Below are positions 1 through 64,000 of a DNA stretch of 64,000 bases, in pieces. The DNA lies in the NCBI GenBank assembly GCA_016212475.1, contig JACRGC010000004.1, positions 1-64,000 of the forward strand, given 5' to 3'. Below the pieces are notes generated by a model. It made no database searches and was not told the DNA's origin. It worked only from the letters and a program-made list of their open reading frames with translations. The stretch's first letter is position 1; every line of letters starts with the position of its first letter. The translations under genes were made by a program, and so were the position numbers. Origin of the DNA: Microcaldota archaeon. GTDB lineage: Archaea > Micrarchaeota > Micrarchaeia > Norongarragalinales > SBBD01.

Positions 1-117
1 TCCCTATCCCCCTTCTCTTCCATATGCATCATTCTCTTTCACAAGACTCGTATCCTTCATTCGCCCAATTCACTTCCAATAAGGTTTCATTGATTACGTA
101 CGCAATCCTTAAAAGAA

Positions 118-780
118 ATGGTGCAATACCCCTTCCATATGGCAAAGAAAGCCCAAATGGCAATGTGGATACTCACAAAATTCGGGATGCTTTTTTTCAT
201 AGTGGGCCTTTTTTCAATAATTTTCGTATTCCAAGACAACGCCAAAAAGCAATCCTGCACAACGCAGGCGCAAGGGATTGCGGATTCGATTTCAAACAAG
301 ATCAACCAGATTGTAGATTCGCCAATCGAGGACGAGCAGCGAAGCATCGTTTTTGACAAATCTATCCCTCTAGGAAAAGAGCAGGGCACTGGCTATTTTG
401 TTTCAATTAATGACACCCAATACAAAAATACGCCTAAATCAGGCGCACTTATAATCGAAGTTACCTCCAAATCCTACAAATACTGCTCTGGCGCATCAAG
501 GGTTGATTATTCCAAAACAACTGTTTCCTTATTCCCCTCATCCAATGAAAGGAGCTTCCAATCCGCAACATCAAAATACAACATCAATTCCATTGTATTT
601 AGCCCATCCGACAACGATCCCGCTAAAATTTCCTATTACCTTGTGGCAATAAAATGCTCAAGCAAAAGCTACCCTCCAACTAAGTACCTCTACATCCAGG
701 ATTGCACCCAAAACGACCCGAACCTATGCTATAGCTTCAATACGGCTGAAATAGACGACAAATGCGGGTTCAAGGAATAG
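118..780 (+). CDS. Membrane-anchored, pilin-like protein of unknown function
   Basis: The protein is 220 aa. One hydrophobic segment (about residues 22-40) follows a short basic N-terminus, then a polar, Ser/Cys-containing domain that would lie outside the cell. The N-terminal stretch KKAQMAMW followed by the hydrophobic helix resembles an archaeal class III (type IV pilin-like) signal, although the position after the basic residues is KA|Q rather than the more usual G|Q. An internal ATG at 139 (MAKKAQ) gives a shorter N-terminus and is an equally good start. It lies upstream of two more membrane proteins of similar build. I do not recognise a family; pilin-like is inferred only from the N-terminus. 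Confidence 0.6.
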   Translation: MVQYPFHMAKKAQMAMWILTKFGMLFFIVGLFSIIFVFQDNAKKQSCTTQAQGIADSISNKINQIVDSPIEDEQRSIVFDKSIPLGKEQGTGYFVSINDTQYKNTPKSGALIIEVTSKSYKYCSGASRVDYSKTTVSLFPSSNERSFQSATSKYNINSIVFSPSDNDPAKISYYLVAIKCSSKSYPPTKYLYIQDCTQNDPNLCYSFNTAEIDDKCGFKE

Positions 781-826
781 CTTATCCAAATCCTTTTGGC
801 AAATCCTGCAATCCAAAAACAATTGC

Positions 827-836
827 CTTTATATTT
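827..836 (+). promoter_or_regulatory. TATA box for the 857 gene
   Basis: CTTTATATTT lies about 25-30 nt before the GTG at 857, the usual archaeal TATA-to-start distance. This implies a leaderless or nearly leaderless mRNA. Confidence 0.5.
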
Positions 837-856
837 CGCAATTTCTTGAGATTTAT

Positions 857-1423
857 GTGGGAATATCGATGAAAGGTTTAAGAGGATTCATTGGCCCGCT
901 TGGCGATGACATCCCAAGCATTTTTCCAATAGTTGCCGGAATCCTGATATTCCTAACCTCCATGCTCTACATTGATTCGCAGTTTTCCGAGCGAAATGCG
1001 TATTTGGAAACAAGGAGCGCAACCCTCCAACTTTCATACGTTGCTACGGACAAGGGCTACATGGATGATGCCAAATTCATTGAAAAATGCACTGAAATGA
1101 ACTTATTTGCGCAAAAAAAACAGCTAAAGTTTGCAACCATCCTCAAAAAATACTGCGGTCCCATGGTTTTTTCGGATTCTGAAAACTTGAAAATAACCTC
1201 CTCGCAAAAAACATTCGGTACAGTCACATCAATTGTCGAGGATAAGGTTTGCAGCTCGGATGAAACAATTTCAAAGGTAACTCCAAATCCGCCAATATCT
1301 GCTCAGGCAATTTCAATCCCATCCAAAAATGCAATTCTTTTAAGCTATCCAATTGCAGTTGATTGCGGAAACTCAAATCGGGGCCTTGGCTTGATTACAA
1401 TCGCTGGATGGAGGGGTGCATGA
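857..1423 (+). CDS. Single-pass membrane protein, unknown function
   Basis: 188 aa starting with GTG; an ATG at 869 (MKGLRGF) is the alternative. After a short N-terminus with GDDIPSIFP there is one membrane helix (IVAGILIFLTSMLY), then an external domain with several cysteines. Its stop overlaps the next start as ATGA (1420-1423), so the two are translationally coupled. The layout matches the genes on both sides: short N-terminus, one helix, Cys-containing ectodomain. No family is recognised. Confidence 0.6.
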   Translation: MGISMKGLRGFIGPLGDDIPSIFPIVAGILIFLTSMLYIDSQFSERNAYLETRSATLQLSYVATDKGYMDDAKFIEKCTEMNLFAQKKQLKFATILKKYCGPMVFSDSENLKITSSQKTFGTVTSIVEDKVCSSDETISKVTPNPPISAQAISIPSKNAILLSYPIAVDCGNSNRGLGLITIAGWRGA

Positions 1424-2181
1424 TCAAAATGAAAAAAATCCGGGGGCAAGCATCGTTTTTCGACGGGCTCATGTTCCTATTCATCGTGATTTTTTCGGTT
1501 TCCCTAGTTTTCATCACCCTAAACTCTTACGCATCCGCCCAAGACAAAGTGTTGCGTACCGCTTACCTTGCAAATTACCTTGAAAGCTCCGCAAAAATGG
1601 TCTATTACCTTGACGTTTCAACCCTCCAAAACGTGAAAAGCTACTGCAAGGACAAGGAGGTATCGACCGATTCCCCAACCAGCGTTTATTGCAAAACAGA
1701 CTATGATTTGGACTGCTCGATATTGAATAAGTACAAAGGAAGGATTTCAGTTGCCGACCTTGTCAAAAAAGACCTTGATAGTTCGGATGGTTCTGGGATT
1801 TTCGATGACAAATACGGAACTTCCGAGCAATTCGGTAGGACATCTGCTAGGTGCGCAATGAAAGAAGTTATGAAGCCATTCACCTTATCTGGTTACCGCT
1901 ACATCACCGAATTTGGGGAAGCTTCAACTGCGTCAGATAAGATCATCTATCCTCCCGACAAAAAGTACGTGAGCGATTATATTTTCACGCAAGCATATGC
2001 GGAAAAGGCATTGGTTGATTCGTCCCTTGATTGCGCAAAAATCTCATCGGATCAGCTCCTTGTAATCCGTACCCCATTCAAACTGCTTGAAGTTGACCAG
2101 TCAGCCCAGACTATCAATTCCCAAAATTACATCATGCGAACCTGCTTGTGGCCAACCAATGATTTGACGGTTAAAAATTAA
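1420..2181 (+). CDS. Class III signal-peptide (pilin-like) membrane protein
   Basis: I chose the ATG at 1420 instead of the ORF-track start at 1363 because it overlaps the upstream stop as ATGA and places a type IV pilin-like signal at the N-terminus. The signal is a basic MIKMKKI followed by RG|QASFFDGL and a long hydrophobic helix (LMFLFIVIFSVSLVF). Known archaeal prepilin peptidase sites are K/R-G/A before Q-x-S/T-x-x-D/E, and this fits well. The remaining ~215 residues form a polar, Cys-containing external domain that I do not recognise. The three-gene unit 118-2181 may encode minor pilins or pseudopilins; no assembly ATPase or platform gene is in view. Confidence 0.65.
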   Translation: MIKMKKIRGQASFFDGLMFLFIVIFSVSLVFITLNSYASAQDKVLRTAYLANYLESSAKMVYYLDVSTLQNVKSYCKDKEVSTDSPTSVYCKTDYDLDCSILNKYKGRISVADLVKKDLDSSDGSGIFDDKYGTSEQFGRTSARCAMKEVMKPFTLSGYRYITEFGEASTASDKIIYPPDKKYVSDYIFTQAYAEKALVDSSLDCAKISSDQLLVIRTPFKLLEVDQSAQTINSQNYIMRTCLWPTNDLTVKN

Positions 2182-2259
2182 ACTAGGCAAGATAAGCCAA
2201 AACATCAACTCGAAAAAAAAATCAGCAATACTATTAGAATTCTTAAAAGCGCATTTTCC

Positions 2260-3588
2260 CTATTCGAACTTCCTTAGCGCATCTTCAATTGCAAGCGTGC
2301 TTTCCTTCCCGGTTGCCAACTCCTTAATTGTGACCTTCATTTCCTCAAATTCCCTGATTCCCACAATGATTGCAAATTCGATCCCTTTCTTGGATGCAAA
2401 TTCAAGGTTTTTCGAAACGCTTCTTCCATTCAGGTCGAATAGGCAATTTATTTTCCCGCTTCCCCTAAGTTTTGCAGCTATTTCAAGAGCATATTTCAAG
2501 ACTTTTTGGTCATCCTTGATTGCCAAAAAAACAATTGCGCTTTTCCTCTTTGCCCAAAGCCCGGTTTTTTTATCCCTTAGGCATTCGCAAATCACATCCA
2601 GCCCAAATGAAATCCCAACAGCTGGAATTTTTTCGGGCACTCCTGCAAATTTGCCAATCAAATCATCGTACCTTCCTCCTGCAGCAAGGGATGATTTTAT
2701 TTCCGAATCCTTCAAATAAACCTCAAAAATCGTCGAGGTGTAATAGTTGAGCCCGCGAGCAAGTGATGGGTCAAATTCCAAATTCTTGCAATTCATCTCT
2801 CCTGCAAATCCCAAAACCTGCCTAATTTCCAAAATCCCCTCCAACCCAACTCCCCTTGTTAGGTTTTTTTCCAATTTCGAAAATGTTTTTGATTCTGTTG
2901 CATCCGCATTTGCCAGATCCATTACCACTTTAATTTTTGCACTATCAATTCCAATAGTTTCAAGTCCCTGCTTAACCCCATTTGGTCCAATTTTTGCAAG
3001 CTTGTCAAGCTCCAAAATCGCCTTTTTCCGAATCCCTTCATCAACTCCGCTAAATTCCAAAATCCCATCCAGGATTTTCCTGTTATTGATTTTGATTATA
3101 AAATTCTTTCCAAACAATTTTTCCATAATTTCACTGGCAAGCGCCAAAAGTTCCGCATCAGCTAAAAATGATGCCGCACCCACCGTATCCACATCGCACT
3201 GGACAAATTCCCGAAATCTTCCGGTTTTAAGCGGGCCATCCCTCCAAACAGGCCCAATTGCAAAGCGTTTGAATGGCATTGGGATTCTCGTATTGGATGC
3301 AATATACCTGCAAAGCGGAACCGTCAAATCATACCTAAGCCCAAGCTCCCTTCCGCCCTGATTAGTCACTTTGAAAGTTTCCTTCAAAATTTCCTCCCCG
3401 CCTGCGAATTTGCTCGAAAGAACTTCTAGCCGCTCCATTGATGGGGTTTCCAGCGGCTCAAACCCGAATGATTTGAACTTTTCCTTCAAAAGTTCCACTA
3501 CGTAATCCCTCCTGTTTTTTTCCTCGCCAAAAAAATCCCTGCTTCCCCTAACCGGCTGCAGGATTTCTGCGCTTAACTTATCCGCCAT
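2260..3588 (-). CDS. hisS: Histidyl-tRNA synthetase
   Basis: 442 aa, full length for the family. It charges tRNA-His with histidine. Class II motif 2 is present (GPVWRDGPLKTGRFREF), as are the HisRS-specific LARGLNYYTSTIFEV and the motif 3 region GGRYDDLIGKF. The C-terminal ~90 residues form the anticodon-binding domain. The start MADKLSAEILQPVRGSRDF is typical because the family begins just before the PRG/RDF motif. A tRNA-His gene lies 60 bp upstream on the same strand, with a strong hairpin between them, so enzyme and substrate may be co-transcribed. Confidence 0.97.
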   Translation of the reverse strand: MADKLSAEILQPVRGSRDFFGEEKNRRDYVVELLKEKFKSFGFEPLETPSMERLEVLSSKFAGGEEILKETFKVTNQGGRELGLRYDLTVPLCRYIASNTRIPMPFKRFAIGPVWRDGPLKTGRFREFVQCDVDTVGAASFLADAELLALASEIMEKLFGKNFIIKINNRKILDGILEFSGVDEGIRKKAILELDKLAKIGPNGVKQGLETIGIDSAKIKVVMDLANADATESKTFSKLEKNLTRGVGLEGILEIRQVLGFAGEMNCKNLEFDPSLARGLNYYTSTIFEVYLKDSEIKSSLAAGGRYDDLIGKFAGVPEKIPAVGISFGLDVICECLRDKKTGLWAKRKSAIVFLAIKDDQKVLKYALEIAAKLRGSGKINCLFDLNGRSVSKNLEFASKKGIEFAIIVGIREFEEMKVTIKELATGKESTLAIEDALRKFE

Positions 3589-3615
3589 AGTAATCCCTTT
3601 TTCTTTTCCGCAGTG

Positions 3616-3641
3616 CTTTTCTTTTTAGGGAAAAAGAAAAG
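3616..3641 (-). terminator. Hairpin between tRNA-His and hisS
   Basis: A perfect 11-bp inverted repeat, CTTTTCTTTTT and AAAAAGAAAAG, flanks a 4-nt loop. It sits between the 3' end of tRNA-His and the hisS start. On the minus strand it could end or process the tRNA transcript, or act in the hisS leader. The role is inference. Confidence 0.5.
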
Positions 3642-3647
3642 GTTGAG

Positions 3648-3758
3648 GGCGTAGACTGAGATTTCCACTTGCCTTGCCCTAGATTTGAGCAACGCATTTT
3701 GAACTCAGGTCGAGGGCTCCACAGGCCCCAATCCTAGACCAGACTAGACGATCCACGC
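3648..3758 (-). tRNA. tRNA-His (GTG) with a ~36-nt intron in the T-loop
   Basis: Read on the minus strand, the acceptor stem is GCGTGGA/TCTACGC. T8 and A14 are present and the D-arm contains GG. The anticodon stem is GGGGC/GCCCT around CTGTGGA, giving anticodon GTG. The variable loop has 4 nt and the T-stem is CTGAG/CTCAG. The nucleotide before position 1 is G (3759) and the discriminator is C, which are the two tRNA-His identity features. The T-loop has 43 nt instead of 7. Removing 36 nt (about 3662-3697 to 3665-3700, ambiguous by 3 nt) restores TTCAAAT and a 75-nt tRNA. The intron holds a hairpin TTGCTC/GGGCAA. CCA is not encoded. I could not draw a strict bulge-helix-bulge by hand. Confidence 0.85.
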
Positions 3759-3759
3759 C

Positions 3760-4180
3760 ATATAATTTTACCGAATTTTTTTTCCAAAATCACCTTTTTA
3801 ATTCAAAATATGCGAAGTTTTTTTCCATTCAAAATATTTCCAAAACAATTGCTCTTTTTTCAATCCAATTTTCCAAGCAACTCCCATATCGTACAATAGG
3901 GGTTGTAAAATCCACCAATTCCAAAAAGATAGGGAATTGGCTTCAGCAAGTATGGTGATGGCTAGCAATGCTGTTTTCAAAAGCCGAATTCAAATCGATA
4001 ATTCCCATAAGCCATCTGACTATAATTCTGCAATGCCTCCTATATATTGCTTTCCAATCCCGTTTCTTTCCACGTCAAACGATTTTTAAATTATAAACCA
4101 TTTTTATCCGTGCATTTTTTCGAATCTGTATTGTTGATCTTTTGTTAAATCCCAAATAGGTAACCTGGGCATTGGGTTAG
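3760..4180. other. Intergenic stretch without a supported gene
   Basis: About 420 bp of AT-rich sequence lies between tRNA-His and the hicB promoter. The only ORF (3798-3980, minus) has no recognisable features. I see no RNA gene here. Confidence 0.5.
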
Positions 4181-4181
4181 T

Positions 4182-4193
4182 GTTTAAAATATA
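4182..4193 (+). promoter_or_regulatory. TATA box for hicBA
   Basis: TTTAAAATATAT lies about 30 nt before the ATG at 4222, the normal distance for an archaeal promoter. Confidence 0.45.
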
Positions 4194-4221
4194 TGGACTT
4201 CCTAATTATTTTGGTGATAGC

Positions 4222-4434
4222 ATGCCAAAAGATTTTACTGTAGTCATAGAGGAAGGAGAAGATGGCTACCTTATTTCCGAAGTTTTGGAACTGCCAGGCT
4301 GCCATACCCAGGCCAAAAGCTTAGATGAGCTAATGAAGCGCACCAAGGAGGCAATTCGCATTTATTTAGGTTCCTCAAAGCAAAAGGAAGCCATTTTTAC
4401 AAAATTCCTCGGTATACAAAAATTGGCGGTTTAA
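4222..4434 (+). CDS. hicB: HicB-family antitoxin
   Basis: I chose the ATG at 4222 (MPKDFTVVIEEGEDGY) rather than the track start at 4180 because GGTGAT precedes it and it removes a non-homologous N-terminal extension. The ~70-aa product has the HicB (UPF0150) partial RNase H-like fold signature: an edge strand, DGYLISEVLELPGCHTQAKS, then LDELMKRTKEAIRIYL. HicB proteins bind and neutralise the HicA RNA-cleaving toxin and often repress their own operon. The stop codon abuts the ATG of the hicA-like reading frame, as in normal hicBA pairs, but that toxin frame is interrupted. Confidence 0.85.
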   Translation: MPKDFTVVIEEGEDGYLISEVLELPGCHTQAKSLDELMKRTKEAIRIYLGSSKQKEAIFTKFLGIQKLAV

Positions 4435-4662
4435 ATGGCCAAGCTTCCATTGCTCAAAGCCAGGGAGTTGGCAAAAATACTTGCTAAGCTGGGCTTTATT
4501 TTAGTTAGGTAGGAAGGCAGCCACATGTTCTTTCGGCACACGGATGGAAGAAGCACAGTGGTTCCGAATCATCCAGGGGAAGAAATAGATAGGGGGCTCT
4601 TGAATAAAATAATTCGCAAGGATCTTCAAATTGAACGGGAGGAATTCATTAGTTGCCTTTAA
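4435..4662 (+). pseudogene. hicA: HicA-type mRNA interferase interrupted by an amber codon
   Basis: The frame starts directly after the hicB stop and runs 75 codons to TAA at 4660-4662, with one in-frame TAG at 4510-4512. Translation around it reads KLGFILVR-stop-EGSHMFF. HicA proteins usually have VRQ-x-GSH here, so a CAG-to-TAG change in the Gln codon explains the stop. The double-stranded-RNA-binding-like fold, the catalytic His of GSH and the downstream TTVP/VPNHPG-like region are otherwise intact, so the loss looks recent. Sequencing error or amber readthrough are alternatives; I see no suppressor evidence in the window. Confidence 0.8.
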
Positions 4663-4707
4663 GTATCTGAAAAGATATTTGTATTAGTATATGGTGAGTC
4701 AAATTTT

Positions 4708-5739
4708 ATGCGAATTGGAGTATTGACCGGAGGCGGGGATTGCCCGGGGCTTAACGCCGCTATAAGATCCATCTTCTATAGGGCTAAAGAAAATGGCTGG
4801 GAAACAATTGGCATCCACATGGGATGGAAAGGAATGCTTCCTGGCGGAAAAGGAAAGGAAATTTCCGAATCAGAAATCGAAGGCATTACTAATATTGGCG
4901 GAACTTATTTGGGTTCTTCAAGGACAAACCCCTACAAATTGGAAAATGGCCCAAAGCAAGTTGCAGATGCATTCAAGGAACATGGAATTGACGCGCTTGT
5001 TGCAATTGGCGGAGAAGACACGCTTGGAGTAGCTGGAAAATTGCACTCCGAATTCAAGCTCCCAATTGTTGGAGTTCCAAAAACAGTTGACCACGACATC
5101 ATGGGCACGGATTACACAATCGGCTTTGATACCGCAGTAAACATCGCTGCCGATTCAATTGATCGCCTCCACACAACCGCAAGATCGCACAACCGCACAT
5201 TCATAGTTGAAATCATGGGCAGGCACGCAGGCTGGCTTACTTTGCGGGCAGGAATTGCAGGCGGAGCGCACATCATATTAATTCCGGAAAAACCCTGCGA
5301 CATCAATAAAGTCTGTGATGCAATAAAAAAACGCGAAAAAATGGGCAAATACACCTTGCTTGCAATTTCAGAAGGTGTTGCGCCTCCAAAAAAACTTGCT
5401 GAAAAACATGATGATTTTGGGCATGTTGGCTTAACGAACAGGGGCATGGCTCAGGCTTTCAAGGAAGTGATTGATGAAAATTGCAAAATGGATTGCCGTG
5501 TAATGGTGCTTGGGCATCTTTTGCGCGGAGGATCCCCAACTGCATACGATAGAATCATGGCAAGCAAAGTCGGAGCTGCGGCAGTTGATTTCATAAAAGA
5601 GAAAAAATTCGGTATGATGGCAGCAATCCAAGGAGGGCAAATCGCTCCCTTTCCATTAAAGGATGTTGTTGGCAAATACAAAACCGTTTCGGATCAGGAG
5701 TATGCTCTACTAAAGAGCCTATTTGAGGGAGACATTTAG
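4708..5739 (+). CDS. pfkA: PfkA-family 6-phosphofructokinase, PPi-type active-site residues
   Basis: 343 aa, full length. It phosphorylates fructose 6-phosphate to fructose 1,6-bisphosphate in glycolysis. Motifs are TGGGDCPGLNAAIR at the N-terminus, GGEDTLG, PKTVDHDIMGTDYTIGFDTA with the catalytic Asp, the substrate-binding MGRHAGW, and LGHLLRGGSPTAYDR near the C-terminus. Two positions distinguish phosphate donors: Asp in GGED (Gly in ATP enzymes) and Lys in PKT (Gly in E. coli PGT). Both are the PPi-dependent residues here, as in group III actinobacterial PPi-PFKs. PPi use is therefore an inference from motifs. Most archaea use ADP-PFK instead, so this gene looks horizontally acquired. A class II aldolase for the next step lies at 62.3 kb. 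Confidence 0.93.
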   Translation: MRIGVLTGGGDCPGLNAAIRSIFYRAKENGWETIGIHMGWKGMLPGGKGKEISESEIEGITNIGGTYLGSSRTNPYKLENGPKQVADAFKEHGIDALVAIGGEDTLGVAGKLHSEFKLPIVGVPKTVDHDIMGTDYTIGFDTAVNIAADSIDRLHTTARSHNRTFIVEIMGRHAGWLTLRAGIAGGAHIILIPEKPCDINKVCDAIKKREKMGKYTLLAISEGVAPPKKLAEKHDDFGHVGLTNRGMAQAFKEVIDENCKMDCRVMVLGHLLRGGSPTAYDRIMASKVGAAAVDFIKEKKFGMMAAIQGGQIAPFPLKDVVGKYKTVSDQEYALLKSLFEGDI

Positions 5740-5823
5740 TTTGCTAGTTGCCGAACAATAAACATTATTATACTAGAACGTGCAATATTAGTAGACTCTT
5801 CAATTCTGCAATTAGGTGAGGCT

Positions 5824-6915
5824 ATGAACAAGGGATTTTTTGTTGCTATTCTATTGCTTTTGATCAATGCATCGATTTTAGTGGATGCCAAGCGCGTTAT
5901 TTCCCAATCAATTGATGATTCACAAATTTCAAAGCTCCAAAAGGATGGCTGTAAAATTACACATTCCGCTAAAGAATTGTTGACAGCAGTTTCATTTGAC
6001 TGCCCTGAAAATGCAAAACTTAGCGTTGCAGTTGAAGATGACGAGCAGGTTTCCATTTCAGATATTAGGGCGAATGATCTAGTTGGCGCATCGATAGTTC
6101 ACTCTTCATTTAATGCCGGTGCCGGAAGAGTAATTGCAATTTTAGATACCGGCGTTGATTACAACCATTCCGAACTAAACACAAGCATCTTTGGAGGAAA
6201 ATGCTATATGGCCGGATGCGGCTCTTATTTTGATGACAATGGGCACGGCTCGCACGTAGCTGGGATAATTACCGCAGATGGTGTCAATCCACTTGCAAAA
6301 GGAATTGCTCCTGATGCAAAAATATTTGCCGGAAAAGTTTTGGATGCAAACGGGAATGGCTATTTTTCAGATGTAATTGCAGGAATTAATGATGTTGCGA
6401 ACATGGATGGGATAGATGCCATCAGCATGAGCCTTTCAACCAGCAATGTTTACCGCAAAAACTGCGATTTGTCCTATTCTTCCTTGAAATCCGCAATCGA
6501 CTATGCAAATTCGAAAGGAAAAGTCGTAATAGTTGCTGCGGGAAATAATGCCGGCGGAGTTGGCGCTCCTGGGTGCATTTCAACAACAATTGCAGTTGGA
6601 GCAGTTGATTTCAATGACAACATCGCAAGCTTTTCCGGAAGGGGAAATCCCATGAAAGATCATGGAATTGTAGCTCCAGGAGTTGGAATTTATTCCATTT
6701 ACAGGGGCGGATATGCCTACCTTTCAGGAACATCCATGGCAACTCCTGCGGTTAGCGGAACAGTAGCCCTTATGAGGGCAAAGAACCCATCAATTACTGT
6801 TGCGCAAATCAAGGCAATTCTATTCTCAACCGCAAAGGATCTTGGCCAGCGGAATGCGGATACGATTTATGGCAAGGGAAGGCTTGATGCCCTAAAAGCC
6901 GTTCAAGCCAGCTGA
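5824..6915 (+). CDS. Secreted subtilisin-like serine protease (S8)
   Basis: 363 aa. An N-terminal signal peptide (KGFFVAILLLLINASILVDA) is followed by a ~70-residue propeptide and an S8 catalytic domain with the complete triad: Asp in AILDTGVDYNHSEL, His in DDNGHGSHVAGII, Ser in LSGTSMATPAVSG. The oxyanion Asn is probably the one in VAAGNNAGG. There is no C-terminal anchor, so it is probably released or bound to the envelope. It is followed by a large surface protein. It could mature surface proteins or degrade peptides; the target is unknown. Confidence 0.93.
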   Translation: MNKGFFVAILLLLINASILVDAKRVISQSIDDSQISKLQKDGCKITHSAKELLTAVSFDCPENAKLSVAVEDDEQVSISDIRANDLVGASIVHSSFNAGAGRVIAILDTGVDYNHSELNTSIFGGKCYMAGCGSYFDDNGHGSHVAGIITADGVNPLAKGIAPDAKIFAGKVLDANGNGYFSDVIAGINDVANMDGIDAISMSLSTSNVYRKNCDLSYSSLKSAIDYANSKGKVVIVAAGNNAGGVGAPGCISTTIAVGAVDFNDNIASFSGRGNPMKDHGIVAPGVGIYSIYRGGYAYLSGTSMATPAVSGTVALMRAKNPSITVAQIKAILFSTAKDLGQRNADTIYGKGRLDALKAVQAS

Positions 6916-7135
6916 TTTTTATTAATTTGTTTTTTATTTTTTTGTTTTGTTTATTTTTTACTTGCATCCTATTCCTATTTTTTTCCAAACCTCTGAGTTC
7001 CCAACTCCTCAAATTCATTTTTTCTTTTTTTATTTTGTTTTCTTTTCTGATTTTTTCTTATACCTAATTCAAATTCCCATCCAATCGAAAATCTTTAATA
7101 AGGGTTTGCCGTACTATTATTCGGTGAGCCCACAC
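6916..7135. other. Pyrimidine-rich intergenic spacer
   Basis: About 220 bp of T-rich sequence with long runs such as TTTTTTCTTTTTTT follows the protease stop and probably ends its transcription. No gene or RNA is apparent. Confidence 0.5.
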
Positions 7136-9598
7136 ATGAAACAAATCCCTTTAGCACTTCTAGTCTTTCTTGCACTTCCAATTTTTTCAACTGCGTTAAC
7201 TCCATTAACAACCTGCTCAACCCTTAGCAAATCCGGCGAAACCTACGTCCTCCAAAACGACCTTACTATTTCCTCTGCATGCTTTACCATTTCCGCAACC
7301 AATGTTGATTTTGATTTGAATGGCAAGACGATTTACTTCACATCCCCAACAATCAAATACCCAATCAAAATGAGCTCAACTGCAACCGGCTCAAAAGTTC
7401 ACAATGGGTTCATAACCGAAACATCGCAGCTCTCAGCTGGTGATTCTAACGGAGCGCTTCAAATGATGTGCACCAACTGCAAGGCATATGATTTGGAAAT
7501 CCGAACAAAAAGCTACCACATGCCGGCAATTGACATTGAAGGATCGGCATCAGTTGAAATTTACAACAGCAAAATCTACATTGACAGCACAACCGTTGCA
7601 AATGATGACATCAATGTGGGCGGAGTGAACACTTACGGAGTTGGGCCGACAACAAAAGTGGTATTCCACAACAATTACATCAAGGGAAGATCATGGCTTT
7701 TGAACCTTAGGGGAGGGACTATTTTTGTCTATGACAATATTATTGTTCCAATCAAATACGGAAGGAACCCATACGGCATCAGAACCGCAGCAGATGGCGG
7801 TGAAATTTATGGCAACACCATCCAATCAACAAATTGCAGGGGAATTCTGGTTGAAAACGGGAAAAACCTGATTATCAGGGACAATTACATGGACTGCTCG
7901 GAAACCGTGGTTCCCGGAGTCGATGGAGCCGGAACACACACGTTAAGGATTAGGGGAACCGACAACGAAACCAACAACAACACTGTTAGGAACAACATCA
8001 TAATTGCAAGAGCTCTTGCCGGTTCCAATACATATTCAGTTGAAGGCGCAATGATTGGCAATTGGATCAACACTAAAGTTTACGACAACACAATTGTTGC
8101 ACTTACGGAAGTTGACGGCGCTGAAACAGTTGCCCTAGCCGTCGAAGGCACACTTTATCCATCAACTGTTGTAAAAAACAACATACTAAGGAGCAATTCC
8201 GACAGCCTAAGGCTGGGGCATTCAAATACCGGAACCGCCAATGGATTATTTGAAACCCAAACCCTTGTAAAAGATCCGTTTGCATTAGCCCAGCCGTACC
8301 ATTCAATCAGCAACCTCAATGGAAGGGCTGCAACCAATGAAGTGTTTGCGGATTTCAAATATGCAAGCGGCTCCCAGAAAAGCGACATACTGCTCGGGCA
8401 GGGAAATGCCGCCTACTCCTACACTTTCAAGTGGAATCTGGCCATTTCTGTTGTTGATTCAAATCAATTGCCACTAAGCAATGCAGAAGTTACTATAACC
8501 AGCAAAAAAGGCAATATAGTCTATCAGGGTTTAACCGGCATCAGTGGAAAAATCGTAAACCTTCTCAAGGAATTCTCCGCCCAAAACGGGGTTGCTTTGG
8601 ATTATGATTCCCCCTATCTCGTTACTGTAATATACTCGGGAGCCGCAGTTTCAAAAAGCGTTACCCTAGATAATTCCAAAACCGAAACTTTCATGCATAA
8701 GGACGGGTCTTTTGTTACTTCGACCCAGGCGCAGTCATCTACTCTGACAATTACTCCAATTCCATCCCCAACAACAATGCAAATTCCGCCCGGAACAACT
8801 CCATCCCCAACTGCTTCAATAACGCCAATGCCAACAACCTCATCACCTTCTCCAACCGCAACAATTTCCCCGACCCCAACAGCAACCATTTCGCCATCTC
8901 CAACCCCAACGCCAATTCCATCTCCTTCCCCAACACCCACTCCAACTGCAACTCCAACCCCTTCAGTTTCAGCAGCGGGAACTCCTCTTCTAAGTTTGAT
9001 TTCAGCAACCTCCATTACGCAAACATCGGCGGTTATCACTTGGGTTTCCGACATCGATTCTGATTCATCCGTTGCATACTGGAAAAAGCCATCGACCAAA
9101 TTGGTGTTTGATGATGCAACCAAGGTGCTTTCGCATGCAATCAGCCTATCCGGCTTAACCGCAAACACCCTCTACTATTACACCGTAAGAAGCTGCAACC
9201 TTGGCAAATGCACCGCCTCTAATACCTACCAGTTCAAGACCCTAAGGAAACTTACAAGAAGCACCGTTGGCCCAACAGGAATGGCTGTTCTAACCACTAT
9301 CAATGAGCTTGAAATGAAAGTCGATGAATTGCGGTCAAGCGAGGATACCTCTGAAATTGAAATCCTAATCGAGCAATCCGTTGGCCTAGTCGAACTTGGC
9401 AACGAAGCGCAGGCGGAATCAACAATTGAGGAGGCAAGGGTCAAAACCCAAGAGCTTATAGATAAAGTTAGGGGCAGGGCAAGGGCTTCGAAGTTTGATT
9501 CCAATGCATGGCTTGTATTGCTAGTTGCGCTACTAGCAGCTGCATACCTGCTTTACATGAACAAGAGCAAGCCAAAGGCAAAAGGGAAGAAGAGGTAA
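7136..9598 (+). CDS. Cell-surface beta-helix protein with fibronectin type III domain and C-terminal anchor
   Basis: I chose the ATG at 7136 because it begins a clear signal peptide ([20 protein letters not shown]); the track start at 6947 lies in the spacer. Residues ~25-430 have the repetitive YDN/VEN/RDN pattern of a right-handed parallel beta-helix (NosD/pectate-lyase-like). A transthyretin-like segment follows ([15 protein letters not shown]), then a Thr/Pro/Ser linker made of SPTPT units, one fibronectin type III domain with YYYTVRSC, a ~50-residue charged helical module ([19 protein letters not shown]), a membrane helix ([18 protein letters not shown]) and a basic tail. It is anchored outside the cell. 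The beta-helix suggests carbohydrate binding or cleavage, which is inferred. Confidence 0.85.
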
Positions 9599-9645
9599 TC
9601 CTTTCCTTTTTTTCTTTTATTTTTTCTTAAGTTATTTTTAATCAG

Positions 9646-9667
9646 TTAAAATAAAGCGAGGAGTGAG
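9646..9667 (-). repeat. tRNA-Cys 3'-end fragment, copy 1
   Basis: The 22-nt stretch TTAAAATAAAGCGAGGAGTG(AG) matches the 3' acceptor and T-stem end of the tRNA-Cys gene at 9850 onward, with one extra A. It is the outermost of three tandem copies spaced by 93 and 111 bp. Confidence 0.75.
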
Positions 9668-9672
9668 TATTT

Positions 9673-9715
9673 GGCCCCTAGGGGGATATCCCCCACTTGG
9701 GCCGTTTCTCCCCCT
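9673..9715. repeat. Nested-hairpin element, member A
   Basis: The outer stem GGCCC/GGGCC encloses the perfect palindrome GGGGGATATCCCCC, and a pyrimidine tail (GTTTCTCCCCCTTA) follows. It has the same build as the elements at 9.77, 14.9, 41.2 and 43.6 kb. Confidence 0.6.
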
Positions 9716-9738
9716 TATTTGCACATCAATTAGTTGTT

Positions 9739-9765
9739 TTAAAATAAGCGAGGAGTGAGAGTTGA
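9739..9765 (-). repeat. tRNA-Cys 3'-end fragment, copy 2
   Basis: The 27-nt stretch from TTAAAATAAGCGAGGAGTGA through GAGTTGA is identical to 9850-9876 at the 3' end of tRNA-Cys, and covers the acceptor strand, T-stem and part of the T-loop. Confidence 0.8.
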
Positions 9766-9769
9766 GCCT

Positions 9770-9824
9770 CGACACCCCCAAGGGGGCTACGCCCCCTACC
9801 ACGTGTCGCCGCCTACCCCCCCCC
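9770..9824. repeat. Nested-hairpin element, member B
   Basis: The outer stem CGACAC (9770-9775)/GTGTCG (9803-9808) encloses the hairpin GGGGGCTACGCCCCC, and the tail CCGCCTACCCCC follows. The segment CCACGTGTCGCCGCCTACCC is identical to the element behind ftsZ at 41.28 kb. Confidence 0.7.
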
Positions 9825-9857
9825 AAATTTGTCTGTTAAATATAGCTTATTAAAATA

Positions 9858-9961
9858 AGCGAGGAGTGAGAGTTGAACTCACCTATTTCGCTATCTGCAT
9901 ATCTTCCGGATTCGGAAGCATAGATCTGCAGGCGAACGCATAGCCGATCTGCCATCCCCGC
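9858..9961 (-). tRNA. tRNA-Cys (GCA) with a canonical-position intron
   Basis: On the minus strand the acceptor stem is GCGGGGA/TCCTCGC, the D-stem is GCA/TGC, and the anticodon stem is TTCGC/GCGAA. The T-arm is GTGAG TTCAACT CTCAC. The discriminator is T, as expected for tRNA-Cys. Forty nucleotides lie between the anticodon-stem strands. With a 33-nt intron after position 37 the loop is CTGCAGA, anticodon GCA, and the mature length is 71 nt. The intron contains the hairpin CTTCCG/CGGAAG. CCA is not encoded. Two extra copies of its 3' end lie downstream. Confidence 0.88.
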
Positions 9962-10072
9962 GCATCAGAATTGATGGATTTCCCAATTTGCCCAAATTAT
10001 TTGATTGGGCTAAAATTGGGGGTTTTTGGATTTAAATAAGTTGAGATTCGCATCATTTTTGGCGATTGCAAA

Positions 10073-10888
10073 TCAGATCCTTAAACGCTCCTTGATTTGA
10101 TCTATTTTTTCGAAGATTTCTTCCCCCAATTTCAGGTATTCCTTTTCTGATCGTTTAAGGAGTTTTATCTTGAACAAATACAAATAAACCCCGCCGAATA
10201 TCGCGCCGTAAACGTGAACAAAAAAATCAGTTGGCGTTGCTGCCTCCCTTTCCTTTCCTTGGAATGTGATGTCTATTTTTTCCTCTGTAACTAGAACGGT
10301 CTGGTTCAATTTTGCAATTTCCTCAATTGGCCGGTTTTCTTCAATTGCGGTTTGCAAATCCTCCTGCACTGCGATTTTTTTCTCCTCAAGCGAATTTGCA
10401 TATGCATTGCTTGCAAAATCAGCTGCGGGGTAAAAAACAAATGAAATCAATAGCGGAGTTGCCAAAAGAAGGGCAATTGAAACTTTTGGCCTAAGGAGCA
10501 AAAGAGCTGAAATGATTCCGGAAATCCCTCCTGATGCCCCAATAAGCGGAACGCCCGGGTTTGTAATTGCAAAAATAAGCGATGCGCCAGTCCCTGCCAA
10601 AAAGAAAATCAAAACAACATCTGCAGAAATCAAAACCGCTTCAAGCGCAAGCCCAAAAAACAGCAACGGCAATAAATTTCCGACGAGATGGAAAATCCCA
10701 ACATGTATGAACAAATGCGAAATTATCGACAGCGGGTGGTTTGGTGTCAGCGCGTAATCACCAAGGTTTTCATCGGTAATATATGGCGTATCAGCTGCAA
10801 GCAGCCAATATGCGACAAGAATGAATATCGCAAGAAAAATTGTCCCAAAAGGGGTTTTTTTGAAAAACATACCTGTTAATAGTTTCAT
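10073..10888 (-). CDS. Rhomboid-family intramembrane serine protease
   Basis: 271 aa with about six membrane helices. The first is FGTIFLAIFILVAYWLLA. The HLVGNLLPLLFFG motif follows, then the catalytic Ser in IGASGGISG and the second catalytic residue, His, in a late helix (FFVHVYGAIFGGVYLY). These match the rhomboid S54 family, which cleaves membrane helices within the bilayer. A charged ~50-residue loop (EEKKIAVQEDLQTAIEENRP) is inserted before the last helix, which is unusual in length. The start could also be the internal Met at residue 7. It stands alone between tRNA-Cys and glnA; the substrate is unknown. Confidence 0.9.
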   Translation of the reverse strand: MKLLTGMFFKKTPFGTIFLAIFILVAYWLLAADTPYITDENLGDYALTPNHPLSIISHLFIHVGIFHLVGNLLPLLFFGLALEAVLISADVVLIFFLAGTGASLIFAITNPGVPLIGASGGISGIISALLLLRPKVSIALLLATPLLISFVFYPAADFASNAYANSLEEKKIAVQEDLQTAIEENRPIEEIAKLNQTVLVTEEKIDITFQGKEREAATPTDFFVHVYGAIFGGVYLYLFKIKLLKRSEKEYLKLGEEIFEKIDQIKERLRI

Positions 10889-10992
10889 CTTAGATTATAA
10901 CGGTTTTGAATTGATAAAATTGGCAAGTTCTCAATTAAAATCCAGGCTAAAAATTTTACGAGCTAAAACGGTCAAATGTTCATATTATTTGA

Positions 10993-11006
10993 TTTATATA
11001 TAAATA
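10993..11006 (+). promoter_or_regulatory. Candidate TATA box upstream of glnA
   Basis: TTTATATATAAATA is a strong TATA-like sequence about 130 bp before glnA, which implies a long leader. A second weaker candidate, GATTTAAATT near 11069, lies closer to the start. Confidence 0.4.
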
Positions 11007-11136
11007 TCACTATATTTGTTTGATTAAAGGTTAATTTTACGGATATTTGGAGCATTATTTTCAGGAAGATTTAAATTCTCGTTTGCAATTTGAATAGATT
11101 GTCAAATAGCTAAGAATAGCTGTAAGCGTTTTTGGG

Positions 11137-12675
11137 GTGGGGCAAATGCATTCAAGTATCGAAGTCGAATCTCAAATTGAAAGGAAGGTGGCAAAGCCAT
11201 CCCACGTCAATTCACTCAAGTTCCTTGGCCAATTCCCGGAGGAACTGATGGAATTTGCAAGAGATCGCAATGCGCTTTTCATAGATTACAAATTCATAGA
11301 TTTGCCAGGGGTTTGGCAGCACAAAACCATTCCGATGGCGCATTTTTCTGAAGATGTTTTTGAAAACGGGGAAGGATTCGATGGCTCTTCAATTAGGGGC
11401 TTCCAAAGCATTGAGGAAAGCGACATGCTACTTATTCCGGATGCAAAATCAGCATTCGTAGACCCGTTTGCAAAGGACCCAACAATTTCAATTACCTGCG
11501 ATGTTTCAATGCCTGGAAAAATAAAGGAGCGCTATTCCAAAGATCCAAGGTTTGTTGCCCAAAAAGCAGAGCAGTATTTGCGCGAATCTGGAATTTCCGA
11601 TGTCAGTTATTGGGGGCCAGAGCTAGAATTTTTCATGTTTGATGCAATCAAATACCACCATGGGCAATTAGGCACTGGCTACGATGTTTACACTTCAGAA
11701 TCCCACCTCACATCCGTTGATTCTGGGGATGCCAACAAAGGCAATATGGGTCATAAAATCCGGCCAAAAGAAGGATATTTTCCTGTAGCTCCTGCAGATA
11801 CGCAAAATGACATCCGAGGCGATATGGTAAAAACACTCGAGGCAACTGGCATCTATGTCGAAACCCAGCACCATGAGGTCGCATTTGCGCAGGCTGAAAT
11901 CGATATGCGCTTTGATTCCCTAACTTCAATGGCAGATAAAGTGATGCTTTACAAATACGTTATCAAAAACGAAGCTAGAAAGAACGGAAAAACCGTAACA
12001 TTCATGCCAAAGCCTATTTTTGGGGACAACGGCTCTGGTATGCACGTGCACCAATCGCTTTGGAAGCATGGGAAAAACCAGTTTTTTGATGCAACCGGAT
12101 ATGCAGAACTTTCAGAAATGGCAATGCATTATATAGGCGGCCTTCTTGAGCATGCGGATTCCCTTTTGGCATTTTGCGCGCCAACTACAAATTCCTACAA
12201 ACGCCTCGTCCCAGGATATGAGGCTCCAGTTAACATTGCTTTCTCGCAAAGAAACCGCTCTGCTGCGATCCGAGTGCCTATGTATTCACAGGGCGAAAAA
12301 AATGCGAAAAGCAAGCGGATTGAATTTCGGCCACCCGACTGCGCTGCAAACCCATACCTTGCGCTTGCAGCAATGTTGATGGCTGGGCTAGATGGTGTTC
12401 AAAGGAAAATCGATCCGGTTGCAAAAGGATACGGTCCTTGGGATAAGAACATCTATCATTTGACCGGGGAAGATAAGCAAAAAATAAAATCCGTTCCCGG
12501 CAGTTTGGATGCATCGCTAAAAGCGCTTGAATCCGACCATTCCTACCTTTTGAAGGGAGGCGTTTTCACAAAGGATCTGATCAACCAGTGGATCTCCTAC
12601 AAAACCGAAGCGGAAGTGGATCCGGTGAGGATCCGGCCGCATCCGTATGAGATGTTCCTATACTATGATGTGTAG
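11137..12675 (+). CDS. glnA: Glutamine synthetase, type I
   Basis: 512 aa from GTG, or 509 from the ATG at 11146. It makes glutamine from glutamate, ammonia and ATP. Visible motifs are the beta-grasp region with FDGSSIRGFQSIEESDM, the metal-binding VETQHHEVAFAQAEID, the ATP-binding KPIFGDNGSGMHVHQSLW, NRSAAIRVP, and RIEFRPPDCAANPYLALAA. The region of the Tyr adenylylated in enterobacteria reads DKNIYHL, so the Tyr is present but its context differs; adenylylation is not implied. The nucleotide change TTTTTTCTTTTTT just after the stop serves as terminator for this gene and the convergent one. Confidence 0.96.
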   Translation: MGQMHSSIEVESQIERKVAKPSHVNSLKFLGQFPEELMEFARDRNALFIDYKFIDLPGVWQHKTIPMAHFSEDVFENGEGFDGSSIRGFQSIEESDMLLIPDAKSAFVDPFAKDPTISITCDVSMPGKIKERYSKDPRFVAQKAEQYLRESGISDVSYWGPELEFFMFDAIKYHHGQLGTGYDVYTSESHLTSVDSGDANKGNMGHKIRPKEGYFPVAPADTQNDIRGDMVKTLEATGIYVETQHHEVAFAQAEIDMRFDSLTSMADKVMLYKYVIKNEARKNGKTVTFMPKPIFGDNGSGMHVHQSLWKHGKNQFFDATGYAELSEMAMHYIGGLLEHADSLLAFCAPTTNSYKRLVPGYEAPVNIAFSQRNRSAAIRVPMYSQGEKNAKSKRIEFRPPDCAANPYLALAAMLMAGLDGVQRKIDPVAKGYGPWDKNIYHLTGEDKQKIKSVPGSLDASLKALESDHSYLLKGGVFTKDLINQWISYKTEAEVDPVRIRPHPYEMFLYYDV

Positions 12676-12687
12676 GTTTTTTCTTTT

Positions 12688-12900
12688 TTATTTTTTTTCT
12701 TCCTCTTCTTCTTCCTGATAATCCTCCCCAAACTCCTCCATGAATTGCTCTGATAGATCGTTCAATTTGGATTCGACCATGTTCAGCCGTTTTTCCATTT
12801 CATCGTTTTTTTGCTTAAGCACTCGCATTTCAAATGCAATTTCGGATTCCCCTTCGAATATTTCCGGCACAGCTGAAACTTTCCTGTTTGTTTTTGGCAT
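12688..12900 (-). CDS. Small acidic coiled-coil protein
   Basis: 70 aa with GGTGATATT just before its ATG. The middle is a predicted coiled coil (FEMRVLKQKNDEMEKRLNMV) and the C-terminus is a Glu run. It follows the E1-like gene by 12 bp on the same strand and is probably in its operon. The family is not recognised. The coiled coil and acidic tail suggest a protein-binding role. Confidence 0.6.
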   Translation of the reverse strand: MPKTNRKVSAVPEIFEGESEIAFEMRVLKQKNDEMEKRLNMVESKLNDLSEQFMEEFGEDYQEEEEEEKK

Positions 12901-12912
12901 AATATCACCTGA

Positions 12913-13632
12913 TTATTTTTTCTTTGCGCATGCAGCGCATTTTGGGTTTTTGTCAACTAATATTTTTTCAAACAGCCCATCCAACAAATTCATCCTAAAA
13001 AGTGCGTTTGCATAATTTGGCTTCCCAAAGCAGAAAAGGTTCACAACCTCTTGCACCTGAATTGCAGCAATTGTTGCAACTGCCGTGTTCATGATTCCGG
13101 CATCCTCGCAGCTTAATTCGTTTTTAGGCTTTTTTGCAAAGCATTCAAAGCAAGCGCTCTTCCATGGAATGATTGTTGAAACCATCCCCTCGAATTTCAA
13201 AGCGGATGCAAAAACCCATGGGATTTTTCTTTTAAGGCAAAATCTGTTTATGTCAATTCTTGTGGAATAATTATCCGTGCAATCAAGAATGATGCTTGCC
13301 TTTTCCATTGCTTTTGCGGTTTCCAAATCGAACTGCTCAAAATGCGCCTCCACCAAAACATCAGAATTCATTTTGTTGATTTTTTGTGCTACTGCTTCAA
13401 CCTTTGCCTTCAATAAATCAGATTCAAAAAACTGCTGCCGGTTGAAATCGGTTTCATTCACCTTATCGCGGTCCATCAAAATGATTTTTTTTATCCCCAG
13501 TTGCGAAGCAAGCAAGGCAGAATTCGACCCGATCCCCCCGCAGCCAACAATTCCAACCGTTAGCTTGGATAATTTTGCCTGATTTTTCTCTCCCAGAAGC
13601 CTAATTTGCCTCAAATGCCGGTTTTTTAGCAT
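12913..13632 (-). CDS. E1-like (ThiF/MoeB/HesA) adenylyltransferase
   Basis: 239 aa. The Rossmann ATP-binding motif GCGGIGSNSALLASQLG is at residues ~30-46, followed by LMDRDKVNETDFNRQQFF and the Asp-containing LDCTDNYSTRIDINRFC. Paired cysteines (FECF and CAACAKKK near the C-terminus) would bind zinc. The family adenylates the C-terminal Gly of ubiquitin-like or sulfur-carrier proteins. In archaea the related UbaA activates SAMPs for protein conjugation, tRNA thiolation and molybdopterin synthesis. No carrier gene is adjacent. A JAMM protease that could reverse conjugation lies at 32.6 kb. Confidence 0.9.
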   Translation of the reverse strand: MLKNRHLRQIRLLGEKNQAKLSKLTVGIVGCGGIGSNSALLASQLGIKKIILMDRDKVNETDFNRQQFFESDLLKAKVEAVAQKINKMNSDVLVEAHFEQFDLETAKAMEKASIILDCTDNYSTRIDINRFCLKRKIPWVFASALKFEGMVSTIIPWKSACFECFAKKPKNELSCEDAGIMNTAVATIAAIQVQEVVNLFCFGKPNYANALFRMNLLDGLFEKILVDKNPKCAACAKKK

Positions 13633-13667
13633 AATGATTATAATGGACTCCGATTTAAAAATTACCT

Positions 13668-14267
13668 ATGTCAATTCTCGGAACTATGTATTCTAGCCTA
13701 ATGAAAGAAATTTTTTCCAGAATTTTCAGGACAATTGTTGATGGCTTCTCAAAACCAATCTCGGCAGCAATTGCAGTGGCGTGGGCTTACTTAGCAACAA
13801 TTCAATTGAACAATCCATTTGGTTATGACGTATTTTGGTATTTTTATCTGCCCGGTCAAATTGTCTGGTTTGTTTTTAAAAAGTATTTCTTCGTCCTCTT
13901 GGATGAGAGCAACAGAAAGGAAATATCAATTAAAAAAATAATTGCAAATGCGCTTGCGGGTCCATTAATTATATTGTATGCATTTTTGTTATTCGCTCTT
14001 GTATTTTTCAGTTATGCGAATATTTACTTATTCTTCAATGGTATTATTGGATTAATCCTGCCCGCGATAATTTCCGCCCAATTGGCTACTGTGTTGACTA
14101 TCTTGTTAATTTTACTTGCATTTTATGAATTCGAGCACAACTATTCGGATTATAAAAAGCACGAGGATAAAAAATCAGTCGATGATTTGATTAATGAAGG
14201 CTTATCCGGAAAAAAATCCGACAATCCAACTAAGCTTTGGACGCATGAAGTTTTAGAGGAAAAATAG
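13668..14267 (+). CDS. Multi-pass membrane protein, paralogue of the next gene
   Basis: 199 aa with about four membrane helices and a charged cytoplasmic C-terminus. The N-terminal segment KPISAAIAVAWAYLATIQLNNP closely matches KPIGAILSLLWAYFAAVQINIP in the downstream protein, so the two arose by duplication and probably work together. The gene is divergent from the E1-like gene with only ~35 bp between them. The family is not recognised. Confidence 0.7.
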   Translation: MSILGTMYSSLMKEIFSRIFRTIVDGFSKPISAAIAVAWAYLATIQLNNPFGYDVFWYFYLPGQIVWFVFKKYFFVLLDESNRKEISIKKIIANALAGPLIILYAFLLFALVFFSYANIYLFFNGIIGLILPAIISAQLATVLTILLILLAFYEFEHNYSDYKKHEDKKSVDDLINEGLSGKKSDNPTKLWTHEVLEEK

Positions 14268-14278
14268 GGATAATTATT

Positions 14279-14887
14279 ATGGGAATTTCGTATAGGGTTG
14301 GCAGAAGCGCATTTGCTTGGTTTTATTCCAACATCAAAACCGCATATTCGAAACCTATTGGGGCAATTCTTTCACTATTATGGGCATATTTTGCCGCAGT
14401 TCAAATAAACATTCCCCTTATTTGGGACTCTTTTTATGCGTATGTGCTTGGTCAAATTTGTTATTTCATATATTTTGGATACTTGAATTTCAGGTACGGA
14501 AAGGGAGGTTTTTTCGAACTCTTTGAAAAAAACGAACATGAAAAATGGGGTGTAATTTCTTCAATTATTAGCTACCCAAGAGCGTTGTTTTTGTTATTCG
14601 TTTTTATCTATATGCCTCTTGGCCTATTGATTTTTACGTCGATCAATGCATATTTGTTAATAGGCTCAATTGTTGGGTTATTCCTTGGTGGTTATGATGG
14701 CGCACTGCTTTCATTTTGCATTTTCGCATTGCTTTTTGTTTGGGCGATAATTAGCTGGTTTGAATTCAATAAACGGGAAAGTGAATTAGTTTCTAAAAAA
14801 ATAAAAAAAGTTGGCTGGATTGGCGAATTCCAACATAGATTTGGAGAATTACTAACCGATGAAGAAAAGAAAAAACTGGAAGAATAA
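14279..14887 (+). CDS. Multi-pass membrane protein, paralogue of the previous gene
   Basis: 202 aa with about four hydrophobic helices (for example LIGSIVGLFLGGYDGALLSF and CIFALLFVWAIISWF) and a Lys/Glu-rich tail. It starts 12 bp after its paralogue with the same order of helices. No catalytic motif is visible and the function is unknown. Confidence 0.7.
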   Translation: MGISYRVGRSAFAWFYSNIKTAYSKPIGAILSLLWAYFAAVQINIPLIWDSFYAYVLGQICYFIYFGYLNFRYGKGGFFELFEKNEHEKWGVISSIISYPRALFLLFVFIYMPLGLLIFTSINAYLLIGSIVGLFLGGYDGALLSFCIFALLFVWAIISWFEFNKRESELVSKKIKKVGWIGEFQHRFGELLTDEEKKKLEE

Positions 14888-14913
14888 ATTAAGCTGAAAT
14901 ATAACAAACCAAA

Positions 14914-14963
14914 AGAAGGGGTAAGGCAGCCCGATAGGGGGAACTTGTTCCACCTTGGGGCTA
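14914..14963 (-). repeat. Nested-hairpin element at the kaiC stop, member E
   Basis: On the minus strand, starting within the KaiC TAG, the outer stem AGCCC/GGGCT encloses GTGGAACAAGTTCCCCC, and the tail GCTGCCTTACCCCTTC follows. The layout matches the elements behind ftsZ and behind the membrane cluster. The tail also appears directly behind radA as GCTGCCTTGCCCCTTTC. Confidence 0.55.
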
Positions 14964-15713
14964 TTTGAAAACTTCTTCCACTTTCTTCACAACAATCCCC
15001 TTCTCCGTGATTTCAAGCGGGTGGATTTCAAGCGAATGCTTGGTTCCCCTCATCTTCCGGACATAAAGAGTTCTTGTGGCTCCGGTTCCAACTCCAAGGA
15101 AGTTGAGTATGATGACCCCATCGGCAACGTACTCCTCAACTTCATATTTTGAAAATTGCATAGCGGCTCCAGAACCAAGCGATTGCTCTGGGATTTCGGA
15201 TGTGAAAATTGTCGTGAGCCCGGATCTTGAAACAATGTATGCGAGTTTCAAAACCGCCCTTCGGATTTGGGATTCCTGCTCCAATTGGGAAGCCATTGCC
15301 GGAATCGAATCAATCACCAGCCTTTTTGCGCCAATATTCCTAGCTACGCCTAAAATATCGACCAAGAGTTTATCTATATCTAATTGCCCGGGCAAAATAG
15401 AATGCTCCTCTTCCGAAGGAACTCCCGCCCTAGCCGAAGTCGCATCAACAATTGCCAAAAGATCGTTGTCTTCAAGCTCCTTCAAATTCCACTTGAAATT
15501 CAGCATATCCTGCCTAATCTTGTCTGGCATTTCATCAAAAGTCACAAAAACAGCCGGCTCTTCCGCCTCCAAAATCCCCCTGTATGCGAATTGCATTGAA
15601 AATATGGATTTTCCAGTTCCGCAAGCGCCCGAAACAAGAATTGCCCTCTTCTTTGGGAAACCTCCTCCCAAAAGTTCATCCAAGCCGTAAATTCCAGAAG
15701 TTGTCCTATCCAT
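14961..15713 (-). CDS. KaiC-like RecA-superfamily ATPase
   Basis: 250 aa, a single KaiC domain. The N-terminal TSGIYGLDELLGGGFPK is the family entry motif. Walker A is SGACGTGKS, followed by FVTFDEMPDKI with the catalytic-Glu region, and Walker B is KRLVIDSIPAM. The central LPGQLDIDKLLVDIL varies between families. Single-domain archaeal KaiC proteins are thought to act as signalling or regulatory ATPases, some with archaellum or transcription partners. No obvious partner is adjacent. GGTGAG precedes the start. Confidence 0.9.
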   Translation of the reverse strand: MDRTTSGIYGLDELLGGGFPKKRAILVSGACGTGKSIFSMQFAYRGILEAEEPAVFVTFDEMPDKIRQDMLNFKWNLKELEDNDLLAIVDATSARAGVPSEEEHSILPGQLDIDKLLVDILGVARNIGAKRLVIDSIPAMASQLEQESQIRRAVLKLAYIVSRSGLTTIFTSEIPEQSLGSGAAMQFSKYEVEEYVADGVIILNFLGVGTGATRTLYVRKMRGTKHSLEIHPLEITEKGIVVKKVEEVFK

Positions 15714-15880
15714 TCAAACTCACTCACCCATTACTTGAGCCTTCTTTATATACATTTTGTTTGCTTTTTTGAATAATTGGAAATAATTGGTTGCAAAATT
15801 GCTTTCAATTAGGCAAATTTCCAAGCAATTCCCAAATAGCCAATGCTTAGGCAAATTCCCAATTATCCCAAAAAACAAGT

Positions 15881-15891
15881 TGTTTAAATAG
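15881..15891 (+). promoter_or_regulatory. TATA box for the flavodoxin-like gene
   Basis: GTTTAAATAG lies ~25 nt before the ATG at 15913, which implies a leaderless mRNA. Confidence 0.45.
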
Positions 15892-15912
15892 ATTGACAAG
15901 TTAACCCAAAAT

Positions 15913-16455
15913 ATGAATATCCTAATAATTGCAATTTCCAAAAGCGGGGCAATTACGGAACTTTCCCAGTCCGTGCTCGAGGGGTGCAAACAAGCCGGGC
16001 AAACCGCTAAAGTTATGGCAATCAAGGAGCAAAGCGGGATCAAAGGCTATTTTGGCCTGCATGAAAAAAAATCAAGTGAAATTGAAAATTTTTCCTCTTT
16101 TGATCTCGTTTTCCTTGGGTTTGAAATCCATTCCTTTTCAAAAAACCAAGAGCTCCTGAAGATAATCCGATCCAACAATTTCCAAGGATCGAAAATCGCA
16201 CTTTTTGGAAGTTTTTCAAGCAGCAAGGCGTATTTGGAAAAAATCGAAAAAACCCTAAAGGAAAAGGGTGCAGCCGTTCTTGGGACAATTGGGCTTAAGC
16301 GGCATGGCGCTTTGGCAATAATTGGAAAAGGAGCGCATGGAGAAACGGATTTTGCAAGGGTTGAGGCTTTTACTGAGCGGACTATTAACAACTTTCTTGG
16401 AAGGCACATCACAAAGGACAGTGAAAAGAGCCAGATTAAAAATTACCTGAAATAA
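15913..16455 (+). CDS. Flavodoxin-fold protein
   Basis: 180 aa. The N-terminal MNILIIAISKSGAITELSQS resembles the phosphate-binding strand-loop-helix of flavodoxins, with S-K-S-G in place of the usual T-x-T-G-x-T. Alternating strands and helices follow, including DLVFLGFEIHSF and KIALFGSFSSSKAYLEKIEK, the latter like the GS-F-G segment of flavodoxins. An FMN-dependent electron carrier or NAD(P)H oxidoreductase role is possible but not shown. The gene stands alone upstream of ribK, which makes FMN. Confidence 0.6.
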   Translation: MNILIIAISKSGAITELSQSVLEGCKQAGQTAKVMAIKEQSGIKGYFGLHEKKSSEIENFSSFDLVFLGFEIHSFSKNQELLKIIRSNNFQGSKIALFGSFSSSKAYLEKIEKTLKEKGAAVLGTIGLKRHGALAIIGKGAHGETDFARVEAFTERTINNFLGRHITKDSEKSQIKNYLK

Positions 16456-16548
16456 TTTTGATTTTTCCCCTCCTTGCTTTTTAATGGCGCAACTCAATTC
16501 CAATTGAAGCAATGGTAATTTAAACCTGCAATAATTTTTCTAGTAGCT

Positions 16549-17214
16549 ATGAAAAACGAAAAGATTAGCCTGCTTTTAAGCATTGCAAAGCGGGGCGGGA
16601 TGCAAAACGAAATCAAGGCAAGCTCGGTCGAACTAGCTTCCGAGCTCCAAGTCTCCCAGCAAACGCTTTCAAGATGGCTAATCGAACTTGCAAATCTTGG
16701 CTTGATCTCAAAAACCAATTCCAAAATCCGGCTAACCCCAAGCGGGATATCCCTCCTAACTGATTTCCGGTCGCAGCTGGAATACGTTTTCAGCGAATCC
16801 AAAAAGCGGCTAAGGCTGCTTGGCAGGGTAGTTTCCGGAATGCACGAGGGCAGGTTTTACCTATCAATTGAAGGCTACAAAAAACAGCTGAAAAAAGCGC
16901 TAAAATACGGCGTATTCCCAGGCACCCTAAACATTAGATTGGAAAATGCAACCAGCATAGATGGCAAAAGAAAACTAATGCAGCTTCCCGGAATTGAAAT
17001 TGCAGGCTTTAAGAAAAACGGCCGCCAGCTTGGTGGCGCTAAGCTATTCACTGGGACAATCCGGGCAAAAGGAAAGCAGTCAACAATTGCAGCAATAATT
17101 CCCTACAAATCCCACTATGGTTCTGAATTATTGGAAGTTGTTTCCGAGCATCATCTAAGAAAAATACTGAATTTGAAAAACAACGATTCTGTCGAGGTTA
17201 TTTTGCAGGTTTAA
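16549..17214 (+). CDS. ribK: CTP-dependent riboflavin kinase with N-terminal HTH
   Basis: 221 aa. Residues 1-90 are a winged helix-turn-helix (ASELQVSQQTLSRWLIELANLGLI). Residues ~95-221 are the DUF120 RibK domain with GRVVSGMHEGRFYLSIEGY and VFPGTLNIRLE. It phosphorylates riboflavin to FMN with CTP, an archaea-specific reaction. HTH-RibK fusions are known in archaea as combined regulators of riboflavin genes (RbkR), so it may also repress transcription. Its stop overlaps the convergent dockerin gene by 4 bp. Confidence 0.92.
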   Translation: MKNEKISLLLSIAKRGGMQNEIKASSVELASELQVSQQTLSRWLIELANLGLISKTNSKIRLTPSGISLLTDFRSQLEYVFSESKKRLRLLGRVVSGMHEGRFYLSIEGYKKQLKKALKYGVFPGTLNIRLENATSIDGKRKLMQLPGIEIAGFKKNGRQLGGAKLFTGTIRAKGKQSTIAAIIPYKSHYGSELLEVVSEHHLRKILNLKNNDSVEVILQV

Positions 17215-18755
17215 GCATCCTTCTTCTTTTCCTTGATATCCAGCTTGAATGGCTTGTTTTCCTCAAGGGTTTCGGCAACTACCCGCTCATATTTAAGGGC
17301 CTCATTTGGCTTTAATTTTTCCTGTTCTTCGTTTTCAATATTTCCGCCCTGCTTTAATGAGTTGTAAAGAGCAGCCCCGCCAATCAGCATGATTATAAGG
17401 ATGGCAAGCCCCCAAACAAAACTTTTCTTGTTCTGCGAAACCTTTGTGAAAAGCGCATTTATTTTATCCATTGCGGATGCCTTTGTTTTAGCCGCTTCAT
17501 CGGCTTTTCCGGCTAGTTCAAGCTCCTTGGCAATCCTTAACTGCTCTTCAATTGCCGATGTATCCTCCCCGCTATCCCTGATTTCCTGAATCACATCATC
17601 GACCCTTGAATCCGGAACTTCCATCACATAATTTGAAACGTATGGCGTTGGGGTGGTGTAGGTTTGCCTAATTGTTGGCCTTGGAGTTGGCGCTGCAGTT
17701 GCAGTAGGCGCCGAGCAATCCGGATCGACCCTTCCGGCTTTGGCGCAGCAGGAAATGCATTTATTATCCGCAATGCAAGCGTATTGGCATGAGGTGCATT
17801 TACCGCCATCACAATAAGAGCCCGAGCCGTGCGTTGCAATGCAAATAGTGCTCGTTGAGCAAATCGTATCCGTACTAGAGCCTCCGGTTATAATCGGAGC
17901 CGTAGGAACCGGTGTTGATCCTCCGGTTGTTGTTGGCGATGGCAAGGTTGTAACTGTTGCATTTGGTATTGCCGTAACTGACGGATTTTTTGTGACTGTT
18001 GGCTGCGCAGTAATAGTTGGGTTGCCCGAACTTCCGGCGTAAACCCCAACCGGAGGCGTGCCTCCAGAATTTAGAAAATCAGCTAGATAAAGGGCATCGT
18101 AAATATCAAAGGCATGATCTCCATTTACATCCCCCAAAATCAATGGATCCGGACTTGGCCCTGATCCTCCAAGCGCATTTTCCATGTAAACAAAATCCAA
18201 ATTGTCAACAATCCCATCCCAGTTCACATCCCCCCTGTAAATCGGAAGCAACCATTTCGAAGGGTCGTTCAGGAAAATCCCAATTGCAGAAGCATCTGTG
18301 AACGATATTTTCATGTCGCCATTTGTGTCGCCAAGTATTTTCGGATCCGGGATTGGCCCAATGGATCCAGAATAGTTTGCTATAATGCTTGCATCTTCCG
18401 AAGTAATGCTCCCATCCCAATTCGTATCCCCCCTCATCAAAACTCCCGCCTTTCCCTTGTAATTGCCAACAATGGTTTGGCTGCCGGATGAAATATATTG
18501 GCCAAGCCTTGTTTGATCGACATTGTTGACCGTATGGCTTCCATCAATATCCCCTAAAATCATTGGATTTGGTGCCGGACCTCCCGTAAAAAGGTAAGCG
18601 GTCAAATAATCAATATCCGCCTGTGTAATCTGCCCATCCCAGTTCAGATCCCCCCTTAATATGTAGCTTCCTTCCAATGCGCTTGAAAAAGTTGAAATGA
18701 GCAAAAGCAGCAAAATAGCAAAAAATCCGTTCTTGGTTGTCCTGTTTTCCATCAT
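17211..18755 (-). CDS. Surface protein with three dockerin-like repeats and a C-terminal anchor
   Basis: I chose the start at 18755 (MMENRTTKNGFFAILLLLL), which gives a normal signal peptide; the track start at 18830 adds a non-homologous leader. Three ~70-residue modules follow, each a pair of EF-hand-like loops: RGDLNWDGQITQADIDYL with GDIDG, RGDTNWDGSITSEDAS with GDTNGD, and RGDVNWDGIVDNLDF with GDVNGD. These are type I dockerin features and would bind calcium. A Thr/Pro linker, a Cys-rich segment (CQYACIADNKCISCCAKAG), another Pro-rich linker, a charged helix (IQEIRDSGEDTSAIEEQL), a membrane helix and a basic/acidic tail follow. No cohesin partner is visible in the window. Confidence 0.88.
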   Translation of the reverse strand: MMENRTTKNGFFAILLLLLISTFSSALEGSYILRGDLNWDGQITQADIDYLTAYLFTGGPAPNPMILGDIDGSHTVNNVDQTRLGQYISSGSQTIVGNYKGKAGVLMRGDTNWDGSITSEDASIIANYSGSIGPIPDPKILGDTNGDMKISFTDASAIGIFLNDPSKWLLPIYRGDVNWDGIVDNLDFVYMENALGGSGPSPDPLILGDVNGDHAFDIYDALYLADFLNSGGTPPVGVYAGSSGNPTITAQPTVTKNPSVTAIPNATVTTLPSPTTTGGSTPVPTAPIITGGSSTDTICSTSTICIATHGSGSYCDGGKCTSCQYACIADNKCISCCAKAGRVDPDCSAPTATAAPTPRPTIRQTYTTPTPYVSNYVMEVPDSRVDDVIQEIRDSGEDTSAIEEQLRIAKELELAGKADEAAKTKASAMDKINALFTKVSQNKKSFVWGLAILIIMLIGGAALYNSLKQGGNIENEEQEKLKPNEALKYERVVAETLEENKPFKLDIKEKKKDA

Positions 18756-18846
18756 AATTATCAGCCTGCATTTTCTTTTAAATGTATTTATTCCGATGAA
18801 GGGGTATTTTTTACATATCCGATTTACCATCGCGAATCATTTTGCT

Positions 18847-21800
18847 TCAATTGAACACATCCGGATAATTTGCAATATTATATTCGTTGAAAATTCCGCT
18901 GCTCCCGCCTATGTTGTAAACTCCCGCTGCTGAAACAAGTGAAGTATTTTGCGGAGCATTCAAAATGAACGAATCCGTTGCAGCCCCGCCCGAGCTTGAA
19001 ACCCCTCCAAAAGTTACGCTCCTAAGGTCCGGATTGCTTGTTGGAACAATTGGCCATTCGAATTGGAAGCAGTGATTTGCGCCAGCATCGGAATAAATCA
19101 AGTTGGATCCTTCGTACGCATCAAATAAATTGCATGCTGTAACTGCGGGGCAGTTATATGAATTGCTAGCCCCATTCCTTGTCGTTGCCGCAACTTGCAA
19201 AGGTTTCATTGAAAATGCCCAAGTGCTGCCAAAATCAGTTGAGGTTGCAGTCATTTGATATAGCCCGAAATTGACCTTGCAAGCATCCGGAACCGCCTGC
19301 GGAAAAGCAACAGCGTATTCGCCGGTAAATTGCTTGATATTGTTGAATACCGCATCGCCCGAATCAATTGAAATTCCGGAGAACGAAAATCCTGCTGCTG
19401 CAGCGGAGAAATATTTCATTGGCGAGCCGGTTTCCAGATCCAATGCCGGGGTAATAATTGCCCCTTGTGAAACCGACCTCCTAAATGCGCTCTTGAATGC
19501 GGTTGTGTTTGCAAACCCCCTTATTGCAAACAGCCTTCCTTTTGGCAACTTTGAATTTGCGCAGCTTTCTAGGCTTGGGTTGCTGCACCCAAAAATAGTA
19601 TTCGTGTAAATTCTAGCCGCTGCTTCAAAATCAGAAAATATGCTCGTTCCAACCGTGAATTGCCCCTTTGCCCTTGGGCCTTCCAGTTTTGCAATTGTTG
19701 TTTTGGCATTAAGCGCAGAATTAAACGCATAAACTTCCGGCCCAAAGTAATTTGCCAGTTGCGGAGGAATCACGGTTGGGCAGTTATCGTTTGCAATATC
19801 ATTGCAAGTTCCCCAAACCTGCGCGGATGTGCAAGTACTTGTCCCGGGGCAATTCTGTCCTGATGAATTAGTTGTGCAGCTTGTAGTGTTTCCGACATAG
19901 CAAACCGGCGGAGGAGCGGGGGCTGTTGGGCAGTTATCCGTTGTAATGTCTGCGCAGTTTCCCCAAGTCCCTTCTGAATTGCAAATTTCCTCACCGTTAC
20001 AATTTTGTCCGCTTACAGTTATTTGACACCATCTGGTTTCCCCTAAAGTGCAAGAAGTTGAGTTTACGATCGGAACCGGCGTTAAATCTACATTTTGCGT
20101 ATTGATTGCTCCTGCAATAATGTTTACAGTCAAACTCTTGGTCAAATACCCCGGTGCATCGAGGGTTAAAATGTGATTTCCTGCAAGAACATTGGCAATT
20201 GTTTTAGGAGTTAATCCTTGGTATGTATTATCTAGCCTAATTTCTGCTGTAACCGGACCTTTGTTAGATGCTGAAACCGCAAGAGTTCCAGTTGGCAGAG
20301 GGTTTAGATTAATTGTGTAATAGAGCGTTTCACTGCTCTTTATGATGAATCCAATTGTGTAATCGTAAAACCCCGCCTTCCTAACCAAAAGCTCATGATC
20401 GCCCGGGGTTACTCCGACGGATGTTGTCGAAATAGTGGTAGTTCTCCTAAATTCTCCATCAACATAAATATCCGAGCCAATCGGATCAATTGTCAGGGTT
20501 ATTTGCGTTGGCAGTGCAAATGAAATTTTCCTAGCTGTTGAAAAGTATGTTGCCGTGCTGGATGCCGGAAACCCAAACCCAACCGCAGTTCCCTTGTTTT
20601 GGCTTTTTGTAGCAACCACTTTATCGCCACCGTTTGATTGCACGCGGATTTCATCATTTGCAGATTGCAATTGCCGATTGTTCAAAACATACGCAGTCCT
20701 CAAATCCGAATAAAACTCATCATCAAATCCGTAGTAAGAAGCCGGAGATGTTGGGTAATAATACTCCTTATATGGAACGTAAGCAGAATCAATTGCCTTG
20801 ACGATTCCATATGGAAGTTCCGTTTCATTAAAAATCAGAATCTGTATTGCTTTTTTCTTTCCAAGATAATCGGTAAAGTTGGCGGACAAATTGATCGAGT
20901 TGATTTTGTTCCCATGCGGCTGCAAATAATCCGGGCATCCGGTTTTGATGGTTGGCTGATACCTAAGCGCGTACCCTCCGGTAGTTGAGGCAAAATCAAA
21001 GCACTGTGCAAGTTGCGCGCCTGTAAATCGCTTCAATGGATCCGCAAATTCAAAATTGAAAGCGCTAGTTGGCTTTCCATCAATTCCCATAATTTCCAAG
21101 GGAATCGCATCCGCAGGAAATACCGAATCTACCTTCATAATAAGTACATCGCAGCTAGCAGTTGCAACCCCTTGTGCAAAGCTTCCCTTGAATTTAGGGC
21201 AGCTGAAAATATTGCCAAGCTGGACCACTTGGGGCGGGTATTGCGTGCCATTTCCCGGAGCTGGAGGAATCAAATTGTTAAGCAAAACCGTCCTTTGGGT
21301 TTCATTCCCCGGCAATGTGTCGTTTGCAATCAAATCCGAAAATCCATTCGAATAATTCGCCGCCTCAATTAGGAGTTTGTAATTCCTAAACGGCATGATT
21401 TCGAAAGTGCATGGGGAATCTGTGCAAGTTTGAAGGAGCGTTTTATTGGTATTATACGGCTCCGGCCCATTTTTTTGAAGGTAATTAATGAAATATGTGA
21501 CATCAACCACATTTATAGGCCCATTTCCGTTGATATCCCCAGAAACTAATGGAATTGGGGCAGGCCCCCTCGATCCAACGTAATTTACAAGGTATGTTAG
21601 ATCATCATAGTCTACTTTGGAATCATTGTTCACATCCCCCCTTGAATAAACAACATGCGAAACATTGAATCTTTGGATTCCAGTTCCAGTCGCATTGTCC
21701 AAAACCGTAAGTTTCAATTTTGATTTTGCAAGTTTCAACTGCAATGTGAAATTCGTCAAGTTGCCAACATTGATTTCCATCTCGCCCCTAAGCCCTCCTG

Positions 21801-23259
21801 GAGTGCTTGCCTTCAGCACATATTTTCCAACCGGCATCCCAAATATGGTTTTCCTTCCAGTTGAATCGGTTTGCAAATCAAATGGGGGGACAATTGCACC
21901 GTTCAAATCAAAGAATGAAATATACGCTGAAACTCCCGCATTATTTTCATTGGTTGTCAATATTCCTACGGTTTTCGAGTTTGCCGAAGTTCTCCTCTTC
22001 AAATACAAATTCACGAACTCCCCGCTCCTAAAGTATCCGCTTTTGCCAAAAATGAAATTGGAATTTTCAGCAATCGCAAAGTAATCCCCATCCCCAAGCT
22101 CAAATTCAGCAAATTCAACCTGAGTTTCCGATTTAACCACAAAATTATTCGTATCCTTCTCAAAAATTGAAATATATGCCGGAAGAGGAAGCATGGTTTC
22201 GTTATCAAACACGGAAACATTTGTTATGTACGTCTTATTTTCAAATTCAATTCCTTGCCTTTTCAAGACAAAAGAAACATACAAAACATCCCTATCCAAT
22301 GTGATTATTTTTGTTTGCGACTTGTACTTGCTTGCCTGAGCAATTATTTTCAAATTTGTCCCCATTTCAAAATCCAAAACCTCCAATTGGCCTCCGTTTG
22401 CGATGTAGCTTTGAAGGGGGGTTGCACAGGTTGAAGTCTCATAGCAGATTTTAATGCTTGCAGTGATTTCATCGCCAGCCTCATCCTTGACGGAAATTGA
22501 AATTCTTGGCCTTTGAATCGGAATGTCCCCTCCATCATCATTTGGCGATCTCAAAACAACCGTATACTCATTTGTTCCGGCATCAATTGTTGTAAGTTCG
22601 CTTATGTAGCCGGTTTTTGAAACAGAAATATCGACGCTGCTTTTACCATCTACTTTTAAGGAAGCAAATCCTTGAGAATCAGAAAATTCCGTCCCACCAA
22701 AAGATCCGTCAATATATTCGATTTTGGCCCCGGAAATTGCAATTCCGGATTCACCCAAAACAGTAAGCTTGAGCGATCCCTCCCCAATCTTTTCAATCCC
22801 TTTCAATTCGAATTTCACATTCTGATTGGGGGAAAGCTTGAATGTTTTCTTTTTTTCCTCAAATCCTTCAATGCTTGCGGTAACCGTTACCTGCTCGCCT
22901 TTTTTCAAATCTGAGAATTTTGCAATTCCTAAAGTATCGGTTTGCGCTTCCTTAATCGCACCTAAATATTCCATGCCAATTTTTGCTCCCTCCAGCGGCA
23001 AATCATTTCCCAAAACCGTAATTTGAAGTGTTACCGGTGAATTTCCCGCAACCGTTTTTGCGCCAAAATACCCTCCTCCTATTATTAATAACAGCAAAAT
23101 TGCCAAAATCCCAAGGAAATACGGAAAAGATGGGTTTCCCTGTTCCTCAATTGGCGTGATGAACTTGTCATAAACCGGCAGATTCAAATCGTTTTGCAAA
23201 TAGTCCATGAATCCGTAGTATTTTTCCTCCAAGGAAGCGTACAGGTCGTCAAAAACCAT
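18847..23259 (-). CDS. Giant surface protein: TM anchor, Ig-like/CarboxypepD-reg, dockerin and PEGA modules
   Basis: 1470 aa. The N-terminal ~50 residues are cytoplasmic, then a membrane helix (PYFLGILAILLLLIIGGGYF) places the rest outside. Several carboxypeptidase-regulatory-like beta-sandwich repeats follow (for example LPLEGAKIGMEYLGAIKEA and ISGAKIEYIDGSFGG). One dockerin-like pair comes near residue 600 (RGDVNNDSKVDYDDLTYL and SGDINGNGPINVVDV). Two PEGA domains (GSDIYVDGEFRR and TAEIRLDNTYQGLTP) and two tandem Cys-rich repeats (C-x-G-x-T-x-x-C ... W-G-x-C) precede a C-terminal domain of unknown type. This looks like a cell-surface adhesion or scaffold protein. It is the reverse of its neighbours: N-terminal rather than C-terminal anchor. 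Confidence 0.85.
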   Translation of the reverse strand: MVFDDLYASLEEKYYGFMDYLQNDLNLPVYDKFITPIEEQGNPSFPYFLGILAILLLLIIGGGYFGAKTVAGNSPVTLQITVLGNDLPLEGAKIGMEYLGAIKEAQTDTLGIAKFSDLKKGEQVTVTASIEGFEEKKKTFKLSPNQNVKFELKGIEKIGEGSLKLTVLGESGIAISGAKIEYIDGSFGGTEFSDSQGFASLKVDGKSSVDISVSKTGYISELTTIDAGTNEYTVVLRSPNDDGGDIPIQRPRISISVKDEAGDEITASIKICYETSTCATPLQSYIANGGQLEVLDFEMGTNLKIIAQASKYKSQTKIITLDRDVLYVSFVLKRQGIEFENKTYITNVSVFDNETMLPLPAYISIFEKDTNNFVVKSETQVEFAEFELGDGDYFAIAENSNFIFGKSGYFRSGEFVNLYLKRRTSANSKTVGILTTNENNAGVSAYISFFDLNGAIVPPFDLQTDSTGRKTIFGMPVGKYVLKASTPGGLRGEMEINVGNLTNFTLQLKLAKSKLKLTVLDNATGTGIQRFNVSHVVYSRGDVNNDSKVDYDDLTYLVNYVGSRGPAPIPLVSGDINGNGPINVVDVTYFINYLQKNGPEPYNTNKTLLQTCTDSPCTFEIMPFRNYKLLIEAANYSNGFSDLIANDTLPGNETQRTVLLNNLIPPAPGNGTQYPPQVVQLGNIFSCPKFKGSFAQGVATASCDVLIMKVDSVFPADAIPLEIMGIDGKPTSAFNFEFADPLKRFTGAQLAQCFDFASTTGGYALRYQPTIKTGCPDYLQPHGNKINSINLSANFTDYLGKKKAIQILIFNETELPYGIVKAIDSAYVPYKEYYYPTSPASYYGFDDEFYSDLRTAYVLNNRQLQSANDEIRVQSNGGDKVVATKSQNKGTAVGFGFPASSTATYFSTARKISFALPTQITLTIDPIGSDIYVDGEFRRTTTISTTSVGVTPGDHELLVRKAGFYDYTIGFIIKSSETLYYTINLNPLPTGTLAVSASNKGPVTAEIRLDNTYQGLTPKTIANVLAGNHILTLDAPGYLTKSLTVNIIAGAINTQNVDLTPVPIVNSTSCTLGETRWCQITVSGQNCNGEEICNSEGTWGNCADITTDNCPTAPAPPPVCYVGNTTSCTTNSSGQNCPGTSTCTSAQVWGTCNDIANDNCPTVIPPQLANYFGPEVYAFNSALNAKTTIAKLEGPRAKGQFTVGTSIFSDFEAAARIYTNTIFGCSNPSLESCANSKLPKGRLFAIRGFANTTAFKSAFRRSVSQGAIITPALDLETGSPMKYFSAAAAGFSFSGISIDSGDAVFNNIKQFTGEYAVAFPQAVPDACKVNFGLYQMTATSTDFGSTWAFSMKPLQVAATTRNGASNSYNCPAVTACNLFDAYEGSNLIYSDAGANHCFQFEWPIVPTSNPDLRSVTFGGVSSSGGAATDSFILNAPQNTSLVSAAGVYNIGGSSGIFNEYNIANYPDVFN

Positions 23260-23304
23260 CTGAAATCAGAAAAAGTTAACAAAAATGATCTATTTAAATG
23301 CAAA

Positions 23305-23450
23305 GCCCAAGGGGGGCGACCCCGAACCTTTTGTAAAAGGTTCATCAAAACCCTTTTTTGTTGTCGGATGCGTCAGAACCCCTAAAGGTTCTTAGCATGC
23401 CTAGAAACTACGGGTTTCTAGAGCATGCCCAAACCCCCCCCAAATTTTGC
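23305..23450. repeat. Structured intergenic element with three hairpins
   Basis: Between divergent surface-protein genes lie the perfect inverted repeat GAACCTTTTGTAAAAGGTTC (23324-23343), AGAACC/GGTTCT (23375-23392), and GCATGC-CTAGAAAC ... GTTTCTAG-GCATGC (23395-23428, 14 bp with one bulge). G- and C-runs (GGGGGG at 23311, CCCCCCCC at ~23434) bound them. The tail CCCCCCCCAAATTTTG resembles the tail of the element at 9.82 kb. Confidence 0.6.
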
Positions 23451-23533
23451 CATTGCAAACAAAAAGGTGTCGGTTTATTGTTTCTCCTATGGCAAAAGAA
23501 AAGCTTATAATCGGCTAAAGATTACTTTACTGC

Positions 23534-26500
23534 ATGCGAAGGTACATTGCACTCCTGCTTCTAGTTTTAATCATAATTTCCGAAGCGAATGCAGCTGACA
23601 TCCGATTTATCCTCTACGAAGTCAAAAATCAAGGTGGAACTGTTGTAGCAACAGGTAGCAGGGATTTATCAGTTATTACTTCAGCATGCACTCCTGTCAA
23701 AATGACCTCTTCAGTAACTGGAGCAATCGTTGCTGGGGACAATTTCACGGTTTCGCTACGGGTACAAAATTTCCTGACAATCAATACGGGATTTGGGATT
23801 CGTACAAATGATGTTCGAGACCCACTTCAGCTGTTTAGGGGGTCTGAATCAATGCCTGTAACAACAACCAACAGGTGGCCTCCGATTGCAAATCTAACTG
23901 TTCCATCAAGCGTGAAAGCAGGCACAGAATCAATAGGTTCAAATGAAGTAAAGAATTACAATGATAATCAAATGAGTTCAAATCCATATCTGGCTCCCGG
24001 GAACTACACTATCCAATTCCAGATATTTGCCGGTTCCCAAACCACAGATTGCATTCTTGTGACGGTTCCCATATCGAATAATGTAAAATATTTCCAATTG
24101 AAGCCCGAATTTTTCGGATTGACAAATTACAATGATGTTGCATACTATGATTACAATGGGGTTACCGGAGCTTGGGAGCTTTATGAAAATTTAACCCTCA
24201 ATGTTTCAACTCTAAATGTTCCGGGAAAATTCAATTTTGTTGGCGGCCTTGGTTGCAGTTTCTATAACCATTACGGTAACGGTACGCTTTGGGGGTTAAA
24301 AGAAAACGGACCCAACAAGGGCAATTGTGAAGGTTCCAACTTTGCCGGAGCCATGGTTCAATCTGAAAATACCGTGCAAAATTATTCCTGCCTATTGCAT
24401 AACATGACAAATACTACAATCCGCGATCCCAATTTTTGCCCAAATGGTCCAGTAGGCAGCCGCATAGAATGCTTTGTTACATTTCGAAACGATACTCTTG
24501 GCTATTTCATGACGACCTATCCAACTCAATTCCAAATGGCCCAACCTCTTGGTATGTTCTGCCCCCTTTACGGAGCCCTTCCCAGGGCAGATTGGAATTT
24601 TCAAGTCGACCAACCTTACCCGGATACGTTATTCATGGTAGCCGGTTTGCAATTCAATCATACTTTGCTTCTAACAAACCATGAAAGAGGTAAAAGGAAC
24701 CTAACCTATTTGGATAACCCAAATGTTTCTTATTCGGTTTATGACACATCGGGTGCTAAACTTTACCTAAATCATAAATCATTGATTCCAAATGCAAGTT
24801 TTACCTTAAATGTGACGCCCAATGATCCTCCAATGAGTTATGGCAGGGCAAGGTGGAAAACGCCGCCATTAAATTTGACCATCAATGGTTTTAACAACAC
24901 ACTCGATGCCAAAGTGCTTCCCGACACAGATCCCCGATTTTTTGTCGTGCACATGTATCCGAACCAAAAAATTGTTGCGGATGCTAATTTTGATGGGCAA
25001 ACACATATGGTGGATTGGCTCCAATGCCCGTGCGATGAGAATTATTGCGATAATTCAACCTCATCTGGAGCTAGGCTTATATCAACTGATTTAAGCCTTT
25101 GCGATTACACGATAAACCTCAATATCACACGCCTGATTTATATCGAAGGCCAAAACCGGTTGATACGTTTAACTGTCACTGCCGGCAACGTATTTGATTT
25201 TGATTTCCAAGCAAAGAATCCATTTTCAGTCCAAAATTCATTCAACATCCAATCGACCCCACTACAAGTGGTCACCCCTATTTTAATTTCCTTCAACCCA
25301 AATAAGCCGGTGGTTGGGCCATCATTTTCCTACGCCCCCGGTTCAACTCCTGGAATTATGACCGTGGTTGTTCCCGAAAACACCCCAATCAACAAAATTT
25401 ACCGCTACAAAGTAACCGTTACATCCGTTGAAAATCCCGAAGTCTACGATATTGCAACAATTGAAATCAAAGTAGTCGGGCAGGATGTGGAAGTTATTGC
25501 AATAAACAAAACACCTGACCATTTGATCTATAATCCCTATGAAATCGAACGCGTGAACATTTCCGTATTAATAAAGAACAATTTCCCATTCCAAGAAAAC
25601 ACGACATTGAATGTAACCGTAACCAGCCCCCTTTTGGAAGTAAAATACATAGGCTGCGGCGGAACCAATATCACATTGGAAGGGTATCAAATAAAAAACA
25701 TAGATTGCGGGGCGCATGCAAACATTTCAGATTATGAACTTGGGAACATTGTAATCAATGCCGATTTGGGCCTTCTAACCGGAAATGACACGATGAAATA
25801 CAACAACCACAAATCGGATGTGATCACAATCGTTACTCCCGAGGAGCGCCCAATTGCCCTTCCGGAAACCAATCTGCCAATTTTCTTAACTCTTCTGATT
25901 GGGTTTTTGTTTGCACGGAGGAAATTTGGGAATAAAATTTTGATTGCGTTATTCCTTCTGCTTTTAATCAACTATTCATCAGCATTAACGCCCTCCGAAT
26001 TTTCAGAAAGATTGAACAATTTGCGTGAAATAAATGGCGGTTTTGTAGCCCAAGGCATGGCGCCCCAAAATCCTGCATACAATGACGATTCTTCCTTTAG
26101 GCAACTAATAGACGAATCCTCTTTTGAGTTCAAATCCGCATACGATGCCAAAGCAGCCGGCGATATCAATTCAATGAATTTACATCTAAAGAATTTGAAA
26201 TTCAAAATGGATATTTTGCAGAATTATTTTGTCAGTGAAATAAATCTAACCCCTTTAATGGATCTTGGGGAAAGTGAATTCACAAATGCTCCTGCAGATG
26301 GCTTTCCGGAAGTGATTAGGCCACCAACCCAATTGATTGGTCCAGAGCCTTCAATTACCGTAATTGTTCGTGCAAATTCGACCAAAAAATTGATTCCTTC
26401 AGTTTCCCCAGAGCAGTTCCGTGGCAAAAAGAACATCTTCCTTGCCCTTCTGGATATTTTGTGGGACAACAGCCTCATGATCGGAGTATTTTTGGTTGGA

Positions 26501-26557
26501 ATACTGATACTTTACGGCCTCTACCACAAGGATGAGGAAGACTCCTCTTACGGCTAA
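23534..26557 (+). CDS. Large surface protein, apparent fusion with an internal sorting-like signal
   Basis: 1007 aa. A signal peptide (MRRYIALLLLVLIIISEANA) is followed by ~740 residues of beta-rich, N-glycosylation-sequon-rich (N-x-T/S) ectodomain with no clear family. Near residue 780, LPETN precedes a hydrophobic helix and ARRKFG, which looks like a C-terminal sorting tail. A second signal-peptide-like helix (KILIALFLLLLINYSSALTP) follows at once, then ~200 residues with a helical module (FEFKSAYDAKAAGDINSMNL) and a last membrane helix (SLMIGVFLVGILILYGLY). It reads like two surface proteins joined in frame. Function unknown. Confidence 0.8.
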   Translation: MRRYIALLLLVLIIISEANAADIRFILYEVKNQGGTVVATGSRDLSVITSACTPVKMTSSVTGAIVAGDNFTVSLRVQNFLTINTGFGIRTNDVRDPLQLFRGSESMPVTTTNRWPPIANLTVPSSVKAGTESIGSNEVKNYNDNQMSSNPYLAPGNYTIQFQIFAGSQTTDCILVTVPISNNVKYFQLKPEFFGLTNYNDVAYYDYNGVTGAWELYENLTLNVSTLNVPGKFNFVGGLGCSFYNHYGNGTLWGLKENGPNKGNCEGSNFAGAMVQSENTVQNYSCLLHNMTNTTIRDPNFCPNGPVGSRIECFVTFRNDTLGYFMTTYPTQFQMAQPLGMFCPLYGALPRADWNFQVDQPYPDTLFMVAGLQFNHTLLLTNHERGKRNLTYLDNPNVSYSVYDTSGAKLYLNHKSLIPNASFTLNVTPNDPPMSYGRARWKTPPLNLTINGFNNTLDAKVLPDTDPRFFVVHMYPNQKIVADANFDGQTHMVDWLQCPCDENYCDNSTSSGARLISTDLSLCDYTINLNITRLIYIEGQNRLIRLTVTAGNVFDFDFQAKNPFSVQNSFNIQSTPLQVVTPILISFNPNKPVVGPSFSYAPGSTPGIMTVVVPENTPINKIYRYKVTVTSVENPEVYDIATIEIKVVGQDVEVIAINKTPDHLIYNPYEIERVNISVLIKNNFPFQENTTLNVTVTSPLLEVKYIGCGGTNITLEGYQIKNIDCGAHANISDYELGNIVINADLGLLTGNDTMKYNNHKSDVITIVTPEERPIALPETNLPIFLTLLIGFLFARRKFGNKILIALFLLLLINYSSALTPSEFSERLNNLREINGGFVAQGMAPQNPAYNDDSSFRQLIDESSFEFKSAYDAKAAGDINSMNLHLKNLKFKMDILQNYFVSEINLTPLMDLGESEFTNAPADGFPEVIRPPTQLIGPEPSITVIVRANSTKKLIPSVSPEQFRGKKNIFLALLDILWDNSLMIGVFLVGILILYGLYHKDEEDSSYG

Positions 26558-26697
26558 AAAATGAATTTGAATAGTTTGCCGGTATTGGTTAATCGACAAT
26601 TCATCCCTCTCCTCAAATTATGCCTACAAACTCAATTTTTGTGCCTTTTTGCCTCATTTTCCACTACTATTAGTATCTGTTTTGCCCAAAATAGCAC

Positions 26698-26706
26698 AAT
26701 TAAATA
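26698..26706 (+). promoter_or_regulatory. TATA box for rnpB
   Basis: AATTAAATA sits ~25-30 nt before the start of the RNase P RNA P1 helix. Confidence 0.45.
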
Positions 26707-26728
26707 CAGGTTTATCCCTATTCCTACC

Positions 26729-27033
26729 AAGGCGGTGGGTGGGCAACTAACCTGATCCTTAAACAGGATAAAGGAGGAAGTTCTTCCCGTCCGGATTAAA
26801 TGTCTGCAAATCGTATCAAAGCGAATTGCTTAAGGCAATATGCGGGGAACAGAAACGATATCTTTTTCCATCTGCAATGATGCATAAGAGCAAAGATGGT
26901 AAAAAGAGTGAAACGGCCCCACTTAGCAATCTGCATGCAGGTAGCAATATTTTGCATGCGGAGGGACGCAAGGCGTAACGCCGCTAAGACCAATGTTGCC
27001 AACAACAAAAGGGAGACTACGGCCCGCCGCCTT
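26729..27033 (+). ncRNA. rnpB: RNase P RNA (archaeal type)
   Basis: About 305 nt, absent from the ORF track. The ends pair as P1 (AAGGCGG/CCGCCTT). P3 is ATCCT/AGGAT. Conserved region I is GGAGGAAGTTCTTCC. Region II is ACAGAAACGATATC and region III is GGTAAAAAGAGTGAAACGG. Region V is ACAAAAGGGAGACTA. P4 forms as AGT-[T]-CTTCC with GGGAG-ACT, including the universal bulged U. CCATCT/AGATGG and GCATGC/GCATGC helices fit the specificity domain. RNase P RNA removes the 5' leader of pre-tRNAs. A T-run (TTATTTTTC) follows the 3' end. Confidence 0.88.
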
Positions 27034-27052
27034 ATTTTTCATTGTGATTACT

Positions 27053-27436
27053 ATGGAATTTGAATTGCCAAAATTAAAACGGCAAATCGAACACACAAAG
27101 CAATACGTTGATAAAACTAGGAATATCATTGAACTCTTAAGGTCCGGCAAAAAAACCGATTTGGGAGAAAACAACATTGCCGCATCAATTGTTATGCATT
27201 CCTACACTTATCCAAATCTCCATCCTAAAAAACTGGTTTCCGTTGCCGAAAAATTCTGCAATGAGTTTAATTCAGGGAGGCTAAAAATGGAAACCGAAGA
27301 AAAATCATTAGTGCCTCTTGAAAAAACAAAACAGGCGATTTTTGTCCTTCAAAAAAAGCACAAGCTGGAAAAGAGGATTTTGGCTTATTATCAGCAAACA
27401 TACTTAGAGCTTGAGCGCAAACAAGGAAAAAAATAA
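27053..27436 (+). CDS. Small charged helical protein, unknown
   Basis: I chose the ATG at 27053 (MEFELPKLKRQ) because the track start lies inside rnpB. The ~127-aa product is mostly helical and lysine-rich (KQYVDKTRNIIELLRSGKKTD) with a C-terminal coiled coil. It shares layout with the next gene (N-terminal helix, an SY-x-Y/F-x-x segment, then a KA/AEKF-N helix), so they may be distant paralogues. Not recognised. Confidence 0.6.
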   Translation: MEFELPKLKRQIEHTKQYVDKTRNIIELLRSGKKTDLGENNIAASIVMHSYTYPNLHPKKLVSVAEKFCNEFNSGRLKMETEEKSLVPLEKTKQAIFVLQKKHKLEKRILAYYQQTYLELERKQGKK

Positions 27437-27459
27437 TTTTCTTACCTCTTCGTGATCGC

Positions 27460-27957
27460 ATGCAGGAAAAACCAACAATTGGGGAAATCCAAAAGCATCT
27501 TCTGGAAGTCCGTGTTCACATAGGTGATACCTTAGGGGAACTTGAAAAGATGAAGAATGGGGAAAAAGTCATGCATGTTCGGGCCGAAGTCCCATCCTAC
27601 CTATTCCTTGGAGCAATCCCAAGAGGAGTTGAAATTCCAAGTGGGCTAATAAAAAAAGCCGAATCTTTCTACAACAACTGGAAAATACATCATCTAGATG
27701 TTGAGATAAATCAAATCAAGGGCTTTGGGTCAAATCCCGACCGCATGACAACTGAAAAATTCATCGGCTTAGCAGTTGACCATCTAACCAAAGGCGAAGT
27801 AAAGCAGCTCGAGGTGGAAGCAGACCATTACAAAAGAAAACCACTAACCCAATTGAAAATAAAATCATTGATTAGAAAAAGATTTTCAATCGAAAAAGCG
27901 TACGAGCAATTCCTGGTTCACCACCTAAAAAAACTCGGCGTAAAAACCCTTGATTAG
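27460..27957 (+). CDS. Small charged helical protein, unknown
   Basis: 165 aa beginning MQEKPTIGEIQKHLLEVR. Helical and charged throughout, with PSGLIKKAESFYNNW matching the layout of the upstream protein (HPKKLVSVAEKFCNEF). It starts 23 bp after that gene. No motif identifies a function. Confidence 0.6.
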   Translation: MQEKPTIGEIQKHLLEVRVHIGDTLGELEKMKNGEKVMHVRAEVPSYLFLGAIPRGVEIPSGLIKKAESFYNNWKIHHLDVEINQIKGFGSNPDRMTTEKFIGLAVDHLTKGEVKQLEVEADHYKRKPLTQLKIKSLIRKRFSIEKAYEQFLVHHLKKLGVKTLD

Positions 27958-28018
27958 GCAAATGGATCTTTTTTGCAAATAAAGAAAACTTATTAACTGA
28001 TTCTTCATTACTTAGCTT

Positions 28019-29071
28019 ATGCAAATCGCCTGGCTATCCGACACATTCGAGCAAAACAACGGGGTTGCAACATATTTGCAGGAAACCCTTCCCATGCTCG
28101 TAAAAAAAGCGGATGTAACTCTTTACACCGGAAGGGTCACCAAAAAATACGATTTCCCAACCGTTTCGCTCTCCTCATTTTCAGATCCATTGACTCCGCA
28201 ATACGATGTGATTTTGCCTCCATCAAAACCCATCAAATGCGACGTTGTCCATGCGCACTCGCAATATTCGCTTGGCATTTTTGCCTCAAAATTCAAGGTT
28301 CCAAAAGTAATCACCGCGCACTTCATCCCTTTGCACTCGCTTGAGTTCATGTTCGGAAACAACCCCCCCAAAATGTTGGAGGAAGGCATGTGGAAATATG
28401 AAATTTGGCTGCTAAATCAGTTTGATCGGGTCGTAACGCAAACCCAAGCCGGAAGGGAAATGTTCCAAAAGCGCGGGCTTAAGCGAAAAGTCGAAATTAT
28501 TCCAAACGGGATCAATTTGGATAATTACAAAAATGCAACTGGCGAACGATTCAGGAAAAAATATAACGTAGACAAGGAATTTGCCCTATTCATTGGAAGA
28601 TTGGACGCAAGCAAGCAGCCGGAATGGATAATTGAAATCGCCAAAAAAATCCCAAGCATGCAATTTTTGATTTCCGGGAATGGCACTCTTGAATCAAAGC
28701 TAAAAGCTGCTGCCCCAAAGAATGTGCAATTTCTTCCTCGCCTTCCAAGGCAAGATCTGCTTGACTCATACGCAGCTTGCACGGCTTTAATGATGCCTTC
28801 ACTAATAGAAACCGAAGGGCTGGTTGCGCAGGAAGCAATGGCTTGCGGAGCTCCTGTCTTAATTTCTGATCTTGACATCTTAAAAGAAGTTGTTGGCAAG
28901 GGCGGATTTTCCTGCAAATCTCCAAATGAGATGAAGGAAAAGCTTTCCGATATTTTTGCAAATAAAAGCATGCAGCAAGAGATGCGCGAAAAAGCAAAGG
29001 AAGAAATCAAAAAGCGCGACATCAACCTTTCAATTGAAAAGCTCGTAAAACTTTATGGGAGCTTGGTTTGA
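28019..29071 (+). CDS. Glycosyltransferase, family 4 (GT-B fold)
   Basis: 350 aa. The N-terminal Rossmann half carries DTFEQNNGVATYLQETLP and the acceptor region CDVVHAHSQYSLG. The C-terminal donor half has VEIIPNGINLDNYK, ALFIGRLDASKQPEWII, and MMPSLIETEGLVAQEAMACGAPV, which is the E-x7-E nucleotide-sugar site. Members transfer a sugar from a nucleotide donor to lipids or glycans. The pattern resembles enzymes that glycosylate diacylglycerol or phosphatidylinositol, but the acceptor cannot be read from sequence. Its stop overlaps the TTG of the next frame, so the membrane protein downstream is probably co-expressed. Confidence 0.92.
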   Translation: MQIAWLSDTFEQNNGVATYLQETLPMLVKKADVTLYTGRVTKKYDFPTVSLSSFSDPLTPQYDVILPPSKPIKCDVVHAHSQYSLGIFASKFKVPKVITAHFIPLHSLEFMFGNNPPKMLEEGMWKYEIWLLNQFDRVVTQTQAGREMFQKRGLKRKVEIIPNGINLDNYKNATGERFRKKYNVDKEFALFIGRLDASKQPEWIIEIAKKIPSMQFLISGNGTLESKLKAAAPKNVQFLPRLPRQDLLDSYAACTALMMPSLIETEGLVAQEAMACGAPVLISDLDILKEVVGKGGFSCKSPNEMKEKLSDIFANKSMQQEMREKAKEEIKKRDINLSIEKLVKLYGSLV

Positions 29072-29079
29072 GTGATTTT

Positions 29080-30750
29080 ATGGATTTTACGCATTTCAAG
29101 AAGTTTTTCCTTCTAATGCCTTTAATCATTGCAACCCTTGGATCGATCAATTACTATATTGTTGGTATTTTTGCATATTTACACCCCCTAGTTTTAGCGA
29201 TTTTATTCCTAATTGTAAAAAAACTCATTGGAATTGAAACTAAAAAGAATTTTTGGGAAGTGTTGGTAGGTTTTGGAATGCATTTTTCAATGCTTTTTTC
29301 AATAATTGCCGGAATTTATTCGCTTTTGGTTTATCAGCATGTTTTCATTACAATTAGTGCCTCGACTTTGCTAATACTTGCAATTTTGGTGTATTTTGCA
29401 TCAGTTTCAGCAATTATTATTTTCTCATTCAAGGAATTAGGAATTGAAAAGAAGGAAGAAATAAAACTCATGGTTCCAACGGCGATTTTGCAGTTGATTG
29501 TGACAATTTTTTTATTGGGTTTGATTTCAAATAATTTTAATTTTTTTCCTTCTGCTGAACAATTATCAGACGCGCTTCCAAAAACCCTTCAATCCGCAAG
29601 TGCAAATCCGGGTATTCCTATAACTTTTGAATCTATGATATATGGCAACACACTACTTTCAATGAGGGAATTTGAAACCTATTATTTTGATTATAGGCAA
29701 TTCGAGCTTGACAAGGATTTCTATAGGATAGATTCACTGGAAATCAAGAATTGCAAGTCGTCCGAAAATATAGAATGCAATCCCAAACAAATTCGGGTAG
29801 TTTCCCAAAAACCAATTAGAATCCAAGCTATGCTCATTTGCAGATCAAACGAATATAGGAAATCGGCCTGCATTATTGATTTTAAGGATTTACCGGGCGT
29901 TCCGACAAAGAGGCTAGTGAATGGCGAGTATTATTTACGAGCAAAAAATCCCGGATTCATCCAATCAAAATCAGAGGGCATATTCATTAATTCAATCATG
30001 GATTTTTACTATTTGAATCAAAATTTCGAAAAAATGGGCTATCTTGAAAAAATATACCGCCTTTTTTCGCGCCCCACTTTATTTGAACTTGTTGTGGATC
30101 AAATCAATGGACTTGCATTTATGGGATATTCTGGAAGAATTAAAGATGCTGTTTTAATCGAAAATTATGAAATTCAAATGAGTTCCCTGCACGGGGATTA
30201 TTTTACCGATGGTACTTCTGATTTGGATGCACATTTATTGAAACTTGAACAAAAAATTGAAATCGAAAAGAAAAAAGCAGCTGATAAATCCGTAGAAAAT
30301 CTTGGAAAGAGCAATATCGGCCCATTTATTTTTACGGAAATAAGCGATTATATCGGTTTGGAAAAACGAATCATGGAATGCACTCGCTATTATTCAAAAT
30401 TACAGCCTCCGAATTCGCAAGAAAAGATTTTGCAACAAAGGGCGATTTTAGCCTGCTATCAGCCAATTGATGATGAGCTTTTAGCGCAAACCAGACTAAA
30501 ATATTCCCTCGCAAACGGTGCCAGATGGCTTTCCCGGAATCCGGAATTTTATGATACATTGCAAATTAGAATTTCCTACCGTGGCGAATTCAATCCAACT
30601 ACCGTAATTGATTTTGATGAAATCGAGCAGCTTTCAGGAACAAAAATTATAACTTCCGGTGAAAGAAAGGCCGAATATCATTTGTACTCGACAATTAATC
30701 TGAAAATCGTGAAATGCGACGACATTTGCACAATCGAGGTAATCGAATGA
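29080..30750 (+). CDS. Membrane protein with large soluble domain, unknown
   Basis: About 556 aa from the ATG at 29080 (MDFTHFKKFF); the track starts at a TTG four codons earlier. Five hydrophobic helices occupy the first ~150 residues (for example FFLLMPLIIATLGSINYYIV and LILAILVYFASVSAIIIFSF). A ~390-residue soluble region follows with a Cys pair (IKNCKSSENIECNP) and coiled-coil stretches. It overlaps the DUF424 gene as ATGA. The family is not recognised. Confidence 0.7.
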   Translation: MDFTHFKKFFLLMPLIIATLGSINYYIVGIFAYLHPLVLAILFLIVKKLIGIETKKNFWEVLVGFGMHFSMLFSIIAGIYSLLVYQHVFITISASTLLILAILVYFASVSAIIIFSFKELGIEKKEEIKLMVPTAILQLIVTIFLLGLISNNFNFFPSAEQLSDALPKTLQSASANPGIPITFESMIYGNTLLSMREFETYYFDYRQFELDKDFYRIDSLEIKNCKSSENIECNPKQIRVVSQKPIRIQAMLICRSNEYRKSACIIDFKDLPGVPTKRLVNGEYYLRAKNPGFIQSKSEGIFINSIMDFYYLNQNFEKMGYLEKIYRLFSRPTLFELVVDQINGLAFMGYSGRIKDAVLIENYEIQMSSLHGDYFTDGTSDLDAHLLKLEQKIEIEKKKAADKSVENLGKSNIGPFIFTEISDYIGLEKRIMECTRYYSKLQPPNSQEKILQQRAILACYQPIDDELLAQTRLKYSLANGARWLSRNPEFYDTLQIRISYRGEFNPTTVIDFDEIEQLSGTKIITSGERKAEYHLYSTINLKIVKCDDICTIEVIE

Positions 30751-31070
30751 TAAAAGCAAAACTGCACAAAAAAATCTCCTATGAAGGAAGTTCGCAGGTG
30801 GAAAAGCGCATCCTTGCAATCTGCGATTCCGATCTTTTGGGAAAAGTGTTCGAGGAGGGCGATCTGGTTTTGGATTTGCAAAAATACCGCAGCTTTTACG
30901 AGGGAAAATCCGTAACCGAAAAGGAAATCCAAAAACTCCTGCTAGAAGAGCGCAACATCAATTTGGTTGGCAAAAAAACCCTCAAAGTCGCAACCAAAGC
31001 CCTGAAAATCGATCCTAAAAACGTCAAAAACATCGGCGGAGTCCCGCATATACAGTTCTATTATGTTTGA
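30747..31070 (+). CDS. DUF424 family archaeal protein
   Basis: 107 aa from the ATG at 30747, which overlaps the upstream stop as ATGA; the track start at 30714 is inside the previous gene. The conserved pattern is ICDSDLLGKVFEEGDLVLDL, FYEGKSVTEKEIQKLL, NLVGKKTLKVATKA and a C-terminal GGVPHIQFYYV. DUF424 proteins are widespread in archaea, with structure-based suggestions of RNA-related roles. The function is not established. Confidence 0.88.
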   Translation: MIKAKLHKKISYEGSSQVEKRILAICDSDLLGKVFEEGDLVLDLQKYRSFYEGKSVTEKEIQKLLLEERNINLVGKKTLKVATKALKIDPKNVKNIGGVPHIQFYYV

Positions 31071-31146
31071 ATGCGGTATATTGAATGGAAAGATTTTCTT
31101 GGGAGATTATCCCAAAACAAGTTCAAAAAGCTCTTTGCAAGCGCCC

Positions 31147-32424
31147 TTATTCGAGGAGCCACTTCCAAATAGGTTTTATCGAAATCTTCAATCCTTCAAA
31201 AACGAGTTCTTCCTCCTGATCATAGGTCAATATCATCCCATGCTTGATTTTTAGTGTTTCCATGCAGGATGAAATCCCTCTTAGCTCCCGATCCTTGTTG
31301 TTTTCCGTCAATTCCCAGCATACCTGAACCGCCATTTTAAGAATATTTTTTTCAATGGCAACAAAATCGCATTCATTTCCATTGCTGAAGTAGAATACGT
31401 TTGCCTTTTCGCTTAGCACGTTAAACGCGAGATTTTCCAGCATCCGGCCGTTATCCTTAGTTGTCTTGGCAAAAAGAAGGGGAATAAATGCATTATCCGC
31501 AACGTAAAGTTTTTTGTCGTTTACCATTTGCTTTTTCAGGCTATAATCGAACTTGCTTACTACAGACACAAAATACGCCTGCTCGAGATATGAAACAAAC
31601 GCCTTTACCGTGTTCATGCTCCCAAAATTCAAAAGCTTCCTTAGCGAATTAAGGCTGAACTTGTTTGAGAAATTTGCAATTAGGTACTTGTACAAATCCC
31701 GCATTTGCGCAACATTCAAAACGCCATGCCTAACCGCAATATCCTTGATCACAATATCGTCATACACCCGCGAAAGGACCTCGGGATCTCCAAACACCAA
31801 GTATTCCGGCATCCCGCCACGCGCCAAAAACTCGCTAAAAAGCCTCTTTATAGCTGCCCGGCCCTCAGTTTTGTAAAGTTGCGCCTTATCAAAATTAAAC
31901 TTTCGAAGGGCCAAAAACTCCTGGAATGAAAACGGCCTAACCTGTATATCCACGTGCCTTCCGGTAAGCTTTGTCCCAAGCTCCTTGCTAAGAAGCCTGG
32001 CATTTGAACCGCTTATGAAGAACTTAAAGCCACTGTCGTAAAACCTGCGGACAAACGATTCGAACCTGTCAACGTTTTGTATTTCATCAATGAAAAACGC
32101 CTTTTTTTTACCGAACAATTCAACTTGCGCTTCGTATATGTCGTTGAACTGCGATGCATCAAAGCCAAAAAGCCTCTCGTCCTCAAAGCTCACGTAATAG
32201 AACTCCAAGTCTTGGTAAAACTTCCTAACTATCTGGCGCAAAAGCGTTGATTTGCCGCATCGCCTAAGCCCGCTTATAACCACCACGTGCGGCAGCTTAA
32301 TTTTTTCTCCAACCAAGGAAAGCGCTGCCCTCCCAACGCCCAGGTCTTTTTTAAGAAAAGCTGCCCGCTGCTCGGCAAGCACCTGTTTTAGCTGTTCTTT
32401 TTGTAACATGCCATTCATATGCAA
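31147..32424 (-). CDS. AAA ATPase with DUF4143 C-terminal domain
   Basis: 425 aa. The ATPase part (AAA_14 type) has Walker A SGLRRCGKSTLL, Walker B KKAFFIDEIQNVDRFE and sensor FFISGSNARLL. An HTH-like segment and the DUF4143 domain follow (DNGRMLENLAFNVLSEKANVFY, then ECDFVAIEKN and a Lys/Gln-type nuclease-like core MAVQVCWEL). Such proteins are common and often numerous in archaeal genomes. Their role is unclear. A truncated relative lies at 63.5 kb. Alternative starts are the Met residues at 3 and 6. Confidence 0.9.
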   Translation of the reverse strand: MHMNGMLQKEQLKQVLAEQRAAFLKKDLGVGRAALSLVGEKIKLPHVVVISGLRRCGKSTLLRQIVRKFYQDLEFYYVSFEDERLFGFDASQFNDIYEAQVELFGKKKAFFIDEIQNVDRFESFVRRFYDSGFKFFISGSNARLLSKELGTKLTGRHVDIQVRPFSFQEFLALRKFNFDKAQLYKTEGRAAIKRLFSEFLARGGMPEYLVFGDPEVLSRVYDDIVIKDIAVRHGVLNVAQMRDLYKYLIANFSNKFSLNSLRKLLNFGSMNTVKAFVSYLEQAYFVSVVSKFDYSLKKQMVNDKKLYVADNAFIPLLFAKTTKDNGRMLENLAFNVLSEKANVFYFSNGNECDFVAIEKNILKMAVQVCWELTENNKDRELRGISSCMETLKIKHGMILTYDQEEELVFEGLKISIKPIWKWLLE

Positions 32425-32591
32425 ACCCGCCTATTTAAATCTTCTCATTCGCATTGAACAAAAATAGTCTAAAGTTCTCAATTGGAATGAGTAGAAATTG
32501 GATGCCTTATCCTGTGGAATGTTGGGATGAGCCGGGAGTTTACGATTTGCCCTGATAGTTATCGCTGTTCTTTGTTTGCCTTTTTTTTCCC

Positions 32592-32969
32592 TTAATCAAA
32601 ATCCACAATCTCAAATCCCATCCGTTTCCCATCCTTGTCAAACAAGCTGGTGGTTTGGGGGGTGTGAGGCAGGGAGGAGATGAAATGCATTGCATAGTGC
32701 CTTGAAAACAATTGCAAATCCTGCTTTGATGGGTAGGAACTGCCGTATGATGGGTGTGAATGGAAAGTTGCAACAAGGGATGGATCTGTTGGAATGGAAT
32801 AGATTGGAAAAGTTGCCGAATGCTCATCTGTTTGCGCAAGCGGGGCTAGCAAAAGCTCTGTTAACAATCCCTCCTTTTCCCGAAAAAGCCCGATAAACTC
32901 GTGCGGATGCGACCGCTTTGCTGCTTCAAGCGCGCTTTCAAGTGCGTTTTTCAGTATTCTAATTGTCAT
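32592..32969 (-). CDS. JAMM/MPN+ metalloprotease
   Basis: 125 aa, the minimal size for the fold. The zinc motif is complete: Glu in HEFIGLF near the N-terminus and FHSHPSYGSSYPSKQD (H-x-H-P-x7-S-x2-D). Archaeal JAMM proteins such as HvJAMM1 remove ubiquitin-like SAMPs from proteins. Together with the E1-like protein at 12.9 kb this suggests a ubiquitin-like or sulfur-carrier system. No carrier or E2-like gene is seen in the window. Confidence 0.9.
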   Translation of the reverse strand: MTIRILKNALESALEAAKRSHPHEFIGLFREKEGLLTELLLAPLAQTDEHSATFPIYSIPTDPSLVATFHSHPSYGSSYPSKQDLQLFSRHYAMHFISSLPHTPQTTSLFDKDGKRMGFEIVDFD

Positions 32970-33120
32970 GTTTTATTACCTCAAAAAATGCCGGATTTGC
33001 AGAAGAGTTGAAAACAATTTCAATTTATTTGCGGTTTTTCTCCCTTTGCCAATTCCTTCAATATTTCGTCCGGTTTCCAATTCCGTTTGGTTTATATTGG
33101 ACTTTTGCCTTCTTAACCTT

Positions 33121-34086
33121 ATGAAAACCCTCACTTTAAAGGATTTGGAACTCGAGCTCAAATCACTTAAGGGAAAAACCGCAATTACTTTCCATTCAAT
33201 TGGGGATGTTGACGCCCTTGCATCCGCATTCGCATTGAAAATTGCAATAAAAAATTCAAAAGTTTTCAGGATTGATTCATTGAATTCGCAGGCAAGGAAA
33301 GTTTGGGGCCGGCTCAACTTGACACTTGATGCATTCCCAAGCAATTCCCTTGATGGAATTGACAACCTGATTTTTGTTGATGTGAGCACCCCAACGCTTC
33401 TTGGGAACATGCGAAAAGAAGTTGAACATTTCAAGGGAAATTTAATTGTTATTGACCATCATATTCACAACACCCCCCTCCACGGAAAGCACTACATTGA
33501 CGCAACCAAAACCTCCTGCTCGCAGGTTGTTCACGAGATTCTAACCGCCCTAAAAAAGCACGAAGACCCCGGAATTTCGATTTTGATTGCGCTTGGGATA
33601 ATTTCCGATACTGCAAATCTGAAAAGCGCCGATAACTCGACAATTTTTGCACTTGGAGAATGCCTCAAAAATTCAACCATGGAACTGCAGGAAATTTATG
33701 ACCTTCTGGACGTGCAACCCGACATTTCAGAAAAAATCGCAGTGCTTGAAGCTTGCAAGCGCGCGCAAATAGAGCGCATTGGCGATCTTGTGATTGCAAG
33801 CTCTCAGGTATCCGCATACGAGCTAAAATCAGCAGCCGGCCTGATTTCGCTGGGATGCGATTTTGCAGTTGTTTCAAATCAAAAGGATGGCAAGCTCTCG
33901 GCGCTTAAAAGCAAGGCGTTTGCCCTCCATAAAATCCATGTTGGCAAACTGCTTGACAAATTTGCAAGGCAGCTCCACGGATCCGGCGGCGGGCATGAAA
34001 TCGTGGGCGGCGCAAATTTTTTGCATGGGATGGACGCCCTAACCTGCTCTGATAAAATCCTTGCAGCTGTTAGGGAAGAGCTTTGA
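33121..34086 (+). CDS. DHH-family phosphoesterase
   Basis: I chose the ATG at 33121 (MKTLTLKDLELELKSLK); the track extension is not homologous. The 321-aa protein has motif I HSIGDVDALASAFAL, motif II FVDVSTPTL, the DHH motif VIDHHIHN, a GIISDTANLK metal site and the DHHA1 motif GSGGGHEIVGGANF. Members hydrolyse short oligonucleotides (nanoRNase) or cyclic dinucleotides using Mn2+. The exact substrate cannot be told from sequence. Confidence 0.9.
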   Translation: MKTLTLKDLELELKSLKGKTAITFHSIGDVDALASAFALKIAIKNSKVFRIDSLNSQARKVWGRLNLTLDAFPSNSLDGIDNLIFVDVSTPTLLGNMRKEVEHFKGNLIVIDHHIHNTPLHGKHYIDATKTSCSQVVHEILTALKKHEDPGISILIALGIISDTANLKSADNSTIFALGECLKNSTMELQEIYDLLDVQPDISEKIAVLEACKRAQIERIGDLVIASSQVSAYELKSAAGLISLGCDFAVVSNQKDGKLSALKSKAFALHKIHVGKLLDKFARQLHGSGGGHEIVGGANFLHGMDALTCSDKILAAVREEL

Positions 34087-34101
34087 TTTGAACTTATTTT
34101 T

Positions 34102-34833
34102 GTGGAATTGAATGGAATGATTTTATTTTCCGTGAAACCAATGGCCCTGAAAAACGGATTGAAGCTTTTATCGATCCAAAAAAAGCTCTTTTCCATCCGC
34201 AAAAAACTCTCAATTGCTTACGGCTACCCAAAGCCCTGGAAAATGCCCCCAATTGATGCATTAATTGCCGTAATTTTGTCCCAAAACACTTCCGATCACA
34301 ATAGCATGAAGGCATTTGAAAAATTAAAAAAGAAATACCCCAATTGGAAAAAAATTCTTGCCGCCAAGGAAAGTGAAATTGCCAAAACCATTTTGGAAGG
34401 CGGGCTTGCCAACATCAAGGCAAAGCGCATCAAAACCGTCCTTTTGCAAATAGTTGAAAAAACCGGCAAATTGGATCTGCAATTCCTCTCGAACTATTCG
34501 GCAAAGGATGCCCGGGAATACTTGATGCAATTTTCAGGGGTTGGCCCAAAATCAGCTGCCGTAGTTGTTGCATTCGCATTTGAAAAACCGGCATTCCCGG
34601 TTGATACGCACATCTTCCGTGTGCTCAAGAGGATTCCATTAATTCCTCAAAACACATCGTACGAAAACGCGCATGAGCTGATGGAGGAAATGTGCCCGGA
34701 TGCCCTTAAAATCCCGCTTCATGCAGAAATCATTGCGCATGGGCGGAAAATCTGCAAAGCTCAAAATCCAATTTGCTCGAAATGTGTGATTAAAAAAGAG
34801 TGCGCAAGAGTAGGTGTTGTAAAATCTTCGTGA
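34102..34833 (+). CDS. nth: Endonuclease III
   Basis: 243 aa from 34102; internal ATGs at 34117 and 34141 would remove part of a non-conserved leader. It removes oxidised pyrimidines and cleaves the abasic site. The HhH motif FSGVGPKSAAVVVAFAF holds the catalytic Lys, and PVDTHIFRVLKR holds the catalytic Asp. The 4Fe-4S cluster ligands are C-x6-C-x2-C-x5-C (CKAQNPICSKCVIKKEC). Located 16 bp behind the DHH gene. Confidence 0.93.
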   Translation: MELNGMILFSVKPMALKNGLKLLSIQKKLFSIRKKLSIAYGYPKPWKMPPIDALIAVILSQNTSDHNSMKAFEKLKKKYPNWKKILAAKESEIAKTILEGGLANIKAKRIKTVLLQIVEKTGKLDLQFLSNYSAKDAREYLMQFSGVGPKSAAVVVAFAFEKPAFPVDTHIFRVLKRIPLIPQNTSYENAHELMEEMCPDALKIPLHAEIIAHGRKICKAQNPICSKCVIKKECARVGVVKSS

Positions 34834-34845
34834 TGAAATTTGTTT

Positions 34846-34986
34846 TCAAACGCTGCTTTTCGAAAAATAGACCTTGAAATTGTTCCTTCCAAAAAAACCA
34901 ATATAGTTCAAATTGCCCTTGTTCACCATTTCCTTGAATTTTTTCCTTGAAGTAATCGGTCCGATGAAATTAGGGTATTTTTTCAT
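34846..34986 (-). CDS. Short basic protein, 46 aa (below ORF-track cutoff)
   Basis: ATG at 34986-34984 opens a 46-codon frame, beginning MKKYPNFIGPITSRKKF and ending NFKVYFSKSSV. It is basic and has a plausible hydrophobic core, and lies just behind another small gene on the same strand. It belongs to the run of small genes following radA. No family is recognised and translation is unproven. Confidence 0.45.
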   Translation of the reverse strand: MKKYPNFIGPITSRKKFKEMVNKGNLNYIGFFGRNNFKVYFSKSSV

Positions 34987-35007
34987 AAAAAAACCACTAA
35001 ATTAAAT

Positions 35008-35205
35008 CTATTTTTTAGGTTCGATTTTCTTTTTTGTAATCTTCCAGCCGGTTTTGCTTGCTTTTGATGGTTCAACAAACACGAAGTAGCTATTATATTC
35101 CGATCTTTGGGGTTTTGTAGTTACAATTATGTTTCCTTTTGCAGTTCTTGGCATATTAGGGCTATGCCGTTTTTCCTTATTATTGTTTTGGTTGTACGGG
35201 ATCAT
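35008..35205 (-). CDS. Small basic protein, unknown
   Basis: I prefer the ATG at 35205 (MIPYNQNNNKEK), which has GGTGAAAAT upstream and overlaps the end of the preceding gene by 26 nt; an ATG at 35154 (MPRTAKGNIIV) is the alternative. The product has 48-65 residues, with KPQRSEYNSYFVFVEPSKA and a Lys-rich end. Not recognised. Confidence 0.45.
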   Translation of the reverse strand: MIPYNQNNNKEKRHSPNMPRTAKGNIIVTTKPQRSEYNSYFVFVEPSKASKTGWKITKKKIEPKK

Positions 35206-35467
35206 ATTTTTTATTTTCACCAAATCCGCTATATTCATCTTCAAATAAGGACACGAGCTCATCAACGGTTTTTTTGATGCATTTCCAACTTCCTAGTGCT
35301 TTTTTCTGATTTAAGGATGTAATTTCCGTGCCAGTTGCCTTACCTTCTCCAATTCCTGAATTCTCTATAGCAAAAAGAAAGTAGAATTCGTGATTTTTGC
35401 ACCTTTCCCTTAGGATTTTTTCAAGTTCCGAATAGATGTTTTGGATTTCTTCCAATTCCATAACCAT
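35180..35467 (-). CDS. Small acidic protein, unknown
   Basis: 95 aa, mainly helical at the N-terminus (MELEEIQNIYSELEKILRER), then KNHEFYFLFAIENSG. It is 14 bp behind the 118-aa gene on the same strand. The function is not recognised. Confidence 0.5.
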   Translation of the reverse strand: MVMELEEIQNIYSELEKILRERCKNHEFYFLFAIENSGIGEGKATGTEITSLNQKKALGSWKCIKKTVDELVSLFEDEYSGFGENKKYDPVQPKQ

Positions 35468-35481
35468 CCCCCATTAGCAAT

Positions 35482-35829
35482 TTATACCGTAGCTGCAACC
35501 GGCTCAATTTTTGCCTGCGGGTATTGGGATCTTTTTGCGTAATCATCCTGCATTGCAGAATACGCAAAGTTTTGCAGGATATTTGCAATTTTAAGCGCGT
35601 CGGCAGCTTTGAAGAATACGGCGTTGCGAGTAACTGTTGGGTTCAAATCCTGCATCCTAAGCGAAATCGATGAAGGCATTAGTTTTCCATTCTTATTTGG
35701 CCGGCTTTCCCAAAGACTCACGTCCACTGATGATTGCGAATACGGAAATGCCAATCTAAGGCTCTTTTTTGGCCGATTCCTTGGCGTTTCCAATTTTTCC
35801 TGCGATTCCAAATCCATTTGTTCTTCCAT
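35482..35829 (-). CDS. Unknown ~115-aa protein downstream of radA
   Basis: The ATG at 35829 is chosen because AGGTGAGAACA directly precedes it; the track start is the GTG of that ribosome-binding site. The protein has a polar N-terminus (MEEQMDLESQEKLETP) and a conserved-looking core SLRMQDLNPTVTRNAVFF followed by a helix (ADALKIANILQNFAYSAM). Its position right behind radA suggests a nucleic-acid role; this is a guess from context. Confidence 0.55.
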   Translation of the reverse strand: MEEQMDLESQEKLETPRNRPKKSLRLAFPYSQSSVDVSLWESRPNKNGKLMPSSISLRMQDLNPTVTRNAVFFKAADALKIANILQNFAYSAMQDDYAKRSQYPQAKIEPVAATV

Positions 35830-35884
35830 TGTTCTCACCTATTTTTGCCTCCACGACAAAAAGGTAAAAAAATAAAAAAAACTA

Positions 35885-35946
35885 ATTTTTTTCTTTCCAG
35901 CGGAGCCCCCGCCGCTTTCTTTTTTTAAAAGAAAGGGGCAAGGCAG
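35885..35946 (-). terminator. Hairpin and CCTT-CCCC tail behind radA
   Basis: After the radA TAG the minus strand reads GCTGCCTTGCCCCTTTC, a CTTTC/GAAAG hairpin with A/T runs, then AGCGG-CGGGGGCT-CCGCT. The first part closely matches the tail of the element behind kaiC. Confidence 0.45.
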
Positions 35947-36963
35947 CTATTCCATATCCCCAATTCCAGCTTCCGAAACCCTAAAGACGCACTCGCCATC
36001 CGGCATATTCGGGGAATCCACGATTTTTGCAACCCTCCTATCTTCCTTGCTCCTTCGGAAATACAACCGGTATGTGCTTTGATGTGCAAGCACATTGCCT
36101 CCAACCGGCGCAGTTGGATCCCCAAACAATACATCCGGCCTATCCATAACCTGGTTTGTCACATAAATTGCAAGGTTGTACATGTCCGCAAGCTTTTGGA
36201 GCATGTGAAGATGCTTGTTTAGTTTTTGCTGCCTATCCGCAAGCATTCCCCTTCCGACATAATCGCTCCTAAAGGAGGATGTCAGCGAATCCACGATTAT
36301 GATCTTGATGTTGTGCTCTTTTATCGTATCCCCTGCTTTTTCAACAAGCAAAATCTGATGGTCCGAATTTTGCGACCTTGCAACGTATATGTTTTTCAAA
36401 ACTGCGTCCGGATCAAGCCCTTTTGCAGTTGCGATTTGGACAATTCTTTCCGGCCGAAATGTATTTTCCGAATCAACAAACATAACAGCTCCTCCAAGCC
36501 CGCCTTGTTCAACTGGCAATTGCGCATTGACCGATAGCTGAAAAGCTAGTTGGGATTTTCCCGAGCCAAATTTCCCAAATGCTTCCGTTATTGCCTGGGT
36601 TTCAACTCCTCCTCCGATTAATGCATCAAGTTCTTTTGAACCCGTTGTGATCCTTCCAATCTGCTTCCTTCTTTCAAGAACGCGATCCCCTGTTTCAAAC
36701 CCCATATCAAGGGCGTCCCTAGCAGCATTGATTACCTTTATTGCAGTCCCTTCGCCAATTCCGGCTACTTCAGCGAGTTCGACAGGCATGGAAACCGCAA
36801 GCGACATCATGTTATCGTATCCGGCATCCTTAAGTTTTGCTGCAATTGTGCCCCCAACTCCTGGGATATCCTCGATGTTGGTGATTTTCTTCTCCTTTTT
36901 TTTGCTCTTTGGTTCAATTGGCTCTTGCGATTGCTCGCCTATCAATAACGGTTCTTCTTTCAT
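35947..36963 (-). CDS. radA: DNA repair and recombination protein RadA
   Basis: About 338 aa. I chose the ATG at 36963 because AGGTGATATGC precedes it; the track start is the GTG in that site. The N-terminal helix-hairpin-helix domain ([19 protein letters not shown] and [14 protein letters not shown]) is followed by the RecA core with Walker [12 protein letters not shown], Walker [16 protein letters not shown], loop L1 [15 protein letters not shown] and L2 near [15 protein letters not shown]. It forms filaments on ssDNA for homologous recombination. Small unknown genes follow on the same strand. Confidence 0.97.
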
Positions 36964-36972
36964 GCATATCAC

Positions 36973-37437
36973 CTATTCGCTACGAGTCCCCCTACGGGAA
37001 CATTTTCAGCTAGCGGATTTTAGGATTGCGCAAATTTTGCAATTCATGCAAGCCGCTATTTTTTAGCGGCAAATCGGCCAAAACCATTTTTTAGATGCAT
37101 TAAAGAAACCTTTCAGGTTTATATTCGATTCTAGGGGTGGCTTCGGGTGATAATAAAATAGGAAAATCAAAGCATTTCCAAAAAACCAATCCGAAAAATA
37201 TTTTCATTTCTGTTTTTTTTATTCAAAATTTAAATGTTTTTTCCAATAATATTTTTCTTTTGGGTTTTTTCGCCAATCGCCGATATTTCCGAATTTTATT
37301 TCCAAATTAAAAAATATTCTTTTTTACGTCGTAAAATTAATTGCCGATGGCAATTTAAAATTTTCACATCCAATAATTGCAAAAAAGTTTTTTGCATAAA
37401 TTATTTAACCTATCCTGATTATTTTTATTGGTGATGT
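36973..37437. other. Intergenic region between radA and the deoxyhypusine synthase gene
   Basis: About 465 bp, AT-rich toward the right. It contains a nested inverted repeat CGCTA ... TAGCG around GTCCCCCTACGGGAAC (36976-37016) and a perfect hairpin GCCGCTA-TTTTT-TAGCGGC near 37050. No gene or RNA family is recognised. Confidence 0.45.
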
Positions 37438-37438
37438 T

Positions 37439-38410
37439 GTGGATGGCGAACTTACTAATTTCCTGAAAAAGAATTACCGGCACTTCAACGCAGCCACGAT
37501 CATCGATGCATCCGAAAGCTACAAAAAATTAATCGACGAGGGCGGGCAGATGCTAGTTACCCTTGCGGGCGCCATGTCAACTGCCGAGCTTGGGATTTCC
37601 CTAGCTGAAATGATCCGCCAAGGGAAAGTTCATGCGATTTCATGCACCGGCGCAAATCTCGAGGAGGATATTTTCAACCTGGTTGCAAACAAGCACTACA
37701 AGAGGGTTCCAAATTACCGCATGCTCTCTCCCAAGGAGGAAAACGACCTAGCTGAACACGGGCTCAACCGAGTAACCGATACTTGCATCCCGGAAGAGGA
37801 GGCAATGCGGCGCATAGAGCGGCAAATCTTAAAGCTTTGGCAGCGCCATGAAAAGGAAAACAAGCCATTTTTGCCGCACGAACCAATGTATGAGCTTTTG
37901 CTTTCGGGCGATTTAAAGGACCAATATGAAATCGACCCAAAAAACAGCTGGCTTTTGGCGGCAGCTGAAAAGAATTTGCCAATTTTCGTCCCAGGCTGGG
38001 AGGATTCCACGCTAGGCAACATGTTTGTTGCCCAAATAATCAAGGGAGGGATGAAACGATTTGACATTGTCAGGGGCGGCCTCCAATACATGAACGAATT
38101 GATTCATTGGTATAAGGAAACTTCCAAAAAACACAAAATCGGATTTTACCAAATCGGCGGAGGGATTGCAGGTGATTTCCCAATTTGCGTTGTTCCCTTA
38201 ATTCAGCAGGATCTTAAGCAAAAAGTTGCGCTTTGGAGCTATTTTTGCCAGATTTCGGATTCGACAACAAGCTATGGGAGCTATTCCGGGGCAGTTCCAA
38301 ATGAAAAAATCACATGGGGCAAACTTAGCATCGATACTCCAAGGTTCATCATCGAATCAGACGCAACAATTGTTGCCCCCCTGATGTTTGCATACATTTT
38401 GCAATGGTAA
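37439..38410 (+). CDS. dys: Deoxyhypusine synthase
   Basis: 323 aa from GTG with GGTGAT just upstream. It transfers the aminobutyl group of spermidine to a Lys of initiation factor aIF5A. Visible are VHAISCTGANLEEDIFNLV, the NAD-binding KIGFYQIGGGIAGDFPICV, SDSTTSYGSYSGA and the active-site Lys region EKITWGKL. The last matches the Lys that forms the enzyme-imine intermediate in human DHS (VSWGKI). Confidence 0.93.
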   Translation: MDGELTNFLKKNYRHFNAATIIDASESYKKLIDEGGQMLVTLAGAMSTAELGISLAEMIRQGKVHAISCTGANLEEDIFNLVANKHYKRVPNYRMLSPKEENDLAEHGLNRVTDTCIPEEEAMRRIERQILKLWQRHEKENKPFLPHEPMYELLLSGDLKDQYEIDPKNSWLLAAAEKNLPIFVPGWEDSTLGNMFVAQIIKGGMKRFDIVRGGLQYMNELIHWYKETSKKHKIGFYQIGGGIAGDFPICVVPLIQQDLKQKVALWSYFCQISDSTTSYGSYSGAVPNEKITWGKLSIDTPRFIIESDATIVAPLMFAYILQW

Positions 38411-38846
38411 AAAAGCGAATGGTTAGGGCGCATAATTTTTTCCAATTGATTTTGGCAATTTAAAATATTTTTTGATTATTTTGCCGAAATTTTTTTAATA
38501 TTTTTTCATCCTTTAACCTAAATTATTTCCCGATAAAATTTTTTCCCATCAATTGTTTTCTTGCATTTTTTTTCCGCCAAACATTCAATTTTTGGAAAAT
38601 ACCCAAAAATAGGTAATTTTTTAACGGATATTTTTTTAGCTTGGGAAAAAGCGCGCCTTTTTTTGGAAAATTTAGTGTTTTTTGCCAAAAAAACACCAAC
38701 AGGTTGGAAAAAACGCCTTATTGGCAAGATTTTTTCTTTTTCCCTTATTTGCGAGGGGAAAATGCAAAAGTATTTAAAGGTAAGATGATAAGTTTTTCAT
38801 ACTTAAAATATTCTCAACCCAAAAGTAAATTCAAGAGGCGATAAAT
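38411..38846. other. AT-rich spacer before ftsZ
   Basis: About 435 bp with long T-runs; ORFs here are low complexity. Toward the right are TATA-like sequences (GTATTTAAAG near 38771 and CTTAAAATAT near 38803), and GAGGCGAT precedes the ftsZ ATG as a ribosome-binding site. Confidence 0.5.
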
Positions 38847-39914
38847 ATGGAAAGCATAATCAAATCCGCGTTATCAAGCACACAATCAACCGGTGTTAGG
38901 GCCGAGGAATTCGACCACATCAAGATTGCTGTAATTGGGGTTGGAGGCGGAGGCAACAATACGGTCAATAGGCTTAGAAAACTTGGCGTCAAGGGCGCCG
39001 AGCTGATTGCCTGCAACACGGATAGGCAGCACCTAAACATCGTCGAGGAAGGAGTCAAGAAGTTCCTGATTGGAAAATCCATGACCAAGGGTCTTGGCGC
39101 TGGAGGATACCCTGAAGTTGGGGCCAAATCCGCAGAAATGGATAGGGAAGAAATCAAGAGGGTTTTGGAAGGATCGCACTTGGTATTTGTTTGCGCAGGC
39201 ATGGGAGGAGGCACTGGAACCGGAGCCGCCCCGATTATTTCCGAAATTGCAAAGGAAATGGGCGCAATTGTGGTTGCCATGGTTACTTACCCATTTGCAC
39301 TTGAGCGCGCGCGGGTCCAAAAAGCCGAAGATGGGATTGCAAAGCTTCGATCAACAGCTGATTCAGTCATTATTCTTGATAACAACAGGCTTGTCCAGAT
39401 TGTCCCAAATCTTCCAATGAACCAGGCATTCTTGGTTGCAGATGAAATCCTAGCCAAGGCAATTGGCGGACTTGTTTTCACAATTACCCAGCCATCCCTT
39501 GTAAACATCGATTTTGCAGATGTTCGCTCGATCATGGGCCAAGGAGATGTTGGAATGATTGCAGTTGGCTCTGGAAAAGGCCCAAACAAGGTTGATGACG
39601 CCGTTGATGGTGTCATGAAAAATCGGCTCTTAGATGTTGATTTTGCAGGCGCAAAGGGCGCTTTAATCCACATTGCAGGCGGAACCGACCTAACGCTTGG
39701 GGATGCAATCCGAGCGGGCGAGCTCATAACCGAGCAAATGGACGTCCACGCATCCGTAAAATGGGGAGCAAGGCTGCTTCCGGATTACGATGGCAAGCTG
39801 GAAATCGTGGCAATAGTTACCGGAGTCACTTCCCCGCAAATCGTTGGCAGGGAAAACGCAAGGCAAAAGGAGAAGCAGCGGGATGTTGGCTATGACATCG
39901 AAATAATCGGATAA
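38847..39914 (+). CDS. ftsZ: Cell division GTPase FtsZ, first copy
   Basis: 355 aa. It polymerises into the division ring. Nucleotide-binding features are GVGGGGNNTVNRL, AGMGGGTGTGAAPI and FALERARVQKAEDG. The T7 catalytic loop NIDFADVRSIM is intact, so the protein should hydrolyse GTP when assembled. The C-terminal tail is short (RDVGYDIEIIG). A second ftsZ follows 197 bp later. Many archaea carry FtsZ1 and FtsZ2 with separate roles; I cannot tell which is which. Confidence 0.96.
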   Translation: MESIIKSALSSTQSTGVRAEEFDHIKIAVIGVGGGGNNTVNRLRKLGVKGAELIACNTDRQHLNIVEEGVKKFLIGKSMTKGLGAGGYPEVGAKSAEMDREEIKRVLEGSHLVFVCAGMGGGTGTGAAPIISEIAKEMGAIVVAMVTYPFALERARVQKAEDGIAKLRSTADSVIILDNNRLVQIVPNLPMNQAFLVADEILAKAIGGLVFTITQPSLVNIDFADVRSIMGQGDVGMIAVGSGKGPNKVDDAVDGVMKNRLLDVDFAGAKGALIHIAGGTDLTLGDAIRAGELITEQMDVHASVKWGARLLPDYDGKLEIVAIVTGVTSPQIVGRENARQKEKQRDVGYDIEIIG

Positions 39915-40111
39915 ATTCATTTTCAGGGGTTTTCCCCACATTTTCATTTTTGGCAAAATGCCCCCCAAAAACCCATCTGGGGAAATTCACAAAAAACCGC
40001 AGCAAATTAAGCTGCCTTACATTTTTTCCAAAATTTTGGAGAAACCGCAAGTGAAAAATTTTTACTTGTGCATAGTTTTGATATAACGGTACCCACCGGA
40101 GGAGATTTGTT
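39915..40111 (+). promoter_or_regulatory. Spacer between the ftsZ genes
   Basis: 197 bp with C/G-run inverted repeats (GGGGTTTTCCCC), the motif GCTGCCTTAC also seen behind kaiC and radA, and TTTTTACTTG-type promoter sequence. The strong ribosome-binding site GGAGGAGA lies before the second ftsZ, so that gene may have its own transcript. Confidence 0.4.
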
Positions 40112-41197
40112 ATGGACAGTTTGATAGCAGATGCACTGAAATACAGTGCGCACGATAAGCTTCCTGAGGAATCAGGGAAGAACTTCACTCCCGCCAAGTT
40201 GAAGATCATGGTAGTTGGAGTTGGGGGCGCAGGCACGAATTGTGTCTCAAGGCTCAAGAAGATGGGAATAACATCTGCGGAAACAGTTGCAATAAACACG
40301 GATGCAAACCACTTAAAGCTTGTTGAAGCAGACAAAAGAATTCTAATCGGAGCTTCCATGACAAAAGGGCTTGGAGCCGGAGGATTTCCTGAAGTTGGGG
40401 CAAAAGCTGCTGAATCCGCAAGGGAAAAGCTTTCTGAAATGCTAAAGGATTCCGAACTAGTATTCATAACCGCTGGAATGGGCGGAGGCACCGGAACTGG
40501 CGCAGCTCCAATAGTAGCTGAAATTGCCAAAAAGCAAGGCGCAATAACTGTAGGAATGGTAACTTTTCCATTTGCACTTGAGCGCGCAAGGCTAGACAAG
40601 GCAGATTGGGGCCTTGAAGCACTCTCAGCTGTTTGCGATACAGTAGTCATCATCGACAACAACCGGCTTGTGAAATACGTTCCAAACCTTCCAATGAACC
40701 AGGCATTTGCAGTTGCAGACACTTTGGTTGCAAAAGCAGTCAAGGGAATTGCAGACACCGTAATGCTGCCATCTCTTATGAACATCGATTTTGCAGACCT
40801 TCGCATGATCATGGGCAATGCAGGAACAGCCATGATTTCAATTGGGGAAGCTTCCGGAGCTGACCGTGTCAATCAGGCAATCCAATCAACTCTTGAGCAT
40901 CCACTGCTTGAAGTTGACTACGCTGGCTCTAAGGGCGCTTTGATTTTAATCAACGGCGGGCCGCAGTTAACTCTTGGGGATGCTGTCAAAATCGGTGAAG
41001 GAATCACCTCCGCATTCGACAACAAAGCGTATGTCAAATGGGGCGCTAGGATTTCTCCCGACCTTGGTGACAAGATCATTGTTACGGCAGTTGTAACCGG
41101 AGTAACTTCTCCAAATGTAGTAAAGCATGAGGAGAAGCGATCTTCAGCCAACGTAGCAAAGGGATCCATTGGGCTTGAGAACATCAACTTCGTTTGA
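40112..41197 (+). CDS. ftsZ: Cell division GTPase FtsZ, second copy
   Basis: 361 aa. Motifs are GVGGAGTNCVSRL, AGMGGGTGTGAAPIV, FALERARLDKAD and the T7 loop NIDFADLRMIM. The two proteins are similar along their length but differ in the N-terminal ~35 residues and the tail (GSIGLENINFV here). Gene order with two tandem ftsZ suggests duplication and co-regulation. A structured element starts in its stop codon. Confidence 0.96.
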   Translation: MDSLIADALKYSAHDKLPEESGKNFTPAKLKIMVVGVGGAGTNCVSRLKKMGITSAETVAINTDANHLKLVEADKRILIGASMTKGLGAGGFPEVGAKAAESAREKLSEMLKDSELVFITAGMGGGTGTGAAPIVAEIAKKQGAITVGMVTFPFALERARLDKADWGLEALSAVCDTVVIIDNNRLVKYVPNLPMNQAFAVADTLVAKAVKGIADTVMLPSLMNIDFADLRMIMGNAGTAMISIGEASGADRVNQAIQSTLEHPLLEVDYAGSKGALILINGGPQLTLGDAVKIGEGITSAFDNKAYVKWGARISPDLGDKIIVTAVVTGVTSPNVVKHEEKRSSANVAKGSIGLENINFV

Positions 41198-41298
41198 CAC
41201 CCCATAGGGGGATATCCCCCTCGCGGTTCGAAACAACGGAACCTATAAATGTGGGAATTTTGTTTCAAACCGCGTACCACGTGTCGCCGCCTACCCCC
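41195..41298 (+). repeat. Nested-hairpin element at the ftsZ stop, member C
   Basis: It starts in the TGA stop. The outer stem is TGACAC (41195-41200)/GTGTCG (41281-41286). Inner hairpin 1 is GGGGGATATCCCCC. Inner hairpin 2 is a 15-bp stem CGCGGTTCGAAACAA/TTGTTTCAAACCGCG with one mismatch. The tail CCGCCTACCCCCTTA is followed by a long T-rich run that would end transcription. Confidence 0.7.
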
Positions 41299-41535
41299 TT
41301 AACTTCTTTTTTTCTTTTATTTTTTTCTTTTTCCCTATTTCTTTCTGTTTTATTAAATAAGCCTAATTCTACCTAGGTTTACCAATTTAAGGCTCAAACT
41401 AACCTACTTTACCAATTCCAATATCTACCATATCATTGCATAGACTTTCTAGTCTCCACCGTATCAGCAACCTCCGTTCTAGCCCTGCGGACACTACAAT
41501 TCAAATACTACTAGTGAAATGTTACTACCGACAAG

Positions 41536-41569
41536 TTTATATATAACCTCGCCCATAATAATAGCAGGT
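41536..41569 (+). promoter_or_regulatory. Promoter and shared leader of the small-membrane-protein cluster
   Basis: The TATA box TTTATATATA (41536-41545) lies ~18 nt before CATAATAATAGCAGGT (41554-41569). The same 16-nt leader recurs at 47699-47714, where it also lies ~19-25 nt behind a TATA-like box. Confidence 0.6.
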
Positions 41570-41576
41570 CCTCAAA

Positions 41577-41951
41577 ATGAAATCTTTAACTTATCACGAA
41601 TTGAAGCAAGTAGCTCCTACCCTTCAATCCCATGAAACACCAACTAAGAACTACCAATACGCCCCAATGTTCCTCCCAACTGATGTTTCTTCAAAGAAGG
41701 GAACCGGAGTCATCAAAGTCATTACAAGGCAAAGCTTCATGAACGATTCAATTACAAGGTGGGTGCTTTTCAATTCGACAAGGGCAGCTACATTCATTTT
41801 GGCCGCAGTAACTTTACTCCTCCTTCCGGTCAATTTGCTTTTGGCAGGAATTTCGGCCCTTGGAGCCGGTTACTTTTATGGAAAATACAAATTCTATTCA
41901 TTCTTTGCAATCCAAGAGCCAAGGCACAGGTGGCTCCTCGAAGGAACTTAA
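41577..41951 (+). CDS. Small membrane protein, cluster gene 1
   Basis: 124 aa. A polar ~60-residue N-terminus is followed by a hydrophobic hairpin (ATFILAAVTLLLLPVNLLLAGISAL) and a basic/aromatic C-terminus (GKYKFYSFFAIQEPRHRWLL). First of five genes with similar build (N-terminal soluble part, one or two close helices, short aromatic/basic tail). Not recognised. Confidence 0.7.
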   Translation: MKSLTYHELKQVAPTLQSHETPTKNYQYAPMFLPTDVSSKKGTGVIKVITRQSFMNDSITRWVLFNSTRAATFILAAVTLLLLPVNLLLAGISALGAGYFYGKYKFYSFFAIQEPRHRWLLEGT

Positions 41952-42043
41952 AGACACCTATGGGAAACCAAGTTTTTTCTTTTTGGAAAAATGAAATCAA
42001 GGAAAAAAATGAAAAAAGGTAAAAAGTTAAAAAAGTGAAAAAT

Positions 42044-42430
42044 ATGTCAGGCGTTGAAACCATAACCCCGCATCACCAAGCAGCAGTAGTTGGCCTTCAC
42101 AGGAGTGATACTGCCGGAAAAGTCGCCCAATTCAACCAATCCATGAAAACATTCGGATACGTTGAAGTCGACCCAAAAGTTAGGGCCAACATGAGGGCTT
42201 CAACTAGGTGGGATTACGTTTCAGAATACATCGGATATTGGATTGACAACAAAAGGTTTTGGTTATTTGCAATTATGTTTGCAGGCGGAGGCATCTTGAT
42301 GCTCCCAATTTTTGCCCCTGTTGGGCTATTAATGATCATGCTTGGCGCAAAATACAGGAACGTTGCCTGGATGGATAAATTTGTATACGCCAAATTCGGA
42401 AAGAACAGGTCCTTGGTACTGGTAGATTAA
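42044..42430 (+). CDS. Small membrane protein, cluster gene 2
   Basis: I chose the ATG at 42044 (MSGVETITPHHQ), since the in-frame GTG upstream is part of the AGTGAAAA leader. About 128 aa. The segment STRWDYVSEYIGYWIDNKRF precedes two helices (WLFAIMFAGGGILMLPIFAP and VGLLMIMLGA). The same STRWDY-x-x-x-Y motif occurs in cluster gene 5, so these two are paralogues. Confidence 0.7.
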   Translation: MSGVETITPHHQAAVVGLHRSDTAGKVAQFNQSMKTFGYVEVDPKVRANMRASTRWDYVSEYIGYWIDNKRFWLFAIMFAGGGILMLPIFAPVGLLMIMLGAKYRNVAWMDKFVYAKFGKNRSLVLVD

Positions 42431-42480
42431 AAAAATTGGAAAATCGTTTTGGCAAAAAAAAATTGAAAAAGTGGTAAAAT

Positions 42481-42702
42481 ATGTCCGGAGGAAAATTGAT
42501 CGGTTCGAGTTTGATTGTGCAGTTCATGGCAATGCTAGAAGAGCTTACGCCAATCAAGCCTGTAAAAGGCAGAAGCGGATATGATTTGGCGCCTCACGAG
42601 GATGCAATGGGTGGGAGGGCAACCATGCTTGGCCTTGGCCATAGACAAGTTTACACCCTTTTAGCAGCCGGCTTAATTTACGCGCTTTTGACAATAGTTT
42701 AA
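42481..42702 (+). CDS. Small membrane protein, cluster gene 3
   Basis: 73 aa. An amphipathic N-terminus (LIVQFMAMLEELTPIKPVKG) is followed by one C-terminal helix (VYTLLAAGLIYALLTIV), so it is tail-anchored. GTGGTAAAAT precedes the start, the same kind of leader as its neighbours. Confidence 0.65.
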   Translation: MSGGKLIGSSLIVQFMAMLEELTPIKPVKGRSGYDLAPHEDAMGGRATMLGLGHRQVYTLLAAGLIYALLTIV

Positions 42703-42715
42703 ATTTGTGATAAAA

Positions 42716-43249
42716 ATGAGAAAACCAATCCAAGTAAGAAGGCTCGAAGAAATAAGGCACATTGTGCATAGCGCAGAGCACGGGCACGGATCGCACGCAC
42801 ATCACGAGCACGGCGCGCCTTTCTTTACTCATAAGCAAGAAGGAATAAATCCGTATTTAGCAGATTACAACAAGCCATGGTCAGCCCAAACCGCAACCCA
42901 CATAAAGGAAAACGAGGGAAAAAGAACACTTCCCATGTATTTGCCAATGTCTGCAAATGATACCCAAGGGGATGGGAAGCCGGTCAATTCCATACACCTA
43001 AAAACCAGAATGGATATCATGAACGATGTTTTGGATGAGGATTACAAGAACGGATCAGTCGGATCAATTTACAGATCATATTTCATGGCATGGCTCTCAT
43101 TTGCAATCATGCTTTTTGCACTTACAATTAATGTTTATTTGGCAGGGGTTTTTGCCTACTTAGTAGGTTATTATTGGAGTGAAAAAGAGCTTTCGCAGAC
43201 ATGGTCGGTTGAATGGTGGAAAGGAAAGACCTTGATATCAACAGTTTAG
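42716..43249 (+). CDS. His-rich small membrane protein, cluster gene 4
   Basis: I chose the ATG at 42716 because the upstream GTG sits in the ribosome-binding sequence. About 177 aa. A His-rich stretch (HGHGSHAHHEHG) near residue 25 could bind metal. The C-terminal part has a hydrophobic hairpin (FMAWLSFAIMLFALTINVYL and AGVFAYLVGYYW). Not recognised. Confidence 0.65.
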   Translation: MRKPIQVRRLEEIRHIVHSAEHGHGSHAHHEHGAPFFTHKQEGINPYLADYNKPWSAQTATHIKENEGKRTLPMYLPMSANDTQGDGKPVNSIHLKTRMDIMNDVLDEDYKNGSVGSIYRSYFMAWLSFAIMLFALTINVYLAGVFAYLVGYYWSEKELSQTWSVEWWKGKTLISTV

Positions 43250-43262
43250 GGTGTAAAAAAAT

Positions 43263-43565
43263 ATGACAGACAATTCAGAAATGATGCCTCCGGTGCAGAT
43301 GTCTTCTGTACTTGCGGACACAAAACAGCCGTTCCTGAAGATGAGCACAAGGTGGGATTACATTGCAAGGTACCTTGATATTTGGAAGGAGATGATCAAA
43401 TTCCGCGGGTACGCTGTAATTTCATTCATAGCCGGCATCTACTTACTATTCAGCTTTACAATCGGCGCAGTCATAGCCCTTGGAGCTGCAACCTACTTTT
43501 GGGAACTCCACAAGTTCAGATTACATAGGTTGGAATCTCAAAGGTCGGTTATGATAGGACACTAA
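43263..43565 (+). CDS. Small membrane protein, cluster gene 5
   Basis: 100 aa. STRWDYIARYLDIWKEMIKF repeats the motif of cluster gene 2, followed by two close helices (GYAVISFIAGIYLLFSFTIG and AVIALGAATYF) and a basic tail (HKFRLHRLESQRS). A structured element begins 1 nt after its TAA. Confidence 0.7.
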   Translation: MTDNSEMMPPVQMSSVLADTKQPFLKMSTRWDYIARYLDIWKEMIKFRGYAVISFIAGIYLLFSFTIGAVIALGAATYFWELHKFRLHRLESQRSVMIGH

Positions 43566-43620
43566 GACGACACCTCTAGGGGAGATATCTCCCCTACTCG
43601 TAGTCGCCTCTACCCCTCTT
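43566..43620 (+). repeat. Nested-hairpin element behind cluster gene 5, member D
   Basis: The outer stem CGAC (43568-43571)/GTCG (43603-43606) encloses the 18-bp perfect palindrome AGGGGAGATATCTCCCCT. The tail GCCTCTACCCCTCTTA parallels GCCGCCTACCCCCTTA behind ftsZ, with sequence differences that keep the stems paired. Confidence 0.65.
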
Positions 43621-43749
43621 ATTTACTTCTGCGAATTTCAACCTCTCATCCGAAGCATCCCCCTCCTTTTTGATTTTTTTATTTTTTTTCACTCCCTATT
43701 TGCAATTCTGGCGGTTAAACGGTCAAATATTGCCACTCCTCCCCATAAT

Positions 43750-43757
43750 TTATATAG
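43750..43757 (+). promoter_or_regulatory. TATA box for the 43.8-kb gene
   Basis: TTTATATA lies ~45 nt before the ATG at 43796; GAGGAGATTGG follows as a possible ribosome-binding site. Confidence 0.45.
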
Positions 43758-43795
43758 TTGGCCGTGCCAAAGAGCAAGAGGAGATTGGAATTCTT

Positions 43796-45250
43796 ATGGG
43801 AAAAGCAGTATGGGAAGAAATTGCAAGGCGCGGAAGGAATCATGCTGTACTTAGCATGAACATCGCCTGTGAGGCATTCAGGGATGAACTGGTCTCGAAA
43901 ATGTTTGGGAAGCAAATAAAAATTCTCTATTTCAGACAATTTGCAGGGGCCAGGTGGATGGACTCTTATGAAATAAACAACTGGGTTGCCGTATTGCAAA
44001 AGGAATTGGCAAAAAAACCCGATTTTCTTTTGCAAGCAGCCAAAACCGCCGAGGAATGGATAACTGAAGCAAAAAATGCAGCCGATGTGATTTCGAAAAC
44101 GAATTATTCCAATGCGAATAAGGGAAAATTGCTGGCGGATTTCAATGGATTTTGCAAAAAATACGAAAATCTGATGGCATGTGCTTATTCCTATATTGTG
44201 ATCAATAAGTTTTATCCCGAACTTGTATTGGAAATTGTCACCAAGCATGAAAAAGACCCGCACAAGCATGGCGAATTGCTTGCATGCCTGCTTTCGCTTA
44301 ACCGCAAAACCGGGATCAAGGAAGAGAGGATTTCATTAATTGAGATAGCAAAATCAATTGCAGAAGGCAAGGAGCCTGATATGCTGATAAAAAATCACGT
44401 AAATAAGTTCGCATATCTTGGACACTATGTTTTTTACGGTGAATCCTACACTCCAAAAAAAATCAAGGAGAGGGCGGATGAAATAGTAAGCAATGGAATA
44501 GGGCAAGAACTTTTGCAAATGGAATTGCAGCAAAAGCGGCTTCTCCGGGGAGATTCATTAAAGGCTAAGTGGGTCCTATCCAAATCAGAGCTTTTGAAAA
44601 TCGAATCGGTTAGGGCGTGGGCATTTATTTCGAATGAATCGGATGAGATGCATGGCTATTCGTTCTTTTATGCCCGCAACTTGTTTGGCGCAATTGCATC
44701 CAAACTTGGAATCACAATTGAACAGTTAATAGAAATGACCGATTGGGAAATCAAAACCTCCCTGAATTCGGAAAAACCCCTTGATGCTCAATTCAAGAAA
44801 AAGTTGGCAATTAGGTATGCTGATTCGGCTTTGATTCTCGAAGGGGGCGGCATTTCATTGCTGGAAGGAAGCGAGCTTGAAAAATATCGATCATCCCAAT
44901 TTTCAAAAGAGAGGGAATTTGGCCATATCCAAGAACTCAAAGGTCAAGGCGCCTCTCCTGGCAAGGTAATAGGGAAAGTCGCCTTGATTTTAAGCATCAC
45001 AGAAATCAGCAAGGTCAAAAGAGGCGATATTTTGGTCGCTTCAAGTACAATGCCCGCATTTGTGCCTGCAATGGAAAAGGCTGCGGCAATAGTAACAAAT
45101 GAAGGCGGATTGCTCTCGCATGCTGCAATAATTAGCCGTGAGTTCGGAAAACCTTGCGTTGTTGGGACAAAAATCGCAACTAAAGTTCTAAAGGATGGCG
45201 ATTTGGTGGAAGTTGATGCGAACAAAGGAACAGTTAGGAAAATAAAATAA
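43796..45250 (+). CDS. Helical domain fused to a phosphohistidine swivel domain (PEP-utilising mobile domain), copy 1
   Basis: I chose the ATG at 43796 (MGKAVWEEIARRG), behind a ribosome-binding site and TATA box; the track start adds a hydrophobic leader from non-coding sequence. 484 aa. Residues ~1-400 are a mostly helical domain without a recognised family. The last ~80 residues are the swivelling His domain of PEP synthase/PPDK/rifampin phosphotransferase: GDILVASSTMPAFVPAMEKA then GGLLSHAAIISREFGKPCVV, with the phosphorylated His in SHAA. No ATP-grasp domain and no PEP-binding barrel are present. The adjacent gene is a stand-alone ATP-grasp, and 47848 encodes a paralogue. Confidence 0.85.
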   Translation: MGKAVWEEIARRGRNHAVLSMNIACEAFRDELVSKMFGKQIKILYFRQFAGARWMDSYEINNWVAVLQKELAKKPDFLLQAAKTAEEWITEAKNAADVISKTNYSNANKGKLLADFNGFCKKYENLMACAYSYIVINKFYPELVLEIVTKHEKDPHKHGELLACLLSLNRKTGIKEERISLIEIAKSIAEGKEPDMLIKNHVNKFAYLGHYVFYGESYTPKKIKERADEIVSNGIGQELLQMELQQKRLLRGDSLKAKWVLSKSELLKIESVRAWAFISNESDEMHGYSFFYARNLFGAIASKLGITIEQLIEMTDWEIKTSLNSEKPLDAQFKKKLAIRYADSALILEGGGISLLEGSELEKYRSSQFSKEREFGHIQELKGQGASPGKVIGKVALILSITEISKVKRGDILVASSTMPAFVPAMEKAAAIVTNEGGLLSHAAIISREFGKPCVVGTKIATKVLKDGDLVEVDANKGTVRKIK

Positions 45251-45350
45251 CTGGTTTCTAATTGTGTGGGGCAATGGACGACTAAACGGTTAAATATTCA
45301 AAACCCCTACCAATATTGTTGAAATTCCAAATTCCGTTGGTCGATCTGCC

Positions 45351-46304
45351 ATGGCTCTTTTTGCCCTTCCATTCAAAAACCTAAGCAAAAGCTCAGTTCC
45401 AATCGCAGGCGGAAAAGGTGCTCAATTGGGGGAAATGTTCAACTCCGGAATACCCGTGCCTCCTGGGTTTGTTGTGCTGGTTGATTCCTTTGAAGCCTTC
45501 CTTGAGGAGAATAACCTTTCAGGTGAAATAGGAAATATACTAAAATCCGTAAATGCGCACAAAATTAAAACTGTTGATGCCGCTTCTTCAAAAATCCGAT
45601 CCCTCATTTCAAATGGCAAAATCAGCAAGGAAATTGAATTTGAAATCACCAAACAATTCAAAAAGCTAGATGCAAAACTGGTGGCTGTACGCTCTTCAGC
45701 AACTGCCGAGGACGCAGCTTCCGCCAGCTGGGCGGGCGAGCTTGAATCCTACATGAACATCCAATTTCCCGAACTTCTTGAAACCGTGAAAAAATGCTGG
45801 TCCTCTCTTTTCACCCCAAGGGCAATTTTTTATCGCATAGAAAAAAAGCTCCATAATCAAAAAGTATCCGTAGCTGTTGTTGTCCAAAAAATGGTCCAAT
45901 CCGAAGTTGCAGGGGTTGTTTTTTCGGCCCATCCGGTAACCAAGGATAAAAATCAGATGGTAATCGAAGCTGCCTTTGGGCTTGGCGAAGTTGTAGTTGG
46001 AGGCATGGTTACCCCCGATAATTATATTGTTGACAAAACCGATTTTTCAATAGTTGATATTTCCGTAAATGAGCAGGAAAAGATGATCACAAGGATAATT
46101 TCTAGCAAAAAAATCGAAACGAAGGAAATTCCCGTGCCGGCAAACAAACGCACCTCCCAAAAGCTTGATGGAAAAACCATAATTGATTTGGCAAAAATTT
46201 GCGCAAACATAGAAAACCACTACAAAAAGCCGCAGGATATTGAGTATGCAATCGAGTTAGGAAAAATCTACATAGTCCAAAGCCGGCCAATTACCACGAT
46301 GTGA
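45351..46304 (+). CDS. Stand-alone PPDK/PEP-synthase-type ATP-grasp protein
   Basis: 317 aa, essentially only the nucleotide-binding domain of the PEP synthase/PPDK family. Motifs are IAGGKGAQLGEMFNSGIPVP at the N-terminus, VRSSATAEDAASASWAGELE, AGVVFSAHPVTKDKNQMVIE, GLGEVVVGGMVTPD and IEYAIELGKIYIVQSRPIT at the end. In full enzymes this domain phosphorylates the His of the swivel domain with ATP. Here that His is on separate proteins (43.8 and 47.8 kb). The length matches the ~314-residue ATP domain of rifampin phosphotransferase. Function is inferred as the shared donor subunit. Confidence 0.88.
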   Translation: MALFALPFKNLSKSSVPIAGGKGAQLGEMFNSGIPVPPGFVVLVDSFEAFLEENNLSGEIGNILKSVNAHKIKTVDAASSKIRSLISNGKISKEIEFEITKQFKKLDAKLVAVRSSATAEDAASASWAGELESYMNIQFPELLETVKKCWSSLFTPRAIFYRIEKKLHNQKVSVAVVVQKMVQSEVAGVVFSAHPVTKDKNQMVIEAAFGLGEVVVGGMVTPDNYIVDKTDFSIVDISVNEQEKMITRIISSKKIETKEIPVPANKRTSQKLDGKTIIDLAKICANIENHYKKPQDIEYAIELGKIYIVQSRPITTM

Positions 46305-46338
46305 TACTTTTTTATTCTCAAAAAGGCATCTTAAAACC

Positions 46339-46932
46339 ATGTTAAAATTCGACTACTGGTCTTCCATCCTAACCGCCTTAGCATTCGTATTTTTCATAAG
46401 CATTGACCTTATTTCAATTGAAAAATTGGATAAATCCGCATTCTGGCTATTAATTTCCTATCTTCTCTCCCAATTATTGCTTCCTTATTTCAAGCTCTAT
46501 TTTTTCAGGGAGGCAATAATTTTTGATTTTGTTGGCGTGTATTCGGCAGGCGGCGCGGATGATTTTTACCTTGGCGAAATCAAAGAGCGCAAAGGCATGA
46601 GAAGGCTGATTGGCTCCCTTAAGCGCAATTATAAAGTTGTGCTCTTCACGAACAATAATTGGGTCGCCCACCAGGGTTTTTCAAGGAAATTTGGGCTGAA
46701 TGACCTATTTGATTTCGAATATGCAAGCAGCCTAATTGGCATGAAAAAGCCTGGCGCAGAGGCATTCATTGAAGTTTGCAGAAGAATAAACGTTTCCCCT
46801 AGAAATGCGGTTATGGTTGATGATACCTTGGAAAACCTAACCGGCGCCAAGAAAGCGGGCCTTAGAGCGGTGCATTTCGAATCAATTGAGCAATGCCAAT
46901 CCGCCTTCAGGTCGATGGGCATCAAATTCTAA
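46339..46932 (+). CDS. HAD-like protein with N-terminal membrane helices and altered motif I
   Basis: 197 aa. Two N-terminal hydrophobic helices (ILTALAFVFFISIDLISI and FWLLISYLLSQLLLPYF) precede a cytoplasmic HAD domain. Motif I reads IFDFVGVYS where the family has D-x-D, so the nucleophilic Asp is kept but the general acid Asp is Val. Motif II is VLFTNN, motif III is MKKPG and motif IV is VMVDDTLEN. Loss of the second Asp usually weakens phosphatase activity, so it may be a phosphoryl-binding or different hydrolase. It sits between the ATP-grasp gene and the regulator. Confidence 0.8.
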   Translation: MLKFDYWSSILTALAFVFFISIDLISIEKLDKSAFWLLISYLLSQLLLPYFKLYFFREAIIFDFVGVYSAGGADDFYLGEIKERKGMRRLIGSLKRNYKVVLFTNNNWVAHQGFSRKFGLNDLFDFEYASSLIGMKKPGAEAFIEVCRRINVSPRNAVMVDDTLENLTGAKKAGLRAVHFESIEQCQSAFRSMGIKF

Positions 46933-46956
46933 AATTTTTCAATTCAAGTGATTCGC

Positions 46957-47616
46957 ATGTGGGTTGGTGAATTCAAGGTTTGGCATGAAGGTTCCGCCTT
47001 CCTTGATCTTACAAGGAAAACCGGCGCCATAATCCACTCTTATTATTTGAATTCATTTGAGGAGAACGGGAAAGAGTACATTTTGAAAGTTTGCATAGTT
47101 TCCGGCAAGGGAAAAGAAGAGTTCCTAAAAAAAGTGCATACCGAAAAGCGCGCCCAGATTTTCAAGGTGGAAAACAACCAGATCTATTTCAAAACTCTAG
47201 CAAACAAGGCATTCCATCACATTGCATTGGAAAAATCCGCATTCTTCATAAAGCCAATTGTCATCAAAAACGGCTGGCAATACTGGGCCCTTGCAGCAAT
47301 TGATAAACATCACCTGACGGACATGTTCAACAGGATAAAAAAACTCAAAATGGATGCCAAAATTGAGCTCCTTTCACTCAAACAAAAGCCCTTCAATTTT
47401 TTCCTTCCTGCAATTTTTACAAATCTAACGCAGCTTCAAACCAATGCAATCAAATCCGCCTACCGGCTTGGGTATTACAGCTATCCTCGGAAAATATCAG
47501 TTGATCAGCTTGCAAAAAAGCTAAACATCCCAAGATCCACCCTTCAAGAGCACTTAAGGAAAGCAGAATCCAAGCTGCTCAATACAATTTTTAGCGAAAC
47601 AAATTCTGGAATATGA
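46957..47616 (+). CDS. HTH_10 (bacterio-opsin-activator-like) transcription regulator
   Basis: About 219 aa from the ATG at 46957 (MWVGEFKVWHEGS). The N-terminal ~150 residues are a ligand- or protein-binding domain like those of archaeal Bat-type regulators. The C-terminal HTH_10 has LQTNAIKSAYRLGYYSYPRK followed by VDQLAKKLNIPRSTLQEHLR. It lies upstream of a perfect palindrome and promoter at 47.66-47.71 kb and could regulate that unit. Confidence 0.88.
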   Translation: MWVGEFKVWHEGSAFLDLTRKTGAIIHSYYLNSFEENGKEYILKVCIVSGKGKEEFLKKVHTEKRAQIFKVENNQIYFKTLANKAFHHIALEKSAFFIKPIVIKNGWQYWALAAIDKHHLTDMFNRIKKLKMDAKIELLSLKQKPFNFFLPAIFTNLTQLQTNAIKSAYRLGYYSYPRKISVDQLAKKLNIPRSTLQEHLRKAESKLLNTIFSETNSGI

Positions 47617-47659
47617 TTTTTTATGGGAAATTAACCCCATGCACAGAACCTAGTTATTT

Positions 47660-47714
47660 CCGGCATATGCCGGCTATATTGTCTAATCCTTGCTATATCA
47701 TAATAATAGCAGGT
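47660..47714 (+). promoter_or_regulatory. Palindromic operator candidate, TATA box and shared leader
   Basis: CCGGCATATGCCGG (47660-47673) is a perfect 14-bp palindrome directly followed by CTATATT (TATA-like). About 20 nt further is CATAATAATAGCAGGT (47699-47714), identical to the leader of the membrane cluster at 41.55 kb. This is a plausible operator-promoter-start arrangement for the 47.7-49.4 kb unit. Confidence 0.6.
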
Positions 47715-47721
47715 GGGGTAT

Positions 47722-47814
47722 ATGGAATTCGAATTTTTCATTTTTGGTTTAATCGTAGTTGGATGGTTTTTCAATGGAGCAACTAAAGGAGATGGCATGC
47801 CCCTATACCCATAA
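47722..47814 (+). CDS. 30-aa membrane micropeptide (below ORF-track cutoff)
   Basis: ATG at 47722 behind AGGTGGGGTAT. The frame encodes MEFEFFIFGLIVVGWFF then NGATKGDGMPLYP and TAA. A single short membrane helix with an acidic N-terminus and a small polar tail. It lies between the promoter and the second helical-swivel gene, so it is probably the first cistron of that transcript. Conservation is not tested. Confidence 0.55.
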   Translation: MEFEFFIFGLIVVGWFFNGATKGDGMPLYP

Positions 47815-47847
47815 AAAGGAATTCTACAAAAACTATTGTTGATAACA

Positions 47848-49374
47848 ATGAAGAAATGGAAACACATAGCCTCGGATCATTCCTCATCAATTTATGTCCA
47901 TGGCGGCTCTTACCTGAATGCCGCTTTTACATTGGATAAGAATATCCTTGGAAAAAATAATCACAGCATAATTTTTGTCATGCAAAACACCGAATGGAAA
48001 TTCTGCGCTAATGTTTCCGAATGGGAAGCAATGGGAAGAATTGCCCTAAAAAAGCTTGAAAACCCGGCATTTTTGGAAAAAGTCTATTCCGGACAAAAAG
48101 AAACGTGCAGGAAAGTCATAGCTTACACTGAAAAAATAAAATCCCAAAACCTAAAAAATATTTCAAATTCAGCCCTTGCAAATCTCTACCTTGGGCTTTT
48201 TGAGCCTTGGGACCAAATGAACATGTGGGGCGAAATCCCAAATCTTGCGGATTTTGAGCATTTCATGCTGACTAACAAAATCATGGCTTTTCTTGGATTG
48301 CAAGTCAAAAAAACCAAGTCCGAAATTTCTGCCGGAGAGGCATTTGGAATCCTTGTAACTTCGACCGAGCGTTCATATCTCCAGCAGGAAGAATTAGGCC
48401 TTTTCACAATCCTTGCGCAAATCCAATCAAGCAAGGAAGCCAAAAAATTATTTGAAAATGATCTTCAAATAATTATCCAAAACATTGCAAAACTGCCAAA
48501 AATACATTCGCTGCTAAAAAAACACACCGAAAAATACGACTGGATGCAATTCCACTACGATGGCCCTATAATTTTGCAAATGGACTATTTCATCGATATC
48601 CTAAGGAGCGAAATCAAACAGGGAATTGATGGATCCCAAAAAATCAAAAGCATTTTGGGGAATGAATCCGCATTAGTCAAGCGGCAAATGGAATTGGAAA
48701 AAAAACTTAGCCTATCTGAAAATCAAAAATACTGGCTAAAAGTTGCCAGAACTTTTTCATACCTTAAAGGCATACGGAAAGATACTGTATTTATGGGCAG
48801 CAGGAATTCGGGGCCGCTAATCAATGAAATTGCAAGGCGGCTTGGCCTATCTCCAAAACAGGTTCGCCACTCAACCCCACTTGAAATCAGTGATGCGCTA
48901 GTAAACGGTAAAATAGATGTGAACCTTATCAACCAAAGGATTGCCTTATGCGTAATAATTTGGGATAAAAACAAAATTCGAATAACCGTTGGAAAGGAAG
49001 CAAAAGGCTTAGTCGCTAGGGTTTATGAGGACAAGGCGGATCCAAACCAAAAAGAGCTGATTGGCATGCCAGCATACCCGGGGTTAGTTTCCGGCATTGT
49101 CAAAATTGTCAATAAATCCTCCGATATGGAAAAAGTCCAAAAAGGCGATATCCTGGTTTCATCTGCAACAAATCCCAACCTTGTCCCTGCGATGAAAAAA
49201 GCCGGAGCAATTGTAACCGACGAAGGAGGAGTTACTTGCCACGCCGCAATTGTTAGCCGTGAGCTGAAAATCCCTTGTGTCATTGGAACAAAAGTTGCAA
49301 CCAAGCTGTTAAGGGACGGAGATAAGGTTGAAGTTGATGCGATAAATGGAATCGTTAGAAAATTGGGAAGCTGA
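47848..49374 (+). CDS. Helical domain fused to a phosphohistidine swivel domain, copy 2
   Basis: 508 aa from the ATG at 47848 (MKKWKHIASDHSS); the track start is a TTG four codons earlier. The first ~420 residues form a helical domain that resembles copy 1 in length and layout (for example the SNSALANLYLGLFEPWDQMN region). The C-terminal swivel domain has GDILVSSATNPNLVPAMKKA and GGVTCHAAIVSRELKIPCVI with the phospho-His. No ATP-grasp or PEP-binding domain is present. The ATP-grasp protein at 45.35 kb is the probable phosphoryl donor for both copies. Confidence 0.85.
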   Translation: MKKWKHIASDHSSSIYVHGGSYLNAAFTLDKNILGKNNHSIIFVMQNTEWKFCANVSEWEAMGRIALKKLENPAFLEKVYSGQKETCRKVIAYTEKIKSQNLKNISNSALANLYLGLFEPWDQMNMWGEIPNLADFEHFMLTNKIMAFLGLQVKKTKSEISAGEAFGILVTSTERSYLQQEELGLFTILAQIQSSKEAKKLFENDLQIIIQNIAKLPKIHSLLKKHTEKYDWMQFHYDGPIILQMDYFIDILRSEIKQGIDGSQKIKSILGNESALVKRQMELEKKLSLSENQKYWLKVARTFSYLKGIRKDTVFMGSRNSGPLINEIARRLGLSPKQVRHSTPLEISDALVNGKIDVNLINQRIALCVIIWDKNKIRITVGKEAKGLVARVYEDKADPNQKELIGMPAYPGLVSGIVKIVNKSSDMEKVQKGDILVSSATNPNLVPAMKKAGAIVTDEGGVTCHAAIVSRELKIPCVIGTKVATKLLRDGDKVEVDAINGIVRKLGS

Positions 49375-49496
49375 TTTGCTGCAAACAAATCACAAGCGCC
49401 CTATTTTTTCATTTTTTTAATCAATTTGGTCTCGTTTGAAAATTCGCCCAACTCTTCTTTTTAAAAAGTCCAAAAAGGTACCTAATCAGGTATAAA

Positions 49497-51032
49497 ATGC
49501 GCTTCTTTCATCCGGCACTCCTTTTGCTGATTTTGCTATTCCATTCAATTTTGGCAGGCGCGCCAGGAATTGCAAATGTCAATTGCGCCGATTTCACTTA
49601 TGATTCCATGGCTATTCATTGGGATACGAATATCTCAGCAACTTCGCAGGTCTTCTACGGCCTAAAAAGCAACGAGACGATTTACAATGTAACCGTTTTG
49701 GAAGATGTTAATTCGCATTCCGTAACACTAATCAACCTGACCTCGAACACCAGCTACTATTTCTATTCTAAATCCTGTGTTTCCGATGAGTGCGCAAGCA
49801 GCCTAATTTATGATTGTAAAACCCTTGGGGTAATTCCTCCTGCCATTACAAATGTGGGCACAAGGTCAGTTGGCGACACATTTGCCTCAATAAAATTCAA
49901 TGTAAATCCAAGATCGGATGGGTCCGTGATGTGGGGGATCAAGCCAAATGATTACATCAACTGGCAAAATGATTCCCAAATCTTTGATTACCACTCATTT
50001 GCCATAAAAGATCTGTTCTATGCAAAAACCTATTATTACCGCGTAACCGCATGCTACAAAGCAGGTTGCGCTGTTTCAGACGAATACACATTCAAAACCG
50101 AGCCGGATTTGATTCCTCCCGAAATAACCGATTCCTTTTGGTATGGTTTTATTTCAAAAGAAGGCTCGCAGGTTGCAATTGGAATCCTAACAAACGAGCC
50201 TTCCGATTGCAAATACTCAAGCGATGCGAACCGCACATATTATTCCAAATCCCTAAGCTTTGACAATTACTCGGCAATCAACCACACGAAGGCTATTCCA
50301 ATCGAAGCCAACCGCGATTACCTCTTATTCGTAAAATGCGCCGATGTGCACGGAAACCCCATGAAGGAAGACTATGAAATCCGCTTTTCAACCGGGAATG
50401 TCTACAAAGCTTCTCAAAAACCAAATTATCAAACTGAAACAAACCAAACTCCCCCATCCAAAACAAACCAAACCATTCCTGCCAATCCAAACGCCCAATT
50501 TTCCAAGGTTCAATCCCAATTCGAGGTGTATTTGTCATATGCCGCATTTGTCTTCATTTCTATTGCCTTCGCCTATAGCTTAAGCCATTTCCTAAAAAAG
50601 CAAAAATCCAAAAAATCAAAAATATCTGCGCAAAATGAAGCTGCGAAGGAAGCGGGTGCAAAATCGGATCCGTCGGCTACAGAAGCGCCAACTGAAAATA
50701 AGTCCGAACCGGATTCTTCATCCGAACCCAAATCCGACTTGCCTTCTTCCGATTCATCATTTGATGCATCATCAATTGCAAAATCAGACGGCGCGCCTCT
50801 AGAAATCAAACAAGATTCCAAACCTCAAGATTCCTCAGAAACCAAAGCAGAATCAGAAAACCCGAAGGCTAATCCGGATGCCAAAATTGATCAACAATCC
50901 GTTGGCACAAATGCCTTGAAAACCGAAATCAAACCCAATGTTCCCAAGGTAAAAAAAGAAAAAATAATCGATCCGGACGCCCCATTAAAGGCCAAAAAAA
51001 GCCACCATAAGAAAATCTCCGCAGAAAAATAG
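49497..51032 (+). CDS. Surface protein with two fibronectin type III domains and a long low-complexity cytoplasmic tail
   Basis: 511 aa. A signal peptide (FHPALLLLILLFHSILAGAP) is followed by two fibronectin type III domains (with TSNTSYYFYSKSC and FYAKTYYYRVTACY) and a third beta-rich segment. The membrane helix FVFISIAFAYSLSHFL follows, then a basic stop KKQKSKKSK. The last ~130 residues are Ser/Glu/Asp/Pro/Lys-rich and would be cytoplasmic. Such a long disordered inner tail on a surface protein is unusual for this window. Confidence 0.85.
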   Translation: MRFFHPALLLLILLFHSILAGAPGIANVNCADFTYDSMAIHWDTNISATSQVFYGLKSNETIYNVTVLEDVNSHSVTLINLTSNTSYYFYSKSCVSDECASSLIYDCKTLGVIPPAITNVGTRSVGDTFASIKFNVNPRSDGSVMWGIKPNDYINWQNDSQIFDYHSFAIKDLFYAKTYYYRVTACYKAGCAVSDEYTFKTEPDLIPPEITDSFWYGFISKEGSQVAIGILTNEPSDCKYSSDANRTYYSKSLSFDNYSAINHTKAIPIEANRDYLLFVKCADVHGNPMKEDYEIRFSTGNVYKASQKPNYQTETNQTPPSKTNQTIPANPNAQFSKVQSQFEVYLSYAAFVFISIAFAYSLSHFLKKQKSKKSKISAQNEAAKEAGAKSDPSATEAPTENKSEPDSSSEPKSDLPSSDSSFDASSIAKSDGAPLEIKQDSKPQDSSETKAESENPKANPDAKIDQQSVGTNALKTEIKPNVPKVKKEKIIDPDAPLKAKKSHHKKISAEK

Positions 51033-51043
51033 GCAATTGTTTT

Positions 51044-52018
51044 TCAGCTGCACATGATTTTGCAATCCCAGCAAACAGTTCCCATGCTGGTTTGCGGATC
51101 CGCCAAATTGAAAGTGCACTTATCCTTCGAATACTTCGAGTTGATTATCTTTTGGCACTCGGTGGTTGGGTTGTATTCGTTATTGTAATTAGTGCAAAGC
51201 TCCTCGGTATATTTTGCCTTGAATAGGTCGTAGCAAGATAGCCTATACGCTCCAAGCGGGATTTTTCCGCAGGCTGCCGAATTGTTGGTTGCATTTGCCA
51301 TATTCAGGATGCAAACCGAATTTCCCTCCTCGGGTTTGATGATTTTTTCGCAAATTGAAATATCATTCCTAGCAACTGCAATTTTTGTATAGCAATTGCT
51401 TATCCTGTCCGCATTTTCTATTTCATCGCAAATTGATAGGTAATTGAGCCTCCTTGCAAGTGTCAACCTGCAATCATCCCTCTCCAAGGGCCCAAGGATG
51501 CCTTCGCAAACCGTTGATTGATTTGATCTAAGCGCAAGTTCCAAGAGGCATTCGTTCCTCTTGTTTACAAGGCTTATGGATTTGCACCTATCCGCCTCCT
51601 GCGAAGGGTTTGCAAATCCAGCCAGGCATTGGTTCTTGATTTGCTCATCATCAATCTTGTAGCAAATGGATGCATCCTTTTTCTCCGATGCAACGCTAGA
51701 ATAGCAGACAAATTTTGCCGATTCATACTCTATATCATCGCAGATATCGTAAATTTTTAGTGATTTTGCAACAAATGAGGTGCATTCGTTCCTAATTGCG
51801 GTATTCTGTATTTTTTTGCAGTTATCCGTATTGAGGATTTTTTTTGCTTTCTCAAGGAAGCATAAATCCTTTGCGGAATCCAAAAGTGCATCGCAGTTGC
51901 CGTTATTTTGATTTTCAATTGCAGGCGTTGGCGAAGCAATGATTTGTTTTTGGGGCGCTTGCTGGGTGCATCCGAGCAGGAAAACCGCCAGAACAATCGC
52001 AAAAACGTATTTTTCCAT
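51044..52018 (-). CDS. Lipoprotein with tandem ~26-residue two-cysteine repeats
   Basis: 324 aa. The signal ends in the lipobox-like LLGC (residues ~14-17), so the Cys may be lipid-modified. The rest is at least seven helical repeats of about 26 residues with the pattern I/V-C-x-x-I ... R/K-x-x-C-x-x-x-x-A. Examples are SICDEIENADRISNCYTKIA and SICYKIDDEQIKNQCLAGFA. The regular Cys spacing suggests one disulfide per helical hairpin. I do not recognise the family. Confidence 0.8.
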   Translation of the reverse strand: MEKYVFAIVLAVFLLGCTQQAPQKQIIASPTPAIENQNNGNCDALLDSAKDLCFLEKAKKILNTDNCKKIQNTAIRNECTSFVAKSLKIYDICDDIEYESAKFVCYSSVASEKKDASICYKIDDEQIKNQCLAGFANPSQEADRCKSISLVNKRNECLLELALRSNQSTVCEGILGPLERDDCRLTLARRLNYLSICDEIENADRISNCYTKIAVARNDISICEKIIKPEEGNSVCILNMANATNNSAACGKIPLGAYRLSCYDLFKAKYTEELCTNYNNEYNPTTECQKIINSKYSKDKCTFNLADPQTSMGTVCWDCKIMCS

Positions 52019-52167
52019 ACTAAACCGTTACGGTTTGCCCATTCAAAAGCCTTTCTATATTTTTGATTTATGTGCGGCAAAATTTTCACGAGCTTAATTA
52101 AAAAAATAAAAAAAATTTATTTTCCAATGCATACCTAGTTATACTACATCCGATTAATGGTTGTTAG
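52019..52167. other. AT-rich spacer upstream of the Lys-rich micro-ORF
   Basis: About 150 bp. It has A/T runs and TTATACTACATC as a weak promoter candidate. No other structure is evident. Confidence 0.4.
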
Positions 52168-52218
52168 GTGAAAACAGTGGTTAAGAAGAAAGCCGGAAAG
52201 TCAAAGAAGAAGAAATAG
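52168..52218 (+). CDS. Possible 16-aa Lys-rich micropeptide
   Basis: GTG at 52168 opens a 16-codon frame, MKTVVKKKAGKSKKKK, ending in TAG, followed by a T-run (CTTTTTTAAAACC then TTTTTTTT) that would end a short transcript. It stands alone in ~370 bp of non-coding sequence. It may be a real basic micropeptide, or chance. Confidence 0.3.
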   Translation: MKTVVKKKAGKSKKKK

Positions 52219-52389
52219 GTTTTATCTATAAAACAAAATAGTCTTTTTTAAAACCTTTTTTTTTCTTTTTTTATTTAGCTGCTGATTTCATTCCAAATTT
52301 GGGTTTTTATCCCTTTATTTTCCAGATATTTTTCCCATTTTATTTAATTGATATTTTTAATTTGCCAAAACCCAATTTTTAACTTAAAT

Positions 52390-52848
52390 TCACCAAAGGC
52401 AGATTTTACCATCCTCTTTTCCTCCCTCTATTCTGTAGTCGCATCCTTGAAGTGGAATTGTTTGCGCGCAAAGCCCCGATGTTGCGCCTTTTACGTGCGA
52501 AATGCAATAACCAACGCACTGCGAACTATCCGTGCAGGGTTTGTTTGCATCCGGATTTGTCATATAGCAGTTGATATGATTTCCAATTTCCAGCCAAGCC
52601 CCTCCGATTTGCGAGCAAGCGCCCTCATCCGTTGCAGTGAATTTCCTCTTTGTTTGGGGTGTTGGCGTTGCAGGAGGGGGCGTTACGGAAACAATTGTTG
52701 TCGGATTTGGGTTTTCCGTAATTATTACTCTAACAATTGGCGCCGCAGAGGATTCAATTTCAGGCGTGGGAGCTGGCTTTTTGAAAAATTGCGTGCATCC
52801 GGCAAGCAAAAGAAAAGTTATTAGCAAAACCGCCAATTTATTTTCCAT
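52390..52848 (-). CDS. Small Cys-rich lipoprotein
   Basis: 152 aa. The signal peptide ends in the lipobox LLLAGC. A Pro/Thr linker (SVTPPPATPTPQT) leads to a ~75-residue domain with eight cysteines (for example PCTDSSQCVGYC) that probably form disulfides. It is exported and anchored to the membrane. The family is not recognised. Confidence 0.75.
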   Translation of the reverse strand: MENKLAVLLITFLLLAGCTQFFKKPAPTPEIESSAAPIVRVIITENPNPTTIVSVTPPPATPTPQTKRKFTATDEGACSQIGGAWLEIGNHINCYMTNPDANKPCTDSSQCVGYCISHVKGATSGLCAQTIPLQGCDYRIEGGKEDGKICLW

Positions 52849-52930
52849 ATCTAAATCGCCAATTTATTTTCCAAATTTTTTCATGTTTTTTAGCTCGAAG
52901 CTTGCAATTCCTTTTCAATTCCAGCTTTTT

Positions 52931-54310
52931 CTACCAATCAATATGCGAAAACGCCCTTTGCACAACTTCAGGAAGCGCCGGGTGCACGTGCACGCTATTC
53001 CATATGTTATCAACTGTTCCTTCGCCGCTTCTCATAGCGACAATTATTTCGTGAATCAGTGTTGATGCATCCGGCCCAATGATAAATGCGCCCAAAATCT
53101 TCTTGCTTCCGCGATCAACCATGACTTTTACAAATCCATCCTCCTCTTGCATGGCAACTCCCATGGCAGTATCCTTGTAAAAATACTTCCCAACTGCAAA
53201 ATCAACCTTTTCCGCTATCAATTGCTCCTCCGTTTTGCCAACGCCTGCAACCTGGGGCGATGAAAAAACCGCCCATGGCATTGCAAAATAATCAGCTGGC
53301 GATTTGCTTTTTGGATATAGCAGATTCTGCGAAACAACTTCCGCCTCCAAATTGGCGCTATGCTTGAATAGGAATTTGCCTGCAATGTCGCCAAATGCAA
53401 AAACTCCCTGCACATTGGTTTCCAAGAATTCATTGGTTGCAATATATCCCTTCTTATCCGTTGCAATCCCTGATTTGGCTACATCCAAAATATCCGAATT
53501 TGGCACTCTTCCGGTTGCAATCAATAATTTTTCAGCGCTGAATTTGATGATTTCCTTTGTATTCTTGTTTTGGGCATCAACTGCAAACAATTCCCCTTCC
53601 TTGCAAACCTTTGACGCTCCGTGCCCCAAAACCGCCCTGTATTTTTTGGAAAAAACTTCAGTGAATTTTTTGTAAACCTCAGCATCCGCAGCTGTTAACA
53701 TGTAGTCATTGAACTCAATTATTGTCAATTCCGTCCCAAGCGCCCCAAAGAAATGCGCAAGCTCTGCTGCAATATATCCTCCTCCAATAATGATCATGCT
53801 TTTTGGAAGTTTCGTTAATCTAAGCGCCTCATCCGATGTCATGAATTCAACTTCCTTCAAACCCTCAATTTTTGGAACCATTGATCTGGTTCCTGCTGCA
53901 ATCACAATCCTATTCGAAGTAATCTGCTCGCTTCCCACTTGCAGGATTTTATTCCCAACAAATTTTGCCTCAGTTTTGAAGAGTGTGTAGTTTTCCGCCT
54001 CCCTGATGGATTTTTCTATATTTTGCGAATCCTCATCCACGATTTCACTGGCGCGTTTTGTGATTCTTGCAAAATCCACTTCAAACCCATTTGCCTTGAT
54101 TCCAAATTTTTCAGAATTGCGGATCGTTTCGGCAACTTCAGCAGAATGGATCAGAATTTTCGAAGGAATGCACCCCCTATTCAAGCAAGTCCCTCCAAGC
54201 GGCCCCTTTTCAACAACAGCTACATTCAGACCGGCATTTACCGCCTGCGCTGCAACATTTAGCCCGCTTCCCGAGCCGATTACGATGAGGTCGAATTTCT
54301 TGATTGCCAT
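52931..54310 (-). CDS. Pyridine-nucleotide disulfide oxidoreductase (dihydrolipoamide dehydrogenase-like)
   Basis: 459 aa, full length. The FAD site IGSGSGLNVAAQAVNAGL is followed by the redox-active disulfide GGTCLNRGCIPSKILIHSAE, the NAD(P) site IIIGGGYIAAELAHFFGALG, FAFGDIAG, and the C-terminal HPALPE holding the His-Glu pair of the active site. This disulfide pattern is shared by dihydrolipoamide dehydrogenase, mycothione reductase and mercuric reductase. No NmerA domain is present. No 2-oxoacid dehydrogenase genes are nearby, so the substrate is uncertain. Confidence 0.9.
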   Translation of the reverse strand: MAIKKFDLIVIGSGSGLNVAAQAVNAGLNVAVVEKGPLGGTCLNRGCIPSKILIHSAEVAETIRNSEKFGIKANGFEVDFARITKRASEIVDEDSQNIEKSIREAENYTLFKTEAKFVGNKILQVGSEQITSNRIVIAAGTRSMVPKIEGLKEVEFMTSDEALRLTKLPKSMIIIGGGYIAAELAHFFGALGTELTIIEFNDYMLTAADAEVYKKFTEVFSKKYRAVLGHGASKVCKEGELFAVDAQNKNTKEIIKFSAEKLLIATGRVPNSDILDVAKSGIATDKKGYIATNEFLETNVQGVFAFGDIAGKFLFKHSANLEAEVVSQNLLYPKSKSPADYFAMPWAVFSSPQVAGVGKTEEQLIAEKVDFAVGKYFYKDTAMGVAMQEEDGFVKVMVDRGSKKILGAFIIGPDASTLIHEIIVAMRSGEGTVDNIWNSVHVHPALPEVVQRAFSHIDW

Positions 54311-54423
54311 AATACGGCTACTTTGTTTGATTTTTTAAACATGTGCGGTTTGGCTTTTGCATATTCTGAAAGGGGTTTGCCTAGCACACCATTTATTTAA
54401 ATTCTAATTATTACCTATTTTTC

Positions 54424-55143
54424 ATGGAAGAACCTAAAATCAAGGCGTATGGGGTTTCCCACTCATCCAAACTGTTTGGGATCCCAACAAGGAGCCTGAA
54501 TGAAATCTTCAAGGAGTTTAAAAAAGCTGGCATAAAAAAGGCCGGAATTGAGCTTTTGCATCCATGGCATACCTCTGGGACAAAATCTAGGCTGGACGGG
54601 TCGGGGCGTTATTTCCTTGCAGCCTTTAAAAAGGCAAAAAGAGCTGGCATTGAACTAAAACAGCTTGAAAACCCAATCATGCAAACTTGTTATGTTTCCC
54701 TTCGCCATTTTGCAGGGGGGAAAAACTGGAATGCGGAAATAGACCCAGATGAATTTGCGGAATCCATCCCAAAATTCCTGGAAGATAGGAAAAAGAAACT
54801 TGATGCCGGTAATGATTTCTGGAAATTAACATCTAAAGCATTGCGACAAATTTCATCCTATCTTAGGGATTCGCCTCCGATAAAAATAAACGAACTTGGC
54901 GGTGCAATGAACCTTCTTAGGACAAAAGGCATGTTATTGGAAGCAAACCGCCATAATGTTTCCCATATCCTGGTTGGAGGGATGCATGCGTACCATTTGG
55001 AAAAGCTTGGTTTGGCTAAAGCCAAATATTATGATTTGGAAAACCATCCTAATTTTGATGATTTATTCAAATTTTCAGGATTATCCTATAAAAAATTGCA
55101 GCCTCTTATGGATAAAATCGAGAAAATTTCCGGCGAATACTGA
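54424..55143 (+). CDS. Unknown protein with a TraB/ChaN-like C-terminal motif
   Basis: 239 aa. The C-terminal part, TKGMLLEANRHNVSHILVGG followed by MHAYHLEKLG, resembles the G-x-x-H region of TraB/PrgY-type metal hydrolases. The N-terminus includes YGVSHSSKLFGIP and GIELLHPWHTSG. The TraB link is tentative. It starts about 110 bp divergent from the disulfide reductase gene. Confidence 0.55.
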   Translation: MEEPKIKAYGVSHSSKLFGIPTRSLNEIFKEFKKAGIKKAGIELLHPWHTSGTKSRLDGSGRYFLAAFKKAKRAGIELKQLENPIMQTCYVSLRHFAGGKNWNAEIDPDEFAESIPKFLEDRKKKLDAGNDFWKLTSKALRQISSYLRDSPPIKINELGGAMNLLRTKGMLLEANRHNVSHILVGGMHAYHLEKLGLAKAKYYDLENHPNFDDLFKFSGLSYKKLQPLMDKIEKISGEY

Positions 55144-55193
55144 TTTTTAGGCTTTAACCGCAAAGCTTAATTTCCAGCCGTTCTAAACCTTCC

Positions 55194-55754
55194 ATGATTA
55201 AACAAGTTTTCGTAGTCCATGGCTTCAACGGCCGTCCGGAAGGAGGCTGGAGGCCTTGGCTAAAAATCGAACTTGAAAAGAAAGGATTTGTTGTCCATTT
55301 GCTAAAAATGCCTAGCCCTCGGCTTCCTAGCATGAATGCTTGGATCAAAGAAATCCAAAAAAACATCCAAACGCCCAATGAAAACACCTTCCTTGTAGGG
55401 CACAGTTTAGGCTGCATTGCAATCCTTAGGTATTTGGAATCCCTCAAAGGAAAGCAAAAGGTTGGCGGAGCAATCCTAGTTGCCGGGCTTGCAACAAATT
55501 TAGGCAATCCTCTTTTCAGCAGTTTTTTCAGGGCTTCAATTGATTGGAAGAAAATCCAATCCCACTGCAACAAATTCGTTTCAATCAATTCGGATAATGA
55601 CCGGTTCGTCACCATCGCCCATGGAAAAGCATTTGAAAAAAACCTCGGAGCTAGGCTGATAATAAAAAAAGGGATGGGCCATTTCTCCGGAGACGAGGGC
55701 TGCTTTAAATTGCCGGTTGTTTTGGAGGAAATCTTAAAATTAGCAAAAAAATAA
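55194..55754 (+). CDS. RBBP9/YdeN-type serine hydrolase
   Basis: 186 aa, alpha/beta-hydrolase fold. VFVVHGFNGRPEGGWRPWL is the oxyanion region, LVGHSLGCIAILRYL has the nucleophilic Ser, SINSDNDRFVT holds the Asp and GMGHFSGDEGC the His. These small hydrolases have no agreed substrate. The gene follows the 54.4-kb gene by 50 bp. Confidence 0.85.
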   Translation: MIKQVFVVHGFNGRPEGGWRPWLKIELEKKGFVVHLLKMPSPRLPSMNAWIKEIQKNIQTPNENTFLVGHSLGCIAILRYLESLKGKQKVGGAILVAGLATNLGNPLFSSFFRASIDWKKIQSHCNKFVSINSDNDRFVTIAHGKAFEKNLGARLIIKKGMGHFSGDEGCFKLPVVLEEILKLAKK

Positions 55755-55781
55755 TCAGGGCAAATTTGTTTCTTTTTGTAC

Positions 55782-55866
55782 CGACACTACTTTTTCTCCG
55801 CAAAGAGCGGAGCTCTTTGGGGCCGCGCAGACTTTGTCTGCACGGTTTGAAAGAAAAAGCCGTGTC
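55782..55866 (-). repeat. Structured element beside tRNA-Val
   Basis: The outer stem GACAC (55783-55787)/GTGTC (55862-55866) encloses several hairpins: CTCCG/CGGAG or AAAGAG/CTCTTT (two alternative pairings near 55796-55818), GCAGAC-TTT-GTCTGC (55827-55841) and CACGG/CCGTG. The outer stem resembles those of the elements at 9.77 and 41.2 kb. Confidence 0.55.
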
Positions 55867-55869
55867 AAG

Positions 55870-55941
55870 TGGGCCCATAGGGAATTGAACCCCACGTCTT
55901 TCGCACGTCAAGCGAACGTCTTACCGACCGACTCTGGGCCC
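55870..55941 (-). tRNA. tRNA-Val (GAC) with unusual positions 8 and 14
   Basis: 72 nt on the minus strand. Acceptor GGGCCCA/TGGGCCC, anticodon stem TTCGC/GCGAA around TTGACGT (anticodon GAC), T-arm TGGGG-TTCAATT-CCCTA, discriminator A. No intron and no encoded CCA. The D-arm is GTC/GAC with GG present. Position 8 is G instead of U and position 14 is G instead of A, so the usual U8-A14 tertiary pair is missing. Confidence 0.85.
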
Positions 55942-56041
55942 AGAACATGAAGAATACTTTTTCTCCTGAAATCCTTAAATACCAATAACAAACCTCCAAT
56001 TGATAACAAACCAATAGAGGAAGCTAATTCTCCGCCAAATT

Positions 56042-56086
56042 AGAGGGGGAGCGAGCACTTTGCTCAAGGGGGAAACCTCCCCCGAC
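56042..56086. repeat. Hairpin-rich spacer between tRNA-Val and tRNA-Ala
   Basis: Contains GAGC-ACTTT-GCTC and GGGGG-AAACCT-CCCCC, another G-run/C-run hairpin of the kind seen elsewhere. Confidence 0.5.
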
Positions 56087-56093
56087 GCAAAGA

Positions 56094-56165
56094 TGGACTC
56101 GACGGGAATTGAACCCGCTGTCTCCTGCATGCCATGCAGGCGTGTTACCGGTCCACTACGAGCCC
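56094..56165 (-). tRNA. tRNA-Ala (GGC)
   Basis: 72 nt. Acceptor GGGCTCG/CGAGTCC includes the G3-U70 pair that marks tRNA-Ala. T8 and A9 are normal, D-stem GTG/CAC, anticodon stem CCTGC/GCAGG around ATGGCAT (anticodon GGC), T-arm GCGGG-TTCAATT-CCCGT, discriminator A. No intron and no encoded CCA. Confidence 0.95.
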
Positions 56166-56260
56166 GTATCCAAAATTGGGCAAGGCTAAGTTAATAATGA
56201 TTTTGAGCAATTAAAAAAACAAAAAATGGGAGGAAATTCAGTTGATTTCCATTCCCTTCC

Positions 56261-56542
<282 letters not shown>

Positions 56543-56658
56543 TTAGATAAAAACTTCTAATGTAAAATTAAAAATTCCCATTTCCCATAAAAAAATTCAA
56601 ATTTCTCCAGTTAAAAAATCCTAGTCCCCAAATTCCCCTTTTAAAAAATAAAAGCAAA

Positions 56659-57438
56659 TCAATTCTTTCTCCCAAAGATTGCGTCCAGTAATGATGCAAA
56701 AAATCCTTTTTTAACCTTTGTTTCAACGTAAACCTTTTCTCCCGAGATTTTTGCCGCCAAAATCCTAATCTCCCTGCTGGCAGGCGAATTTGGGTTCCTG
56801 ACAAGGAATGGCGTTTGCACCGAAGTTGCCCTCCTAACCTCCGGGTCTTCAGGTATGGTGTGCAAATGCTTAACCGAAAGCAAAGTTTCAATTTCCTCCT
56901 TCTTGATCTCAGTTTTGTCGCCAGTTGCCATATTCTCAACAAACCCAAGAGTGACAATTCCTTTCTTGCTTGCCATGTTGATCATCTTAAGCGCGTCAGC
57001 CAAGCTTGCCGGGTTTGGTGTTACAACAATGATCATTTCCTTAGCAGAAGAAACCGCAGCTTCGGTAACCCGATCAATTCCTGGCGGGCTATCGATAATC
57101 ACATAATCGGCAATTGGCTCCAAATCCTTGATGATTTCCGGAAGCTTATCCAAAACAAGTTTTTTTACCCTCTCTAGGGATAAGCTCGAAGGGACATACT
57201 TGATTTTCCCAGGCCCCTCATAAACCGCGTCGCGGATGTTGGTTTCTCCCATCAAAACATTGTGCAAGCTAATTGGCGCGCGATCAATTCCGAGCATTAT
57301 CCCAACATTTGCCATTGAAACATCGGTATCAACAACAATTGCCCGCTTTCCAAGCTGTGATAGGGCAATAGCTAGGTTTACCGAAATCGAGGTCTTTCCA
57401 ACCCCCCCTTTGCCGGATGCAATGACAATTGATCTCAT
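56659..57438 (-). CDS. minD: MinD/ParA-family ATPase
   Basis: 259 aa. The deviant Walker A is SGKGGVGKTSISVNLA, followed by VVDTDVSMANVGIMLG and Walker B DYVIIDSPPGIDR. The C-terminal amphipathic tail KKGFFASLLDAIFGRKN resembles the MinD membrane-targeting helix. Archaeal MinD relatives place structures such as archaella and chemosensory arrays at the membrane. The gene is followed by an unknown 186-aa gene on the same strand further right. Confidence 0.9.
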   Translation of the reverse strand: MRSIVIASGKGGVGKTSISVNLAIALSQLGKRAIVVDTDVSMANVGIMLGIDRAPISLHNVLMGETNIRDAVYEGPGKIKYVPSSLSLERVKKLVLDKLPEIIKDLEPIADYVIIDSPPGIDRVTEAAVSSAKEMIIVVTPNPASLADALKMINMASKKGIVTLGFVENMATGDKTEIKKEEIETLLSVKHLHTIPEDPEVRRATSVQTPFLVRNPNSPASREIRILAAKISGEKVYVETKVKKGFFASLLDAIFGRKN

Positions 57439-57571
57439 ATCCCAAACCTTACGGAAAAATCCTTTTTATTACTATTTACTTGGTTGGAATGGGCGATTTT
57501 GCAATCAAATCCCCAAAACCAAATATCCTTATTAGCCTATTGGCAAATTTCCAGCTTAAATTTGCAAATCC

Positions 57572-58132
57572 TTATTTCCCCTTGAACAGATCCTTCATCA
57601 AATCCTCCGCTTCCTCATCCGTTACATCCGCTTTTTCCTTGGTTTCAACATCCCCAAGCTTGTATTTTTTCATCAAATCGCTCTTATTTCCTGTACTTGC
57701 TGTTTCCTTTACCTGCTCTTCGAAAAAGGGCGAGAATTCATCAACTTTTAATTTTTTCACATCTGCATCCGACGGAAGGCAAATTGCCTGCTCATTGAAT
57801 GCCAAAATCAGCTGTACCTGATCATTGTTCAATTGGAAAATATCAACAACTCCCCTGTGCGCAGCCGAAGCATTCATAACTCGCTGGAAAGCCAAATCGC
57901 CCATCACCTGCTTGTTGTACTTGAAATATTCATAAAAGCTGGCAACGATTTTTCCATTGTCAAAAACCACCAGCCCTTCCTCAATTCCCCCAATTCCCTG
58001 CACGGTGATTGCCAAATACCCATTGAACGTTTTTTCCCTAAGCTCTTTTACGAGCGCCCCAAAATCTATGGTTGCCACATCAATTGCGGTTTTTACTGCA
58101 ACTCCTGCTGGAAGGTTCATTTTCTCACACAT
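57572..58132 (-). CDS. Unknown protein, possibly DUF2226-like
   Basis: 186 aa. The N-terminal half has the pattern FNGYLAITVQGIGGIEEGLV then FDNGKIVASFYEY, similar to archaeal DUF2226 and PATAN/DUF4388-type signalling domains. The C-terminal third is acidic/Lys-rich and disordered. Its location just upstream of minD on the same strand suggests a linked role. Confidence 0.55.
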   Translation of the reverse strand: MCEKMNLPAGVAVKTAIDVATIDFGALVKELREKTFNGYLAITVQGIGGIEEGLVVFDNGKIVASFYEYFKYNKQVMGDLAFQRVMNASAAHRGVVDIFQLNNDQVQLILAFNEQAICLPSDADVKKLKVDEFSPFFEEQVKETASTGNKSDLMKKYKLGDVETKEKADVTDEEAEDLMKDLFKGK

Positions 58133-58221
58133 CTGTTTATTTTTCCGTATTTAATAAAGGTATTTTTCCTTGCTAAAACAACGAATCCCAAATCCCATTA
58201 GGCTTAATTCGCTTTTTTTGC

Positions 58222-59484
58222 CTATTCGACATTCTCTTCAGGCTTTTGGCCCATTTTCCCTTTCAAATAAAACCCTAAAATACCAAGTATGATTGCAAAA
58301 ACAACAAACGGGACGGCTCCTTTCAAATCAAAAGCGGATGGCTTATCCGCTGGAATTGGGGTTGCATTGACGCACTTTTGCAACCTGTTGTTCAGGGCCT
58401 GGGCAACAGTTGTAATTTCTGAAATTTTTGATGGCACAATCTCATACTCATTTGTATTCGCATTGTAAAACGGATCCATCACGGTTGTCACCTGATCCCA
58501 TTTCTTCTTCAAATCCGCATTGCTAAGCTTGCAATCCTTAAGCGCCAGCTCGTTTTTAGAAGAAAGCAAGCTCCCAATCATGACATTTTGCTTTGCCTCA
58601 TCAAACCGTTTTTCAGCTGTTGTTTTTGCCTTCCTGAAAAACAGGCTGCTTATAGTATCATTCACAACCGCGCTTTTCCGAAGTTTTCTGCTCTCATACT
58701 GCTTGAATTTTTGCGTAAGCGATGCATTATAGGACTTGACAAGCGCGTTTTTCACCTTCAAATTCCCAAGCTTTGCTAGCTCTGAAACAATTGCCTGATC
58801 CTTGATTTCAAGCTGCTTATCTATGACTGCCTTTTGGTAAATTGCAGCTTTTCCGGAAAAGTCCATTGCGCTTTTGATTCCGGATTCGTATTTCTTGATG
58901 GCTTCGGCCAAATCTCCAGGCAAAAGCTCCTGCGTTGTCGCCTCTGTTTTGAACCTCTCCCTTAGTTCAATTGCCTCCTGAAGAATCGTAAGCGAATCAT
59001 CCGCTGAAGTTTTTGCATCCGAAATCGCATCATCAATTTTGCTAAAATCAGCCTCGCTATTTGCCTTGATATTCTCAAGCAGAGGCTCTTCGCCTTCCAA
59101 TTGGCTCTTTAGGTCTTCCATCACATTCTTCAAATCTTCCGATGAAAATTCTATATTTTGCATAAGCCCAAAAGTTTCCATGTCGTATTCGATTTCATAT
59201 AGCGGCCTAAGCGTCAATTCGTTCGTTTCCAAAATCCCCTGCCCTTCGAATTCCTTTACAATCAAAACAAGATTCTTATCGTTCGAATCCTGCGGGGTAA
59301 AATATGCAAACCAGTATGGGTATTCCTTGTAAATCACAGGATTGAAGCCGAGTTGGACAACCACTTTTTCGTCCTTGCTGTAAACCTTTACGATATTTTG
59401 CACATCCGCGGATGAAAGGGCAAAAACAGTTGACCCTAAAAGAACCACTAATGCGGCTGCCAGCAAAATTTGTATCCTTGCCAT
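58222..59484 (-). CDS. Membrane-anchored extracellular helical protein
   Basis: 420 aa. A signal peptide (RIQILLAAALVVLLGSTVFA) is followed by a small N-terminal domain with aromatic residues (YKEYPYWFAYFTPQDSN), a long helical/coiled-coil region, a membrane helix (PFVVFAIILGILGFYLKG) and a short tail. The build (signal, ectodomain, C-terminal anchor) matches the other surface proteins here. Not recognised. Confidence 0.75.
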   Translation of the reverse strand: MARIQILLAAALVVLLGSTVFALSSADVQNIVKVYSKDEKVVVQLGFNPVIYKEYPYWFAYFTPQDSNDKNLVLIVKEFEGQGILETNELTLRPLYEIEYDMETFGLMQNIEFSSEDLKNVMEDLKSQLEGEEPLLENIKANSEADFSKIDDAISDAKTSADDSLTILQEAIELRERFKTEATTQELLPGDLAEAIKKYESGIKSAMDFSGKAAIYQKAVIDKQLEIKDQAIVSELAKLGNLKVKNALVKSYNASLTQKFKQYESRKLRKSAVVNDTISSLFFRKAKTTAEKRFDEAKQNVMIGSLLSSKNELALKDCKLSNADLKKKWDQVTTVMDPFYNANTNEYEIVPSKISEITTVAQALNNRLQKCVNATPIPADKPSAFDLKGAVPFVVFAIILGILGFYLKGKMGQKPEENVE

Positions 59485-59549
59485 GTTTTATTTCCCTTCC
59501 AAACTAGTAGGCAAAACCGCTTTAAAATAGTGTTCCCTAGATCTTAGTT

Positions 59550-60242
59550 ATGATCCGAATAGTCCTTGTCGAGCCGCAATACCCCGTCAATATAGGTTCC
59601 GTTTGCCGTGTTATGAGCAATTTTGGGCTAAAAGAGCTTTACATGGTTGCCCCAAAAACCGATATATCCGAAGAAGCCTTCATGTACGCCAAGCATGCAC
59701 AGCCTATTTTGGAAAAGGCAAAAATCGTAAAAAAATTGGAAAATGCGATTTCAGATTGCGATTTGGTGATTGGAACAACCGGAATAACCGAAAGGTTCAA
59801 CTATTCGCTCAAAAAATGCCTAATCCCAAGGGATCTTCCAAGCTCGATTTCAAAACATGATAAAATCGCCCTATTGTTTGGAAACGAAGGGAACGGGCTA
59901 ACACTTAAGCAAATCAACGCCTGCGACATGCTAGTTTCCATCCCAACGGACAAGAAATATCCCGTGCTGAACTTATCGCACGCTGTTGCAATAATGCTCT
60001 ATGAGCTTTTCAACTCCAAAAAGGTCTTCACGCACTATAAATTCGCAAAACGCAAAAACCTAAAATTCCTGCTTGGGATGTTTTCCCAAATAATCGATAG
60101 CTTGCCGGAAATTCGCGACAAAAAAAAGGTTCAAAAATCCTTCCAGAACTTAATTGGAAGGGCTAGGCTTTCGGAAGAAGAGCTCCAGGCGCTATTTGTT
60201 GCAATTGGTGGCATCAGGAAACGGCTGGTTGGGAAGAAATAG
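59550..60242 (+). CDS. trmJ: TrmJ-type tRNA 2'-O-methyltransferase (SPOUT family)
   Basis: 230 aa. It uses S-adenosylmethionine to methylate ribose, in TrmJ at position 32 of tRNAs. Motifs: LVEPQYPVNIGSVCRVMSNFG with the catalytic Asn/Arg region, then DLVIGTTGITERF, LLFGNEGNGLT and VLNLSHAVAIMLYELF, the knot-forming SAM site. The C-terminal helical extension is typical of TrmJ. Confidence 0.92.
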   Translation: MIRIVLVEPQYPVNIGSVCRVMSNFGLKELYMVAPKTDISEEAFMYAKHAQPILEKAKIVKKLENAISDCDLVIGTTGITERFNYSLKKCLIPRDLPSSISKHDKIALLFGNEGNGLTLKQINACDMLVSIPTDKKYPVLNLSHAVAIMLYELFNSKKVFTHYKFAKRKNLKFLLGMFSQIIDSLPEIRDKKKVQKSFQNLIGRARLSEEELQALFVAIGGIRKRLVGKK

Positions 60243-60301
60243 CCAAATCAAATTAGGCTTTCATTTACCAACTGGATTTTCTGAACATTTTTGGTGCAAT
60301 T

Positions 60302-61204
60302 ATGGAAATTTCAAAAAAATTAAGGGAACGGTGGGAACTTTTAGCCTGCGAATTGATAGTCTTGTTTTTTTGGCTTCAAACAAGTTATTGGAGAAGTGTT
60401 TGGCCAATCTTCCAATATTATGTTTTTGAAGGCCCAAACATCTGGTTTGGCAAATTTCGAACGGTTGGCTATTCACTAGCTGCAATTTCCAAAGGCGCCT
60501 TCCTGATTTCCCCCTACCTGATCCTGATTTTTCCCTACATCGGGCTTTTTGCCCTGCTTGCCCTGGTTTACAAAATTTTCAAAAAATCCGGATTTGCCTT
60601 GGCAGCTGCGTTTGCCTTTGCAACCCCCCTCTATTCCGAATTCACCCTCCAGCCAATTGCAATTGCCACATTAATTGGCTTCATCGCTTACGAAAAATTC
60701 GAAAAATCCCCAATCCAAAGCGGTTTTCTTCTTGCAATTGCAACCTCATTCCATTTGAGCATCCTAAGCATTGGTTTTTGGTTTGCAAAAGCTAAAAATA
60801 AGTTTGCAATTGGATTCTTGCTATTCATTGCCCTTGGTTTTTTGGTTGGCTATAACCACATCTTATATTCGATCCAAAGCATCCGGGACATCCGTGCGTT
60901 CATACTTTTGCATGAGGACTACGCATCCCACATCCGAAGCCTCCTCTTTTCGCTTCCCTGGATTTTAATTGCGTTAATTGCAGCTGCAAAATCAAAAAAC
61001 AACGGATCACTGATTACAATTTGCGCAATTATGCTTCTTTTCGGGCTAAACATTATCGTAAACATCGATCGGTATGTGATACCCCTCCTAGCATTTACAT
61101 TCCTAACTGCAAAAAAAGGCAAATACGGCGATGTAGCCTTGCTTTCCGCATTTTTTGCAATAGTTTTCATGCTAAATAGGCTTCAATGGATCCGCCTGTT
61201 TTAG
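60302..61204 (+). CDS. Multi-pass membrane protein, unknown
   Basis: 300 aa with about eight membrane helices and few charged loops. It has YWRSVWPIFQYY and INIDRYVIPLLAFTFL-like segments, resembling membrane-embedded sugar-transferase or polysaccharide-polymerase proteins in layout, but no diagnostic motif is visible. Confidence 0.6.
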   Translation: MEISKKLRERWELLACELIVLFFWLQTSYWRSVWPIFQYYVFEGPNIWFGKFRTVGYSLAAISKGAFLISPYLILIFPYIGLFALLALVYKIFKKSGFALAAAFAFATPLYSEFTLQPIAIATLIGFIAYEKFEKSPIQSGFLLAIATSFHLSILSIGFWFAKAKNKFAIGFLLFIALGFLVGYNHILYSIQSIRDIRAFILLHEDYASHIRSLLFSLPWILIALIAAAKSKNNGSLITICAIMLLFGLNIIVNIDRYVIPLLAFTFLTAKKGKYGDVALLSAFFAIVFMLNRLQWIRLF

Positions 61205-61278
61205 GTGGGAATCCTTTACCAATTGGATAAGCTCCAAATAATCGGATTATTTTAGGGAATTTTGGTGTTTTCGCTCCA

Positions 61279-61722
61279 TTAGGTTTTTTCAGTTTTGGTT
61301 CCCTTATCAAAATGCTTCTTGAACTCGGGAATTACGCTTACTGCAAAACCCAACGCATCAATGCATGTTTGGGGCGAAACATGGCTTGCGCCATAAACCG
61401 CCTTGTTCCGAAGAACCCTGAGCCTATCAAATGAAGAAAGGATTGTTTGAGGGAATTGATAAAATTCCTTAAGGAATGCAATATGGGCCTCATGCGAATA
61501 TGGCTTGTAGCCCCTAAGTTCCATAAGTGCCTGGCAGCCTTCGCGTATTGCCTCGTAGACATCCTCAAAAACGAATGGGGCGGTTTCAATGCTGATTTTT
61601 TGCTCCTTAACGTATTCGAGCCGAGACATTGATTTTTCCATGAGCGCAGCTGCATTTTCATGGTTTGGGCTTCCCTTCCTAACCGTCCCGTTTTCCAGGT
61701 AAAATGAGAATTCCTCAATCAT
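61279..61722 (-). CDS. HEPN-domain protein (putative type VII toxin), catalytic His replaced
   Basis: 147 aa, helical. The HEPN motif region reads RVLRNKAVYGASH, so the usual R-x4-6-H is R-NKAV-Y. The His that cuts RNA in HepT-type toxins is thus Tyr here. It overlaps the upstream MNT gene as ATGA (61719-61722), the usual arrangement of HEPN-MNT pairs. It may be inactive as a nuclease, or a variant subfamily. Confidence 0.7.
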   Translation of the reverse strand: MIEEFSFYLENGTVRKGSPNHENAAALMEKSMSRLEYVKEQKISIETAPFVFEDVYEAIREGCQALMELRGYKPYSHEAHIAFLKEFYQFPQTILSSFDRLRVLRNKAVYGASHVSPQTCIDALGFAVSVIPEFKKHFDKGTKTEKT

Positions 61723-62246
61723 AGGATCAACTTTTGGAAGCCATGCAATATAATCCCATTCGCAAGGCTGTTTAGGAACTCCTTTTCACATTCCTTGGCA
61801 TTTATTTCATAGAGGTTGATTTTTCTCCCAACGTTCTTTTCAAACTTTTTCAGGTCTAAGGATTTTGATAAATTAGTCAATACTGCCAAATCAACATCGC
61901 TCCTCGAATTATCCTCCCCCCTGGAATAGCTCCCAAAGAGCACTATGGCCTCGGGTTCTTCATAGTGCTTTTGCAAAAACCCAACGATTCCGGATTCTTG
62001 CAAGTTAAGGAAATTGTAGCATCTTTTAAGGTTCAGGAATTTTTCGTTTTTGGAGGCGGATACATCCTCTGACAAATCCGTCCGTTCGGAAACAAGAAGC
62101 CCTTCCGTTTTGAGCCTTGAAACTATTTTGATGACCCCTGGCGCGGATAATCCAACTAGCCTTGCAATTTTGCGGATGTGGATTTTTTCCTGCGGGCTAT
62201 CGAAGAATAGTTTCATCACCTTGTAGTTGTTATCTTTGGTTATCAT
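61719..62246 (-). CDS. HTH-fused minimal nucleotidyltransferase (MNT antitoxin)
   Basis: 175 aa. Residues 1-80 are a winged HTH (RKIARLVGLSAPGVIKIVSRLK). Residues ~95-175 have the nucleotidyltransferase motif FGSYSRGEDNSRSDVDLAVL, fitting the G-S-x10-D-x-D pattern of MNT antitoxins that AMPylate a HEPN partner. The downstream HEPN gene overlaps by 4 bp. Confidence 0.85.
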   Translation of the reverse strand: MITKDNNYKVMKLFFDSPQEKIHIRKIARLVGLSAPGVIKIVSRLKTEGLLVSERTDLSEDVSASKNEKFLNLKRCYNFLNLQESGIVGFLQKHYEEPEAIVLFGSYSRGEDNSRSDVDLAVLTNLSKSLDLKKFEKNVGRKINLYEINAKECEKEFLNSLANGIILHGFQKLIL

Positions 62247-62323
62247 ATGTTAATATTAGTTTACAGCTGATATTTAAAGTTAACGGATGCTTGGTTAGTG
62301 CTTTAAAATATGCTTTTTTCACA

Positions 62324-63328
62324 TTAGTAAAACTTCTTCATATCCTCAAGTGTTGCCGGTTCATAATCAAACGCGTGCCCAGCTGATCCAAAAGCAACAT
62401 ACCTCTCCTTTACTAGAGCTGCCATCGCATCCCTAGCAGGCCCCAAATACTCCCGAGGATCGAATTTTTCCGGGCTTTCATAAAATACTTTTCGAATGGC
62501 GGCAGTTGATGCGAGCCGTAAATCCGTGTCGACATTGACCTTCCTAACTCCAGCTGCGATTCCTTCCTTAATTGCCCAAAGCGGAACTCCAAAAGTTGGG
62601 GCGATCTTGCCTCCGTTTTTGTTGATTTGCGCAATTAATTCCTGCGGAACAGAAGAAGATCCATGCATTACCATATGAAGCTTTGGCACCATTGAATGGA
62701 TTTTGCGGATCACATCCATTGCAAGCAAATTCTTGTCAGGATCCGGCTTGATTTTGAATTTGTAAGCTCCATGTGAAGTTCCAATTGCAACAGCCAATGC
62801 GTCAACTCCGGTTTTTTGCAAAAACTCCTTCACTTGGTTTGGGTCCGTCAAATGCACTTGCCCAGAACCAACTCCATCCTCAATTCCACCAAGCGTTCCA
62901 AGCTCCCCTTCAACAGTTACTCCTACCTTATGCGCATAATCAACGCAGCTCTTTGTTACTTTTACATTCTCATCAAAAGTGGTTGGGGTTTTTGCATCCT
63001 CCTTAAGCGATCCATCCATCATAACGGATGTAAAGCCAAGCGAAATAGCAGTTTTTACCGATTCTAAGCCATTCCCATGGTCCAGATGCATTGCAACTGG
63101 GATTTTTGGGTATTTTTCGATGCATGCCATCATCAAATGCTTAATGAAAATAAGATCTGTGTACTTTAGCGCGCCACGGGAAGCTGCCATAATAACCGGC
63201 GATTCAACTTCACTTGCAGACCGCATGATTGCCTGCGCCTGCTCCATGTTGTTCACATTGAAATGCGGAACCCCATAGCTTTTCTTTGCAGCCTCATCTA
63301 AAATCTGCTTCATTGGAACCAATGGCAT
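62324..63328 (-). CDS. fba: Class II fructose-bisphosphate aldolase
   Basis: 334 aa. It splits fructose 1,6-bisphosphate, using zinc. Zinc ligands are in MHLDHG, GTSHGAYKF and MVMHGSSSV; the phosphate-binding loop region includes VNVDTDLRLASTAAIRKV. VEGELGTLGGIEDGV is a typical motif of the bacterial class II enzymes. Most archaea use class I or bifunctional aldolase, so this and pfkA suggest a bacterial-type upper glycolysis. Confidence 0.95.
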   Translation of the reverse strand: MPLVPMKQILDEAAKKSYGVPHFNVNNMEQAQAIMRSASEVESPVIMAASRGALKYTDLIFIKHLMMACIEKYPKIPVAMHLDHGNGLESVKTAISLGFTSVMMDGSLKEDAKTPTTFDENVKVTKSCVDYAHKVGVTVEGELGTLGGIEDGVGSGQVHLTDPNQVKEFLQKTGVDALAVAIGTSHGAYKFKIKPDPDKNLLAMDVIRKIHSMVPKLHMVMHGSSSVPQELIAQINKNGGKIAPTFGVPLWAIKEGIAAGVRKVNVDTDLRLASTAAIRKVFYESPEKFDPREYLGPARDAMAALVKERYVAFGSAGHAFDYEPATLEDMKKFY

Positions 63329-63501
63329 AAGGTATCACCAGAATTGATTGTATTTATCCGCAATTAGGAATCAAGGAAAATTTTTAAGTTGATGCGATTG
63401 CAGGTTTTTGAAATTAGAAAAGCCTGAAATTGAGTTCAAATTGATCAAAAAATATTATTAAATAACTTTAAATATTATTAATTATCTTTAAATGGCGTGC
63501 T

Positions 63502-63822
63502 TTACTTGCTTAGGTGTTTCATCAATGTATCTATTTTAACAAACCTAACCGCTGTTTTTCCGATTTGTTGCTCATTTTCCTCTCCCTTATAAAAAACCAC
63601 ATAAGCTTCCGCAGGGGTGTATTTTTCGATAAATGAATGCAAGCTCCGTTCAACTTTTCCGTCTGAAAAAAGCTTCACTTTTATGGGTATTTGTTCCCCG
63701 TTTTTTCTGATAACGAAATCAACCTCCGCAGCGCTCTTGCTTTTCCAGTATTTTATATCAAATCCGGCTTTTTCTAGCTCACAAAATACATAATTTTCAA
63801 AGAGTTTTCCATTCCTTTCCAA
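63502..63822 (-). pseudogene. C-terminal remnant of an AAA/DUF4143 ATPase
   Basis: 106 aa from a TTG. LERNGKLFENYVFCELEKAG and AAEVDFVIRKNGEQIPIKVK match the DUF4143 C-terminus, as in the intact relative at 31.1 kb. In-frame homology extends a little upstream (FGFYFGG) but an in-frame TGA cuts it off, and no ATPase part exists on the visible side. It is probably a decayed copy. Confidence 0.65.
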
Positions 63823-63840
63823 ACCCCCAAAATAAAAGCC

Positions 63841-64000
63841 GAATCAATAAAGGTTAGGCAAACCACCCAAACCGCAGCAATTGAATGGGATACCGATTAT
63901 TCATCCTGCAGGGATTTGGTAACTGAAATTGCCAGAAAGGCATGATGTTTTTGGGTGCGGAATCTGGATTCAAATAAAGCGCAGTTGTATCTATTATTGC
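63841..64000. other. Window end, no supported gene
   Basis: The last 160 bp have no long frame. A minus-strand stretch reading AIIDTTALYLN resembles the start of a PIN domain but soon breaks down; a fragment of a gene beyond the window is possible. Confidence 0.3.

Follow-up and report, generated by a model that had tools for sequence, protein, structure and literature searches.

A predicted T-loop intron at position 59/60 of the tRNA-His gene adjoining hisS in a Micrarchaeota-type archaeon

Introduction

Under the BHB rule, a central helix of four pairs is expected and the RNA is cut after the second bulge base. Positions reported for noncanonical archaeal tRNA introns include 53/54, 56/57 and 59/60 (PMC4090602). 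BHB motifs in the T-loop have also been mentioned, the relaxed ones being said to be removed by epsilon2 enzymes (PMC6379350), and relaxed BHB forms count as substrates for both the epsilon2 and the (alpha-beta)2 enzymes (PMC4033280, PMC6379350). Intron-rich tRNAs, with introns at various positions, have been described in ARMAN-1 and ARMAN-2, together with an epsilon2 endonuclease bearing the ASL lysine (PMC4033280, PMC12397907, PDB 4FZ2), and for Thermoproteales it has been reported that several tRNAs within a genome can carry similar introns (PMC4033280). According to a paper of 2016, the only archaeal pre-mRNAs with introns were those of Cbf5 homologues (PMC4810243).

The locus described here lies in a window of 64,000 nucleotides, the whole stretch of DNA that was analyzed. 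Its putative intron is like those published at 59/60 and 53/54 (PMC4090602; PMC6379350 for the T-loop) in position, BHB-like sites, small size and predicted cutter, EndA; whereas the emphasis of the published work is on Crenarchaeota and Nanoarchaeota, it is found in a Micrarchaeota-type lineage and in tRNA-His. The endonuclease type and the occurrence of introns at various positions are shared with ARMAN-1 and ARMAN-2, but this is a different genome, with a recurrent T-loop set sharing sequences within it. The likeness to Thermoproteales is that similar introns occur in different tRNAs of one genome; by contrast, the phylum is another one, the shared elements are mostly at 59/60, and similar hairpins are also present outside tRNAs.

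Results and Discussion

The minus strand encodes tRNA-His(GUG) at 3759..3648, a gene of 112 nt (3648-3759) composed of GGCGTGGATCGTCTAGTCTGGTCTAGGATTGGGGCCTGTGGAGCCCTCGACCTGAGTTCAAA (5' exon), ATGCGTTGCTCAAATCTAGGGCAAGGCAAGTGGAAA (intron) and TCTCAGTCTACGCC (3' exon); coordinates of all features are collected in Table 1. Removal of the 36 nt restores TTCAAAT and yields a complete tRNA with a GUG anticodon and a cloverleaf made up of acceptor stem GCGTGGA/TCTACGC with a G-1:C73 pair, D-stem GTCT/GGAT, anticodon arm GGGGC-CTGTGGA-GCCCT and T-stem CTGAG/CTCAG. ARAGORN and Rfam did not detect the unspliced gene, and Rfam at a relaxed E-value returned chance matches only, tRNA-His not being recovered, whereas the spliced form was identified as tRNA-His(gtg) by ARAGORN. 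An essential tRNA is thus missed by two standard RNA finders in such genomes. The original prediction of a T-loop intron in a tRNA-His adjoining hisS was borne out, with small corrections: the stems, G-1 and C73 that it placed within 3648-3758 are all present, except that G-1 lies at 3759, one base beyond that limit; the mature tRNA, given as 75 nt, has this length without G-1 and 76 nt with it; and hisS, correctly placed on the same strand, is one base pair closer than the 60 bp proposed.

Table 1. Features of the tRNA-His locus and related elements. Plain numbers are positions in the window; G000 is the genome under study.
Feature	Position	Strand	Basis or remark
tRNA-His(GUG) 5' exon, G-1 to A59	3698..3759	-	sequence, tRNA-likeness score, covariance model
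Predicted 36-nt intron ATGCGTTGCTCAAATCTAGGGCAAGGCAAGTGGAAA, T-loop 59/60	3662..3697	-	central helix UUCA(54-57)/UGGA, 5' site AA|A, 3' site AA|U; boundary chosen by pairing among four equivalent excisions
tRNA-His 3' exon, U60 to C73	3648..3661	-	sequence, tRNA-likeness score
hisS, histidyl-tRNA synthetase, 442 aa	2260..3588	-	59 bp downstream of tRNA-His, same strand
Hairpin CTTTTCTTTTTCCCTAAAAAGAAAAG	3616..3641	-	gap between tRNA-His and hisS; similar ones recur in genome, some inside tRNA introns
32-nt BHB-like insert in rtcB	G000:C17:51490-51521 (L292)		
Related introns	G000 C2:48954, C2:52456, C6:52751, C7:163434, C7:294977, C12:40608, C16:16318		
Tiny ORF upstream of tRNA-His	L147, L148, L149, L154, L157, L158, L160, L163, L164; Woesearchaeota L072, L074, L078		

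The best excision of 33-39 nt from the locus reached a tRNA-likeness score of 35. Among 5988 random 112-mers of the window (mean 17.8, s.d. 2.3) the sole score of 35 was that of the tRNA-His locus itself, followed by 28, and the maximum in 1500 shuffles of the segment was 26. Mature tRNA-His sequences, its own and those of 12 relatives, some of which (G001, G002) were spliced by us beforehand, were aligned: 99.7% of the stem cells were paired and 15 of the 22 stem pairs showed two-sided changes, a result matched by none of 500 shuffles. The covariance model built from these 13 sequences, which include the spliced form of this very gene, gave 3648-3759 as its top match at 80.3 bits, the runners-up being Glu (64.5 bits), then Gly and others according to ARAGORN. 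A second intact tRNA-His, which the original prediction had named as an objection, was sought with the same model and not found in the assembly, the next matches being other tRNAs; since the assembly is 91.6% complete, a further copy is still conceivable. Combined, these results confirm that the tRNA-His locus with its 36-nt insert is genuine.

An AAA repeated at both ends of the insert allows four equivalent excisions (56/57, 57/58, 58/59 and 59/60), all giving the same mature tRNA. Inspection by eye showed that 59/60 alone provides a 4/4 central helix, the other three providing 2, 3 and 2 pairs. In the 59/60 arrangement, UUCA of the T-loop (bases 54-57) and a UGGA close to the intron's 3' terminus can form four pairs, one of them G-U, and both splice sites adjoin this helix. 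The corresponding structure has an energy of -18.3 kcal/mol versus -18.9 kcal/mol for the unconstrained T-arm fold, a gap of 0.6 kcal/mol from the MFE, and the 53-nt unspliced T-arm folds with z = -4.5. The His intron does not form a strict BHB (4-bp central helix, two 3-nt bulges, flanking helices): its inner helix is offset from the strict register and, on the 5' side, the bulge AAA lies opposite an unpaired AG in a 3x2 internal loop, making it a relaxed BHB, with the 4/4 central helix and a fitting 3' bulge, AAU.

The splicing endonuclease, whose type the original prediction had singled out as informative, was examined by sequence comparison. The EndA encoded at G000:C14 matched ARMAN-2 EndA (4FZ2, epsilon2) with 427 bits over nearly its full length, and the residues aligned to the catalytic Y236, H251 and K282 and to K161 of the ASL (ARMAN-loop) are all kept. 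Judged by its sequence, the endonuclease of this genome is of the epsilon2 type. Each of the 31 relatives with a completeness of 90% or more has EndA, in most cases with the same double match of about 400 aa. An RtcB ligase is also encoded and, with an EndA of broad specificity, completes the enzyme set for an EndA-spliced intron, so that the organism's own enzymes would very probably be able to remove the 36 nt.

The only rtcB of the genome is itself split by an insert of 32 nt, ACGTTTAATTGAGTTTCAAATAAACGGACTAA, which falls at the junction GGVGY^DINCG. Without it the frame is full-length and matches P. horikoshii RtcB with 594 bits and no gap at the junction. The insert can be drawn with an inner helix of six pairs (CGUUUA/UAAACG), the bulges AU|A and AA|G, and a central helix, GGUU/GACU, containing two wobble pairs; its unconstrained fold differs from this BHB-like one and is not significant against shuffles (31/500). 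It is possible that the insert is a pre-mRNA intron in the gene of the exon ligase itself, and the literature searched yielded no report of an rtcB intron; alternatively, rtcB may be a broken gene. Because its frame is interrupted, a working ligase depends on this insert also being spliced.

The restored mature tRNA, the relaxed BHB and the presence of an epsilon2 EndA and of RtcB argue that the 36 nt are very probably an EndA-spliced archaeal tRNA intron, of a kind and at a position already published, here in a Micrarchaeota tRNA-His. According to this, the epsilon2 endonuclease would cut the precursor at AA|A and AA|U, RtcB would join the exons, the ends would be finished by RNase P and 3' processing, and G-1 would be kept for HisRS. 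We consider it highly probable that this tRNA-His(GUG) gene is functional and that a noncanonical intron lies in its T-loop at 59/60. A real intron cut instead at 56/57, 57/58 or 58/59 is unlikely: the repeated AAA makes the four excisions indistinguishable in their product, but the full central helix forms at 59/60 only, and it is this position that recurs across the class, accompanied by a register-specific helix (see below).

Very improbable is a dying pseudogene that a random insertion has broken, the functional copy lying in the part of the genome missing from the assembly. The incompleteness of the assembly would accommodate such a copy; against it stand the intact stems, G-1, C73 and anticodon arm, the failure to find another tRNA-His in the assembly, the conserved place before hisS, the splice-like structure that bounds the insert, and the seven other tRNAs of the genome with T-loop introns. 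That the 36 nt are retained as a tolerated extension of the T-arm is hardly credible; although the unspliced arm folds well, its retention would destroy the elbow between D-loop and T-loop, whereas excision restores TTCAAAT exactly and splicing enzymes are present. An assembly or sequencing artefact, which a draft of 17 contigs might harbour, can be given equally little credence, as the insert fits a splice-site structure and T-arm introns that differ from this one are present in tRNA-His of relatives.

Among those relatives, tRNA-His of G001 and G002 carries introns at 37/38 and 53/54, with CCUG/CAGG helices and AG|C and AA|U bulges, that of G005 introns at 37/38 and 59/60, and that of G026 an anticodon-loop intron; the gene is intron-free in G006, G018, G021, G003 and G015. 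Across 147 genomes of the class, the pattern GTTCAAA-N10-40-TGRAAATC gave about 205 matches versus about 18 for the reversed control (hand tally, in which one row may have been counted twice). Thirty pattern loci were inspected: 11 had a perfect T-stem and 9 were called as tRNAs by ARAGORN once spliced (Phe, Leu, Glu, Lys, Asp, Pro, Arg), a single one of the 9 being called unspliced, and most of the other loci look like chance. Among the matches listed, three-pair inner helices occurred in the predicted register in 53/150 cases, as against 4-6/150 after a shift of one or two bases. Predicted 59/60 introns with a register-specific inner helix are therefore recurrent in the class. The statement in the original prediction that T-loop introns are rarer does not apply to this lineage, given these figures and the at least seven other tRNAs of the genome that carry them. 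Since such introns appear widespread in the class, the lineage is well suited for studying the spread of tRNA introns and the tolerance of epsilon2 enzymes for relaxed substrates. A looser 59/60 pattern gave 88 matches in the genome under study and 110 in the control, which exceeds them and makes this pattern uninformative by itself; none of seven candidate regions that it supplied proved tRNA-like on reading.

The other tRNAs of the genome with putative T-loop introns, at least seven, are Lys(CTT), Met(CAT), Ala(TGC), Val(TAC), Gly(CCC), Leu(CAG) and a further Leu-like one, with boundaries set by eye. Several of these introns start with (A)CGCCTTGC and finish with GGCAAGGCA-UGAAAA or similar, and the anticodon-loop intron of Thr(CGT) starts in the same way; shared sequence is clear in the introns of the Lys, Met, two Leu-like, Ala, Val and Thr(CGT) tRNAs. 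The CGCCTTGC pattern had 16 matches in the genome versus 1 in the control, about half of them outside tRNAs. The related introns (CGCCTTGC...GGCAAGG, with TTTCTTTT hairpins) lie in different tRNA genes, mostly in the T-loop, and may indicate that introns have spread within this genome. A 16-base 3' match, GGGCAAGGCAA..GGAAA, links the His intron with the Lys intron; it was equalled in 1 of 2000 shuffles and is the best of eight comparisons. This hints that the His intron may belong to a putative family of T-loop introns spreading among the tRNA genes, of which it could perhaps be a short member. Tentatively, and with more doubt than confidence, the invariant T-loop UUCAAAU might be a recurrent landing site for spreading EndA-spliced introns, with the His intron an internally deleted member, and the splicing system might feed back on itself through a 32-nt BHB intron of rtcB: as the only rtcB carries it within the conserved GGVGYDINCG motif, the mRNA for the exon ligase would itself have to be spliced.

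Of the 26 members of the order that have hisS, most carry tRNA-His upstream of it, as do three Woesearchaeota records. This arrangement is kept in many relatives with or without introns, indicating that the placement beside hisS is unrelated to the intron. The hairpin CTTTTCTTTTTCCCTAAAAAGAAAAG is present only once in the window, where further copies were sought. TTTTCTT..AAGAAAA hairpins were observed there and at about 20 other places in the genome, several beside or inside tRNA genes, and the pattern had 23 matches in the genome versus 3 in the control. In many relatives, tRNA-His and hisS are preceded by a tiny ORF of 7-15 codons ending in ...LLH, CLH, YLH or CIH (e.g. MKGGLLH*, MERNLLHQEY*, MNRVDCLHKE*), which was not seen in this window. 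It could be a His-sensing leader peptide or, possibly, an RNA motif instead, since the CTTCAT codons hardly vary. The conserved ...CTTCAT motif that precedes tRNA-His was also considered as a C/D-box guide RNA, a reading set aside, no conserved D box being apparent by eye. Elsewhere in the window, an archaeal RNase P RNA was observed at 26731-27031 on the plus strand, just above the Rfam gathering score, and tRNA-Val(GAC) and tRNA-Ala(GGC), both intron-free, at 55869-56165 on the minus strand.
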